From an uncultured Pelagibacteraceae bacterium (GTDB taxonomy: Bacteria; Pseudomonadota; Alphaproteobacteria; Pelagibacterales; Pelagibacteraceae): DNA of 52,321 nt. Shown in pieces: positions 1-52,321 of this stretch. The stretch lies in NCBI GenBank assembly GCA_902524955.1, contig CABZEY010000007.1, forward strand, positions 1 to 52,321, written 5' to 3'. The position numbers and the translations under genes are program-made. Under the pieces are notes generated by a model. That model was not told the origin of the DNA. It saw only the letters and a program-made list of their open reading frames with translations, and made no database searches. Position 1 is the first letter of the stretch. The number at the start of each line of letters is the position of its first letter.

Positions 1-932
1 ATTTTAATGTTTGGGTTTTTAATTTTTTTAATAATTCTTAATTTTGCTGATCTAGAATTAGGATTTTGTTTAATCTCAATTTCACTAGGTTTAACTGCTT
101 TATTTGTTAATAAATGAAAACTGATATCGTTTTTCTCATTTTTTTTTGGAATATATCTTGATAGCGATTTTTTTTTACCGTAAAAATTAAATATTCTTTT
201 TACTAAAGTGTCTTCCAAAGAATGAAATGTAACTACAATAACAACTGCACCTTCTTTACAGTTATTTATAATATAATTTAATGCATTAAAAATTTCAGAT
301 AATTCTTGATTAACTATCATTCTGATTGCCTGAAATGTTTTAGTTGCGGGATGAGTTTTATTTCTATTATATTTTATACTAGTGATTATATCCGATAAAT
401 CCTTGCTAGATAAATTTTTTTTAATATTTCTATATTTTATAATTTTCTTTGAAATTTGGGATGCAAATTTTTCTTCTCCAAATAATTTTAAAATATTTTT
501 TAAATTTTTTTCTGATACATTTTTAATCAGATCATATGCATTAAAGGTATTTAAACCCATGGTCATATCTAGAATACTATTTGACTCAAAGGAAAAGCCT
601 CTTTCCATATTTTTAAGTTGAAAATTAGATAAACCTAGATCAAATATAAAAAAATCTGAGTTATTGAAATGTTCGAGCTGATGTATTTGTGAAAATTTAA
701 TATTGTGAAAATTAAACCTATCAATATAATTATTCTTAAGATTTAAGGCGTGCTTTAGAATATTTTTATCTCTATCAAGTCCTATTACATGAGATTTTTT
801 GAACTTTTTTAATATACCTAAAGAATAGCCTCCTCCACCGAATGTACAATCAACTATAGTTTTATTATCTGATATAAAACCTAATATCTCATCTAGCATC
901 ACTGGATAATGTTTTATGGAATCCAGTGACAT
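1..932 (-). CDS. rsmH: 16S rRNA (cytosine1402-N4)-methyltransferase RsmH, 3' end cut by window edge
   Basis: RsmH methylates N4 of C1402 in the 16S rRNA decoding site, using S-adenosylmethionine. The start ATG is at 932-930 and 310 codons are visible with no stop, so the C-terminus leaves the window; the usual length is about 310, so only a few residues are missing. The SAM-binding motif DCTFGGGGYS lies at residues 28-37, followed by GLDRD at 51-55. The family signatures TFQAIRMIVNQEL, HSLED and the C-terminal NPNSRSAKLR (290-299) are all present. It starts 12 bases after the ftsZ stop, so it is very likely co-transcribed with mraZ and ftsZ. Having ftsZ directly upstream of rsmH is unusual. 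The small open frame on the opposite strand at 382-621 is not a gene. Confidence 0.95.
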   Translation of the reverse strand, partial: MSLDSIKHYPVMLDEILGFISDNKTIVDCTFGGGGYSLGILKKFKKSHVIGLDRDKNILKHALNLKNNYIDRFNFHNIKFSQIHQLEHFNNSDFFIFDLGLSNFQLKNMERGFSFESNSILDMTMGLNTFNAYDLIKNVSEKNLKNILKLFGEEKFASQISKKIIKYRNIKKNLSSKDLSDIITSIKYNRNKTHPATKTFQAIRMIVNQELSEIFNALNYIINNCKEGAVVIVVTFHSLEDTLVKRIFNFYGKKKSLSRYIPKKNEKNDISFHLLTNKAVKPSEIEIKQNPNSRSAKLRIIKKIKNPNIK

Positions 933-944
933 ATAACATATTTG

Positions 945-2486
945 TTAATTAGTTTGTCTTCTTAAAAATGCAGGAATTTCTAGATCATCCTTATCATCAA
1001 AATCTAAGTCAGATAAATCAGTATCTTCTCTATTTTCATGAGATTGATCCTCTAATTCTTGCATATGATCATCTCCCGTAAATAGTTGGGGAGTTTGAAA
1101 ATTTTCCTCACTAGCAAATTGATCCATACTTTTTTCGCTATTTAAGGTTTGCGTCTCAAAAATGTCATTTTCGTTATTATTTAAACTTTGTTCATCTCTT
1201 AAAAAATCTTCTATTGCAGGATCTTCAGTTTTTACATTCTCTTGAATTTCTCTATAGTTAGTTTTGATATCAGGAGTAATATTTTGATTAACTTCACTTA
1301 CTGATCCTAAATCCAAAGCATTTGCACCAGATACATGCGTATTCTGTGCTGTGCTCATATTATTATTTGGTTTAGCAGGTGTAACATAAGGCTGATTTGA
1401 CATGTACGCTGCGTAATTATTTTTATTATGAACATTTGCAGTGTTATTAATAGTCAAATTCTGTTGACTATAGCCATTTCTACTTTGTACAACGCTTAAT
1501 GTTGGTTTATTTTTTACAACTTCGCCACCTAAGCCAGTAACAACTATCGATACTCGTACTTTACCATTCATTGCTTCGTCGATTGTATTTCCAATTAAAA
1601 TATCAGCACCAGGATCAACTTCTGCTCTTATTTTATTTGCTGCTTCGTCAACTTCAAAAAGGGTTATGTCATTTCCACCAGTTATATTCACAAGTAAACC
1701 TTTTGCACCTTTTAAAGTATAATCATCGATTAATGGATTGTTTATCGCTGCATCTGATGCAATGACAGCTCTATTATCGCCTTCTGCTTCTCCAGTACCC
1801 ATCATGGCTTTACCCATCCCGCTCATTATTGTTTCTATGTCAGCAAAATCTAAATTCATTAGACCTGGTCTTACAATGAGATCGGTAATTCCTCTAACAC
1901 CATGCATTAATACATTATCTGCCATTTTAAAGGCGTGAATTAATGGTGTTTTTTCATCCGCAATTTTGAACAAGTTTTGGTTAGGGATTATTATGCTTGT
2001 ATCAACAACTCTTAGTAAATTTTCTAAACCAGCTTCAGCTACTCTTATTCTTCCAGGGCCTTCATACATAAAAGGCTTTGTTACAACACCCACTGTTAAG
2101 ATATTAAGATCTTTAGCAGCTTTTGCAATTACCGGAGCAGCACCGGTCCCTGTACCACCACCCATTCCTGCAGTAACAAAAACCATGTTTGCGCCCTGTA
2201 AAAGATTTATAATTTCATTCATTGACTCATCTGCGGCGGCCTGGCCAATATCTGCTTTAGATCCAGCTCCTAATCCTCTTGTTAAGTTTGCACCTAATTG
2301 AATTTTACAATCTGCTTTATTTTTTTTTAAATCTTGTGCATCGGTATTAGCTGCAACAAATTCTACACCTTGAATTCCCGCATCAATCATATTGTTGATT
2401 GCATTTCCTCCAGCTCCTCCAACTCCAAGTACGACTATTCTTGGTTTTAATTCTCTTAACTCAGGTGCAGTAATATTTATTGCCAT
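945..2486 (-). CDS. ftsZ: Cell division GTPase FtsZ
   Basis: Tubulin-like GTPase that polymerises into the cytokinetic Z-ring at midcell. The N-terminal glycine-rich GVGGAGGNA (residues 21-29), tubulin signature GGGTGTG (109-115) and T7 loop NLDFAD (211-216) are intact. After the GTPase core (to about residue 325) comes a long Asn/Gln/Glu-rich linker of about 170 residues. It ends in the conserved tail [11 protein letters not shown], the docking site for FtsA and similar partners. At 513 residues it is longer than gammaproteobacterial FtsZ (about 380), as is common in alphaproteobacteria because of the linker. An AGGAG ribosome-binding site sits about 9 bases before the ATG. The gene starts 22 bases after mraZ and ends 12 bases before rsmH. 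In most bacteria ftsZ closes the division cluster, so this position is odd. Confidence 0.98.
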
Positions 2487-2508
2487 AGTTTTTCTCCTTT
2501 TTATTGTA

Positions 2509-2958
2509 TTAATTTGTTTGTTTCCATTTTAGCTCTGATCGTTTTAAACTTGCCTTTTTTCGTGCATCTTCGCTAAAATTTTTAAATTCTGAAGGTTCCC
2601 ACATTTGAAATGTTTTACCTTGACCTACAAATAAAACTTTTTCTTTAATTCCCGAGTGACTCAAAAATTTATCTGGTATGGTAACTCTTCCTTCACTATC
2701 AAAGTTTAAATGAAAACTGTTTGCCAATACAGAAGTTGAAAATATATCTCTATTTTCTTCAAAAGGATTAAGTGTCTCAATTGTATCTATTATTTTTTGT
2801 AATCTATCTTGAGGACAAAATTCTATTGATGAGTTTGTAAATGATGGATAACAAATGACTCCACTATAACCAAGTGCCGACAGATGTGATCTATACGAAG
2901 CAGGCACTGACACTCTTCCTTTCTTGTCTAACTTGTTTTCGTATGTAGAAATAAACAT
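2509..2958 (-). CDS. mraZ: Transcriptional regulator MraZ
   Basis: First gene of the division cluster. MraZ is a ring-forming DNA-binding protein that in E. coli represses its own operon. Two AbrB-like half-domains are visible, each with the DxxGRV motif: DKKGRVSVP at residues 11-19 and DSEGRVTIP at 87-95. Its 149 residues match the family. It is followed 22 bases later by ftsZ. The region upstream carries a good promoter overlapped by three direct repeats at 10-base spacing (2984-3013), matching the known MraZ operator style and pointing to autoregulation. Confidence 0.95.
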
Positions 2959-2983
2959 AAATATAATTCATTTTTACCCTTTT

Positions 2984-3013
2984 ATGGGATTTCATGGGAA
3001 TACATGGTTTTAT
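2984..3013 (+). promoter_or_regulatory. Candidate MraZ operator: three 10-bp direct repeats
   Basis: Read on the plus strand, ATGGGATTTC, ATGGGAATAC and ATGGTTTTAT follow each other at exactly 10-base steps from 2984. MraZ of E. coli is known to bind TGGGN repeats separated by 5 bases. Two copies here are exact and the third is degenerate (TGG only). The array covers the -10 of the mraZ promoter, a position suited to repression. The TGGG strand here is the one opposite to the mraZ coding strand. Confidence 0.6.
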
Positions 3014-3025
3014 TGAATAAGTCAA
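2997..3025 (-). promoter_or_regulatory. Predicted sigma70 promoter of mraZ-ftsZ-rsmH
   Basis: On the minus strand there is a -35 TTGACT (3025-3020), a 17-base spacer and a -10 TATTCC (3002-2997). Transcription would begin near 2990, about 30 bases before the mraZ ATG. The -10 lies inside the MraZ-type repeats. Confidence 0.65.
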
Positions 3026-3079
3026 TAATATTGCAACTTTGAGTTGTTCTTTAAATGTTCTATTGTAGTGAAAGTATTT

Positions 3080-3430
3080 TGCTAGCTGGCCTGTAAGCTG
3101 GGTTCTGTCTTTTAAAATGGTAATTTATCTTGGCTAATCGTTTCCAATTAGCTCTAGCAACCAACCCGGATAGCTTATCTAGGACATATGATCAATGATC
3201 GCGCTATCCCTATTTGGTCTTGCTTCAAGTAGGGTTTTCCATGCCCTTTTTATTACTAAAAAGGCGGTGAGCTCTTACCTCACCGTTTCACCCTTGCCTT
3301 GATTAGGCGGTCTATTCTCTGTGGCACTATCCCTAGGATTACTCCTGCCAGGTGTTACCTGGTACTTTTTCCTATGAAGCCCAGACTTTCCTCTCTAAAA
3401 AATAGAGCTACCATTCAACCAACTAGCGCA
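3080..3430 (-). ncRNA. rnpB: RNase P RNA (bacterial type A)
   Basis: Catalytic RNA that removes 5' leaders from tRNA precursors. On the minus strand the conserved 5' core GAGGAAAGTCTGGGC appears near 3395-3381. The central GGTGAAACGGTGAGG-like region follows, and the 3' core AGACAGAACCCAGCTTACAGG precedes the end in shortened form (AGAACCCAGCTTACAGGCC). The 5' GCTAGTTGG pairs with the 3' CCAGCTAGC to form helix P1, which fixes the ends near 3430 and 3080 to within a few bases. The length of about 350 is normal. No protein gene overlaps it. Confidence 0.93.
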
Positions 3431-3433
3431 GTT

Positions 3434-3461
3434 TATATAGCTAAATATGCTTAATTTTCAA
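3434..3461 (-). promoter_or_regulatory. Predicted promoter of rnpB, overlapping the ampD stop
   Basis: Minus strand: -35 TTGAAA (3461-3456), a 16-base spacer and a -10 TATATA (3439-3434); TATAAA with an 18-base spacer is the alternative. The start point would fall at about 3428, agreeing with the P1-defined 5' end. The -35 overlaps the stop codon of ampD. Confidence 0.5.
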
Positions 3462-3937
3462 CGTTTTTTTGATAGATTAAGCTTATTTAATTTTGTCCAT
3501 GGAAATTTTGGTCCAGGATCTTTTTTTCTGATTGGCGAAATATCCTCGTGACCAAGCACATATTTTGAATTTATATTATATTTTTTTTTTAAGGCAGTTA
3601 AAAGCTTTAACAGCGCTCGGATCTGATTTTTGGGAAAAATTTCTTTTCCATTATTAACGAGTTCAATTCCAATTGACTTTGAATTTAAATTAACATCTTC
3701 CTCCCATTTTGATTTTCCAGCATGCCAAGCAATGTTATGGTCTTTTACAAGTTGATAAATTTTTCCTTTTTTACTGATTAAATAATGACAACTTACTTTT
3801 GCAACTTGAGATTGTAATCTTTGTATTGCCACGGCCTGATTTTTCATGCCTGTATAATGAATAATTATATACTTAATTATTCTATTTGATTTTACATCGA
3901 AGTTTTTACTTTTTTTGAAAACTACCTTTAAGTTCAT
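3458..3937 (-). CDS. ampD: N-acetylmuramoyl-L-alanine amidase, AmpD type
   Basis: Zinc amidase that splits the MurNAc-L-Ala bond of (anhydro)muropeptides in cell-wall recycling. Amidase_2 fold: IIIHYTG at residues 24-30 gives zinc ligand H27; LGHEDISP gives H130, and D140 completes the set with the same 10-residue spacing as E. coli AmpD (H154/D164). E92 in IGIELV is the likely catalytic glutamate. The ATG at 3937 is chosen because it has a purine-rich stretch upstream and matches the usual N-terminus. A longer frame starting at 4123 would run over mlaA and adds no conserved sequence. No signal peptide is seen, so it is probably cytoplasmic, as AmpD is. It is divergent from mlaA. Confidence 0.9.
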   Translation of the reverse strand: MNLKVVFKKSKNFDVKSNRIIKYIIIHYTGMKNQAVAIQRLQSQVAKVSCHYLISKKGKIYQLVKDHNIAWHAGKSKWEEDVNLNSKSIGIELVNNGKEIFPKNQIRALLKLLTALKKKYNINSKYVLGHEDISPIRKKDPGPKFPWTKLNKLNLSKKR

Positions 3938-4001
3938 TTTGCCTTTTTTTATGCTAGTTTTAGCTACAAATATCACTATATACTCAGCGAAACATAAAAA
4001 A

Positions 4002-4742
4002 ATGAAATATTTTACAAGATTATTAATCTGTGGCTGTTTACTTGTAAACTTTACAACTGCTACTAGTGCGAAAACGAAAGACTGCTTTGAAACTGTCAAT
4101 AGAGCTGTTTTCTCATTTAACATTGGCTTGGATAAAGTAATATTTAAACCAGTAGCAAAAGGTTACTCATATTTACCTAGTCCGATTAGAACTGGTGTCA
4201 AAAATGCAACAAACAATGTTTCATATTTTGTGCAAATACCAAATCAGTTTCTACAAGGTAAATTTAAAAACGGAGTAAAAGATACAGGCAGGTTTCTTAT
4301 TAACTCAACTGTTGGACTTTTGGGACTTTTTGATCCGGCATCAAAAATTGGTTTATCAAAAAATGAAAATGAAGATTATGGGCAAACACTTGGTAGCTGG
4401 GGTGTCAGTCATGGGTGTTATATTGTTTTGCCTGTTTTTGGTCCTACAACTCTAAGAGATTCTGTTGGTAAAGTTGGAAATGTTTTCTTGGACCCTTTCT
4501 ACTTAAGTACAGTGGGTAATAAAGAAATGTTACTAGGAAATAATCTAGGTGATCAAACATATTGGGGTGAAACGGTATTGGATAAAACAAATTGGAGAGC
4601 GGAAAATATTAAATCATTAGAGGATTTAGAAAAAAACTCAATTGATCTATACTCCTCAGTAAAAAGTTTATATCTTCAAAGAAGAGATTACTTGACCAAT
4701 GATGGAACTGATAGTGAAGACGAATGGAAAGATTTTAAATAA
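4002..4742 (+). CDS. mlaA: MlaA/VacJ family outer-membrane lipid asymmetry protein
   Basis: MlaA sits in the outer membrane and removes mislocalised phospholipids from its outer leaflet, passing them to MlaC. The 246-residue protein has an N-terminal hydrophobic signal (residues 1-23, ending TATSA). The MlaA core then begins at DCFETVNRAVFSFN and continues with the family patterns around IPNQFLQG, RFLINSTVG and YGQTLGSWGV. Cys10 and Cys12 lie in the signal, but no clean lipobox is present, so lipidation is uncertain. The start at 4002 is preferred over the in-frame ATG at 3915 because it places the signal peptide at the terminus. A TATACT -10-like element lies about 18 bases upstream. mlaC follows 10 bases later; the inner-membrane MlaFED parts are not in this window. 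Confidence 0.92.
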   Translation: MKYFTRLLICGCLLVNFTTATSAKTKDCFETVNRAVFSFNIGLDKVIFKPVAKGYSYLPSPIRTGVKNATNNVSYFVQIPNQFLQGKFKNGVKDTGRFLINSTVGLLGLFDPASKIGLSKNENEDYGQTLGSWGVSHGCYIVLPVFGPTTLRDSVGKVGNVFLDPFYLSTVGNKEMLLGNNLGDQTYWGETVLDKTNWRAENIKSLEDLEKNSIDLYSSVKSLYLQRRDYLTNDGTDSEDEWKDFK

Positions 4743-4752
4743 TAAATATTTA

Positions 4753-5346
4753 ATGTTTAGAAAAATTCTTTTCCTTAAAATTTCAATATTATTTTTTTTA
4801 ATTTCGAAAGTTATTGCTTTTGAAAGCGAAGCTGAACAATTAATACAATCTACAACGAATGACGCTAAAGCAATTATACTTAATAATAATATTAAAGTTG
4901 AAGAAAAGAAAATGAAAATAGAACAAATTGCATTGAAAGTTGTAGATGTAGATGGTTTAGGTCGTTTTACACTTGGTTCTTCTAGAAAAAATTTAACTAA
5001 TGAACAATTAGAAAAATATACTAAATTATTCAGAATATTTTTTTCTAAAAATATATCAAGTAGACTGCAAAATTATAGTGATCAAAATATTGAGGTAATT
5101 GGATCAAAAAAAATTAGTAATAATTATGTTTTAGTAAAATCAAAAATGATATCTAAAGCAGATAAACAAGAAATCAAAATTGATTGGAGAGTTTTTAAAA
5201 TTGAAGATAAGCTTTTAATTAGAGATCTTGTGGTAGAGGGCCTTAGTTTAGCAAAAACCCAAAGAGAAGAATTTAACTCTATACTTACCAGCAAAGGTTT
5301 TGAAGGACTAATTGCTAATTTAAAAGATTTTATATCTAAAAACTGA
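4753..5346 (+). CDS. mlaC: MlaC (Ttg2D) periplasmic phospholipid carrier
   Basis: Periplasmic shuttle that carries phospholipid between MlaA and the inner-membrane Mla ABC system. The 197-residue protein has a clear Sec signal (positively charged start, hydrophobic core, cleavage after about A22). It is followed by the helical MlaC/Tol_Tol_Ttg2 domain: DVDGLGRFTLG near residue 57, then YTKLFRIFFSKNISSRL and a beta-rich C-terminus. The start at 4753 is 10 bases past mlaA; an in-frame ATG at 4699 inside mlaA would put 18 polar residues before the signal and is rejected. Its last 11 bases overlap the end of the convergent EamA gene. Confidence 0.88.
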   Translation: MFRKILFLKISILFFLISKVIAFESEAEQLIQSTTNDAKAIILNNNIKVEEKKMKIEQIALKVVDVDGLGRFTLGSSRKNLTNEQLEKYTKLFRIFFSKNISSRLQNYSDQNIEVIGSKKISNNYVLVKSKMISKADKQEIKIDWRVFKIEDKLLIRDLVVEGLSLAKTQREEFNSILTSKGFEGLIANLKDFISKN

Positions 5347-6235
5347 CTTTTTTGTAACCAAGCTGCAATACCCAAAGGCCAAATAGTATAATTACCAACG
5401 ATACAAACATATTAATAGAAAAATTTTCACCTAAGAACAACCAGCTAAAATATAAACCGAATATTGGGATGAGCAATGAAACTTGGGACATAAAAATTAG
5501 TCCATTGTCGAAAATTAATTTTGCTCTTATCATAAAAGCAATTGCTGTACTTACTACTCCCAAGTAAATTAAGCTCAGAAAACTATTTAATTCAACTTGT
5601 TGAAAATCCAAATTATTTAATTTCACACTGCATATTGGTAGCAAAATTATAGTACCGCATATCATAGATAATGCCGCAATTGTTTCATTATTATACTCTC
5701 GATACTTTTGAATAATTAAGCCGCCAATCACATAGCTTAACGAAGCTGACATAACAATCAGTACTGATAATAATGTAGTCGTTTTTGAAATATAAATTTG
5801 ATCATAAAATAAAATAAAAACACTTATAAAACCAATTACGGTACCTAAAAATTTAAATCTATTAAATTTATCTGAAGTAAAATAATGCGATAAAATAATA
5901 GCATAAAATGGTCCTGCTGACATAAGTAAAGCTGCTAGGCCACTTGTCATTCCATCAATTCCAAACGCAATTAAACAAAATGGTAAAACATAATTCGTAA
6001 ACCCAATTAAAAAAAATATATATATTTTTTTTGAAAATAAAAATTTATACTCAATCTTCTTAAAAAAAATTAAAGATAAAGCACATAAAAATATAGATGC
6101 AAAAAATATCCTTCCACCAGCTAACAAAAAATAATCAAAACTGGTTAGTACAATCTTATAATTAAAAAAAGCTGATCCCCAAATTGCAGATAATATAAAT
6201 AATAGTAGGTAACTTTTAAATATTGGTTTTTCCAT
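5336..6235 (-). CDS. EamA/DMT-superfamily membrane transporter
   Basis: Inner-membrane permease of the drug/metabolite transporter superfamily; the substrate cannot be told from sequence. It has 299 residues with about ten hydrophobic segments arranged as two EamA repeats. The first repeat begins LLFILSAIWGSAFFNYK, the second starts near residue 140, and the protein ends with a short basic tail. The ATG at 6235 is only 6 bases after the 3' end of a tRNA on the same strand. An in-frame upstream ATG at 6274 lies inside the tRNA and is rejected. There is no room for a promoter between tRNA and gene, so the message probably arises by tRNA processing of a joint transcript. Its 3' end overlaps mlaC by 11 bases. 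Confidence 0.85.
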   Translation of the reverse strand: MEKPIFKSYLLLFILSAIWGSAFFNYKIVLTSFDYFLLAGGRIFFASIFLCALSLIFFKKIEYKFLFSKKIYIFFLIGFTNYVLPFCLIAFGIDGMTSGLAALLMSAGPFYAIILSHYFTSDKFNRFKFLGTVIGFISVFILFYDQIYISKTTTLLSVLIVMSASLSYVIGGLIIQKYREYNNETIAALSMICGTIILLPICSVKLNNLDFQQVELNSFLSLIYLGVVSTAIAFMIRAKLIFDNGLIFMSQVSLLIPIFGLYFSWLFLGENFSINMFVSLVIILFGLWVLQLGYKKVSF

Positions 6236-6241
6236 TTTTTC

Positions 6242-6318
6242 TGGTGGGCCCGGAGGGATTTGAACCCCCGACAACCCCGTTATGAGCGGGGGGCTCTAAC
6301 CAACTGAGCTACAGGCCC
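6242..6318 (-). tRNA. tRNA with CAU anticodon (Ile2/lysidine type or elongator Met)
   Basis: 77-base cloverleaf with encoded CCA. The acceptor stem GGGCCTG/CGGGCCC pairs fully (one G-U) and the discriminator is A. The D arm is GCTC/GAGC, the anticodon stem CCCCG/CGGGG with loop CTCATAA (anticodon CAT), and the T arm GGGGG/CCCTC with TTCAAAT. The acceptor stem lacks the 1-72 mismatch and the GGG/CCC anticodon pairs of an initiator. The resemblance to Ile tRNAs favours Ile2, which needs TilS lysidinylation, but elongator Met is not excluded. Confidence 0.93.
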
Positions 6319-6367
6319 GGATTAGATCTGATTTATCACCAAGGGGGATAAAAATAAATAAATATTA

Positions 6368-8212
6368 TCAATTATCTAAAAAGCTTTTTAGTTGTCTGGA
6401 TCTACTAGGATGTTTTAACTTTCTTAGAGCTTTTGCCTCAATCTGTCTAATACGCTCTCTAGTAACTGAAAATTGTTGACCAACCTCTTCTAATGTATGA
6501 TCAGTATTCATTCCAATACCGAATCTCATTCTCAAAACTCTCTCTTCTCTAGGAGTTAAAGAGGCTAAAACTTTAGTTGTGGTATTTTTTAAAGCTGTCT
6601 GTACAGCAGCATCAACTGGTATCAATGCATTAGTGTCTTCTATAAAATCACCTAAAGTACTATCTTCTTCATCTCCGACAGGAGTTTCGAGCGACACTGG
6701 CTCTTTAGCAATTTTAAGAACTTTTCTAACTTTTTCCAAAGGCATAGCTAGTTTTTTTGATAACTCTTCTGGAGTTGGCTCTCTTCCAAATTCGCTCATC
6801 ATCTGTCTTTGGGTTCTAACAATTTTATTAATAGTTTCAATCATGTGCACTGGAATTCTTATTGTTCTAGCTTGATCTGCTATTGAACGTGTAATTGCCT
6901 GTCTAATCCACCATGTTGCATAAGTTGAAAATTTATAGCCTCTTCTATATTCAAATTTATCAACTGCCTTCATTAAACCAATATTTCCTTCTTGTATCAG
7001 ATCTAAAAATTGCAAACCTCTGTTAGTATATTTTTTTGCAATAGAAATTACCAATCTAAGGTTAGCCTCTATCATTTCCTTCTTAGCAATTCTCGACTCT
7101 CGTTCCCCTTTTTTTATTTTATTAACTAATATTCTAAAATCAGAAATTGACATCCCTATTACATTACTCAATTCAATTAATTTGTTTCTTAAGATTGAAA
7201 ACAATTTTTTTTCTTTTGTAAAAAAAGCTAACCAACTTTTTTCATCACTTAAAAACTTTTCAAAATTTGGATTTAGTTCATTGCCGACATAAAATTTAAT
7301 AAAGTCGTCTCTAGATATCCCATGTTTATTAGCCGCTCTCATTAGCTCACCATCATATGATAAAATTTTCTTGTTTTCTGCGTAATTCAAACTAACTAAA
7401 TCTTCTTGCGTGACCTGATTTAATTGCAATTTCAATAATTCTTCCATAATTTCTTTTTTTACCTTCTCATAGTTTTTCTTTTTACTGTCACTGAAAACTT
7501 GATTTTTCAGAACACATTCAAGTTTATCTCTTTGATATGATATAAGTTTTTTATAATTTTTTGTTATTCTACTGAAAGCCTCAAGAATTTTTGGCTTCAA
7601 TTCAATTTCTAATGAAGCTAGTGAAATATTAAATTCATCATCATCATTTCCTGAGTCATCAGTCTCTGTATCAATATTTGGATTTTTTTCTTTAGCTTCT
7701 TTTTTACTTTTTTCTTTTATTGATTTAGCTAATTTTTCATCGTCGATGAAATTTGTATCAAGATCAATTATATCTCTAACAAGCATTTCGTTATTTATTA
7801 ATTTTTCTTCCCAGTCAAAAATCTTTTTTGCTGTAATTGGGCTTTCAGACAATGAGCTAATCATTACATAGCGACCAGATTCGATTCTTTTTGCAATTGC
7901 AGTTTCCCCCTCTCTAGATAAGAGCTCAACACCGCCCATCTCTCTAAGATACATCCTGATAGGATCATCGCTTCTCTCAACTGTTTTTGTTTGTTTAGAA
8001 GTTTCTGTTTCTGTTTTTTTAATTTTAAAATCAGACTTATTTTGAACCAATGTAATTGCCTGGTCAAAGATATGAATTAATGCGTGGTTTAAACTTTCAA
8101 TATTGCTATTTCTTTTCCCTAAAGATTTTTGCAATTCTTCATATGTTATGAATCCTCTGTTGAGGCCTTTATCAACCAGTCTTTCAAAGGATTTAGATAT
8201 TAGTTTTTCCAC
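6368..8212 (-). CDS. rpoD: Primary RNA polymerase sigma factor RpoD (sigma70)
   Basis: Housekeeping sigma factor. Region 1.1 occupies about residues 1-55. Region 1.2 starts near [12 protein letters not shown] (82-93), followed by a shortened non-conserved region. Region 2 contains [14 protein letters not shown], the core-binding [17 protein letters not shown] and the -10-reading [15 protein letters not shown]. Region 3 follows, and region 4 starts near 551 with the -35-reading helix [17 protein letters not shown]. The 614 residues match E. coli (613). It lies downstream of dnaG in the classic dnaG-rpoD order with 58 bases between them; a TATAAA element in that gap may give rpoD its own promoter. 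Confidence 0.98.
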
Positions 8213-8270
8213 AATAGTTGATGGAATTTATATTTTTTTTGAGGAAAATAAATGGAAATTTGCAATATTT

Positions 8271-10016
8271 TTAGCTATTTTTTAGCAATAAATACCGATC
8301 GTACATATCTTGGCTTGGATTTTTAACTAATTCTGATTCCAAATTAGATAACTCTTTATTTTTTTTAAATAAGTTTAGTTCTGCCAGATAATCTTCAAAA
8401 AAACTATTGAACGAATTTTGATCTAAGTTGTTAATAATACTCTTATTATTCGCGTACATATTTATTTTTTTTAATAACGTATCAAAATTTATTTCTAGTT
8501 TTTTTATTAAATTATCTTTTGATCTAATATTTTGATTTGTTAATGAAGATATAAGTTCAGATAAAAAATTTTTATTATCCTTAAAACTAAAGTTTATCGT
8601 AGATAATTCTTCTATTTTATTTTCACTGTAATCTGGATAGTTTAGAATCAAATTTAATAAAGACAATTCGATAATCTCCTCTTTTGTCAGCATTAATCTC
8701 AAGCTTGCTTTCTTTAAAGCCTCTTGATTGGGTAAATTATTTTTTTTGTTTTTTATTAAATTTTCGAAAATTTTATTTTTAAATGCATTTTTTACGTATT
8801 TTTTTGATATCGGATCATCTACCTCATCTGCAAGATTAAAAAGTTTTTTTTCTAATAGTGCAACTTCTGAAGCTTTTGATCTATTCACATTTATTGCATG
8901 ATAATTAAAAATGATTTCAACTAAATCACTGCTTTGGCCGATTAAAGAAATAAAACCATTTTGTCCAAATTGATTTATGAAGTCATCAGGATCTTGTGAA
9001 TTGGGTATTTTTGTAAAAAAAATATCTTTTCCGGGCTTTAGAATCTTTAAAACTCGTTCAGCAGCTCTGTAGGATGCATTTATTCCACTTTGATCTCCGT
9101 CAAAGCATAAAATTATTTTATTAAAATTTTTCCATGCTAAATTAATTTGAGATATCGTGATAGCTGTACCCAAGGTTGCCGCAACATTTTTTACTCCTTT
9201 GTTGTATAATGAAACTACGTCCATATATCCTTCAACTAAAATTAAGTTTTCAGTATTTGAACACTCTTTTTTAGCATTATTTAAATTATATAAGTTAAAA
9301 CCTTTTTTAAATAAATCTGTTTCAGGAGAATTTATATATTTAGCTAGTGCTTTATTCAAAACTGATCTTCCACCACAACCTACAAATTGATTATAATAAT
9401 TCAATATTGGAAATATTATTCTATTTCTAAAACGCGAAACCAATTCATCTGATTGATCCTTTTTATAATACATGCCAGATTTAATTAGTTCTTCTGAGGT
9501 AAAATTATTGCTGTAAAGTTTTTCTTGAATTTTTTTACTATCTTCACAAAAACCAATTTTGAAATTTTGAATTGTATTTTTTGATAAGCCCCTGTCAGTT
9601 AAATATTTAAGATGTGAACTTTTATATTCAGATTGAAGATCCATTTCACAAGTCGAGAAAAAAATTTCAAAAAGTTTTTGAATTTTTTGTGACTCCTTTT
9701 CTTTTTTTTCATCTTCTTTAGTAAAATGATAAGGTTGCATTCCAGCTCTTTGTGCTAAAGATCTTACTGCCTCACCAAAACCTAAGTTATCTAATTTCAT
9801 TAAAAAATCGAAAATGTTTCCGTGTTCTCCTGTACTAAAACAATGATAAAATCCTTTATCATCATTTACAGTGAAAGATGGTGTCTTTTCGTTTTTAAAT
9901 GGAGATAGACCAATAAACTCTTTGCCTCTTTTCTTTAAATTAACTTTTAATCTAACCACATCTGAAACTTTGAGCCTATTTTTAATCTCATCAATATAGG
10001 ATTTTGGATATTTCAT
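8271..10016 (-). CDS. dnaG: DNA primase DnaG with degenerate zinc-binding domain
   Basis: Makes RNA primers for replication. The N-terminal zinc-domain fold is recognisable (GLSPFKNEKTPSFTVNDDKG, then YHCFSTGEHG). Of the four canonical ligands (C38, H41, C59, C62), only C59 remains; the others are S38, K41 and T62. The TOPRIM catalytic core is intact: VEGYMDVV with E262, and FDGDQSG with D306 and D308. The C-terminal helicase-binding domain is divergent, and the 581 residues are normal. It starts in an ATGA overlap with the yqeY-like gene and is followed by rpoD, forming a macromolecular-synthesis operon in which the yqeY-like gene stands where rpsU is in E. coli. Confidence 0.96.
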   Translation of the reverse strand: MKYPKSYIDEIKNRLKVSDVVRLKVNLKKRGKEFIGLSPFKNEKTPSFTVNDDKGFYHCFSTGEHGNIFDFLMKLDNLGFGEAVRSLAQRAGMQPYHFTKEDEKKEKESQKIQKLFEIFFSTCEMDLQSEYKSSHLKYLTDRGLSKNTIQNFKIGFCEDSKKIQEKLYSNNFTSEELIKSGMYYKKDQSDELVSRFRNRIIFPILNYYNQFVGCGGRSVLNKALAKYINSPETDLFKKGFNLYNLNNAKKECSNTENLILVEGYMDVVSLYNKGVKNVAATLGTAITISQINLAWKNFNKIILCFDGDQSGINASYRAAERVLKILKPGKDIFFTKIPNSQDPDDFINQFGQNGFISLIGQSSDLVEIIFNYHAINVNRSKASEVALLEKKLFNLADEVDDPISKKYVKNAFKNKIFENLIKNKKNNLPNQEALKKASLRLMLTKEEIIELSLLNLILNYPDYSENKIEELSTINFSFKDNKNFLSELISSLTNQNIRSKDNLIKKLEINFDTLLKKINMYANNKSIINNLDQNSFNSFFEDYLAELNLFKKNKELSNLESELVKNPSQDMYDRYLLLKNS

Positions 10017-10474
10017 TGTCCCTTAAGTTTTTCCTTTAGAATTTTTCCAGCTAATGAAAAATCAATTTTTCCAATGTACTTGCTTTTAAGAATTTGCATG
10101 ACTTTACCCATATCTTTTAGACTTGATGCGCCTGAACTTGAAATCGCTTCTGCACAAACTTTTTCGACCTCATCAGTGCTTAACTGTTGAGGCAAAAACT
10201 CCTTTATAATCTCTATTTCATTCTTCTCTTTATCTACTAAATCTTGCCTTTTGGCTTTTAGGTACATCTCTACTGACTCGTTCCTCTGTTTTAGCATTTT
10301 ATTCAAAATAGAAATCATATCTTCATTAGTTACTTCTTTCTTATCTGAAGTTCTTTTTTCAATTTCTTTGTCTTTTTTTGCTGAAACTATAGCTCTTAAA
10401 GTTAAAACCCTGTCACTTTGCTTGTTTTTTAAAGACTCGCTAAGCGCTTTGTTAACATTTTCAAATATACTCAT
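10013..10474 (-). CDS. YqeY/GatB-tail family protein
   Basis: 153-residue cytosolic protein of the YqeY family, related to the tRNA-binding C-terminal region of the amidotransferase subunit GatB; its function is not established. The family pattern is present: an N-terminal helical part with RVLTLRAIVSAKKDKEIEKR, the middle LNKMLKQRNESVEMYLKAKR, and the C-terminal GatB-like helices with KDMGKVMQILKSKY. It is first in the yqeY-dnaG-rpoD run and overlaps dnaG by 4 bases, so the two are translationally coupled. Association with dnaG is common in alphaproteobacteria. The gap to divergent carA is 100 bases. Confidence 0.85.
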   Translation of the reverse strand: MSIFENVNKALSESLKNKQSDRVLTLRAIVSAKKDKEIEKRTSDKKEVTNEDMISILNKMLKQRNESVEMYLKAKRQDLVDKEKNEIEIIKEFLPQQLSTDEVEKVCAEAISSSGASSLKDMGKVMQILKSKYIGKIDFSLAGKILKEKLKGQ

Positions 10475-10574
10475 GACGATTATCTAATTTAGTTTCTTGA
10501 CGAGTGTAAGACTTTTTCATAATTAACGCCAAAGTTTTTTTTTAATTTTGATTCTTAACCTATGAGTTGTATTT
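10475..10574. other. Divergent spacer between the yqeY-like gene and carA
   Basis: 100 bases, one of the two longest protein-free spacers apart from the mraZ-rnpB gap. It holds the carAB promoter and the carA leader with its six-codon ORF. I saw no clear promoter for the yqeY-dnaG-rpoD run and no riboswitch-like structure. Confidence 0.5.
10497..10525 (+). promoter_or_regulatory. Predicted sigma70 promoter of carAB
   Basis: -35 TTGACG (10497-10502), a 17-base spacer and a -10 TAATTA (10520-10525). Transcription would start near 10532, leaving a leader of about 43 bases before the proposed carA start. The leader contains a six-codon ORF, ATG to TAA at 10562-10582. Confidence 0.6.
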
Positions 10575-11759
10575 TTGTTTAATAAGGAAAAAAAGGCAAA
10601 TTCAAATCTTTTATCATCACAACCCACAGGTATTCTAGTTTTTGAAAATGGATTATCTATTCCTGCAATAGGCATAGGTCATAAGGGTCATTCAATTGGA
10701 GAAGTTTGTTTTAATACTTCAATGACTGGTTATCAGGAAATTATAACTGACCCATCCTATTCTGATCAAATTATAAATTTCACATTTCCCCATATAGGAA
10801 ATGTCGGTACAAACTTTGAAGATATAGAGTCAGAAAAGGTTTGGTTGAAGGGTGTTATATTTGCAAAAGAAATAACTGAACCTTCAAATTATAGATCTTT
10901 TGAAAAACTTAATCTTTGGCTAGAAAAAAATCAAATTGTTGGGGTCGCAGGTGTAGATACAAGAGCTATTACAAATTTAATTAGATTAAAAGGTGCTTTG
11001 AAAGCAACAATTGTAAATGGTGATATTACTGATACAGAAAAGTATCTTGGGGATTGTAAAAACTGGCCTGGTTTAAAAGGAATGGAACTTACTAAAAAAG
11101 TTACCACAAAACAAATTTATGATTGGAGTGATGAAGGGCTATGGTCAAAAAAAAATGGGTATTATAAAAATAATGAATACAAAAACCATGTGGTAGTTTT
11201 AGACTTTGGATGTAAAAAAAATATTTTAAGAAATTTCTCAAATTTAAAAACGAAATTAACTATTGTGCCCGCTGATACAAGTTTTGAAAAAATATCAGAG
11301 CTAAAACCAGATGGAGTTTTTTTATCTAATGGCCCAGGAGATCCAGCCGCCACATCAGAATTTGCAAATAAAACTATAAAAAAAATATTAGAAAATAATA
11401 TTCCAGTTTTTGGTATCTGCCTAGGTCACCAATTACTTGCACATTCTTTAAACTGTAAAACAAAAAAAATGCATCAAGGACACAGAGGGGCAAATCATCC
11501 GGTAAAAAATTTAAATAATAATCTTGTAGAAATCACATCACAAAATCACGGTTTCGAAGTAAATAAAGATAATATTCCTGATGATGTAGAGATAACGCAC
11601 TTATCTTTATTTGATCAATCTATCGAAGGAATTAAATCAAAAAAATATAAAGCTTTCTCAGTACAATATCATCCAGAAGCAAGTCCTGGTCCCCATGATA
11701 GTCATTATTTATTTATAGAATTTATTAAAGAAGTAGAAAAAAATGCCAAAAAGAACTGA
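10575..11759 (+). CDS. carA: Carbamoyl-phosphate synthase small (glutaminase) subunit, TTG start proposed
   Basis: Hydrolyses glutamine and channels ammonia to CarB for carbamoyl phosphate, the precursor of pyrimidines and arginine. The N-terminal CPSase small-chain domain runs from TGILVFENG (18-26) to about residue 180. The class I glutaminase domain has nucleophile C282 (GICLGHQL) and the H366/E368 dyad ([10 protein letters not shown]). No ATG is in frame before conserved sequence begins; TTG at 10575 is the best canonical start, giving 394 residues. An out-of-frame ATG at 10562 would be in frame if the T5 run at 10572-10576 were one base shorter, so the true start is uncertain. It overlaps carB by 17 bases. 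Confidence 0.93.
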
Positions 11760-14700
11760 TATAAATAAAATTATGATCATTGGCGCTGGTCCAATTGTAA
11801 TCGGACAAGCTTGTGAATTTGATTATTCAGGATCACAGGCATGCAAAGCATTGAGGCAAGAGGGTTATAAAATTATTTTAGTCAACTCCAATCCTGCTAC
11901 TATAATGACCGATCCAAATGTTGCAGATGTTACTTATATTGAACCTATAAATAATCAGGTATTAGAGGAGATTATAAAAAAAGAAAAACCTGATGCAATT
12001 CTTCCAACTATGGGTGGTCAAACTGGACTTAATGCAGCAATGAGCTTAGATCAAAATGGAATATTAAAGAAATACGATGTTGAATTAATTGGAGCTAATG
12101 CAGAAGCAATTGATAACGCAGAAAATAGAGAAAAATTTAAAAGAAATATGATTGAAATTGGTCTTGAATCAGCAAGATCGTATATATGTAGAAATGAAAA
12201 AGATACAAAAGAGGCGTTCAAAAAAATTGGAGTGCCCTCAATCATTAGACCTTCATTTACGCTAGGGGGCACAGGAGGAGGAATAGCAAATACAGAAGAG
12301 GAATTTTTTAAAATTATTAAAAATGGTTTAGATTTATCTCCAACAAATGAAGTTTTAGTTGAAGAGTCGTTGGTTGGTTGGAAAGAGTTTGAAATGGAAG
12401 TTGTAAGGGATAAGAAAGATAATGCAATTATTGTTTGCTCAATTGAAAACTTAGACCCAATGGGGATACATACTGGTGACTCGATTACTGTGGCCCCTGC
12501 CCTAACTCTAACTGATAAAGAGTACCAAGTCATGAGAAACGCTTCGATTGCATGTCTAAGAAAAATCGGAGTTGAAACAGGGGGGTCAAATGTTCAGTTT
12601 GCTATCAATCCCAAGGATGGCAGAATGATTGTTATTGAGATGAATCCAAGGGTTTCTAGATCTTCAGCATTAGCATCAAAAGCAACTGGTTTTCCTATTG
12701 CTAAAGTTGCCGCTAAATTAGCAGTAGGTTATACCTTAGATGAAATACAAAATGATATTACAAAGGTAACCCCTGCATCATTTGAACCAACTATAGATTA
12801 CGTTGTTACCAAAATTCCAAGATTTGCATTTGAAAAATTTAAAAAAAGTAAAGCAGAACTTGGGACTGCAATGAAATCAGTTGGAGAAAGCATGTCCATT
12901 GGAAGGAATTTCAAAGAGTCATTCCAAAAAGCACTAGTCTCTCTTGAAATTGGCTTATCTGGCCTTGATAAAATTGACTGCGATTTAAATACTGTAAAAA
13001 AACAATTAAAAAAAAATATACCTTTAAGAATTTTATATGTAGCTGAGGGATTTAGAAAAGGATTGAGTTTAGATAATATTCATCAACTCTGTAAAATTGA
13101 CCCCTGGTTTTTAAATCAAATAAAAGAGATTGTAGATGCTGAAAGTGAAATTACTAAAAGTCCATTCCAAAAAAATACATTCAAGTTAATTAAATCTATG
13201 GGGTTTTCAGATCAGAAGATTTCAGAGTTATCAAAAAAACCTTTGGATCAAGTTGAAGATTTTAAAAAAAATAATGATATAAAAATTACATATAAAAAAG
13301 TTGACACATGCGCTGCTGAATTTTCTTCATTAACGCCATATATGTATTCAACTTACGATCATGGTTTAATGTCTGATGGAGAATGTGAAGCAAACCCGTC
13401 AAATAAAGAAAAGGTAATAATAATTGGTGGTGGACCAAATAGAATTGGTCAAGGTATTGAATTTGATTATTGTTGTTGTCAGGCAAGTTTTTCATTAAAA
13501 GAAATGGGATTTGAAACAGTTATGATTAATTGTAATCCAGAAACTGTTTCAACAGATTATGACACTAGTGACAGATTGTATTTTGAACCTCTTATTGATG
13601 AGTATATTATTGAAATACTTAAAAAAGAAAGTTCAAATGGGAAAATAAAAGGCGTTATTGTTCAGTTTGGAGGACAAACACCAATTAAACTAGCTAAAAA
13701 AATTCACGACTCAGGCTTTCCTATTTTGGGAACTCAACTTAAGTCAATTGACACAGCTGAAGATAGAGAAAAATTTAATCAAATTGTAAATGAATTAAAT
13801 TTGAAACAAGCAGAAAGTGGTCTAGCACGAGATAAAGGAGAAGCAAAAACTATTATAAAAAAAATTGGCTACCCAGTAGTCATTAGGCCTTCCTATGTAT
13901 TAGGGGGTCGTGCCATGGAAATAATTCATGATAACGAACAATTGAATAAATATATTGAAGAAGCCGTGCAAGTTTCTGGGGATAGCCCAGTTTTAATTGA
14001 TAAATTTTTAAACGATGCAATTGAAATTGATGTTGATGCTGTTTGTGATGGTCAGGATGTATTTATTGCTGGTATCATGGAACATATTGAGGAAGCTGGA
14101 ATTCACTCTGGAGATTCAGCTTGTTGCATTCCTCCATTCTCATTGGATGAAAAATTAATTAAAGAATTAAAATATCAAACGATGTCTCTTGCAAAAAAAT
14201 TAAATGTAGTTGGTCTTATAAATATACAGTTCGCAATCAGGGGTAGTGATATATACATTCTTGAAGTTAATCCACGAGCGAGTCGAACTGTTCCTTATGT
14301 TTCTAAAGCTCTAAATATTCCGGTCGCAAAAATTGCTTCACAGGTCATGGCTGGGAAAAAATTAAAAGAATTTCAAAATTTAAATAAGAAACTAAATATA
14401 TTCGCAGTAAAAGAAGCTGTATTTCCTTTTAATAAATTTCCAGAAGTTGATACTATTTTAGGTCCAGAGATGAAGTCAACTGGAGAAGCTATGGGTATTG
14501 ATGGTGATTTTGGAATGGCATTTGCAAAAAGCCAAATGTCAGCTGGCAATGATCTACCAACTGAAGGGTCAGCATTCATATCTGTTAAAGATGAAGATAA
14601 AGATAAAATTTGTGATTATGCTAAAAGCCTTTTTGAAATTGGTTTTAAAATTTTTGCAACAGGTAGAACTGCAGATACCTTAAATAAATATGGAATTGAA

Positions 14701-14952
14701 TGTAAGAAAATAAATAAAGTAAATCAAGGCAGTCCTCATATTGTTGAGTATTTAGATGATAAAAAAATTTCACTAGTGATTAACACTACATCTGGAAAAA
14801 AATCTATTGAGGACTCTTGGTCATTAAGAAGAGCAGCACTTAATAATAAAATTCCTTATTTTACAACTCTTGCTGGGGCAAAAGCATGTACTCGAGCAAT
14901 AAATTCCCTAAAAAAAAATGTATTAAATATTAGAAGAATTCAAGAATTATAA
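11743..14952 (+). CDS. carB: Carbamoyl-phosphate synthase large subunit
   Basis: Uses bicarbonate, two ATP and ammonia from CarA to make carbamoyl phosphate. At 1069 residues it is full length. Two homologous ATP-grasp halves are visible: the first begins with [19 protein letters not shown] and carries [12 protein letters not shown]; the second begins near residue 555 with [19 protein letters not shown] and carries [11 protein letters not shown]. Between them is the oligomerisation domain, and at the C-terminus an MGS-like allosteric domain ([17 protein letters not shown]). It overlaps carA by 17 bases and stops directly against the convergent oxygenase gene with no spacer. Confidence 0.98.
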
Positions 14953-15615
14953 TTATTTTTGAACTGGATAATCTGTCTCGAAAGTCACATAATTTACTTG
15001 CAAACAACGTCTTTCATCTTTAATGACTTTCTTATCTAAACCATGCCAACTATTCTCATCAGTTGTAAATATATATCCATAATTATCTTTGTATGGAACA
15101 GTGTAAACTTTTTCTAATTTTTTGTTATAAAAATCAGTACCAAGTTCTTCAGATTCGTTGTTTCGATTTACAAATAACATTGAAGACATTAACTTCTCTT
15201 TAATGTCACAATGCGGTTTAAGCCAAAAACCTTTTCTATCACAACAAATCTCAACTCGAACATATGAATTGGATAAGTCTTTGCCTATCATTTTTCCAAT
15301 ATATTCATGAGTTTCTTTTTTTTGAAGTTCGTTTACTAACTTTAATATTTCGGGATAATTCTTTTCATTTTCTTTACTTACGAAACATCTGAACTTAAGA
15401 GCCTTACCACCAGACTTAATACCTTCTCTTAATTTACCGTCGCCACCATCAATTGCTCTAGTTCCATCAAATTGAATATTATGTGCGGTAGGGTCATCTA
15501 GTTGAGCATTATAAAGTTCATTAATCATTGCTTCAGTCATTGGCTTTTCAAATTCCCAATATCTAAATGGGTCAGTACCATGCTTACTATTCTTTACAGA
15601 TTCTAAAATGCTCAT
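14953..15615 (-). CDS. 2-oxoglutarate/Fe(II)-dependent oxygenase family protein
   Basis: 220-residue soluble protein with the non-heme iron oxygenase signature: HCD (His-x-Asp, in LKPHCDIKEKL), then the distal histidine in NSWHGLDKK, and an arginine (DERRCLQV) suited to bind the 2-oxoglutarate carboxylate. It resembles prolyl-4-hydroxylase-like proteins; the substrate is unknown. The preceding gene on the strand is the ELM1-like protein, whose stop overlaps this start by 4 bases, so the two are probably co-expressed. That pairing might suggest a cell-surface or glycan substrate, but this is only a guess. Confidence 0.78.
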   Translation of the reverse strand: MSILESVKNSKHGTDPFRYWEFEKPMTEAMINELYNAQLDDPTAHNIQFDGTRAIDGGDGKLREGIKSGGKALKFRCFVSKENEKNYPEILKLVNELQKKETHEYIGKMIGKDLSNSYVRVEICCDRKGFWLKPHCDIKEKLMSSMLFVNRNNESEELGTDFYNKKLEKVYTVPYKDNYGYIFTTDENSWHGLDKKVIKDERRCLQVNYVTFETDYPVQK

Positions 15616-16553
15616 ATGTTATCTATTATACTTTTTGATATCCGTTTAGTCTCATATAATTTTTGATAAGTCCAGTTATCAATTGAACCTTCAAAAAAAC
15701 GAATTATGCCAAGATCTTTAAATAATTTAAAAAATCTCTGAAATCTGTAGTCATTTTTAATACTTTTAAGCTTTATCACATATATAGGTTTTCCTGTAAT
15801 TGCAGCTTCAGAGATCATTGAAGTTGAGTCACATGTAATTAAAACGTGTGATGCTTCTGATAATGATTTTGTATAATTTTTTTTTTCTAAACTACTATCA
15901 TAGTAAAATTTCTTGTTATTAAAAACTGACTTTAACTTTTCAAATAACTGTGAAGGTGTTCTTCTCGAGGCAACAACATTTATTTTGCTTATATTATTTA
16001 ATTCTATTAAATTATTAAATACATCTTCTAAATCTTTAAAAAAAAAATCATAATATTGATTTGGGCCACCTAGTATTAATGAAACAATATTTTCATTTTT
16101 TAAATTAGTATTTCTTACCTCTTCTTCTTTTATATAATGTAATGCGCCTTTTGAATGTAAAACATTATTTCCATTTACAGGATTATCGTGTTCTGGGGTT
16201 ATCACAAAGCTAAAAAATTTTGATGATATTTTTGGATCTTGAATATGAATATTTTGAACTTTCTTATTATAATTATTTTCAAAAAATTTTTTTAAAACTA
16301 TATTTGGAATAACGCTCTTTCTACCACATGAAATTATGAAATCAGGTATATTTGCTATATTTCGTGTTAGTTCTTTAAAATTAAAAAAAGCCTTATTTTT
16401 TGGTGTAACGATAGGTGGCAAAAATTTTGAGTAAAACGGCAACTTTACTTTTTTATGATCAAAAGTTGTATTTAAAGCTTCAGCCAATCCCTCAACCTGA
16501 CTTATCATACCGTGAGCTCCTTCTGTGAGTAACCAAGAGTGTAAAGCTTTCAT
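15612..16553 (-). CDS. ELM1-like protein (mitochondrial fission ELM1 family), GT-B-like fold
   Basis: 313-residue protein of the family that includes plant ELM1, found in many alphaproteobacteria with no settled bacterial function. Features: the N-terminal LLTEGAHGMISQVEGLAEAL, a central SLILGGPNQYYDF, and a C-terminal SHVLITCDSTSMISEAAITGKPIYV. The last resembles the nucleotide-sugar-binding half of GT-B glycosyltransferases. No signal peptide or membrane segment is evident. It is divergent from trxB (45 bases apart) and overlaps the oxygenase gene by 4 bases. Confidence 0.78.
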   Translation of the reverse strand: MKALHSWLLTEGAHGMISQVEGLAEALNTTFDHKKVKLPFYSKFLPPIVTPKNKAFFNFKELTRNIANIPDFIISCGRKSVIPNIVLKKFFENNYNKKVQNIHIQDPKISSKFFSFVITPEHDNPVNGNNVLHSKGALHYIKEEEVRNTNLKNENIVSLILGGPNQYYDFFFKDLEDVFNNLIELNNISKINVVASRRTPSQLFEKLKSVFNNKKFYYDSSLEKKNYTKSLSEASHVLITCDSTSMISEAAITGKPIYVIKLKSIKNDYRFQRFFKLFKDLGIIRFFEGSIDNWTYQKLYETKRISKSIIDNI

Positions 16554-16598
16554 TATAAATAATATTATTTTATTAAATTGTTTTTATAAAGTAATCAA

Positions 16599-17543
16599 AT
16601 GAGTCAAAATAAAGAGCATAAATCCAAAGTTTTAATCATAGGATCAGGACCTGCAGGTTATAGTGCTGCTGTTTATACCTCACGAGCAATGCTTAATCCG
16701 ATAATGGTGACTGGAATGGAACAAGGTGGGCAACTAACAACCACAACTGATGTTGAAAATTATCCAGGATTTTCCAAAGCAGTTCAAGGACCGTGGTTGA
16801 TGGAAGAAATGAAAAAACAAGCTGAAAATGTTGGAACTCGTTTTATCACAGATATTATTAGTAAAGTAGATTTTTCAAAACGTCCTTTTGTTTGTGAGGG
16901 AGAAAATGGAAATACGTTTATATCTGATACAGTGATCATTTCAACTGGAGCACAAGCAAGATGGCTTGGTATTGAAAATGAAGAAAAGTTTAAAGGATTT
17001 GGAGTGAGTTCATGTGCTACTTGTGATGGGTTTTTTTTTAAGAATCAAGAAGTAGCAGTTGTTGGAGGTGGTAACGCAGCTGTGGAGGAGGCTATTTATC
17101 TCTCCGCAATTGCATCAAAAGTATATTTAATCCATAGAAGAGAAAAATTAAGAGCTGAAAAGATGCTTCAAGAAAAAATTTTTAAAAATAAAAAAATTGA
17201 AATTATTTGGGACACAATAGTGGAAAAAATTAATGGTACAGATAATCCAAAAAATTTAGAATCTATTACATTAAAAAATGTTAAAAATAATCAAACTAAA
17301 AATTTAAACGTTAATGGATTTTTTGTTGCAATTGGACATATACCGGCAACTAACATATTTAAAAATCAAATTAAAATGGATGATGAAGGTTATATAATTA
17401 CAAGTCCAGATTCTACAGCAACAAATGTAAATGGAGTATTTGCAGCTGGCGATGTTAAAGATAAAGTTTTTAGACAAGCTATTACAGCTGCTGGTATGGG
17501 CTGTATGGCTGCTTTAGAAGCAGAAAAACTTTTAAGTCACTAA
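16599..17543 (+). CDS. trxB: Thioredoxin reductase
   Basis: FAD/NADPH enzyme that reduces thioredoxin. FAD-binding GSGPAG lies at residues 15-20, the redox pair CATC is C139/C142 (SCATCDGFF), the NADPH-binding GGGNAAVEEA follows, and the C-terminal GVFAAGDV motif is present. Its 314 residues are typical of the low-molecular-weight class. The last 4 bases overlap the convergent aminotransferase. A TATAAA element lies about 15 bases before the ATG. Confidence 0.96.
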   Translation: MSQNKEHKSKVLIIGSGPAGYSAAVYTSRAMLNPIMVTGMEQGGQLTTTTDVENYPGFSKAVQGPWLMEEMKKQAENVGTRFITDIISKVDFSKRPFVCEGENGNTFISDTVIISTGAQARWLGIENEEKFKGFGVSSCATCDGFFFKNQEVAVVGGGNAAVEEAIYLSAIASKVYLIHRREKLRAEKMLQEKIFKNKKIEIIWDTIVEKINGTDNPKNLESITLKNVKNNQTKNLNVNGFFVAIGHIPATNIFKNQIKMDDEGYIITSPDSTATNVNGVFAAGDVKDKVFRQAITAAGMGCMAALEAEKLLSH

Positions 17544-18739
17544 CTAAGTTTAGAACAAAATTCTGAAATTCTTTTAACTGCTTTTTCAAGATTTTGCATT
17601 GAAGTTGCATAAGAAATTCTAAAAAAACCTTCTAATCCAAATGCAGAGCCTTGGACTACAGCAACTCCAGTTGATTCCAATAACTTTGATACAAAGTCAG
17701 TATCAGTTTTAATATCACCAAGTTCATTATGCGATTTACCCAAACAGCCTTTGCAACTCGGAAATACATAAAATGCTCCCTCAGGGTTTATACATTCAAT
17801 TTCTGGTATTTTGTTAAGCTCTGTAACAACAAAATCTCTTCTTTCTTTAAACGCGTCTGAACGTTCTTTAATAAAACTTTGATCACCATTTAAAGCTTCA
17901 ACAGCAGCAGCTTGACTTATTGATGATGGGTTTGTAGTGGATTGAGATTGTATTTTCGCCATTGCTTTGATTAATTCCTTTGGTCCTCCAGCGTATCCAA
18001 TTCTCCAACCTGTCATTGAGTATGATTTGCTTACTCCATTAATTGTTAAAGTTCTTTCAGTTACACTTTTATTTTGAGCAATTGTATAAAATTTAAAATT
18101 ATCATAAACAACGTGCTCATAAATATCATCGCTCATTATCATAACTTTAGGATAATCTTTTAATAAATCTGCAATAGAATCTATTTCATTCTTAGAGTAA
18201 CAAGAGCCAGTAGGATTTGAAGGCGAATTAAGAATTATCCACTTAGTTTTATCTGTAAGATTATCCTTTATTTTATTAGGTGTAATTTTAAACTTATCTT
18301 TTTCACTACAAACAACTATTTTTGGTACACCCCCTGCTAGTAAAACAATATCAGGATAAGACACCCAATAAGGTGCTGGTATTAAAACCTCATCACCTGG
18401 ATTAATTGTTGAAAGTATAGCATTAAATATTACCTGCTTACCTCCTGCCCCCACATTAATTTGATCTTTTGTAAAAGCTAATCCATTCTCTCTTTTAAAT
18501 TTATTTATTATTGCTTCTTTAAGTTTAGGGGTTCCATCAACAGCTGTGTATTTTGTCTCGCCATTATTAATAGCCTGAATTGCGGCATTTTTAACGTTAT
18601 CGGGAGTATCAAAATCAGGCTCTCCAGCCCCTAAAGATATTACATCAACACCTTTTTCTTTTAACTCTCTTGCTTTTTGCGTTACAGCTATTGTAGGAGA
18701 AGGTTTTATTCTTGATAAAGAACTTGATAAGATAGTCAT
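17540..18739 (-). CDS. aatA: Aspartate aminotransferase (class I, subgroup Ib)
   Basis: PLP enzyme interconverting aspartate/2-oxoglutarate and oxaloacetate/glutamate; related prephenate activity occurs in this subgroup. Its 399 residues start MTILSSSLSRIKPSPT with ISLGAGEPDFDTP soon after. SPSNPTG and the PLP-lysine region NGVSKSYSMTGWRIGY are present. The start at 18739 matches the family; an in-frame ATG at 18763 lies inside divergent uvrB and is rejected. Only 5 bases separate this ATG from that of uvrB. A TTGCTT/16/TATTTA promoter for this gene can be read inside the first 50 bases of uvrB. Confidence 0.93.
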   Translation of the reverse strand: MTILSSSLSRIKPSPTIAVTQKARELKEKGVDVISLGAGEPDFDTPDNVKNAAIQAINNGETKYTAVDGTPKLKEAIINKFKRENGLAFTKDQINVGAGGKQVIFNAILSTINPGDEVLIPAPYWVSYPDIVLLAGGVPKIVVCSEKDKFKITPNKIKDNLTDKTKWIILNSPSNPTGSCYSKNEIDSIADLLKDYPKVMIMSDDIYEHVVYDNFKFYTIAQNKSVTERTLTINGVSKSYSMTGWRIGYAGGPKELIKAMAKIQSQSTTNPSSISQAAAVEALNGDQSFIKERSDAFKERRDFVVTELNKIPEIECINPEGAFYVFPSCKGCLGKSHNELGDIKTDTDFVSKLLESTGVAVVQGSAFGLEGFFRISYATSMQNLEKAVKRISEFCSKLS

Positions 18740-18744
18740 AAAAT

Positions 18745-20892
18745 ATGTCTGTATTAAATACAATTAATGAAAAAGAAAGCAAGGATACAAATAAGTTATC
18801 CTTGAACAAACTTGAGGGTGGAAAGAATTTTAAAATTACAAGTAATTTTAAACCCTCTGGTGATCAACCAGCGGCAATTAAAGAATTGTGCCAAGGTTTA
18901 AATGATAAACAAAAAAATCAAGTTTTACTTGGTGTAACAGGTTCTGGAAAAACCTTCACAATGGCAAAAATAATTGAGTCTTTAAACCGTCCAGCTATTA
19001 TTCTAGCCCCTAACAAAACTCTAGCCGCTCAACTTTACGGTGAGATGAAAAGTTTTTTTTCTGAAAACTCAGTCGAATATTTTGTCTCTTATTATGATTA
19101 TTATACTCCTGAAGCTTACGTGCCAAGGTCAGATACATATATTGAAAAAGAGTCATCTATTAACGAACAAATTGATCGAATGAGACACTCTGCAACTAGA
19201 TCACTTTTAGAAAAAGACGATGTTATCATTGTTTCAAGTGTTTCTTGTATTTATGGTCTCGGTTCAGCTGAGTCCTACAGCAAAATGACTTTTACATTTA
19301 TAAAAAATGAAAACTATGAAAGAGAAAATGTAATTAAAGGTCTAATTGAACTTCAATACAAACGAAATGATCAGAACTTTCAAAGAGGAACTTTTAGAGT
19401 TAGGGGTGAAAACATTGAAATCTTCCCATCACATTTAGAAGATAGAGCGTGGAAACTAAATCTTGATGAAGGTAAATTAGTTTCTATTAAAGAATTTGAT
19501 CCTTTAACAGGTGATAAGACAGAGGATTTAAATATTATTAAGGTATATGCTAATAGCCATTACATAACACCTCGTCCAACAGTAAATCAAGCAATCAAAC
19601 AGATAAGAGATGAATTAAGAATCACTATAGATCATTTTAGAAAAGAAAATAAATTACTTGAAGCTCAAAGAATTGAGGAAAGAACTAGATTTGATTTAGA
19701 AATGATAGAAGCGACAGGATCTTGTTCTGGAATTGAAAACTATTCTCGATTTTTGTCTGGTAGAAAAAAAGGTGAACCGCCTCCAACTTTGTTCGAATAT
19801 TTGCCAGATAATGCATTAGTATTTGTTGATGAAAGCCACGTCACAGTTCCTCAATTAAACGGTATGTATAAAGGAGATTTTACAAGAAAAAAAACTCTAT
19901 CTGATTATGGTTTCAGATTACCGTCTTGTATGGATAACCGACCTTTAAAATTTGAAGAGTGGAACTTAATGAGACCACAAACAGTATTTGTATCAGCAAC
20001 ACCTGGCCCGTGGGAAATGGAACAAACTAAAGGTGTATTTTCAGAACAAATTATCAGACCTACTGGCTTAGTTGATCCAAATGTAGAAATAAGACCAGCA
20101 AAAAATCAGGTGGATGATTTATTAAACGAGTGCAAGGAGATTATAAAAAAAGAACAAAGAGTTTTGGTGACTACGCTTACAAAAAAAATGGCCGAGGACC
20201 TCACTGAATATTTTGACGAAAATGGTATCAAAGTTCGATATATGCACTCGGATATTGATACCTTGGAAAGAATAGAAATTATTAGAGATCTAAGACTAGG
20301 ACACTTTGATGTACTTGTAGGTATTAATCTTTTGAGAGAAGGTTTAGATATACCCGAGTGTTCTCTTGTAGCAATTTTAGATGCAGATAAAGAGGGATTT
20401 TTAAGATCAGAGACTTCTTTGGTTCAAACAATAGGAAGAGCAGCTAGAAATGTTGAAGGAAGAGTGATTTTATATGCTGATAAAAAAACAAATAGTATCA
20501 CAAAAGCTATTGAAGAAACTGATAGAAGAAGAAAAAAACAGCAAAATTATAATTTAAAAAATAATATTAATGCTGCATCCATAAAAAAGGAAATAAGTGA
20601 CATATTAGAGAGCGTTTATGAAAAAGATTATCTTAATACTGATAAATTTACTAAACCTGGTCACAACTTAAAAAAACATATGAAAGCTTTAAAGAAAGAT
20701 ATGCAGAATGCTGCTGATAACCTGGAATTTGAGAAAGCAGCAGAAATACGAGATGAAATCAGAAAATTAGAACAGTCAGATATGGGTCTTACAGTAAATT
20801 CATTTACTAAAAATTATAGTGCAAAAAAAGCTGGTAGATCTACCCAGGGAAGAGCTGGTACAAAAGCCGGTAGAAAATATAAAAAAAAATGA
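18745..20892 (+). CDS. uvrB: Excinuclease ABC subunit B
   Basis: DNA-damage verification helicase of nucleotide excision repair; it works with UvrA and with UvrC, encoded about 1.1 kb downstream. Walker A GVTGSGKT is at residues 63-70. The damage-probing beta-hairpin region [17 protein letters not shown] and the motif VI-like QTIGRAARN are present, and a UVR domain near 650-685 ([13 protein letters not shown]) binds UvrC. At 715 residues it carries about 30 extra N-terminal residues before [10 protein letters not shown] and a basic Gly/Lys-rich tail. The ATG lies 5 bases from the divergent aatA start, so a later start (TTG codons near 18802) is possible. Confidence 0.97.
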
Positions 20893-21638
20893 ATATTTTA
20901 ATTACTGGAGCTGGAAAAAGAATTGGAAAAGAAATTGCAATTAATTTTGCAAAAAACGGCGCAACTATTGTTCTACATTATAATCATTCGAAAAAAGAAG
21001 CTGAAAAAACAGAAAAAGAAATATCTAAATACAGTAGAGCTGTTTTAATTAAAGCAAATTTAGAGAATTCTAATTCAGTAAAAAAACTTTTCTTAACAGC
21101 CAAAAAAAAAGTAGGGAAAATTCATCATTTGGTTAATTGTGCCTCGTTATTTGAAAACGACGACTTATTAAAATTTGATGAAAAAAATTGGGATAAACAT
21201 CTGAATATTAATGCTAAGGCTCCTGTAATCTTAATATCACATTTCGCAAATCAAAAATTTAATTCCATTGATAATTTGACAGTAACGAATATTTTAGACC
21301 AGAGGGTATTTAAATTAACTCCACATTTTTTTTCTTATACTATAAGTAAACTTATTTTATATAACCTAACAAAAACAGCAGCCATGCGCTTAGCTCCTCA
21401 TATAAGAGTTAACGCAATAGCCCCTGGGCCAGTTATAAAAAATTCTAGACAAACAAAAGCTCATTTTAAAAAACAATACTCAAATACTCTTTTAAAAAGA
21501 CAAGTTAATAAAAGGGAAATTTTTAATGCATGTAAGTTTTTTATTGAAAATAAGTCAATTACTGGCCAATCTTTTGCAATAGATAGTGGTCAGAGTTTAA
21601 ATTGGCAAACTAAAGATTTGATCAATATAAATGAATAA
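20889..21638 (+). CDS. Short-chain dehydrogenase, FolM/pteridine-reductase type
   Basis: 249-residue NAD(P)H-dependent reductase. The nucleotide motif TGAGKRIG (6-13) has the arginine typical of pteridine reductases and FolM rather than the usual TGxxxGIG. The catalytic YxxxK is Y150/K154 and the APGPV signature follows. It overlaps uvrB by 4 bases and folB by 8. Adjacency to dihydroneopterin aldolase supports a role as dihydropterin or dihydrofolate reductase. Family and motifs are seen; the folate role is inferred. Other SDR substrates remain possible. Confidence 0.8.
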
Positions 21639-22023
21639 TAAAGTTATTAAAATCAAAGGAGAAATTAAAACTTCTGAGGAAATAATTCATATTAAAAATT
21701 TAATGCTAAAAACAAAATTTGGTTTTTATCCAAAAGAAAAAAAAATCAGTCAAAGACTGATATTTAATCTTAAAGTCTATACAATTAAAAATATTTATAG
21801 AGACAGTAGACTTGAAGATGTGGTTGATTATGATGAAATAGTCAAAATAATAAAAAAAATTCTTATTGAAAATATTAATTTCCTAGAAACGCTTGCCGAA
21901 AAGATAATAAATAAAATTTTTGAAGATAGAAGAATAATTAAAATTAATATTAAAATTGAAAAACCTGATGCTGTGTCAGAATGTGATAGTGTAGGTTATG
22001 AAATTACCAAAGAACGGATGTAA
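21631..22023 (+). CDS. folB: Dihydroneopterin aldolase
   Basis: 130-residue enzyme of the folate pathway that converts dihydroneopterin to hydroxymethyl-dihydropterin. It has the family core IHIKNLMLKTKFGFYPKEK, the VDYDEIVKII motif, the catalytic-region LETLAEKI and the C-terminal INIKIEKPDAV. It overlaps the upstream reductase by 8 bases and is followed one base later by uvrC. The other folate genes (folE, folK, folP) are not in this window. Confidence 0.9.
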   Translation: MNNKVIKIKGEIKTSEEIIHIKNLMLKTKFGFYPKEKKISQRLIFNLKVYTIKNIYRDSRLEDVVDYDEIVKIIKKILIENINFLETLAEKIINKIFEDRRIIKINIKIEKPDAVSECDSVGYEITKERM

Positions 22024-22024
22024 A

Positions 22025-23863
22025 ATGAATTCTTTAGAAAAAGGAAAAGAAATATTTAAAAGAAAATCTAAGCTTTGTTCAAATAGTCCTGGTGTTTATC
22101 AAGTTTTCGATGAAAGAAATAAAATAATCTATGTTGGTAAAGCTAAAAATTTACCAAATAGGTTGTCAAATTATGCATCTAGCTCTACGCAACCTATAAG
22201 AACCGAAAGGATGATTGCTTCAACTATAAGGATAGATACCATCAGCACATTAAACGAGTCTGAAGCTTTGCTATTAGAAGCAAACTTAATTAAAAAGAAC
22301 AAGCCTAGGTACAACGTCCTTTTAAAAGATGATAAATCTTTTCCGTATATTCAAATCAGATCAAGCCATGACTTTCCACAAATCACTAAGTTTCGAGGAA
22401 AGCATAATGATAAGGATATTTACTTTGGTCCTTTTGCATCAATTGCATCAGCAAATTGGACAATAAAAATGCTTCAGAAAGTATTTCAATTAAGAGTTTG
22501 CGATGACAATACTTTTAAAGGAAGGTCTAGACCATGTATTCTATATCAAATCAAAAGGTGTTCAGGACCATGTACAAATGAAATATCAAAAGTTGATTAT
22601 GCCGAAACTGTTAAAGAATGTACAAATTTTTTAAATGGTAAATCTAGAGATATCCAAAAAAAATTGTCTCATCAAATGGAAAAACAAAGTGAGAAATTAA
22701 ATTATGAAAAAGCTGCAATTTTGAGAGATAGAATAAAGTCTTTAACCTACATTCAATCGTCTCAAAATATTCAAAAAAATAACTTAAAAGATGCAGATTT
22801 AATCGTATCCTTTAGAAAAGAAAATGTAACATGTATTGTGATATTTTTTTATCGTTCAAAACAAAATTGGGGTAGTCAATACTTTTATCCAAAACATGAT
22901 TATGAAGATAGTGATGAGCATATTTTAAAATCTTTTTTAATGCAGTTTTATGAAAACAAAGAACCACCACCAGAAATTGTGCTCAATCTTTGCCCGGAAA
23001 ATGAAAATTTGATTAAAAGTGCTTTAGAAAAAAAATTCAACAAAAAGATTTCACTAAAAATTCTTCCTAAAAATTCAATGGTAAAAAATGCAGTCAAGAA
23101 TGCTGAGGAACAGCTTCAATTAAAAATTATATCTCATGAAAAAAATAATAGTCTATTACTTTCCCTAGGCGAAAGATTTAAATTAAATTTTACTCCATCT
23201 TTAATCGAAGTTTATGATAATAGTCATAACCAAGGAGACAGTAATATTGGTGCTTTAATAGCATTTGGAAAAGATGGTTTCATCAAAAATAGATACAGAA
23301 AGTTTAATATAAAGAGTAAGAATATTAAGTCGAACGATGATTATGGTATGTTGTCTGAAGTTATAGAAAGACGTTTTTCAAAAATTCATAGTTTATCAGA
23401 TGAAAATGCACCTGATTTATTATTAATTGATGGCGGAAAAGGTCAATATTCTGTGGTTAGAAATAAATTAAATGATTTAGGTTTTCATGACCTTAAAATC
23501 ATTGCAATTTCTAAGGGGAAAGAGCGTAATAAAGGAAATGAGAAGTTTATAACAGACGAAGAAACTATCCAATTAGAAAAAAATGATCCAGTGTTATTTT
23601 TAATGCAAAGAATTCGTGATGAGGCACATAGATTTGCAATTACAACTCACAGAAAGAAAAAAAATAAAAATATGTTTAAATCTCCACTTGAAGAAATTGA
23701 TGGTATTGGTTCTAAAAGAAAAAAAGCATTATTAAGTCATTTTGGATCTGCAAAAGCAATAGAGGGCGCTAGCCTTGATGATATAAAATCTGTTGAAGGT
23801 ATCAATGAAAGTTCAGCAATCAAAATTTATAATTTTTTTCATAAAAAGAAAAATATCCTTTAA
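22025..23863 (+). CDS. uvrC: Excinuclease ABC subunit C
   Basis: Dual-incision nuclease of nucleotide excision repair. An N-terminal GIY-YIG domain (GVYQVFDERNKIIYVGKAKN) makes the 3' cut. The central Cys-rich CILYQIKRCSGPC and a UVR domain (LNYEKAAILRDRI) bind UvrB. The RNase H-like domain (IEVYDNSHNQG, LLIDGGKGQ) makes the 5' cut, and the C-terminal HhH region (LEEIDGIGSKRKKALL) binds DNA. The ATG at 22025 gives 612 residues; an in-frame ATG at 21998 inside folB is possible but less likely. It ends in a TAATG overlap with pgsA. Clustering with uvrB suggests coordinated repair expression. Confidence 0.96.
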   Translation: MNSLEKGKEIFKRKSKLCSNSPGVYQVFDERNKIIYVGKAKNLPNRLSNYASSSTQPIRTERMIASTIRIDTISTLNESEALLLEANLIKKNKPRYNVLLKDDKSFPYIQIRSSHDFPQITKFRGKHNDKDIYFGPFASIASANWTIKMLQKVFQLRVCDDNTFKGRSRPCILYQIKRCSGPCTNEISKVDYAETVKECTNFLNGKSRDIQKKLSHQMEKQSEKLNYEKAAILRDRIKSLTYIQSSQNIQKNNLKDADLIVSFRKENVTCIVIFFYRSKQNWGSQYFYPKHDYEDSDEHILKSFLMQFYENKEPPPEIVLNLCPENENLIKSALEKKFNKKISLKILPKNSMVKNAVKNAEEQLQLKIISHEKNNSLLLSLGERFKLNFTPSLIEVYDNSHNQGDSNIGALIAFGKDGFIKNRYRKFNIKSKNIKSNDDYGMLSEVIERRFSKIHSLSDENAPDLLLIDGGKGQYSVVRNKLNDLGFHDLKIIAISKGKERNKGNEKFITDEETIQLEKNDPVLFLMQRIRDEAHRFAITTHRKKKNKNMFKSPLEEIDGIGSKRKKALLSHFGSAKAIEGASLDDIKSVEGINESSAIKIYNFFHKKKNIL

Positions 23864-24420
23864 TGATTAAAATACCAAATATTCTTACAATTGGGCGAAT
23901 AATACTTGTTCCTATTTTAGTATTTGTTTTCTTTTTACCAGGCCCCTTGGGAGACTGGTTAGCTTGTGGTGTATTTGTACTTGCTAGTTTCACAGATTTT
24001 GTAGATGGATTTTTAGCGCGTTTACTTAAACAACAATCAAGACTGGGTGAAATGTTAGATCCTATTGCAGATAAAATTATTGTAGTAACTGCATTAGTGC
24101 TATTAGTAAAAAATGATACGATCTCTGATACAAACATTGTTGCAGCAATAATCATTTTATGCCGTGAAATTTTAGTATCTGGTCTAAGAGAATATTTAGC
24201 AAAATTTAAATTAAAAATGCCAGTCTCACAACTTGCAAAAGTTAAGACCTTTTTACAAATGTTTTCAATTTCAATTTTGTTAGCAGGTAAATCGGGAGAT
24301 AATTTAATTGGCGGTTATGGGTTGGATATTGGTATCGTTTTATTATGGCTATCAGCGATACTAACAATATATACTGGTTACGATTATATTAAAAAAGGCA
24401 TTGATCACGCTTTGGATTAA
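23863..24420 (+). CDS. pgsA: CDP-diacylglycerol-glycerol-3-phosphate 3-phosphatidyltransferase
   Basis: Inner-membrane enzyme that commits CDP-diacylglycerol to phosphatidylglycerol. The CDP-alcohol phosphotransferase signature D-G-x2-A-R-x8-G-x3-D-x3-D is complete in DGFLARLLKQQ through DPIADK. The N-terminal NILTIGRIILVP matches PgsA closely. Its 185 residues hold about five membrane segments. It starts within the uvrC stop (TAATG); uvrC-pgsA linkage is widespread in bacteria. The last 4 bases overlap convergent ilvE. Confidence 0.95.
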   Translation: MIKIPNILTIGRIILVPILVFVFFLPGPLGDWLACGVFVLASFTDFVDGFLARLLKQQSRLGEMLDPIADKIIVVTALVLLVKNDTISDTNIVAAIIILCREILVSGLREYLAKFKLKMPVSQLAKVKTFLQMFSISILLAGKSGDNLIGGYGLDIGIVLLWLSAILTIYTGYDYIKKGIDHALD

Positions 24421-25307
24421 ACTGTTACTTTCTTATTTACAATTTCTAAATACTTATCAAAAAATTCGCTTATAGAGCTGGTAACTTTAAATTTATACTC
24501 TCCTATTTGTGATACAGGTGTAACCTCAGCTGCAGTTCCAGTTAAAAAACATGCATCGAAATTTGTTAACTCATTTAGTTTAATTTTTCTTTCATTAATT
24601 TTAAAACCTTTTTTTTTAGCAATATCAATTATCGTTCTTCTAGTAATTCCATCTAAAAAACAATCTGGTACCGGTGTATGTATTACTTTTGATTGCTCAT
24701 CAATAAAAAAAATATTTGCACCAGTTGCTTCTGCTACATAGTCTTCATGATCTAACATTAAAGAATCATTAAAACCTTCCTTTTCTGCCTCATGCTTAGA
24801 TAAAGTACAAATCATATATAAACCAGCGGCCTTAGTATCCCAAGGTATTGTGTTCGGCGCCGGTCTTCTCCATTTAGAAATATTTAATTTAATACCATTC
24901 TCTTTTATTTTTGGATCAAAATATGAACCCCACTCCCAAGTTGCTATAGCAAAGTGTATTTTATTCCGCTGAGCTGAAATTGCCATCATTTCACTGCCTC
25001 TCCAAGCTACAGGTCTAACATAACCATTTTTTACATTTTGAATTTTGATAATTTCGTTACAAGCCTTGTCTATTTCTTCTGCTGTGTAGGGGATTTCAAA
25101 GCCCATTCTTTTCGCAGAGTAAATAAGTCTATCTGTATGCTCTCTTAATTTAAAAATTTCACCATTATAAACTCTTTCACCTTCAAACACACAGCTACCA
25201 TAATGCAACCCATGAGTCAGAACATGCAGCTTTGCATCTTTCCAGTCTACTATCTGGCCATTGAACCAGATCTTACCATTTCTTTTATCGTACGGGACGG
25301 GTTCCAT
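24417..25307 (-). CDS. ilvE: Branched-chain amino-acid aminotransferase
   Basis: PLP fold-type IV enzyme for the last step of leucine, isoleucine and valine synthesis. Its 296 residues show WFNGQIVDWKDAKLHVLTHGLHYG at the N-terminus (here shortened to LTHGLHYGSCVFEG), the PLP lysine in DTKAAGLYM, and AEATGANIFF and LTGTAAEVTP near the C-terminus. The ATG at 25307 (MEPVPYDKRNG) matches family starts; an in-frame ATG at 25352 falls within the control region and is rejected. A good promoter and an inverted repeat lie upstream, shared with the divergent MarR gene. Confidence 0.95.
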   Translation of the reverse strand: MEPVPYDKRNGKIWFNGQIVDWKDAKLHVLTHGLHYGSCVFEGERVYNGEIFKLREHTDRLIYSAKRMGFEIPYTAEEIDKACNEIIKIQNVKNGYVRPVAWRGSEMMAISAQRNKIHFAIATWEWGSYFDPKIKENGIKLNISKWRRPAPNTIPWDTKAAGLYMICTLSKHEAEKEGFNDSLMLDHEDYVAEATGANIFFIDEQSKVIHTPVPDCFLDGITRRTIIDIAKKKGFKINERKIKLNELTNFDACFLTGTAAEVTPVSQIGEYKFKVTSSISEFFDKYLEIVNKKVTV

Positions 25308-25323
25308 ATTGAAAATTGAATAG

Positions 25324-25352
25324 AAATTATATTTGAATGTAATATAAGTCAA
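25324..25352 (-). promoter_or_regulatory. Predicted sigma70 promoter of ilvE
   Basis: Minus strand: -35 TTGACT (25352-25347), a 17-base spacer and a -10 TAATTT (25329-25324). Transcription would start near 25317, about 10 bases before the ilvE ATG. The -35 overlaps the inverted repeat at 25345-25365. Confidence 0.6.
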
Positions 25353-25365
25353 TAATACTGACTAA
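25345..25365. promoter_or_regulatory. Inverted repeat between ilvE and the MarR gene, candidate operator
   Basis: Arms TAAGTCA (25345-25351) and TGACTAA (25359-25365) match in 6 of 7 positions around a 7-base centre. It ends 6 bases before the MarR-gene ATG and covers the ilvE -35. Size and place suit a MarR-family dimer site, so self-control and control of ilvE are plausible but unproven. Confidence 0.45.
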
Positions 25366-25371
25366 TACTTA

Positions 25372-25809
25372 ATGCTAAAAGATTTCCTATACTTAAAAGA
25401 AAAAAATTTGAAAGATGTGATAGAATTACTATTAAAATCCTACACATGCTCTTTTTCAGACAGTGAACAAACGCTCAAAAGAAACTCATTAGGTAAAGCG
25501 CATCATAGATTGATGATATTAGTTGATAACAAACCTGGCATAAGAGTTACTGAAATTTTAAATTGCCTTAAAATTACCAAACAAAGCTTAAATAGGGTAA
25601 TTCAAGATTTAATTAAAAAAAACCTTATAAATCTTGTTAAAGGAGAAAAGGACGGAAGAGAAAAAAAAATTTACTTAACAACAAAAGGAATGGAGTTTAG
25701 TAATAATTTATTCAGTTCACAAAAAACTAGAATTTTGAGTGCTTTTAAAAAATCATCTCCTGATGAGGTTCTTTATTTTAAAAATGTTTTAAAGAGAATT
25801 ATTGAATGA
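25372..25809 (+). CDS. MarR-family transcriptional regulator (PetP-like)
   Basis: 145-residue winged-helix regulator. The core shows GKAHHRLMILVDNKPGIRVTEIL, the recognition helix LKITKQSLNRVIQDLIKKNLI, then the wing GEKDGREKKIYLTTKG. It overlaps the next gene, an OmpR-type regulator, by 4 bases. A MarR gene coupled to an OmpR-type regulator recalls the petP-petR pair of Rhodobacter, and bc1 genes do occur 8 kb away, but no direct link is visible. An inverted repeat just upstream may be its operator. Confidence 0.85.
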   Translation: MLKDFLYLKEKNLKDVIELLLKSYTCSFSDSEQTLKRNSLGKAHHRLMILVDNKPGIRVTEILNCLKITKQSLNRVIQDLIKKNLINLVKGEKDGREKKIYLTTKGMEFSNNLFSSQKTRILSAFKKSSPDEVLYFKNVLKRIIE

Positions 25810-26486
25810 AAAAAGAAAAAAAACATATTCTTATTATTGACGATGAGGAAGGGATACGTGAACCTCTTAAGGAATATTTAGAAGGGGAAAACTTTTTTGT
25901 AACTACAGCAAAAGATTCTCAAGATGCTAAAAGTAAAATTCAAATTTTAGAATTCGACTTACTTATAGTAGATATAATGATGCCAGGTCAATCAGGTTTA
26001 GAGCTTACAAAAGAAATAAGGAAGAACAAGGATACACCAATTATATTTCTAACTGCAATGGGTGAGGCAGCTAGTAGAATTCATGGTTTAGAAACAGGTG
26101 CAGATGATTACGTACCTAAACCTTTTGAACCTAAAGAGTTAGTACTTAGAATAAAAAATATTTTGAAAAGAGTTAAAAGTTTAGGACAAGGTATTCAATT
26201 AATTAAATTCGGTGAACGAAAAGTTGATTTAAAAAAAATGACTATTACCTATAAAAAAAATGTTGAAAAAATTAATCAATCAGAAAAGGCTCTACTAGAA
26301 ACTATGATAATGTCTTTAGGAAAAGTTTTTCAAAGGGAAGACATTTCTAAAATTATAAAACTGAACAAAGAAAGAGCTGTAGATGTTGTAATTACTAGAT
26401 TAAGACAGAAAATTGAACCTGATCCAAAAAATCCTATTTACCTTCAAACTGTGCGTGGAAACGGTTATGTACTTTGGGCAGATTAA
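25806..26486 (+). CDS. OmpR/PhoB-type response regulator
   Basis: 226-residue two-component regulator. The receiver domain (residues 7-122) has the acidic pair D12/D13, phospho-acceptor D56 (LLIVDIMMPG), T83 and K105 (PKPFEP). The C-terminal winged helix ends in the typical INP-like stretch PDPKNPIYLQTVRGNGYVL. It overlaps the MarR gene by 4 bases and is followed with no gap by its presumed kinase, so signal and response are made together. The best match by context is OmpR, or PetR in alphaproteobacterial naming. Confidence 0.92.
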   Translation: MKKEKKHILIIDDEEGIREPLKEYLEGENFFVTTAKDSQDAKSKIQILEFDLLIVDIMMPGQSGLELTKEIRKNKDTPIIFLTAMGEAASRIHGLETGADDYVPKPFEPKELVLRIKNILKRVKSLGQGIQLIKFGERKVDLKKMTITYKKNVEKINQSEKALLETMIMSLGKVFQREDISKIIKLNKERAVDVVITRLRQKIEPDPKNPIYLQTVRGNGYVLWAD

Positions 26487-27788
26487 ATGATTAAAAAGTT
26501 TTTACCTAAAACTTTATTTTATAGATATTTTTTAATTATCATTACACCAGTTATTCTTCTACAAATCACTCTTGCAATTGTATTTTTCGATAGTCTATGG
26601 CTTAAAACAAATAAAGGTTTGGTTAATTCTTTATCTGATGAAATTTCTACATTTATAAATTTATATCAAAATGGAGAAAGTGCTAAAGATAAAGAAACCA
26701 CGCTTAATCTTTTTAAAAAAAATAAACCTTATGATATTAAAATTATAGAAGGGAAAATTAAAAAAAAAGAGGATTACTCAAAGTTTGCATTTTACGATAG
26801 ATTGTTAAAAGAAGAATTTGAAAAAAATTTAAACTACAAATTTTGGTTTAATACAAAAATTCATAAAGACTATGTTAAAATTTTAGTTGAGTTTGACGAT
26901 AAAATTGTAGATTTACTTGTGCCAAAATCAAGAATAAGAAATGCATCAGGTAGAATATTTCTCTTATGGATTTTAGTTCCTGCATTATTATTAATATCAA
27001 TATCAATTATTTTCTTAAGAAATCAAATAAGACCTATTACGAACTTAGCGTCTGCTGCAGAGAAATTTGGAAAAGGTCAATATGTTGCAGAAACAAAGCC
27101 CTCGGGAGCGATGGAAATCCGAAAAGCTATTAATGAATTTGAAAAAATGAAACAAAGAATCTTGAGACATATAAGTCAAAGAACTTCAATGCTGTCCGGT
27201 ATCAGTCATGATTTAAAAACACCTTTAACTAGACTGAAATTACAAATTGAAATTTTAAATAAAGATGGAAAATTGAACAAAATCAAAGATGATATTAATG
27301 AAATGCAAAAAATGATAGCTGATTACTTGGATTATTCTACCTCACAATCTGAATTGTCCTCAAATAAGTTTAACTTATCTATAATGTTAAATGAAATAAT
27401 GCATAAATTTAGTGGATCCAAAATTTATCTTGAATGTAAGAAAAACTATTTTTTAACAGGAAGACAACATTTAATTAAAAGATCAATTTTAAATATAATT
27501 GAAAATGCGCTTAAATACGGAAATACAGCAGAAATAAAAGTATCTGATACCTCTGATAAAATTCTAATTACTATTGATGACGACGGCCCTGGTATACCTG
27601 AGAAAGAAAGAGAGAGAGTTTTAAGACCATTTTATAGATTGGATAAAAGTCGTAAATCTAGTCCAGGAAGTGTTGGGTTAGGTTTGTCTATTGTTCAAGA
27701 TATTGTAAATTCTCATGGTGGCCAAATTGATTTACAAAATAATCCAAAAGGATCTGGTTTAAGAGTTAACTTAACATTTCCATCCTAA
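26487..27788 (+). CDS. Sensor histidine kinase, EnvZ-like
   Basis: 433-residue inner-membrane kinase. TM1 is about residues 12-36 and TM2 about 157-177, enclosing a periplasmic sensor of about 120 residues rich in lysine. A HAMP domain (RNQIRPITNLASAAEKFGKG) leads to the H-box SGISHDLKTPLTRLKLQ with phospho-acceptor H241. The ATPase shows N-box NIIENALKYG, DDDGPGIP and GSVGLGLSIV. The architecture matches EnvZ. It starts directly after the response regulator stop and its TAATG end overlaps lgt. The signal sensed is unknown. Confidence 0.92.
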   Translation: MIKKFLPKTLFYRYFLIIITPVILLQITLAIVFFDSLWLKTNKGLVNSLSDEISTFINLYQNGESAKDKETTLNLFKKNKPYDIKIIEGKIKKKEDYSKFAFYDRLLKEEFEKNLNYKFWFNTKIHKDYVKILVEFDDKIVDLLVPKSRIRNASGRIFLLWILVPALLLISISIIFLRNQIRPITNLASAAEKFGKGQYVAETKPSGAMEIRKAINEFEKMKQRILRHISQRTSMLSGISHDLKTPLTRLKLQIEILNKDGKLNKIKDDINEMQKMIADYLDYSTSQSELSSNKFNLSIMLNEIMHKFSGSKIYLECKKNYFLTGRQHLIKRSILNIIENALKYGNTAEIKVSDTSDKILITIDDDGPGIPEKERERVLRPFYRLDKSRKSSPGSVGLGLSIVQDIVNSHGGQIDLQNNPKGSGLRVNLTFPS

Positions 27789-28570
27789 TGTTTATTAATG
27801 ATTTAAATCCAGTAGCATTCAATTTTTTTGAATTTGAAATTAGATGGTATTCTTTGGCATACATTTTTGGACTAATTTTCGCATTTCAATACGGAAAGTA
27901 CATTATTAAAACAAATAATTTTTTTAATTTTAAAAGAGAGATCCTAGATGACTTTTTGCCTTATGCTATTCTTGGTATAATAATTGGAGGACGAGTGGGT
28001 TATATCATATTCTATGATTTATATTATTATTTAAATGACCCAATTAAAATTCTTTATGTTTGGCAGGGAGGCATGTCCTTTCATGGAGGGTTAATTGGTA
28101 TAATTTTTATCACATATTATTTTGTCAAAAATAAAAATATTAAATTATTTGAATTCACTGACTTGTTAGCAATTATAACACCAATTGGTTTATTCTTAGG
28201 TAGAATTGCAAATTTCATCAATTCTGAATTAATAGGTACTCCAACTAATTTGCCTTGGTCCGTTGTATTTATCAAAATTGATAATATACCGAGACATCCT
28301 TCGCAAATCTATGAAGCATTATTAGAAGGACTATTGCTTTTTTTAATTATAAATTTAATTTTTAAATATAAAAAGATTAAGGGATATGTTTCAGCTATTT
28401 TTTTAATTTTATACGGTTTATTTAGAATATTAGCTGAACAATTTAGATTACCAGATGAACATTTGGGTTACATATTTAGTTCCATTAGTATGGGAACAAT
28501 ATTAAGTCTCATAATGTTATTAATTGGATTAATAATTTTTATTTATGTCAAATATAATAGACAAAATTAA
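27788..28570 (+). CDS. lgt: Phosphatidylglycerol-prolipoprotein diacylglyceryl transferase
   Basis: Inner-membrane enzyme that adds diacylglycerol from phosphatidylglycerol to the lipobox cysteine of prolipoproteins. It has 260 residues with about seven membrane segments. Motifs seen are IRWYSLAYI, GGRVGYIIFYD, the signature SFHGGLIG and GRIANFINSELIG. It starts in the stop of the kinase gene and overlaps the MidA-like gene by 26 bases. The lgt, MidA-like, pgeF order is common in alphaproteobacteria. Confidence 0.96.
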   Translation: MFINDLNPVAFNFFEFEIRWYSLAYIFGLIFAFQYGKYIIKTNNFFNFKREILDDFLPYAILGIIIGGRVGYIIFYDLYYYLNDPIKILYVWQGGMSFHGGLIGIIFITYYFVKNKNIKLFEFTDLLAIITPIGLFLGRIANFINSELIGTPTNLPWSVVFIKIDNIPRHPSQIYEALLEGLLLFLIINLIFKYKKIKGYVSAIFLILYGLFRILAEQFRLPDEHLGYIFSSISMGTILSLIMLLIGLIIFIYVKYNRQN

Positions 28571-29573
28571 AAAAAAAATACCATTGGATCAATATATTAA
28601 CTTATGTCTTTACAAATATAAGTACAGTTATTATGAAAAAAATATAATTTTCGGCCCTAGAGGAGATTTTGTTACATCGCCTTATATTTCAAGTATTTTT
28701 GGAGAAGTAATATCAGTTCATATTTTAAATTATTTTTTAAGTCGAGGAATAACTAAATGTAATTTATTAGAAATTGGAGCAGGTGAAGGAATTATGGCAA
28801 AAGATATAATAAAAACTTTACAAAAATTTAAAAAGATAGAATTTAAATATTTTATTTTAGAAAAAAGCAAAAATTTAATAAAATTACAAAAAAAAAATTT
28901 AAAAGAATTTAATGTAAAGTGGATAGATAATTTAGAAAAATTTAATAAAAGAAATTTATTTATTCTTTCTAATGAATTACTTGATTCTTTTCCTGTGAAA
29001 CATTTAAAAAAAATTCACAAAAAATGGCACGAAAAATATATTTTTTTTGATAATAAACAAAAAGAAATTAAATCAAAATACTTTGAAATTAAAAAAATTC
29101 CAAATAGTATTTTAAGCCTTTGTAATGAAAAGGTAAACTTCATAGAGTACTCGCCAAAAATTTTTAAATTTTTAAATAATGTTTCAAAATTAATAAAAAA
29201 ACACAAAGATAATTGCTTTTTGGCTATTGATTATGGTTATTGTGATGACTACTTCAAAAATACTTTACAAGCTTTAAAAAAACATAAAAAAGTAAGTATT
29301 TTTCATGACCCTGGAAAAACCGATATTACATATCTTGTAAACTTTAAACTAATAAACCAAATATTTAAAAAGAATGGTCTCACTAATGCTTATAATATAT
29401 CTCAATCAACATTTTTAAAAAAAAATGGAATTTTAGTGAGGTTAGAGCATGCAAAAAAAAATTTAATTAGCAGTAAAAGTAAGGCTAAACTAGAAATGGC
29501 AGTAAATAGATTAATTGACCCAAGGCAAATGGGAAACTTATTTAAAGTATTGAAAGTTACTAATGAAAATTGA
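28545..29573 (+). CDS. SAM-dependent methyltransferase, MidA/NDUFAF7 family
   Basis: 342-residue member of the DUF185 family. Its mitochondrial homologue NDUFAF7 methylates an arginine in complex I subunit NDUFS2. Seen here: FGPRGDFVTSPYISSIFGE, SAM-binding LLEIGAGEGIMAKDII, LSNELLDSFPVKH and a C-terminal RLIDPRQMGNLFKVL. A role in complex I assembly is the likely inference for an alphaproteobacterium. It overlaps lgt by 26 bases and pgeF by 11. Very lysine- and asparagine-rich, as are its neighbours. Confidence 0.88.
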   Translation: MSNIIDKIKKKIPLDQYINLCLYKYKYSYYEKNIIFGPRGDFVTSPYISSIFGEVISVHILNYFLSRGITKCNLLEIGAGEGIMAKDIIKTLQKFKKIEFKYFILEKSKNLIKLQKKNLKEFNVKWIDNLEKFNKRNLFILSNELLDSFPVKHLKKIHKKWHEKYIFFDNKQKEIKSKYFEIKKIPNSILSLCNEKVNFIEYSPKIFKFLNNVSKLIKKHKDNCFLAIDYGYCDDYFKNTLQALKKHKKVSIFHDPGKTDITYLVNFKLINQIFKKNGLTNAYNISQSTFLKKNGILVRLEHAKKNLISSKSKAKLEMAVNRLIDPRQMGNLFKVLKVTNEN

Positions 29574-30357
29574 GTCAAAAAAACTTTTAAAAATTAATAA
29601 TATTTCGCACGGTTTTTTTTCAAACAAAGGAGGTGTATCTAAAGGAATTTACAAATCACTAAATTGTGGTTTGGGCTCAAAAGACAATCGTAGACATGTT
29701 TTGAATAATTTAGAAATTGTAAAAAAAAGATTTAAAGTAAAAAACCTTAATTTATTAAAACAAATTCACAGTAATAAAATTGTACATTTAAAAAAAGGAA
29801 ATAATAATATTAAAATAGGTGTTGCGGATGGGATTTTTACGTCTTTAACAAACAATTTAATAGGAATTCTAACTGCTGATTGTGCTCCAATTCTTTTATC
29901 CTCTAAATGTGGAAATTATATTTGTGCTCTTCATGGTGGATGGAAAGGCTTGCATAAGGACATAATCAAAAGAGGAGTTTATTTATTTAACAAACATAAG
30001 ATAACCAATAAAAATATTATTTGTTCAGTTGGTCCATGCATAAATTTTATTAATTATGAGGTAAAACAGGATTTTATGAAAAAAATTTTAAAAAAAAATA
30101 AAAAATATAAAAAACTATTTAAAATTAAAAAAAACAAAATTTTATTTAATTTAAAGCAATTTGCACAAGTAAAATTATTAGAGGCAGGCCTACAAAATAA
30201 AAACATTGAAATCCATAAAAATGATACATACTCTAATCCAAATCAATTCTATAGTTTTCGAAGATCTGTGCATAAAAAAGAAGATGATTATGGAAGAAAT
30301 ATTTCAATAATAGTAAAAAAGAATCATAAAGATGAAAATAATATCCTGTACAAATAA
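29563..30357 (+). CDS. pgeF: PgeF/YfiH laccase-domain protein
   Basis: 264-residue protein of the multicopper-polyphenol oxidoreductase/YfiH family. The E. coli member acts as an oxidase or amidase correcting misincorporation in UDP-MurNAc peptide precursors. Conserved metal and catalytic residues are visible in LKQIHSNKI, TADCAPILL, ALHGGWKGL and SVGPCI. It overlaps the methyltransferase by 11 bases and prs by 26. The family assignment is firm; the precise substrate here is inferred. Confidence 0.9.
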   Translation: MKIESKKLLKINNISHGFFSNKGGVSKGIYKSLNCGLGSKDNRRHVLNNLEIVKKRFKVKNLNLLKQIHSNKIVHLKKGNNNIKIGVADGIFTSLTNNLIGILTADCAPILLSSKCGNYICALHGGWKGLHKDIIKRGVYLFNKHKITNKNIICSVGPCINFINYEVKQDFMKKILKKNKKYKKLFKIKKNKILFNLKQFAQVKLLEAGLQNKNIEIHKNDTYSNPNQFYSFRRSVHKKEDDYGRNISIIVKKNHKDENNILYK

Positions 30358-31264
30358 TAAAGATCTATCAAAAGAAATTGCAAAAAAATTAAATAAAAAA
30401 TTAGTTGATACTAAAATTATCAGGTTCGCTGATGGTGAGGTGTACGTTGAAATAAATGAGAACATGAGAGGACAAGATGTCTTCGTTATTCAAAGTACAT
30501 GTACACCTGTAAATGATAGCATTATGGAACTTTTAATTTGCATTGATGCATTAAGAAGAGCGTCTGCCAAAAGTATCACTGCAGTTCTTCCATATTTCGC
30601 TTATGCTAGACAAGATAGAAAAGTCAGCCCTCGATCTCCAATAAGTGCAAAACTTTTTGCTAATCTTCTAATGGGCTCAGGTACAAGTCGAGTATTAACG
30701 ATGGACCTTCATGCTAATCAAATTCAGGGTTTTTTTGATATCCCAGTTGATAATTTATTTGCTGCTCCAACTTTTGTGCAACACATTAAAAAAAATATTA
30801 AATCAAAAAAATTAGTTTGCGTGGCCCCTGATGTGGGTGGCGTTGAACGTGCTAGAGCAATTGCAAAAAGATTGTCAGCGGATTTGGCAATTATAGATAA
30901 AAGAAGGTCTGGTCCTGGAACATCAGAAGTTATGAATGTTATAGGAGATGTTAGAAGTAAAATATGTATAATCATAGATGACTTAGTAGACAGTGGAGGA
31001 ACAATAGTGAATGCTGCAACTGCGTTAAAAAATAAAGGTGCGAGAGATGTTTATGCTTATGTTGTTCACGGCGTTTTAACTGGTCAGGCAGTAAAAAAAA
31101 TTAATAATTCCAAAATTAAAAAATTTGTGATTTCAAATTCTATTTGCAATATTAAAAAAATTAAAAAATCTAAAAAATTTCAAATTATAAGTGTTGGTAC
31201 TTTATTTGCTGAGGCAATTATGCGTATTTCTATCTCTAAATCAGTATCAAAACTCTTCAAATAG
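30332..31264 (+). CDS. prs: Ribose-phosphate pyrophosphokinase (PRPP synthetase)
   Basis: Makes PRPP from ribose 5-phosphate and ATP for purine, pyrimidine, histidine, tryptophan and NAD synthesis. Its 310 residues are normal. FADGEVYVEI, the catalytic flexible-loop region YARQDRKVSPRSPISAK, DLHANQIQGFFDIP and the PRPP-binding CIIIDDLVDSGGT are intact. It overlaps pgeF by 26 bases and probably belongs to the long run starting at the MarR gene. The next gene, rplY, is 64 bases away and may have its own promoter. Confidence 0.97.
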   Translation: MKIISCTNNKDLSKEIAKKLNKKLVDTKIIRFADGEVYVEINENMRGQDVFVIQSTCTPVNDSIMELLICIDALRRASAKSITAVLPYFAYARQDRKVSPRSPISAKLFANLLMGSGTSRVLTMDLHANQIQGFFDIPVDNLFAAPTFVQHIKKNIKSKKLVCVAPDVGGVERARAIAKRLSADLAIIDKRRSGPGTSEVMNVIGDVRSKICIIIDDLVDSGGTIVNAATALKNKGARDVYAYVVHGVLTGQAVKKINNSKIKKFVISNSICNIKKIKKSKKFQIISVGTLFAEAIMRISISKSVSKLFK

Positions 31265-31328
31265 GTCTTTATTTATCTAAATTATCATACTTGTCTTTTA
31301 ATTGCTTTAATGTAAAAAACTGAAAATT

Positions 31329-32045
31329 ATGAGTGATCAAAACGAAGTTATTGAAGCAATAACAAGAGATACTAAAAAAAAATCTGAGCTTAGCAAACTT
31401 AGATTGAATGGATTTGTTCCTGGAATTCTCTATGGTGATATTGAAAAAAATATAAGTTTAAGCATTAAAAAAACCACATTAGATCGCTTTCTAAAAACTA
31501 CAAACTTTAAAAGTAAAGTTATCAAAATCTCACTTGAGGGTAAAGAATTTGAAGTTTTACCAAGAGATGTAGAATTTGACAATTTGTCTAATCAACCAAT
31601 TCATGTAGACTTTCAAAAATTATCTGCAAATACAAAAGTTATTGTATGGATACCAGTAAAATTTTTAAATGAAGAGACCTGCCCTGGTTTAAAAATGGGC
31701 GGTGTTTTAAACATTGTTAGAAGAAAAGTTGAATTAGACTGTCCAGCGGATAAAATACCATCAGAACTAGTTGTAGATTTAGCTGAAAAAGAAATTGGTG
31801 AGACCATACGAATTTCAGCAATCAAACTTCCTGAGGGAGTTATACCTACAATTAAAGACAGGGATTTTACTATTGCAACTGTTGCGGCACCTACAGTTGT
31901 TAAGGAACCTGAGCCAGCAGCTGAAGCAGAAGCTGCAACTACTACTGAAGGTGGCGAGGAAGCCAAGACAGATGAAGCTAAAGTTGAGGGTGCTGAAAAA
32001 CCTACTGCTGATAAAGATAAGAAAGATAGCTCAGACAAGAAATAA
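31329..32045 (+). CDS. rplY: 50S ribosomal protein L25, CTC type with acidic tail
   Basis: Binds 5S rRNA in the large subunit. The 238-residue protein has the N-terminal L25 domain (RLNGFVPGILYG) and the C-terminal TL5/CTC beta domain (IHVDFQKLSANTKV, GGVLNIVRRKVELDCPADKIP). A low-complexity tail of about 45 residues rich in Ala, Glu, Lys and Asp follows. It starts 64 bases after prs; a weak TTGTCT/16/TAAAAA element lies there. Its stop overlaps the pth start (TAATG), a classic rplY-pth-ychF arrangement. Confidence 0.95.
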   Translation: MSDQNEVIEAITRDTKKKSELSKLRLNGFVPGILYGDIEKNISLSIKKTTLDRFLKTTNFKSKVIKISLEGKEFEVLPRDVEFDNLSNQPIHVDFQKLSANTKVIVWIPVKFLNEETCPGLKMGGVLNIVRRKVELDCPADKIPSELVVDLAEKEIGETIRISAIKLPEGVIPTIKDRDFTIATVAAPTVVKEPEPAAEAEAATTTEGGEEAKTDEAKVEGAEKPTADKDKKDSSDKK

Positions 32046-32599
32046 TGTTTTTGCTTGCTGGCCTTGGTAATCCAGACCAAAAATATCAAAAAAACAGGCA
32101 TAATGTTGGTTTTCTTTTTTTAGACTTTTTTGACAAAAACATTAGTTACAAAAAAAAATTCAAAAGTTTATTTGCAGAACAAGATATTAATAATCACAAA
32201 TTTTTTTTATTAAAACCATTAACATTTATGAATCTTTCAGGAGAGGCTTTGGCTGAAATCAAAAAATTCTATAAATTGGACAATAGTAATATCTTTATAA
32301 TTCATGATGATCTTGATTTAGAAATTGGAAAAATAAAAGTGAAAAGCGATGGCTCGAACGGTGGACATAATGGTTTAGAGTCAATATCCTCTAAGATTGG
32401 CAATGATTATAATAGAATAAGAGTCGGAATTGATCATCCAGGTAGTAAAGATTTAGTCGAGAAATATGTTTTAACAGATTTTAAAAAAAAGGAATTAGAA
32501 ACTATAAATAAATCTTTTTTAATAATTAAAAATAATATTGAGCTTTTGATAAAAAAAAAATTTGATGAATTCAATAGTAAAGTAAATAATATTTTATGA
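32045..32599 (+). CDS. pth: Peptidyl-tRNA hydrolase
   Basis: Frees tRNA from peptidyl-tRNAs dropped by ribosomes. Its 184 residues show AGLGNPDQKYQKNRHNVGF with catalytic H19, then FMNLSG, IHDDLDLEIGKIKVK with the supporting aspartate, and NGGHNGLESI. Overlaps are 1 base with rplY and 4 bases with ychF, so translational coupling is expected. Confidence 0.96.
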   Translation: MFLLAGLGNPDQKYQKNRHNVGFLFLDFFDKNISYKKKFKSLFAEQDINNHKFFLLKPLTFMNLSGEALAEIKKFYKLDNSNIFIIHDDLDLEIGKIKVKSDGSNGGHNGLESISSKIGNDYNRIRVGIDHPGSKDLVEKYVLTDFKKKELETINKSFLIIKNNIELLIKKKFDEFNSKVNNIL

Positions 32600-33672
32600 G
32601 TTTTAAATGCGGCATTGTGGGTTTACCAAATGTAGGCAAGTCTACTACTTTTAATGCCATCACTAAATCTAAAAATGCTGAGGCTGCAAATTTTCCATTT
32701 TGTACAATAGAGCCTAATATTGGAGTAGTATCGGTACCAGATGAAAGATTAAATAATATTGCTAAAATTGCAAAGTCAGAAAAGATTATAAATACACTTA
32801 TAACTTTTGTTGATATTGCAGGACTTGTTGAAGGTGCATCAAAAGGAGAGGGTCTTGGAAATAAATTTTTATCACATATACGAGAGGTAGATGCAATTGT
32901 ACATTTGTTAAGATGCTTTGACGCAAAAGATATACAAAATGTTAATAAAACCGTTGACCCGATAAGAGATCTCGAAATAATTGAAACCGAGTTAATGTTA
33001 GCAGATATAGAGTCCTTGGAAAAAAGGTTAGATAAAAAAAAAAAATTAAAAAGTGATAATGATGATCTTGATAGTCTTTTATCTAAAGCTTACGATATTC
33101 TTAAAAAAGGTGAGTCTATTAATCACCTCAGAAAAGATTATGATGAAAAAACTGTTAAAATATCTAATCTTTTAAGTCTTAAACCTAAAATAATAGTGTG
33201 TAACACTGATGAAAATAGCGTTGCGTGTGGAAATGATTATACAAAAAATATTACACAAAAATTTAAAAATGAAGAGATAGTATTAATTTCTGCTGAAATA
33301 GAACAGCAGATCAATGAACTAAATTCTGTTGACGCTAAAGAATTTATGAATGAAATTGGTCTAACAGAAACAGGATTGGACCGACTTATAAAGTCTAGTT
33401 ATAAATCCTTAGAACTCTGTACTTATTTTACTGCTGGTCCTCAAGAAACAAAGGCATGGACAGTAAAAGAGAATAGTAAAGCCCCGAATGCCGCTGGAGT
33501 GATACACTCTGATTTTCAAAAAGGATTTATAAAAGCTGAAGTTATATCTTATCAGGATTATTTGAATTTCAATGGTGAGAGTGGTTGTAGAGATAATGGT
33601 AAACTTAGAATTGAAGGTAAAGATTATATAGTCAAAGACGGAGATATATTACATTTTCGTTTCAACACGTGA
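32596..33672 (+). CDS. ychF: Redox-regulated ATPase YchF (Obg-like)
   Basis: Universal P-loop NTPase associated with ribosomes; it prefers ATP over GTP. G1 GLPNVGKS is at residues 9-16. DIAGLVEGASKGEGLGNKFL forms the G3/switch region, a coiled-coil insert sits near residues 125-195, and a TGS domain ends the 358 residues. A run of 12 A bases (33034-33045) codes for lysines inside the coiled coil. The last 24 bases overlap the convergent petC gene. Confidence 0.96.
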   Translation: MSFKCGIVGLPNVGKSTTFNAITKSKNAEAANFPFCTIEPNIGVVSVPDERLNNIAKIAKSEKIINTLITFVDIAGLVEGASKGEGLGNKFLSHIREVDAIVHLLRCFDAKDIQNVNKTVDPIRDLEIIETELMLADIESLEKRLDKKKKLKSDNDDLDSLLSKAYDILKKGESINHLRKDYDEKTVKISNLLSLKPKIIVCNTDENSVACGNDYTKNITQKFKNEEIVLISAEIEQQINELNSVDAKEFMNEIGLTETGLDRLIKSSYKSLELCTYFTAGPQETKAWTVKENSKAPNAAGVIHSDFQKGFIKAEVISYQDYLNFNGESGCRDNGKLRIEGKDYIVKDGDILHFRFNT

Positions 33673-34425
33673 CCAGATCTTTTTCATCGATAAAAAGACC
33701 AAAATACTAAAAATTAAAAGATATATAATTGTTTTAAATCCTATTCTTTTTCTTTTTTCAAGATGAGGTTCTGCTGCCCAGGTCAAAAAAGCTGTAACAT
33801 CTTTTGACATTTGAGAAACTGTTGCTTGAGTTCCATCGCTATATTCAACGCTTCCATCATTAAGTGGCTTGGACATTCTAATTTTGTTCCCAGCCATATA
33901 TTTGTTGTAATACACTCCTTCCTCAATTTTCATTTCAGGAGGTGGTTTCTCATCATAACCCATTAATACTGAATATATATAATTTGACCCACCTGCCCTC
34001 GCTTTGACTAATACGGACATATCGGGAGGATAGGCCCCTCCATTAACTGAACGCGCAGCTTTCTCGTTTGGATATGGACTTTTAAATTTATCCTTCGGTA
34101 AACCTGCTCTTTCAAACATTTCACCTTGTTCATTTGGACCATCTTTTATTTGGTAGCTGGCAGCAATAGCCTTTACTTCTTGCTCGGAAAATTCAGGTCC
34201 ACCTTTTTCGCCTAAGTTTCTGTAACTTAAATATTTCATTGAATGGCAAGAAGCACAAACTTCTTTGTATACCTGAAATCCCCTCTGAAGTTGAGCTCGA
34301 TCAAACTTTCCGAAAAAACCGTTAAATGACCAATCAACCTGAATTGGTTTAGCCGCATCTCCAGCTGCAAATAATTTTGTACTAATTAAAATGAAGAATA
34401 GAGAAGCAAAAAAAAATTTTCCCAT
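33649..34425 (-). CDS. petC: Cytochrome c1 of the bc1 complex
   Basis: Membrane-anchored c-type haem subunit that passes electrons from the Rieske centre to soluble cytochrome c. It has 258 residues with a signal peptide (about 1-20), haem motif CASCH (C57, C60, H61) with HSMKYLSYRNL, then YPPDMSVLVKAR. A C-terminal anchor (TIIYLLIFSILVFLS) is followed by a basic end. Last gene of petABC, starting immediately at the petB stop with no spacer. Its 3' end overlaps ychF by 24 bases. Confidence 0.96.
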   Translation of the reverse strand: MGKFFFASLFFILISTKLFAAGDAAKPIQVDWSFNGFFGKFDRAQLQRGFQVYKEVCASCHSMKYLSYRNLGEKGGPEFSEQEVKAIAASYQIKDGPNEQGEMFERAGLPKDKFKSPYPNEKAARSVNGGAYPPDMSVLVKARAGGSNYIYSVLMGYDEKPPPEMKIEEGVYYNKYMAGNKIRMSKPLNDGSVEYSDGTQATVSQMSKDVTAFLTWAAEPHLEKRKRIGFKTIIYLLIFSILVFLSMKKIWSRVETKM

Positions 34426-35691
34426 TTAGCTCAATATTTTATCTTTTTTGGCCGCTGCAAAATTTCCAGATCCTGAAGAAATAATTGGATCAGCAATACT
34501 TAATGGAACTGGTTTAGTTTTTTCCATATAGCCAAGTAAAGGCATTATTATTATAAAATGTATAAAATAGTAAGCTGTCGCTACCCTGCTAATCAACAAA
34601 TATATTCCCTCAGCAGGCATCGCACCCACATAACCAAGTACAAGAACATCAAGAACTAATAACCAAAAAAACTGTTTATATATTGGTCTAAATACCGCTG
34701 ATCTAACTTTAGATGTGTCAAGCCAAGGTAAAGCTAACAATATAAAAATTGCACCAAACATTAATACAACTCCACCAAGTTTATCGGGAACTGATCTTAA
34801 AATTGCATAGAACGGAAGTAAATACCACTCTGGCACGATATGAGCTGGTGTTACCAATGGATCTGCTTGAATATAATTATCAGAGTGACCTAAAACATTT
34901 GGTGCATAAAAAACAAATCCAGCGAAAACTATCATAAAGATTACTAAAGCAAATAAATCTTTAATTACAATGTAAGGGTGAAACGGTACCGTATCTGAAC
35001 CATCTTTTTTCAAATCTATTCCTACTGGATTATTGTTTCCAGGAACGTGTAACGCCCAGATATGTAAAATGACTAAACCTAAGATTAAAAATGGTATCAA
35101 ATAATGTAAGCTAAAAAATCTAGTTAATGTAGGATTATCAACTGAGTAACCTCCCCATAACCACTGTGTAACACTTTCACCTATTAAAGGTATTGCGCTA
35201 AATAAATTAGTAATCACTGTTGCTCCCCAAAAACTCATTTGTCCCCAAGGAAGAACATATCCCATAAAAGCTGCTGCCATCATTAATATGTAAATTAAAA
35301 TTCCTAGTATCCAAATTACTTCTCTTGGTGATTTGTACGATCCATAAAATAAGGCTCTAAAAATATGTATATAAACAGCTAAAAAAAACATTGATGCACC
35401 ATTTGCGTGAATATATCTAATTAACCACCCGTAATTTACATCTCTCATAATATGTTCAACGCTTGAGAATGCTAAATCAGCGTGAGCAGTGTAGTGCATT
35501 GCTAAAACAATGCCTGTTATAATTTGAGTAACCAAACAAAAAGTTAGTATTCCACCAAACGTCCACCAGTAATTTAAATTTTTTGGCGTGGGGTATTGCA
35601 TCAAATGACCATTAAATAATGTTAAAAGAGGTAACCTTTCATCAAACCACTTTCCAAATGCTGATGTAGGTTTATAATTTGTTTCGCTCAT
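34426..35691 (-). CDS. petB: Cytochrome b of the bc1 complex
   Basis: Central membrane subunit of ubiquinol-cytochrome c reductase with two b haems. Its 421 residues hold eight or more membrane helices. Haem-ligand regions ([47 protein letters not shown]) and the Qo-site [13 protein letters not shown] are all visible. It lies 10 bases after petA and touches petC. Confidence 0.97.
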
Positions 35692-35701
35692 AGTTTTTAA
35701 G

Positions 35702-36232
35702 TTATCCTATTATTAATTTTGAATCTGATACAAATTCGTAGTTTGGCACTTCCATATTTACAGGCGCTGGACCCTTTCTAATTCTACCAGAGATATCATA
35801 ATGAGAACCATGACAAGGGCAAAACCATCCTCCATATTCTCCTTGCTGTTTTAATGGAACACAACCAAGGTGAGTGCACACCCCTACCATTACTAACCAT
35901 TCATCTTTACCTTTTTTGACTCTATCTTCATCTTTTTGTGGATCCTTAAGATCTTTCAAACTTACTTGTCTAGCTGTACTCACTTCTTTATCCGTTCTTC
36001 GTCTTATAAAAATTGGTTTACCTCTCCACATCACTGTGACTTCATTACCTTTTTGAATATTGCTAATATCAACTTCGACTTTTGCTAGTGCTTTTACAGA
36101 AGCATCTGGATTCATTTGTGTTACAAGCGGTAAAGCTACACAACCAGCACCAACAGCACCAACTGTAGTTGTAGCAATATGGATAAATTCTCTTCTAGTT
36201 GTCTTATCTTTGTTATTTATTTCGTCGCTCAT
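35702..36232 (-). CDS. petA: Rieske iron-sulfur subunit of the bc1 complex
   Basis: Carries the 2Fe-2S cluster that oxidises ubiquinol. Its 176 residues start with a twin-arginine signal-anchor, TRREFIHIA (12-20), then a hydrophobic Ala/Gly/Val helix. Cluster ligands are C119 and H121 (CTHLGC) and C138 and H141 (CPCHGSH), with C124/C140 for the disulfide. First gene of petABC, with a plausible promoter in the 84-base gap to divergent trmL. Confidence 0.96.
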
Positions 36233-36251
36233 TTTTTTTATATTTAAGATA

Positions 36252-36269
36252 TAATAATATATATTATTA
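36252..36269. repeat. 18-bp perfect AT palindrome in the petA-trmL gap
   Basis: TAATAATATATATTATTA reads identically on both strands. It overlaps the predicted petABC -10 and start point. It could be a regulator site or just chance in AT-rich DNA. Confidence 0.4.
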
Positions 36270-36293
36270 AAACTAGGCCTTTTTCTAATACAA
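36264..36293 (-). promoter_or_regulatory. Predicted promoter of petABC
   Basis: Minus strand: -35 TTGTAT (36293-36288), an 18-base spacer and a -10 TAATAA (36269-36264). The start point would be near 36258, giving a leader of about 25 bases. The -10 forms one arm of an 18-base perfect palindrome. Confidence 0.45.
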
Positions 36294-36316
36294 CAATGAC
36301 GCAGATTGGATAAAAA

Positions 36317-36769
36317 ATGATCAATATAGCATTATATCAGCCGGATATTCCTCAAAATACTGCAGCGATTATTAGAACCTGCGCATGCCTTGATCTAAGG
36401 TTAGAAATAATCAAGCCAACAGGGTTTATATTGAATGAGAGAAAATTAGAAAGAATCTACTTGGATTACTTAGAAAAATGTAAAATTAAATATCATAATA
36501 ATTTTGAGGATTTTTTAGTATCTAAAAATATCAAAAATATTATTTTATTTACAACAAAAGCAAAAAAACAATATTACAAACACAATTTTAAAAAAGAAGA
36601 TACATTGCTTTTTGGTAGTGAAAGTAAGGGTGTTCATCAAAAAGTTCATGACAAACTAATACATAAATTAAATATACCGATTAACATTAAAACAAGATCA
36701 TTAAATTTATCTACTTCAGTTGCGATTGGAGCCTCTGAAGCTTTGAGACAAATAAATGCAAATAATTAA
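36317..36769 (+). CDS. trmL: tRNA (cytidine34/uridine34-2'-O)-methyltransferase TrmL
   Basis: SPOUT-fold enzyme that 2'-O-methylates the wobble base of Leu tRNAs. Its 150 residues show [22 protein letters not shown] at the N-terminus ([11 protein letters not shown] core), [11 protein letters not shown] in the SAM-knot region, and the C-terminal [19 protein letters not shown]. Divergent from petABC. No consensus ribosome-binding site is obvious, as for many genes here. Confidence 0.92.
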
Positions 36770-36792
36770 TTTATGTCTTTTTTGAAAATAAA

Positions 36793-36811
36793 AAAATGCT
36801 ATGATTACATA
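36793..36811 (+). promoter_or_regulatory. Extended -10 promoter of greA, possibly leaderless
   Basis: TGCTATGAT (36797-36805) is an extended -10 (TG-N-TATGAT) and no -35 is well placed. Transcription expected 6-7 bases later coincides with the greA ATG at 36811, so the message may have no leader. Confidence 0.5.
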
Positions 36812-37287
36812 TGGAAAAACAGCCTATTACAGTAAATGGTCTAAATAAAATTAAGTTTGAACTTAATGACAGAAAAAATAATATTAGACCCAAAATAGTT
36901 CAAGCTATATCGGAAGCAAGATCTCATGGTGACCTAAAAGAAAATGCTGAGTATCACGCCGCAAAAGAAGAGCAAGGATTAAATGAAAAAAGAATACAAG
37001 AACTTGAGACCACAATTGCAACTGCAAATGTAATAGATGTAACAAAATTAGATAAAAAAGATAAAGTAATTTTTGGATCAACAATAATAGTAAAGGACCT
37101 AGAAAGTGAAAAAGAAAGTAAATACAAAATTGTAGGTAAAGATGAAGCTGATGTGAAAGAAGGATTAATTTATTATCAATCACCTATGGGTCGAGGATTT
37201 ATTGGAAAAAATAAGGGTGAATTTGTAGAAATAAAAACACCATCAGGTGATAAAAATTTTGAAATTACCGATGTTCAATATATTTAG
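36811..37287 (+). CDS. greA: Transcription elongation factor GreA
   Basis: Rescues backtracked RNA polymerase by stimulating transcript cleavage. Its 158 residues start with the coiled coil (LNKIKFELNDR). The tip shows the conserved EARSHGDLKENAEYHAAKEEQ (acidic residues D and E of GDLKENAEY), and the globular domain ends SPMGRGFIGKNKGEFVEI. It stops directly against the convergent cca gene. Its start codon sits at the expected start of transcription of an extended -10 promoter. Confidence 0.96.
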   Translation: MEKQPITVNGLNKIKFELNDRKNNIRPKIVQAISEARSHGDLKENAEYHAAKEEQGLNEKRIQELETTIATANVIDVTKLDKKDKVIFGSTIIVKDLESEKESKYKIVGKDEADVKEGLIYYQSPMGRGFIGKNKGEFVEIKTPSGDKNFEITDVQYI

Positions 37288-38514
37288 TTACTTAAATAAT
37301 TGTACTGCATCATCAACATCTTTATCCCTTACTTCGTAATTGTTTGCTAACCATCTTTGCTTGATAAAATTTAATGCATTTCCTAAATCTTTATCTTCTT
37401 TAAAACCTTTTTTCTTTAAAATATTAATATCAAATTCAAATTTTGGCGAGGCCGTGTTTTGAATAATTTTTAAATTTTTTTCATATAACGATTTGTCATA
37501 TTTTTCATTTATTAAATATTGAAAATGTATAAAGTCGATTACAGACGGAACACCATATTTTAAAACCACTTTTTTTAAATTATCAATTTTTTCAATTTTA
37601 TCTACAGTCTTAAAAGTAAATTGAGATTGTAAATTATTCAATCTATTTTTAATTTCATTAGATAATTGAAAATCTTTAACAAATCGCTCAAAGTTTTTGG
37701 TTTGATCAATTAATAATAATGACAATAAAATAACCCAATCAATATTTTTATTTAAAACTTTTTTTTTTCTATTAAACTCAAGTCTGGTTAAATATTTAAT
37801 TCCTCTATAAACTGATAAATAAAGATCTTTAACATAGTTATCTTGAAAAAGTTTGAAAGCCTGTCCAGTTAAAAGAATTTTACGGAATTCTTCAATTAAT
37901 TTAGCCTTTGATAAGTTTTCGATTTTATCTTGATTTTTTTTGATACAATTAATTACATATTCATCATGATCAACTTTAGAAAATTGTATAAAAAATCTAA
38001 AATATCTCAGAGCTCTTAAATAATCTTGTTGAATTCTTTTTATAGGTTCACCTATAAAACGTACTATACCATTTTTTAGGTCATCAATACCTTTGAAAGG
38101 ATCATAAATTCTTCCATTAATATCACAATAGATTGCATTAATTGTGAAATCTCGTCTTAACGCATCTTGTCTCCAGTCTTGTGTGAAAATTACTTTAGAG
38201 TGTCTACCGTCCTGATCAAAATCTTTACGAAGAGTATTCACTTCAAACGATTTATTATTATGTTTTATTTTAATTGATCCATATTTTTCAAAACTACTAT
38301 CATAGACTATATTTGATGCTTCTAATTTTTTTTTAATCTTATCTGGTGTTAAAGAAGTCGCAAAATCAACGTCTAAGATTTCTTGATTAAAAATTAAATC
38401 CCTTACACAGCCACCAACAAATAGACAAACGGGCTCTTCCTTATCTACATTGAGAATATTGTATATCTGTTTTGCGTCTAAATTTTCATTTAATTTTTCT
38501 AGATTTAAATTCAT
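37288..38514 (-). CDS. cca: CCA tRNA nucleotidyltransferase / poly(A) polymerase family
   Basis: Class II nucleotidyltransferase that repairs or adds the CCA end of tRNAs. Its 408 residues show LFVGGCVRD (residues 31-39) and the catalytic DVD (48-50, LDVDFAT). [12 protein letters not shown] and the RNA-binding [15 protein letters not shown] follow. As the only such gene here it is more likely CCA-adding than poly(A) polymerase, though the two cannot be told apart with certainty. It starts 7 bases after the encoded CCA of tRNA-Gln, and both lie in the ispE run. Confidence 0.9.
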
Positions 38515-38521
38515 TTGCTAA

Positions 38522-38596
38522 TGGCTGGGGCACTAGGATTCGAACCTAGGAATGGCGGTACCAAAAACCGCTGCCTTACCGCTTGGCTATGCCCCA
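38522..38596 (-). tRNA. tRNA-Gln (UUG)
   Basis: 75-base cloverleaf with encoded CCA. The acceptor is TGGGGCA/TGCCCCA with discriminator G, including the U1-A72 pair typical of tRNA-Gln. The D arm contains AGCCAAGCGGTAAGGCA, the anticodon loop TTTTGGT gives anticodon TTG, and the T arm has GGTTCGAATCC. It lies 11 bases after ispE and 7 bases before cca, all on one strand. Confidence 0.96.
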
Positions 38597-38607
38597 ATTT
38601 GTTCCAT

Positions 38608-39459
38608 CTAAATTGTTTTTACAATCTTAGTCCAAAAACTATTTCTTTGCTTTTTAATCATTTTTTGAGCATTTAAAAGAGATTTTTTTTTATTGGAAAT
38701 TAGAAAAAATGCAGAACCACTTCCGGTCATTGAATAAAAGTTATTATCCTCAATTTTTTCAATTGAATTAATAAGAGATTTGAGCCTAGGTGCAATGTTA
38801 ATTGCAGGATTTATAAGATCATTTCCATAATATTTACATACTTCAAGCAATTTTTTTTTATCTTTAAGTTTAAACTTCTTTTTATCTGAAATATTTGAAA
38901 TTTTTTTTAGTTTATTAAAAACCATTTTAGTAGAAAGAGTTAAATTAGGGTAAATTAATAACATGTTTAACTTAGGATTGTCTGTAAACTCTACAAATTT
39001 TTCACCAGAGGATTTAATTAATTTAACTTTTTTGTTTAAAAATAAAGGACAATCTTTACCAATTTTCGCTAATAATTTTCGACTTTCTGTATCAGATATT
39101 TTAAGTTTATATTTTTTCTTAATAAAATTGAATACAGACGTAGCATTAGAGGATGCTCCGCCTAAACCTGATCCATTTGGTATATTTTTTTTAATAGAAA
39201 TATCGAAATTTTTATATCTTATAGAGGAAAATTTTTTTTTCATTAACTTTAACAGATTAATTACTGTATTATTTTGTGTATTGGCTTTGTATTTACCAAT
39301 AAAGAATATAGTATTTTTTTTCTTCATATTCTCTTTGACTAGGACTTCATCAAATATATTTATTTGAACAATTAAACTATAAAGTTTATGAAATTTTTTT
39401 AAGCGTTTAGTTACTTTTAAAAATAAATTTACTTTAGCGTAAGATTTAATTTTTTTCAC
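38608..39459 (-). CDS. ispE: 4-diphosphocytidyl-2-C-methyl-D-erythritol kinase
   Basis: ATP-dependent GHMP kinase of the MEP isoprenoid pathway. Its 283 residues show [15 protein letters not shown] at the N-terminus, the glycine-rich ATP loop [14 protein letters not shown] (94-107) and C-terminal [10 protein letters not shown]. It overlaps the upstream TPR gene by 14 bases and leads into tRNA-Gln and cca. The protein is strongly lysine-rich. Confidence 0.94.
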
Positions 39460-41134
39460 TAAATTTTAGACCGTTTAGAATTTTTTCTTGTATACGCTTT
39501 TTTCTTTCTAATTCAATATTTTCTAAATTTAAAGCATTTTTCCAAACATATCTTGCTTGTAAATATTTTTTTTGTTTCCATAATACGTCTCCATAATGAT
39601 CATAAACTTCACTTTCATAAGGAGTTTTTTCATAAGCAATTTTTAAGATTTTCTCTGCTTTATCGTAATCTTTCTTTAAAAAATATGCCCATCCTAAAGA
39701 GTCAATTATATAACCCAATTCCCATTTACTTAATTCAACGGCCTTCTCAAGCATCTTTGTGGCTTCATCTATATTTTCACGTCTTTCCAACCAACTATAG
39801 GCTAGATAATTAATTACAGAATATTTTTTTGGAGAAAGTAAAATTGATTTTTGTAAATTTTTTTCAGAATCTTTCCATTTCTTCAATCTTTCATAACAAA
39901 TCCCTTTAAAGTAGTAGAATGACCAGTCCTGATCAGAATTAATTTCTTCAACTTTATCGTAATAAACTAATGCTGATTTATAATCTTTTTTTACTCTATA
40001 ATAATTTCCAAGATCCATATATTTTTTTTCAATAAAAATATCGTTTACATTTATCAACGAGACCAAATTATTAATTTGCTGGTTTTTAGTGTATCTTAAT
40101 AAATTATAGTCAACATGCCATAAATATTCATCTCCTATACCTCTTAACTTGCTTAAAAATAAATAATTAAAATTATGTTGAGAATTATAATTAAGTTTAT
40201 TTTCAAATTTAATCAGATTATTTGATAAAAAACTTTTATTAAATTCCAATGAAATTGATAAAAGTAAATTAGAAAATAAGATATCATTTCTTTGTTGGTA
40301 TAAATTTGAAAATAAGTAAAAAATTTCTGATAAATTATGATTTATTTTTTTAGAATTAAAAAATGAAGTAATGTTATAATTTTCTCTTTTAAAATTTTTA
40401 AATGATTGTTTTAAAAGGACATTTTGACTGTTTTTCACTAATGCAAGCTCTAAGATTTTTAATGCTTGATCTCTTTCTCCTTCATTGGATAGATTCCATG
40501 CCGACAAAACCTTATATCTAGTATAATCATCTGATGCTAAGATTCGAAGATTATATGATTTATATAATTCAACATCACCAATATATTTTGAGGCTAAAAA
40601 ATTATTTATTAAAGTAATGCCAGACGAATTATTTGACTTAAATTTTTTTACTAGGGTATTTTTTGTTTTTTTTTTTTGTTCCAATTCTATCCAAAAAACT
40701 AATGTGTTTTTAAGTTCAATAAATAGTCTATCTTGATTGTTTGTCTTTCTAATTTGCTTTAAGGCTTTTTCATACTCTTCATTTTTTAAATAAAAAATCG
40801 ATTTTAAAAAATTGAATATAAAGACATCAGAATAAATCTCATCTAATGAAGAAACATACTGTTCTGCTTCAGCAAATTTTCCCTCAATTACTAACGATGT
40901 CACGTACTTTACATCATAGTCATAATGCTGACCTTGCAATTTATAGTTTTTACCTAAATTATTCACTGCCAAGTTGTGCTGAAATTCATCATACAAAATG
41001 GATCCATATAAATAATTTGTAATATATTTTGAGGAATAAATTTTTTTGTTATTGTTGCCGGTAAAAGAAATTGAATGAGTAGTGGATAATAAAATAAAAG
41101 TAATTCCAATTATAAAATATCTTTTTAGAGTCAT
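39446..41134 (-). CDS. Secreted tetratricopeptide-repeat protein
   Basis: 562-residue protein with an N-terminal signal or anchor (basic MTLKRYF, then a hydrophobic stretch to about residue 23). A mostly helical body follows in which TPR motifs are clearest in the C-terminal third: YRVKKDYKSALVYYDKVEE, YERLKKWKDSEKNLQKSI, a WAYFLKKDYDKAEKILK unit and a final one ending YLQARYVWKNAL. The same kind of gene precedes ispE in many alphaproteobacteria; no enzyme motif is seen, so a periplasmic or membrane scaffold is likely. The ATG at 41134 is chosen because it places the signal at the terminus; an in-frame ATG at 41179 lies inside the divergent udg gene. Confidence 0.8.
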   Translation of the reverse strand: MTLKRYFIIGITFILLSTTHSISFTGNNNKKIYSSKYITNYLYGSILYDEFQHNLAVNNLGKNYKLQGQHYDYDVKYVTSLVIEGKFAEAEQYVSSLDEIYSDVFIFNFLKSIFYLKNEEYEKALKQIRKTNNQDRLFIELKNTLVFWIELEQKKKTKNTLVKKFKSNNSSGITLINNFLASKYIGDVELYKSYNLRILASDDYTRYKVLSAWNLSNEGERDQALKILELALVKNSQNVLLKQSFKNFKRENYNITSFFNSKKINHNLSEIFYLFSNLYQQRNDILFSNLLLSISLEFNKSFLSNNLIKFENKLNYNSQHNFNYLFLSKLRGIGDEYLWHVDYNLLRYTKNQQINNLVSLINVNDIFIEKKYMDLGNYYRVKKDYKSALVYYDKVEEINSDQDWSFYYFKGICYERLKKWKDSEKNLQKSILLSPKKYSVINYLAYSWLERRENIDEATKMLEKAVELSKWELGYIIDSLGWAYFLKKDYDKAEKILKIAYEKTPYESEVYDHYGDVLWKQKKYLQARYVWKNALNLENIELERKKRIQEKILNGLKFSEKN

Positions 41135-41139
41135 TTTAA

Positions 41140-41796
41140 ATGCAATATAATAAAAATATCTTTGAATTTTATCAATCATCAGGGATTTATGACAGGATTA
41201 TTTTTAGAAATAAAAATAATAACAATCACCTTACGATTGAAAAACTCATTGAAAAAACATTATCTATCAAAAGTAGATATAATAAACAAAGCGATCAGTT
41301 AGTTTTTTCAGATGGAAATAGCAAGTCAAAAATTATGATTATCGGAGATGCCCCTGGCATCAGTGATGAAATAAACAATAAGCCCTTTTCAGGTGACGTT
41401 GGATTATTATTAAATAAAATGCTGAAAGCAATTAAACTTGATAGAACAAAAGTATATTTAACTAATGTAATCAATTTTAGATTACCAGATAATAAAAAGT
41501 TAAGTGATTATGACATAAAAATATTCAAACCTATAATTTATGAGCACATTGAAATTATAAATCCCAAGTTAATTATGTTATTTGGCGCATCTGCTTTAAA
41601 AACATTTTTTAACAATGAAGAATCTATCTCTAAAGCTAGGGGTAAATGGCTAGATCTAAAGATAAAAAATAATACTTATAGTTGTATGCCAAGTTTTCAT
41701 CCAAATTTTTTAATAAGTCAGCCATCGCAAAAGATAAATTCGTGGCAAGATCTTAAGGAATTTAAAAATCGAATTGATAGAGATAAAATATGTTAA
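41140..41796 (+). CDS. Uracil-DNA glycosylase, family-4-like, without Fe-S cysteines
   Basis: Removes uracil from DNA. The 218 residues show motif 1 GDAPG (69-73, D in place of the usual E), KPFSGDVG, YLTNVINFRLP and the C-terminal SFHPNFL (H187). Family 4 enzymes bind a 4Fe-4S cluster through four cysteines. Here the usual places (around residues 41-45 and 127-145) hold no cysteine, and the protein has only C182 and C218. The start is 5 bases from the divergent TPR-gene start, and the end overlaps rnhB by 7 bases. The superfamily is firm; the exact subfamily is open. Confidence 0.82.
   Translation: MQYNKNIFEFYQSSGIYDRIIFRNKNNNNHLTIEKLIEKTLSIKSRYNKQSDQLVFSDGNSKSKIMIIGDAPGISDEINNKPFSGDVGLLLNKMLKAIKLDRTKVYLTNVINFRLPDNKKLSDYDIKIFKPIIYEHIEIINPKLIMLFGASALKTFFNNEESISKARGKWLDLKIKNNTYSCMPSFHPNFLISQPSQKINSWQDLKEFKNRIDRDKIC
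41147..41175 (-). promoter_or_regulatory. Predicted promoter of the TPR gene, inside udg coding DNA
   Basis: Minus strand: -35 TTGATA (41175-41170), a 17-base spacer and a -10 TATTAT (41152-41147). The start point would be about 6 bases before the TPR-gene ATG at 41134. The whole promoter lies within the first 12 codons of the divergent udg gene. Confidence 0.5.
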
Positions 41797-42389
41797 GTCT
41801 AGAAAATGAAAAAATTATTTCTAAATTTATAATAGGTATTGACGAAGTTGGCCGAGGGCCTTTGGCAGGACCGGTGGTATCGGCAGCCGTTCGTTTATCG
41901 AAAAATTTTAAAACTGATGATCTAAATGACTCAAAAAAAATATCCAAGTCTAAAAGGCAAGAAATTTATAATTTAATTATAGAAACATGTGACTATCAGA
42001 TTGGAATTGCAAACGTAGTAGAGATAGACAAATATAATATTCTGCAAGCTACTTTTCTATCAATGAATAGAGCTATAAAAAAATTTCGTTTACCATCTAA
42101 TTATAAGATACTTGTTGATGGTCCATGGTCATTCGATAAAAAAAATAAAAATATTATACCAAAAATTAAGGGAGATTCTATTTACCCATCTATTGCAGCA
42201 GCATCAATCGTTGCAAAAGTATATAGGGATAATTTAATGCTTAATTTATCTAAAAAATATTCGAATTATTTTTGGGAAAAAAATTCTGGATATGGAACCA
42301 AAAAACACATTGAAGCCATTAAAAATTATGGTGTCACAGAACATCATAGAAAAACATTTGCCCCGATACACAAAATATTGAGTCTATAA
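41790..42389 (+). CDS. rnhB: Ribonuclease HII
   Basis: Cuts RNA in RNA-DNA hybrids and starts removal of misincorporated ribonucleotides. Its 199 residues show IIGIDEVGRGPLAGPVVSAAV with the catalytic DE pair, LVDGPW carrying the third acidic residue, and the GDSIYPSIAAASIVAKVYRD region with the final aspartate. It overlaps udg by 7 bases. The 79 bases after it hold the ccrM promoter. Confidence 0.95.
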   Translation: MLSLENEKIISKFIIGIDEVGRGPLAGPVVSAAVRLSKNFKTDDLNDSKKISKSKRQEIYNLIIETCDYQIGIANVVEIDKYNILQATFLSMNRAIKKFRLPSNYKILVDGPWSFDKKNKNIIPKIKGDSIYPSIAAASIVAKVYRDNLMLNLSKKYSNYFWEKNSGYGTKKHIEAIKNYGVTEHHRKTFAPIHKILSL

Positions 42390-42422
42390 AAAAAGTGAAC
42401 ACCAAATAAAAAAAATTGTTTG

Positions 42423-42451
42423 TTGACAGTAAGAAGTAAATTTAGTCTATT
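42423..42451 (+). promoter_or_regulatory. Predicted strong promoter of ccrM
   Basis: Consensus -35 TTGACA (42423-42428), a 17-base spacer and a -10 TCTATT (42446-42451); TATTCT at 42448 is an alternative. The start point is near 42458, about 11 bases before the ATG at 42469. I found no GANTC site in the 79-base gap. Confidence 0.6.
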
Positions 42452-42468
42452 CTACCTCCGGTTGAAAT

Positions 42469-43530
42469 ATGACTTTTGCAAAATTATACAATAGTGACTG
42501 CTTGGCTAGATTAAAAAAAATTGAAACGGAAAGTATAGATTTAATCTTTGCTGACCCGCCATATAACCTGCAGTTAAAAAATATACTTAGGAGACCGGAC
42601 ACTTCAAAAGTTTCTGCGGTCAATGATTATTGGGATAAATTTAATTCATTTGAAGATTATGATAAATTTTCAAATGATTGGATAAGAGAATGTAATAGAA
42701 TTTTGAAAAAAAATGGTTCCATGTGGGTGATTGGAAGTTATCATAATATTTTTCGAGTTGGAAAGATTATACAAGATAATAATTTTTGGATTTTAAACGA
42801 TGTAATATGGAATAAAAAAAATCCTATGCCAAATTTTAAAGGGACACGGCTTACTAATGCGCATGAAACTTTAATATGGGCAGCTAAATCTGATAAATCA
42901 AAATATACATTTAATTATCAATCCATGAAAACATTTAATGATGATAAACAACTTAGATCAGACTGGGATATAGCTATCTGTAATGGCTCCGAGAGAATGA
43001 TTTCCAACAATAAAAAAATTCACTCCACTCAAAAACCTGAGGCATTACTTTATCGAGTAATTTTATGTTCTAGTAATAAAAATGATCTTATTCTTGATCC
43101 ATTTATGGGAACTGGAACAACGGGTGCTGTTGCAAAAAAATTGGGTAGAAATTTTATTGGTATTGAAAAGGATAAGAAATATTTCAAAGTTTCAGAACAG
43201 CGAATTAAAAAAGCAAATGAAATAGACACTAATTTTAATATTCAAATGATTGATAAAAAAAAGGAAAAAAGAATACCCTTTGGATATTTGGTTGAATCTG
43301 GCTTGGTTGAACCTGGATTAAATTTGTTTGATTATAAAAAAAAATATAAAGCTAAGGTCATGGCAGATGGGTCGATTTATTGTAACAAAATACAAGGGTC
43401 AATTCATAAGGTTGGTGCTGAAATTCAAGGTATGCCAAGTTGCAATGGTTGGTCTTATTGGCATTTTAATATTGAGGGAAAATTAGAACCTATTGATTTT
43501 TTAAGGAAGAAAATAAGAAAGTCTTTATAA
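42469..43530 (+). CDS. ccrM: CcrM-type adenine-N6 DNA methyltransferase (GANTC)
   Basis: Cell-cycle-type orphan methylase. The 353 residues follow Caulobacter CcrM along their whole length: catalytic DPPYNLQL (29-36), IGSYHNIFRVG, MPNFKGTR, AHETLIWA, STQKPEALLYRVI and SAM-binding DPFMGTGTTG (210-219). The C-terminal DNA-recognition domain unique to CcrM ends in NGWSYWHF. No restriction partner is next to it. Methylation of GANTC is inferred from this similarity. It is set apart from rnhB by its own promoter and overlaps the convergent FAD monooxygenase by 6 bases. Confidence 0.94.
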   Translation: MTFAKLYNSDCLARLKKIETESIDLIFADPPYNLQLKNILRRPDTSKVSAVNDYWDKFNSFEDYDKFSNDWIRECNRILKKNGSMWVIGSYHNIFRVGKIIQDNNFWILNDVIWNKKNPMPNFKGTRLTNAHETLIWAAKSDKSKYTFNYQSMKTFNDDKQLRSDWDIAICNGSERMISNNKKIHSTQKPEALLYRVILCSSNKNDLILDPFMGTGTTGAVAKKLGRNFIGIEKDKKYFKVSEQRIKKANEIDTNFNIQMIDKKKEKRIPFGYLVESGLVEPGLNLFDYKKKYKAKVMADGSIYCNKIQGSIHKVGAEIQGMPSCNGWSYWHFNIEGKLEPIDFLRKKIRKSL

Positions 43531-44640
43531 ATTTTTTTTATAATTATAATCAAATATATAACTATTTATTAACTTTACCAAAAATTTTGAAGAGCAGATT
43601 ATTTTAATTAATAGATTTCTAATTTTTCTTAATATAAAGAAATCAAAATGAAAAATAATTATATTATTCTCTGATTTTCTTTTAATTTTTTTTATTCTAT
43701 TTTTTCTAATTTTAAAGAGTTTTCTAGGTGAAATATCATTTGTTGCTATAAGATTGAACAGCTCATATGAATCTTCAATAGCTTGCGCTGCACCTTGAGC
43801 CCTAGACGGTATAAAACCATGGGCACTGTCACCAATAAAGAAAGTATCTTTGTCACCATAAAAAACTTTATTTAATTTATATATTGGCCACATTTTTATG
43901 TTTAAATCTTCAAATAATATATTGTTTAAATTAGGGAAATAAAATTTTTTATTTTCTTTAAGATTTTTAATTTCATAGTCATAATTTAAAATATCTTTAT
44001 TACACGGAATTTTTTTTACTAACGTAAATGAATGATTTCTATTTTGATCGATGGGATATTTGACAAAATGAAAATTTTTTCCCATCCATAAATCAATTTT
44101 ATTACTTTGTCTTTCATCTAAAAATACTCCTCTAAATGCGGAGTAACCTGAATATACTGGCTCTATTTTTTTATTCCTTAAATTTGAAAAAATTCCATCG
44201 GCAATTACTAAAATATCAAAGTCTTGTTTATTTTTATCTTTAAACAAAATTGACTTTTCATGAATTTTTACAACCTCTTTATCAATAATCTGATCTTTCA
44301 AAGAAAATTTATCTATTAGGAAATTTATTAAATCACTTCTATTTAATGCAATATAAGACTGATCATTCAAATTAAAGTTCATTGTAGCAATATTTGAATT
44401 AGAATGATAATCGTGAAAAGATACACCTGATATTTTACATACCTTTTTTTGATCAAATGTGTTGAAATCTAATTTACTAAGTATTCTAAAAGCATTAGGA
44501 GAAATTTGTATTCCATTTATGTTTTTAAATTTTAAATTATCTTTTTCAAAAATAGATATATCGTAATTTGTATTTTTTTTTAGCAGACAAGCCAGAGTTA
44601 AACCCGAAATTCCTGCTCCAACAATTCCTATTTTTTTCAC
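43525..44640 (-). CDS. FAD-dependent aromatic-ring monooxygenase, salicylate-hydroxylase-like
   Basis: 371-residue flavoprotein hydroxylase. FAD-binding GAGISGLTLACLL is at residues 8-20, the DG motif is in DILVIADGIFS, and the GD motif is in FIGDSAHGFIPSRAQGAAQ. The AQGAAQAIED form is typical of the salicylate/3-hydroxybenzoate hydroxylase branch rather than UbiH, but a role in ubiquinone hydroxylation cannot be excluded. The start is GTG at 44640, sharing one base with the mutY stop (TAGTG). The C-terminus is lysine-rich and divergent. The true substrate is unknown. Confidence 0.82.
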   Translation of the reverse strand: MKKIGIVGAGISGLTLACLLKKNTNYDISIFEKDNLKFKNINGIQISPNAFRILSKLDFNTFDQKKVCKISGVSFHDYHSNSNIATMNFNLNDQSYIALNRSDLINFLIDKFSLKDQIIDKEVVKIHEKSILFKDKNKQDFDILVIADGIFSNLRNKKIEPVYSGYSAFRGVFLDERQSNKIDLWMGKNFHFVKYPIDQNRNHSFTLVKKIPCNKDILNYDYEIKNLKENKKFYFPNLNNILFEDLNIKMWPIYKLNKVFYGDKDTFFIGDSAHGFIPSRAQGAAQAIEDSYELFNLIATNDISPRKLFKIRKNRIKKIKRKSENNIIIFHFDFFILRKIRNLLIKIICSSKFLVKLINSYIFDYNYKKNL

Positions 44641-45647
44641 TAAATTCCCTCTGCTCTTTTTAGAATTTTATCTAAAAAACTCGATTTAAAATTTTTTTGT
44701 ATTTGTTTATTTGTATAAAAAATATAATTATCATTTATTTTATTTAAATTTTTAATTTTAATACAATTAATATCTGCGATTAAATTAGAAATAGAAATTT
44801 TTACTTTTTTTAGTAACAAATATTTAATTTTCTGTTTAAAAAATTTATTCAAATCAGCCTGTAAATCATTAGAGTAACTTTCAAATATTGGTACATTTAA
44901 AAAACCTTTGAGCGGACCAAAATTATTTTTTCTTGTCAACAAAATTTTTTTATTCTTAATATATATACAGGCATTAAGTTTTTTTATTTTTTTCTTGGAC
45001 CCCTTCAATAAAACAATTTTTTTATTTCCTTTAAATTTACATAAACTTTTTAAACAACAATTAATGCAATCCGGATTTTTTGGCTTGCAGACCAAGGCAC
45101 CCAGTTCCATTATTCCCTGCATCAATGAACTTGAATTTTTTTTTACTTTAAGTTTTTCTACATATTGAGGAATCTTTTTTTTGTCTTTAAGACAAAATAA
45201 TCTTGATATAACTCTTACTACGTTTCCATCAATACCAATTTCACTTTTATCAAACGCAATAGACAACAGTGCTTTGGCTGTATAATCTCCAATCCCTGGT
45301 AATTTAATCAATTCAGAATAACTCTGAGGTAATTTTGAATTATATTTGTTTGATATTATTTTAGATGTTTCTAACAAGTACTTCGCTCTTCTATAATATC
45401 CTAACCCTTGCCATAATTTATTTACTCTGGACTGTGACACATTCGATAGCTTTTCGATAGAATCAATATTCTTGTAGAAGTTGTTAAAATAAGGAATTGC
45501 TGTTTTTACTTGAGTTTGTTGAAGCATAAATTCACTTAAAAAAACTTTATAATGCCTGTCCTTTTGAGACTTATATTTTCTCCACGGTAATTTCCTTTGA
45601 TGTTTTTTATACCAAGCTAAAATTTTTTTTGATATTGATAAGTACAT
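44640..45647 (-). CDS. mutY: A/G-specific adenine glycosylase MutY
   Basis: Removes adenine mispaired with 8-oxoguanine. Its 335 residues show catalytic E39 (LSEFMLQQTQV), the helix-hairpin-helix LPGIGDYTAKALLSIAF and D138 (GIDGNVVRV). The 4Fe-4S loop is intact with C185-x6-C192-x2-C195-x5-C201. A Nudix-like C-terminal domain for 8-oxoG recognition follows and is diverged. Its ATG lies 6 bases from the divergent dciA ATG, so both promoters must sit in coding DNA. Confidence 0.95.
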   Translation of the reverse strand: MYLSISKKILAWYKKHQRKLPWRKYKSQKDRHYKVFLSEFMLQQTQVKTAIPYFNNFYKNIDSIEKLSNVSQSRVNKLWQGLGYYRRAKYLLETSKIISNKYNSKLPQSYSELIKLPGIGDYTAKALLSIAFDKSEIGIDGNVVRVISRLFCLKDKKKIPQYVEKLKVKKNSSSLMQGIMELGALVCKPKNPDCINCCLKSLCKFKGNKKIVLLKGSKKKIKKLNACIYIKNKKILLTRKNNFGPLKGFLNVPIFESYSNDLQADLNKFFKQKIKYLLLKKVKISISNLIADINCIKIKNLNKINDNYIFYTNKQIQKNFKSSFLDKILKRAEGI

Positions 45648-45653
45648 ATTACA

Positions 45654-46103
45654 ATGAAAAAAAATAGAACTTTTAGTTCATTAAAACCTATACGATCATT
45701 ATTACCAGAAAATATAAAGAAATTAATTAAAAATAAATCATACACAGATTTTGATACTCTAAAAATGTCCTGGAAAACAGTTTTAGGAGACGATACAGCT
45801 AGAAAATGTGACTTATTAAAAATGGAAAAATATAACAAGGAAAAATGTATTTTTATAAAAGTTGACCGTAAAGATTTAATTGAAATTGACTATGCTAGAG
45901 ATGAAATAATAAAAAAAATTAACTCTTTTTTTGGCTATAGATGCATAAGTAAAATTTTAATTAATTTTGAGGACATCCCTAGTACACAATTGAGAAAAAA
46001 AAGTTTAAAATTGAACGAAAAAACTAAGAAAATGTTAGAAACCCTGGATGATAAGCCGCTTAAAGATAAGCTATTAAATTTTGTTGAAAGTAAAAAACAA
46101 TGA
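45654..46103 (+). CDS. dciA: DciA-like replicative helicase loader (DUF721)
   Basis: 149-residue DUF721 protein. DciA interacts with and loads the replicative helicase DnaB in bacteria lacking DnaC. The domain is seen in TLKMSWKTVLGDDTARKCDLLKM (here the W-x6-G-x3-A pattern), then CIFIKVDRKDLIEIDYARDEIIKKINSF as the strand-helix part, and a basic C-terminus. It is followed by dsbA (4-base overlap) and smc, the usual alphaproteobacterial order next to mutY. The assignment rests on domain pattern and context. Confidence 0.82.
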   Translation: MKKNRTFSSLKPIRSLLPENIKKLIKNKSYTDFDTLKMSWKTVLGDDTARKCDLLKMEKYNKEKCIFIKVDRKDLIEIDYARDEIIKKINSFFGYRCISKILINFEDIPSTQLRKKSLKLNEKTKKMLETLDDKPLKDKLLNFVESKKQ

Positions 46104-46678
46104 AAAAAATTACAATAATTTTATTTATTTTTTTAGTTTCATTACCTGCTTACGCAGAAAAACATGTAGTATCCTACGGTGTTAAATCGCCTGCTACAAA
46201 AATAAATATTAAGATTTACTCGTCTCTCACTTGTCCATATTGTGCAGAATTACATATCAAATTTTTACCAAGTTTAATCAAAAAATATGTAGATAATAAA
46301 TTTGCTTACATTGAATATCATGATTATCCTCTAGATCAAAGTGCACTTATTGCTGCACAAGTTCAAAAGTGTTTTGCTAGTGAAAAACAAAAAATTTATT
46401 TAAATCAAATTTATAAAAATCAATCAAAATGGAATAATGCAAAAACGTTAAAGGAGTTAAAAGCAAACCTAGCTGAGATCACAAAATCAATGGGATTAGA
46501 AGATAAAGATTTTAACAATTGTGTAAAAAATAAAAGTTTTGAAAAAAAAGTATTACAAAGTAGGATAAATGCACAAAGCAAATATAGCATTAATTCTACT
46601 CCAACATTAATAATAAATGAAAAAAAATATAAAGGTTCATTTAAAAACATTGAAAAATATATTCAAAAACTACTTTAA
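46100..46678 (+). CDS. DsbA-family periplasmic thiol-disulfide oxidoreductase
   Basis: 192-residue secreted thioredoxin-fold protein. The Sec signal ends at about A19 (LPAYAEK). The redox motif CPYC is C45/C48 (SSLTCPYCAE), and the cis-proline loop STPTLIINEK lies near the C-terminus. An inserted helical domain separates the two halves, as in DsbA/BdbD/ScsC proteins. Two further cysteines occur in the insert (QKCFAS and NNCVKN). It may catalyse or correct disulfides. It sits between dciA (4-base overlap) and smc (3-base gap). Confidence 0.88.
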   Translation: MKKITIILFIFLVSLPAYAEKHVVSYGVKSPATKINIKIYSSLTCPYCAELHIKFLPSLIKKYVDNKFAYIEYHDYPLDQSALIAAQVQKCFASEKQKIYLNQIYKNQSKWNNAKTLKELKANLAEITKSMGLEDKDFNNCVKNKSFEKKVLQSRINAQSKYSINSTPTLIINEKKYKGSFKNIEKYIQKLL

Positions 46679-46681
46679 AAA

Positions 46682-49111
46682 ATGAAATTTAAAGAATTAG
46701 AAGTATCTGGATTTAAATCTTTTGCCGAGAAAACAAATTTCTATATTGAAAAAGGGTTAACAGGAATTGTTGGACCAAATGGTTGTGGTAAGTCTAACGT
46801 TGTTGAGGCACTTAGATGGTGCATGGGTGAAACATCAGCCAAAAGTTTGAGAGGATTAGGCATGGAAGACATAATTTTTAGTGGAACGTCTGACTTACCC
46901 TCTAAAAATATCTGTGAAGTATCTATTAAATTAGAGAATGATGAAAATATAATTCAATATAAAAATACTCCCGAAATTGAAATCAAAAGAAAATTGGAGA
47001 AAGATAAAGGTTCAAAATATTATATTAATGGTAAAGAGGTCAGAGCAAAAGATGTTCAAATTCTATTTGCTGACCTATCAACTGGACCTCATTCACCTTC
47101 AATGGTTAGTCAAGGGCGTGTTGGAGCTCTCATAACAGCTAAACCCACAGATCGTAGAGCAATCCTGGAAGAAGCAGCGGGTATCGCTGGACTTCACGCA
47201 AGAAGGCACGAAGCAGAGCTAAGACTAAATGCTGCAGAAAATAATTTAAAAAAGGCTGATGACGTAACACGTCAAACTGAAAATCAACTTAAAAATCTTT
47301 TAAAACAAGCAGAGGAGGCATCTAAGTATAAAGAGATCTCAGACGAAATTAAAAGATATGAAGCTGCTATAATTTTTTTAAACGCCCTACAAGTTGAAGA
47401 CGAGATAAATGAAAGTAGTGAAAAGCTAAACGAACATGAGGATGAGATTAGTGCTATTAATATTGAAAAAAATTTCAACGAAGATGAAATCGAAAAACTC
47501 AATTTAGAAATAAAACCTATTTCTTCACAATCTAATGAATTAGTAAAAGAATTACAGAAATTAAAAATTGAGTTTGATCAAATTAATAAGGACGAGGAGA
47601 GAATAAATCAAGAAATTGAAAAACTAAAAAAAGATATAAAATTAACTTATAATGATATTAATAGAGAGAAAGAAATAATTGCAAACTCTACAAATAATGA
47701 GGAAAGGCTGATTGGAGAAAAAGATGAGATTTTAGTAATAGAAAAAAATTATTATGAAATAGAAAAAAAAGCGACAGATGACTATAAATCATCTTTAAGC
47801 AACTTAAATAAAGCCAGAGAGAATTTAAAAACCTTCTTTGGTAAATTAATTAACATCATCAAAACAAAAGAAAACGCTAAAGAAGAGGACTTAAGTGCAG
47901 AATTTGAAGAGAATTTATCAAATATAGAAGATGGTCAAGAAAAATACGCTTCTCGATTTGGTAAATATGATCTTGTTAAACAAGAGGCTATAAAAAGAAA
48001 AGAAAGGCTGAGCAATATTGATAAGGAGGTAAAAAATTGGAGAGATTTAAAAGAAAATTCTTCTAATAAACTTGAAGAATTAAAAGAAAAATTAAAAATG
48101 TTGGAAAATAACCTAGAGAAAGAGGATGATAGACCAAGACAAATAGCTGAAAAAAGAGGTTCATATCAACAGAATATAAAAAATATTGAAGAGGATATTA
48201 AAAATATAAATTTAAAATTAATTTCAAAACAAACTAAAATTGATGAATTGAATGCAGCATTAAAAAATATAAATGAGAAAAAATTAGAAAAAACGGAGTC
48301 AAAAGTAAGATATCAAACCATAGTTGAAAATCTTCGATCAAAAGTAAAAGATTTTCAACAAAGAAGTTTAATGGAATTTAATCTAGATCTAAAAAGTATA
48401 CCTGAATTTTCAAAAGTAGAAAATTTAAAAAATATGAAATTAGAAGAAGCTTATAGCCATTTAGAAATTTTGAAGAAAAGTAGAGATTCTCTGGGTGCGG
48501 TGAATTTAAGAGCTGATAACGAGACAAAAGAACTTCAAGAAAAAATTGATAAGATGATGGAGGATAGAAAAGATTTGGTTCAAGGTTTGCAAAAATTAAA
48601 ATCAAGTATCAATGACTTAAACCAAAAAGGTCGAGAAAGACTTCTAGATGCATTTGAAAAAGTTAATAGAAAATTTAATGATGTTTATACAAAGCTATTT
48701 GCTGGAGGTAATGCTCGATTAGAATTAATAGAGTCTGACGATCCCTTAGAAGCAGGCCTAGAATTACTTGTTAGCCCACCTGGAAAAAAATTACAATCTA
48801 TTACACTTTTATCTGGAGGTGAACAGGCATTAACAGCGTTAGCTTTAATATTTGCAGTGTTCTTGATAAATCCAGCGCCAATTTGTGTATTAGATGAAGT
48901 AGACGCTCCGTTAGATGATGCAAATGTAACACGATTTAATGCTTTACTTGACGACCTTACAAAAATTACAAGCACAAAATTTTTAATAATTACCCATCAT
49001 GCACTTACAATGTCAAAGATGAATAGATTATATGGTGTCACGATGGCAGATAGAGGTGTAAGTCAGCTAGTTGCCGTAAATTTAGATAAAGCTGAAGAAT
49101 TAGTCGCTTAA
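46682..49111 (+). CDS. smc: Short SMC chromosome-segregation ATPase with no recognisable hinge
   Basis: Condensin-type ATPase that organises and segregates chromosomes. The N-terminal head has Walker A GPNGCGKS (31-38) and the Q-loop SQGRVG. The C-terminal head has the ABC signature LLSGGEQ (709-715), Walker B CVLDEVDAP (735-743) and the switch histidine THH. The protein is only 809 residues, against about 1150 for typical bacterial SMC. Coiled coil runs from about 170 to about 350 and from about 435 to about 650. The residues between (about 355-435) are charged and helical and show none of the glycine-rich, mixed alpha/beta hinge. No CxxC zinc hook is present. It follows dsbA by 3 bases and leads atpI by 7. 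Confidence 0.93.
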   Translation: MKFKELEVSGFKSFAEKTNFYIEKGLTGIVGPNGCGKSNVVEALRWCMGETSAKSLRGLGMEDIIFSGTSDLPSKNICEVSIKLENDENIIQYKNTPEIEIKRKLEKDKGSKYYINGKEVRAKDVQILFADLSTGPHSPSMVSQGRVGALITAKPTDRRAILEEAAGIAGLHARRHEAELRLNAAENNLKKADDVTRQTENQLKNLLKQAEEASKYKEISDEIKRYEAAIIFLNALQVEDEINESSEKLNEHEDEISAINIEKNFNEDEIEKLNLEIKPISSQSNELVKELQKLKIEFDQINKDEERINQEIEKLKKDIKLTYNDINREKEIIANSTNNEERLIGEKDEILVIEKNYYEIEKKATDDYKSSLSNLNKARENLKTFFGKLINIIKTKENAKEEDLSAEFEENLSNIEDGQEKYASRFGKYDLVKQEAIKRKERLSNIDKEVKNWRDLKENSSNKLEELKEKLKMLENNLEKEDDRPRQIAEKRGSYQQNIKNIEEDIKNINLKLISKQTKIDELNAALKNINEKKLEKTESKVRYQTIVENLRSKVKDFQQRSLMEFNLDLKSIPEFSKVENLKNMKLEEAYSHLEILKKSRDSLGAVNLRADNETKELQEKIDKMMEDRKDLVQGLQKLKSSINDLNQKGRERLLDAFEKVNRKFNDVYTKLFAGGNARLELIESDDPLEAGLELLVSPPGKKLQSITLLSGGEQALTALALIFAVFLINPAPICVLDEVDAPLDDANVTRFNALLDDLTKITSTKFLIITHHALTMSKMNRLYGVTMADRGVSQLVAVNLDKAEELVA

Positions 49112-49118
49112 TAAAACA

Positions 49119-49391
49119 ATGGATCCTGAAGAAATTAAAAATAGAATTAAAAAAGTAAAATCAGAATTAGAAACCCAAGAGATGAATGACAAAACAGTTA
49201 GTCCGCTTGGTGTAGCAATGAAAATGGGTACTGAATTTGTTGCTGCCGTTTTTGTCGCAAGCTTTATTGGTTTTTATATTGATAAATGGCTTGAAACTAC
49301 GCCAATTTTTATAATTATTTTTTTTATTATCGGATCAGTTGCAGGCATATTTAATGTTGTGAGATCTTCTAAAATGATTAATAAAGACTAA
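49119..49391 (+). CDS. atpI: ATP synthase accessory protein AtpI
   Basis: Small membrane protein that helps assemble the c-ring in F0. Its 90 residues hold an N-terminal charged helix and two membrane segments (GTEFVAAVFVASFIGFYIDKW and a second one ending FFIIGSVAGIFNVV). The first includes the GxEF...GFYIDKW pattern of the alphaproteobacterial AtpI. It starts 7 bases after smc and ends 4 bases before atpB. Confidence 0.9.
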   Translation: MDPEEIKNRIKKVKSELETQEMNDKTVSPLGVAMKMGTEFVAAVFVASFIGFYIDKWLETTPIFIIIFFIIGSVAGIFNVVRSSKMINKD

Positions 49392-49395
49392 TTTT

Positions 49396-50127
49396 ATGGC
49401 AAATCCTATGCAACAATTTGAGGTCAAAACAATTGGACCAAAAATAGAGATTGGGAACCTTGATATTTCCTTTACAAATTCAAGTTTGTTCATGGTAATT
49501 ACAGTTAGTTTAATTTCCATTTTTTTTGTAATAACCACTCAAAAAAAATCTTTGGTACCTTCTAGATTACAACTATTGTCAGAGATGGCTTATCAATTTG
49601 TCGCTAAAATGATTTCAGAAACCGCTGGATCTAAAGCAAGGCCTTTCTTTCCATTTATTTTAACTTTATTTTTATTTGTTTTATTTTGTAACATGATTGG
49701 GATGATCCCATATTCTTTTACAGTAACGAGTCATATAATTGTTACGTTTGCGCTAGCAGCGTTTATTTTTGTAGGTGTGACTATAATTGGATTTATAAAA
49801 CATGGTTTTGGATATCTAAAATTATTTATACCATCGGGTGTTCCAGTGGTTTTATTACCTATAATTGTGGTTATTGAAGTTATATCCTATCTAAGTAGAC
49901 CTATAAGTTTATCAGTAAGACTTTTTGCAAATATGATGGCTGGACATACAATGTTAAAAGTTTTTGGAGGCTTTGTGATAAGTCTTGGTCTGGTTGGGGG
50001 TTGGTTGCCTTTAGGCTTTTCTGTTGCATTAACAGGTTTGGAGATACTTGTTGCTTTTCTACAAGCTTACGTTTTTGCAATTTTAACATGCATCTATTTA
50101 AATGATGCACTAAATTTACACCATTAA
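49396..50127 (+). CDS. atpB: ATP synthase F0 subunit a
   Basis: Proton half-channel subunit of F0. It has 243 residues with five to six membrane helices. The essential arginine lies in the SLSVRLFANMMAGH helix and the conserved C-terminal helix is LEILVAFLQAYVFAILTCIYL. FCNMIGMIPYSFT near the middle is typical. Followed by atpE after 14 bases that carry a perfect ribosome-binding site. Confidence 0.97.
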   Translation: MANPMQQFEVKTIGPKIEIGNLDISFTNSSLFMVITVSLISIFFVITTQKKSLVPSRLQLLSEMAYQFVAKMISETAGSKARPFFPFILTLFLFVLFCNMIGMIPYSFTVTSHIIVTFALAAFIFVGVTIIGFIKHGFGYLKLFIPSGVPVVLLPIIVVIEVISYLSRPISLSVRLFANMMAGHTMLKVFGGFVISLGLVGGWLPLGFSVALTGLEILVAFLQAYVFAILTCIYLNDALNLHH

Positions 50128-50128
50128 C

Positions 50129-50136
50129 AAAGGAGG
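50129..50136 (+). promoter_or_regulatory. Consensus ribosome-binding site of atpE
   Basis: AAAGGAGG stands 5 bases before the atpE ATG (50142). It is by far the best Shine-Dalgarno match I saw in the window, where most starts have weak or none. It fits the need for many c subunits per complex. Confidence 0.8.
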
Positions 50137-50141
50137 AAAGA

Positions 50142-50369
50142 ATGGAAGTAGCAGCAGCAAAACTAATTGGAGCAGGTCTCGCAGCAATTGCACTCGCAGG
50201 CGCAGGTGTGGGAATAGGTACAATTTTTGGAAATTACCTCTCTGCAGCAATAAGAAATCCATCTGCAGCTCAAAAACAATTTCCAAATCTATTACTTGGT
50301 TTCGCATTGGCGGAGGCAACTGGATTATTTGGATTAGTTGTTGCATTGATTATTTTATTTGCATTTTAA
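50142..50369 (+). CDS. atpE: ATP synthase F0 subunit c
   Basis: Proteolipid that forms the rotating c-ring. Its 75 residues form two helices joined by the polar loop RNPSAAQKQF. The ion-binding glutamate is in FALAEATGLFGLVVAL. The N-terminal helix is glycine- and alanine-rich (GAGLAAIALAGAGVGIG). The absence of a Na-type glutamine/serine set in helix 1 suggests proton coupling. A consensus ribosome-binding site precedes it. Confidence 0.97.
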   Translation: MEVAAAKLIGAGLAAIALAGAGVGIGTIFGNYLSAAIRNPSAAQKQFPNLLLGFALAEATGLFGLVVALIILFAF

Positions 50370-50379
50370 ATAAAATTTA

Positions 50380-50952
50380 ATGCTTAGAGCTTTATTGATA
50401 TTAATTTCTGGATCTTCAGCAGCTTTTGCTGCTGAAAGTGCAGGTATGCCCCAGCTTGATCCAAAAAGCTGGGTACCTCAAATTTTTTGGTTAATTATAA
50501 CTTTTGGATTCTTATATATTATTATTTCCAAAATTGTTTATCCAAGGTTATCTGAAAGTATAGAACAAAGAAATGACTATATTAGTGACTTGGTTGATGA
50601 GGCTAAAAAACTGTCCGAACAAACCGAGAAATTAAATAAACAATATGAAGATTTTATCAAAAGCTCAAACAACAAAGCACAGGAAATAATTGTTAATGAT
50701 AGAAAAAAATTAAATACTGAATTTAATAAAAAGCAAGACGAATTAAATGAAAAAATTTCTAAAATTACAGTTGAGGCTGAAAAAGAAATTAAGGATTTTA
50801 AATCTAATTCAATTAATCAAATAAAACTTATCTCAAATAATTTATCAAATGAACTCTTGAAAGAACTGTCTGTCGAGGAATTAGTTGACCAAAATATAGT
50901 GTTAAAGAATATTGAGGAAATTTGTAAAAAAAGAAAAGGAAATATAAGCTAA
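50380..50952 (+). CDS. atpG: ATP synthase F0 subunit b'
   Basis: First of two b-type stator subunits, as found in alphaproteobacteria and photosynthetic bacteria. The 190 residues begin with an alanine-rich, signal-like stretch (SGSSAAFAAESAG), then MPQLDPKSWVPQIFW and one membrane helix (LIITFGFLYIIISKIVYP). A long charged coiled coil follows. It lies 10 bases after atpE and touches atpF. The symbol follows the b' usage; the product is not the gamma subunit. Confidence 0.92.
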   Translation: MLRALLILISGSSAAFAAESAGMPQLDPKSWVPQIFWLIITFGFLYIIISKIVYPRLSESIEQRNDYISDLVDEAKKLSEQTEKLNKQYEDFIKSSNNKAQEIIVNDRKKLNTEFNKKQDELNEKISKITVEAEKEIKDFKSNSINQIKLISNNLSNELLKELSVEELVDQNIVLKNIEEICKKRKGNIS

Positions 50953-51444
50953 ATGTTTGATGCAACTTTTTGGGTAGCCATATCTTTTGTACTTTTCATA
51001 ATTCTAATTTTGTATAAAAATGTTCCAAAATTTGTATTAAATCAAATTGATATTAAAATCTCAGAATTAAAAAACAAAATTGACGAAGCTGAAAACCTTA
51101 AATCTAGTAGTGAAAAACTACTTAGTAATGTTCAAGAAAAATTAGAAAAGTCTGAAAAAGATAGGACAGAAATTTTAAGAAAAGCCCAAAAAATTAGTGA
51201 AGATGAAATTGCAATCACAACAGAAAAAATGCAGCGCTCATTAGAGAATAAAGAGACAGCAGCTTTTAACAAAATTAAACAGGCAAAAAACGATGCTATT
51301 AGTCAAATAAAAAAAGAGGCTACAGAGATTGCAATTGAAACAGTAAAAAAAGTTATTATCGAAAATTTAGATGTTAAAAAACAAGAAGAGATAAATTTTC
51401 TGAAATTAAAAAATTCAATTAAGAAATTAGAAAATACTAATTAA
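50953..51444 (+). CDS. atpF: ATP synthase F0 subunit b
   Basis: Second b-type stator subunit linking F0 to F1. Its 163 residues have an N-terminal membrane helix (FWVAISFVLFIILILYKNVP), then a long lysine/glutamate coiled coil with QAKNDAISQIKKEA. It starts with no gap after b'. F1 genes (atpHAGDC) are not here; a separate F1 operon is normal in alphaproteobacteria. The end is 3 bases from the convergent CDGSH gene. Confidence 0.94.
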   Translation: MFDATFWVAISFVLFIILILYKNVPKFVLNQIDIKISELKNKIDEAENLKSSSEKLLSNVQEKLEKSEKDRTEILRKAQKISEDEIAITTEKMQRSLENKETAAFNKIKQAKNDAISQIKKEATEIAIETVKKVIIENLDVKKQEEINFLKLKNSIKKLENTN

Positions 51445-51447
51445 TAT

Positions 51448-51678
51448 TTATTTATTATGCGAACCATCACAATAAGGTGGATTGCTTGTTAGTTTGCAAG
51501 AACATAAAAAATATTCTTTAGTTTCATCCACTTTAAAACTATGTGATTTTTTATCGGTTTTTTCTTTGTGAGATCCATCACACATTGGTTGCTTTTCAGA
51601 AAGTCCACAAGTACACCAAAAATATACTCTATCTTTATCGAGATTTATTTTAATAGGTTGTTTAACTTTTTGACTCAT
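51448..51678 (-). CDS. CDGSH iron-sulfur protein with two CDGSH motifs
   Basis: 76-residue protein related to mitoNEET family proteins; likely binds two 2Fe-2S clusters. Motif 1 is WCTCGLSEKQPMCDGSH and motif 2 is CSCKLTSNPPYCDGSH, each with the three Cys and one His ligands. The role is probably redox or Fe-S sensing, not settled for bacteria. ATG at 51678 (MSQKVKQP) is preferred; an ATG at 51690 is the next choice, and a longer frame from 51774 would cross the divergent thrB start. It lies between the F0 operon end and thrB. Confidence 0.87.
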   Translation of the reverse strand: MSQKVKQPIKINLDKDRVYFWCTCGLSEKQPMCDGSHKEKTDKKSHSFKVDETKEYFLCSCKLTSNPPYCDGSHNK

Positions 51679-51724
51679 CAGTTTATACATAACTATTCTA
51701 ATAAAAAAAAATGTAAAATAAAAA

Positions 51725-52321
51725 ATGGCTGTATTTACAAATTTACAAACGTCAGATATCAAAAAAATTCTCAACGATTACAATTTGGGAGATCTAGTCA
51801 GATTTTATGGGATTAAAGAGGGAATTGAGAACACAAACTATTTTATAAAAACCTCTCAAAATAAATTTATTTTAACTATATTTGAAAAAAGAGTTAAAAA
51901 TAAAGATGTACCTTTTTTTGTAAAATTAATGGATATGATGCATGCTAAAGGTTTTAAATGTCCTAAACCAATTCCAAATATTTATAAAAGGTCAATATTC
52001 AAAATTAAAAATAAACCTGCAATCATAGTGTCTTATCTAGAGGGTAAATCAAAAAAAACACTAAACAGTAGTGAATGTCATAATGTTGGAAAACAGATTG
52101 GAAAATTTCATAAAATTGCTTCCAAATTGCCTATTAAGAGAAAAAATACTTTGAACCTTGAAACATGGAACAAAATTTATAACCAAACAAAAAATATTTA
52201 TCCTAAATATTCTATTAAATTAAAAGAATACTTAATAACTTACAAAAAATATAAACCAAAAAAATTAGGCAATGGAATTATTCATGCAGATCTTTTTCCA
52301 GATAATATTTTTTTTAAAAAT
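51725..52321 (+). CDS. thrB: Homoserine kinase, aminoglycoside-phosphotransferase type, cut by window edge
   Basis: Phosphorylates homoserine on the way to threonine. 199 codons are visible of an expected 310-325. The N-terminus MAVFTNLQTSDIKKIL and GIKEGIENTNYFIKT match alphaproteobacterial ThrB. The catalytic loop IIHADLFPDNIFF gives D189 and N194. FILTIFEK and a kinase-like N-lobe are present. The C-lobe end lies beyond the window. It is divergent from the CDGSH gene with about 46 bases between the chosen starts. Confidence 0.9.
   Translation, partial: MAVFTNLQTSDIKKILNDYNLGDLVRFYGIKEGIENTNYFIKTSQNKFILTIFEKRVKNKDVPFFVKLMDMMHAKGFKCPKPIPNIYKRSIFKIKNKPAIIVSYLEGKSKKTLNSSECHNVGKQIGKFHKIASKLPIKRKNTLNLETWNKIYNQTKNIYPKYSIKLKEYLITYKKYKPKKLGNGIIHADLFPDNIFFKN

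Follow-up and report, generated by a model that had tools for sequence, protein, structure and literature searches.

A predicted cluster-free uracil-DNA glycosylase of family-4 descent in a SAR11-order bacterium, and the stepwise loss of its iron-sulfur ligands in Alphaproteobacteria

The gene at positions 41140-41796 (plus strand) of the window, that is, of the whole analyzed stretch of 52,321 nucleotides, is best explained as an alphaproteobacterial orthologue of family-4 uracil-DNA glycosylases (UDG4), inherited by a HIMB114-type bacterium of the SAR11 order and predicted to act as a uracil-DNA glycosylase without an iron-sulfur cluster (probability about 0.8). The cysteine patterns of its relatives, considered together with a tree, show that the ligands of the cluster were lost stepwise: Phe and Trp first took the places of cysteines 1 and 3 in an ancestral alphaproteobacterium, and cysteines 2 and 4 disappeared later, mostly jointly and repeatedly.

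Family assignment and the former cluster site

The reading frame starts with ATG, is uninterrupted by stops and encodes 218 amino acids, with the G+C content of 26% (29% in the whole window); the source genome is 0.97 Mb long and 85% complete. The motifs GDAPG (residues 69-73), KPFSGDVG (81-88) and SFHPNFL (185-191), listed in the initial annotation, are all present in this intact frame. The protein matches PF03167 with 92.6 bits (cut-off 24.3) and TIGR00758 UDG_fam4 with 135.2 bits, above the curated cut-off of 125.3, and its best solved relatives by sequence are the family-4 enzymes 1ui0, 4zbx and 1vk2 (from Thermus, Sulfolobus and Thermotoga, respectively), which bears out the family placement made initially. 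The named homologues at 60% identity to the window protein are those of HIMB114 and two Pelagibacteraceae MAGs, and the UDG4 gene was found in all 28 near-complete genomes of the sampled set.

The AlphaFold2 model of the window protein has the mean pLDDT of 85.7, with low confidence in residues 1-28. Its best structural matches are crystal structures of family-4 enzymes, 1ui1 from Thermus giving Z of 26.2 and rmsd of 1.9 over 180 residues (range 32-216), and this fit covers the two halves of what used to be the cluster site; thus, the family-4 fold is predicted to form without the cluster. Weaker fold matches are UdgX (Z about 23), family 5 (2d3y, 18.4) and BdiUng (5gn2, 14.8).

The fold (Z about 26) and the TIGR00758 profile are common to the window protein and the family-4 UDGa enzymes (Thermus thermophilus 1ui0/1ui1, Thermotoga TM0511, Sulfolobus tokodaii), as are PG of motif A and the equivalents of Thermus F54, N80, N89 and H155. 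The differences are the absence of cluster cysteines, Asp residues in place of E41 and E47, and a disordered N-terminal extension. Motif A of family 4 is GE(A/G)PG, and here it is GDAPG; the four 4Fe-4S cysteines of the family are I43, R46, F113 and F129 here; motif B, of the HPAxxL type with the catalytic His, is HPNFL, Asn replacing the usual Ala. Judging from these comparisons, the window protein is a family-4 member by descent, best named a cluster-free, family-4-derived UDG; it is treated as non-canonical because both the cluster cysteines and the motif-A Glu are missing.

Three other groups of the superfamily were considered and rejected. UdgX from M. smegmatis has the superfamily fold in common with the window protein, but the latter has no KRRIH loop, its motif A is not GEQPG, and its TIGR03914 score of 83.4 bits is below the cut-off of 189.95. 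Family 5 is characterized by GLAPA, HPSPLN and four Cys, unlike GDAPG and HPNFL without cluster cysteines here. BdiUng, another alphaproteobacterial UDG (from Bradyrhizobium), resembles family 4 in fold and has GQDPA as motif A; the window protein has GDAPG, only 11% identity to it, and Z of only 14.8.

The cluster positions were identified in an alignment of 192 sequences (8 from the window's genus, 29 from the rest of its family, 18 from the sister family, 95 from other Alphaproteobacteria, 38 from other Pseudomonadota, and 4 named loci). The four cluster columns contain Cys in 95-100% of the non-alphaproteobacterial Pseudomonadota rows, and correspond in the window protein to I43 (41266-41268), R46 (41275-41277), F113 (41476-41478; Trp in most Alphaproteobacteria) and F129 (41524-41526), all on the plus strand. 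In a second alignment a gap stands in place of R46, and there is no Cys under either. Hence, the iron-sulfur cysteines are indeed missing, as had been noted before; of the residues then named at these positions, Ser and Phe among others, Phe is confirmed (F113 and F129), and Ser occupies none of the four. The only two cysteines of the protein are, again as noted before, C182 (41683-41685, plus strand), which is not a cluster position, and the final residue C218.

Stepwise loss of the ligand cysteines

All four cysteines (CCCC) are present in 36 of the 38 sequences from other Pseudomonadota. The set is also complete in the enzymes of a cyanobacterium, Thermus and Sulfolobus, and in the family-5 paralogue; of the viral relatives, 30 of 30 have cysteines 3 and 4. 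The most frequent pattern among the 95 other Alphaproteobacteria is.C.C (67 sequences; dots stand for other residues), followed by no cysteines (13), CC.C (7, most of them from a separate clade resembling UdgX),.C.. (5), ...C (2) and CCCC (1). Within the window's order, the sister family (f2) has.C.C in 18 of 18 sequences, the window's own family outside its genus has.C.. in 17 and no cluster cysteine in 12 of 29 copies, and no cluster cysteine is found in any of the eight members of the genus.

Among the 88 alphaproteobacterial orthologues from outside the order, 75 have Phe or Tyr at position 1 and 86 have Trp at position 3. Such constancy suggests that the cysteines were swapped for a defined aromatic pair, and did not simply decay. 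Cysteines 2 and 4 in the same set are both kept in 68 sequences, both lost in 13, and discordant in 5 and 2, in raw counts that ignore kinship; by these counts the co-variation is strong, while the pairs that are independent on the phylogeny are not numerous enough to reach significance.

The tree, built with the four cluster columns removed, contains one clade of 84 alphaproteobacterial rows (bootstrap 96, SH-aLRT 98), with the clade of the window's order (98/92) nested inside it. The fewest changes on this tree are 2, 13, 2 and 12 for columns 1 to 4, which places the loss of cysteines 1 and 3 in roughly a single event at the origin of the bootstrap-96 clade. By this reconstruction, half of the cluster site turned aromatic in the alphaproteobacterial ancestor before SAR11 arose. 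As the tree is unrooted, the direction of change rests on the distribution of the four-Cys members; the ancestors carried all ligands, given that four cysteines occur in other Pseudomonadota, in Thermus, in a cyanobacterium and in the family-5 paralogue. This agrees with the earlier description of the cysteines as lost, and argues against a UDG family that never had the cluster; still, the loss is not specific to the window protein, as had been assumed, two ligands being already gone at the base of the alphaproteobacterial clade. No earlier report of cluster loss in Alphaproteobacteria was found in the part of the literature covered, and prior notice may exist.

The gene order is consistent with this history. 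The UDG gene is overlapped at its 3' end by rnhB (RNase HII; 41790-42389, plus strand), followed by the gene of a CcrM-type adenine methyltransferase (42469-43530, plus strand). All 30 loci examined in the order, and three named loci besides, have the arrangement UDG-rnhB-ccrM, the span running from the sister family with two cysteines to the genus with none; therefore the copies are orthologous and the cysteine loss is vertical. On the other side, the UDG start (41140) is about 5 bases from the likely ATG (41134) of a divergently transcribed TPR gene, so that there is no intergenic space for a promoter. The two-Cys proteins of Azospirillum, Sinorhizobium, Methylobacterium and f2 are orthologues of the window protein by the tree, and those of f2 also by gene order; their positions 1 and 3 are already Phe/Trp. 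They differ from the window protein in keeping cysteines 2 and 4, and f2 also has the Glu/Glu active site.

It is about an even chance that an aromatic plug (Phe for cysteine 1 and a near-invariant Trp for cysteine 3) took the place of the cluster in a large alphaproteobacterial clade, with the leftover cysteines linked as a thiol pair, a disulfide or a small metal site, and subsequently given up by SAR11 and further lineages. In the main reading of the window protein, hydrophobic residues (Ile, Phe and Phe here, Phe/Trp across most of the class) probably occupy the cluster pocket and hold the loop that is anchored by the cluster in other members.

Active site and predicted function

Residues E41, G42, E47, F54, N80, N89 and H155 of the Thermus enzyme have been shown to matter (PMC5387724), and by alignment they correspond to D70, A71, D76, F83, N109, N118 and H187 of the window protein. 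In motif A (GDAPG, 41344-41358, plus strand), D70 replaces the family-4 Glu; N109 (41464-41466, plus strand; uracil recognition) and N118 (41491-41493, plus strand; water positioning) are invariant in alignment A1; motif B (HPNFL, 41698-41712, plus strand) contains H187, the equivalent of the leaving-group stabilizer H155 (PMC5387724). The uracil is likely to be flipped out and the glycosidic bond hydrolyzed as in the Thermus enzyme; in the window protein H187 would stabilize the leaving uracil, N118 would position the water, and N109 together with F83 would bind the base. F83, N109, N118 and H187 are retained in all eight genus members, and so is the motif-A Asp. The E41D substitution in the Thermus enzyme substantially reduces activity (PMC5387724), and, by analogy, the GDAPG motif may do so in the window protein; its efficiency is probably altered, because both active-site Glu are Asp. 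The absence of the cluster itself is plausible in an active enzyme, since, according to PMC5295032 (citing PMIDs 18562313 and 22646210), disruption of the cluster cysteines in family 4 removes only part of the activity.

The Asp residues at both E41 and E47 equivalents are shared by a clade of 11 rows comprising genera g1 and g12 (bootstrap 100). Residues 70 and 76 (41347-41349 and 41365-41367) change from Glu to Asp jointly, and mixed states are almost absent. The same D/D state is also seen in a few unrelated members outside Alphaproteobacteria.

The genome also encodes dUTPase and a family-5 paralogue, UdgB (G000:C1:46354-47031; L065:1351-2031), with motifs GLAPA and HPSPRN and four Cys. 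UdgB is patchily distributed: its carriers are the window's genus and a small number of genera related to it, and it was not found in f2.

One may suppose that the window protein is degenerating or non-catalytic, its UDG function fading as UdgB covers it. The Glu-to-Asp changes in g1 and g12 and the loss of the motif-B His in genus g4 would fit, and in family f1 D/D or the His loss affects the main copy only in UdgB-carrying genera (a raw distribution, kinship ignored), which may reflect a relaxed role under UdgB backup. Moreover, UDG4 is more divergent within the genus (57-69% identity) than UdgB (71-84%). Yet UDG4 in the HIMB114 group has dN/dS of about 0.02-0.1, on par with rnhB, showing at the sequence level that the gene is under purifying selection; the four catalytic residues are retained throughout the genus, no disrupted copies were found in the genome set (28 near-complete genomes), and the D/D state recurs in non-alphaproteobacterial members. 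A pseudogene is rejected by the dN/dS values and intact frames, and degeneration in the wider sense is unlikely. With the catalytic residues kept, low dN/dS and the fixed gene order, the window protein looks functional.

Two groups of relatives have altered catalytic residues. In genus g4 (L113, L115 and L116 from genomes G023, G031 and G010), the motif-B His is replaced by Ser or Asn, N109 by Tyr and N118 by Asp; these orthologues are retained despite the loss of catalytic residues, and all three genomes have UdgB. Genomes G012, G033 and G025 encode a second, degenerate UDG4 copy (L117, L118 and L119) with FDP for FHP in motif B, beside an intact first one.

Iron limitation and implications

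The initial annotation suggested that the loss could reflect adaptation to iron scarcity in the open ocean; on this iron-sparing reading, the cluster would have been shed to save the metal. The organism does belong to a marine, SAR11-order lineage, and all four cysteines are often gone in its family (12 of 29 copies outside the genus and 8 of 8 within it). However, the loss of two ligands predates the order, having started in an ancestor shared by most Alphaproteobacteria, among them bacteria of soil and plants, and is therefore no specialization for iron-poor ocean water. The F-C-W-C pattern is found in Azospirillum (from cow dung and a hot spring), Sinorhizobium (root nodule) and Methylobacterium; in marine Ruegeria the pattern is F-C-W-L. 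The sister family of the same order still has two cysteines.

Furthermore, other iron-sulfur enzymes in the same genomes keep their ligands. UdgB of the window's genome has all four cysteines, as do 17 of 17 full-length homologues in the order; MutY (44640-45647, minus strand) has the intact C-X6-C-X2-C-X5-C motif (CKPKNPDCINCCLKSLC), in agreement with the initial observation; the Rieske protein encoded in the window keeps its ligands. In the 30 Nth loci examined, four or more cysteines lie clustered, and the own-genome Nth apparently retains four. As these enzymes keep their cysteines, iron sparing is disfavored; low iron is rejected as the main cause, and we consider the explanation very unlikely.

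The Nth proteins have a peculiarity of their own: in most of the order (L272, G000:C12:4572-5138, and L278-L303) they have an unusual five-Cys ending C-X4-C-X4-C-X2-C-X2-C, the standard ending C-X6-C-X2-C-X5-C being found in three genomes (L275, L276 and L277). A regular expression for the standard motif did not match the own-genome Nth, where the five-Cys arrangement differs.

Finally, a cluster or other metal bound through non-Cys or inter-subunit ligands is hardly credible: the two cysteines that remain and co-vary in most Alphaproteobacteria would fit a paired thiol, a disulfide or a shared site, but Ile, Arg, Phe and Phe at the window positions are not usual cluster ligands, and C182 and C218 are distant in sequence from the cluster positions, the latter being terminal and the former being Phe in homologue L008.

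The role of the 4Fe-4S cluster in some DNA glycosylases is debated, structural clamp and redox signalling being the two options. A lineage with four, two and zero ligand cysteines in related bacteria makes this role testable on natural proteins instead of destabilized mutants, and the aromatic plug, if it is real, would make a single orthologous enzyme a naturally graded set of cluster-bearing to cluster-free forms. An automatic family-4 annotation in Alphaproteobacteria need not mean an iron-sulfur protein. The main interest beyond the window genome is that the aromatic replacement of half of the cluster site is older than SAR11.
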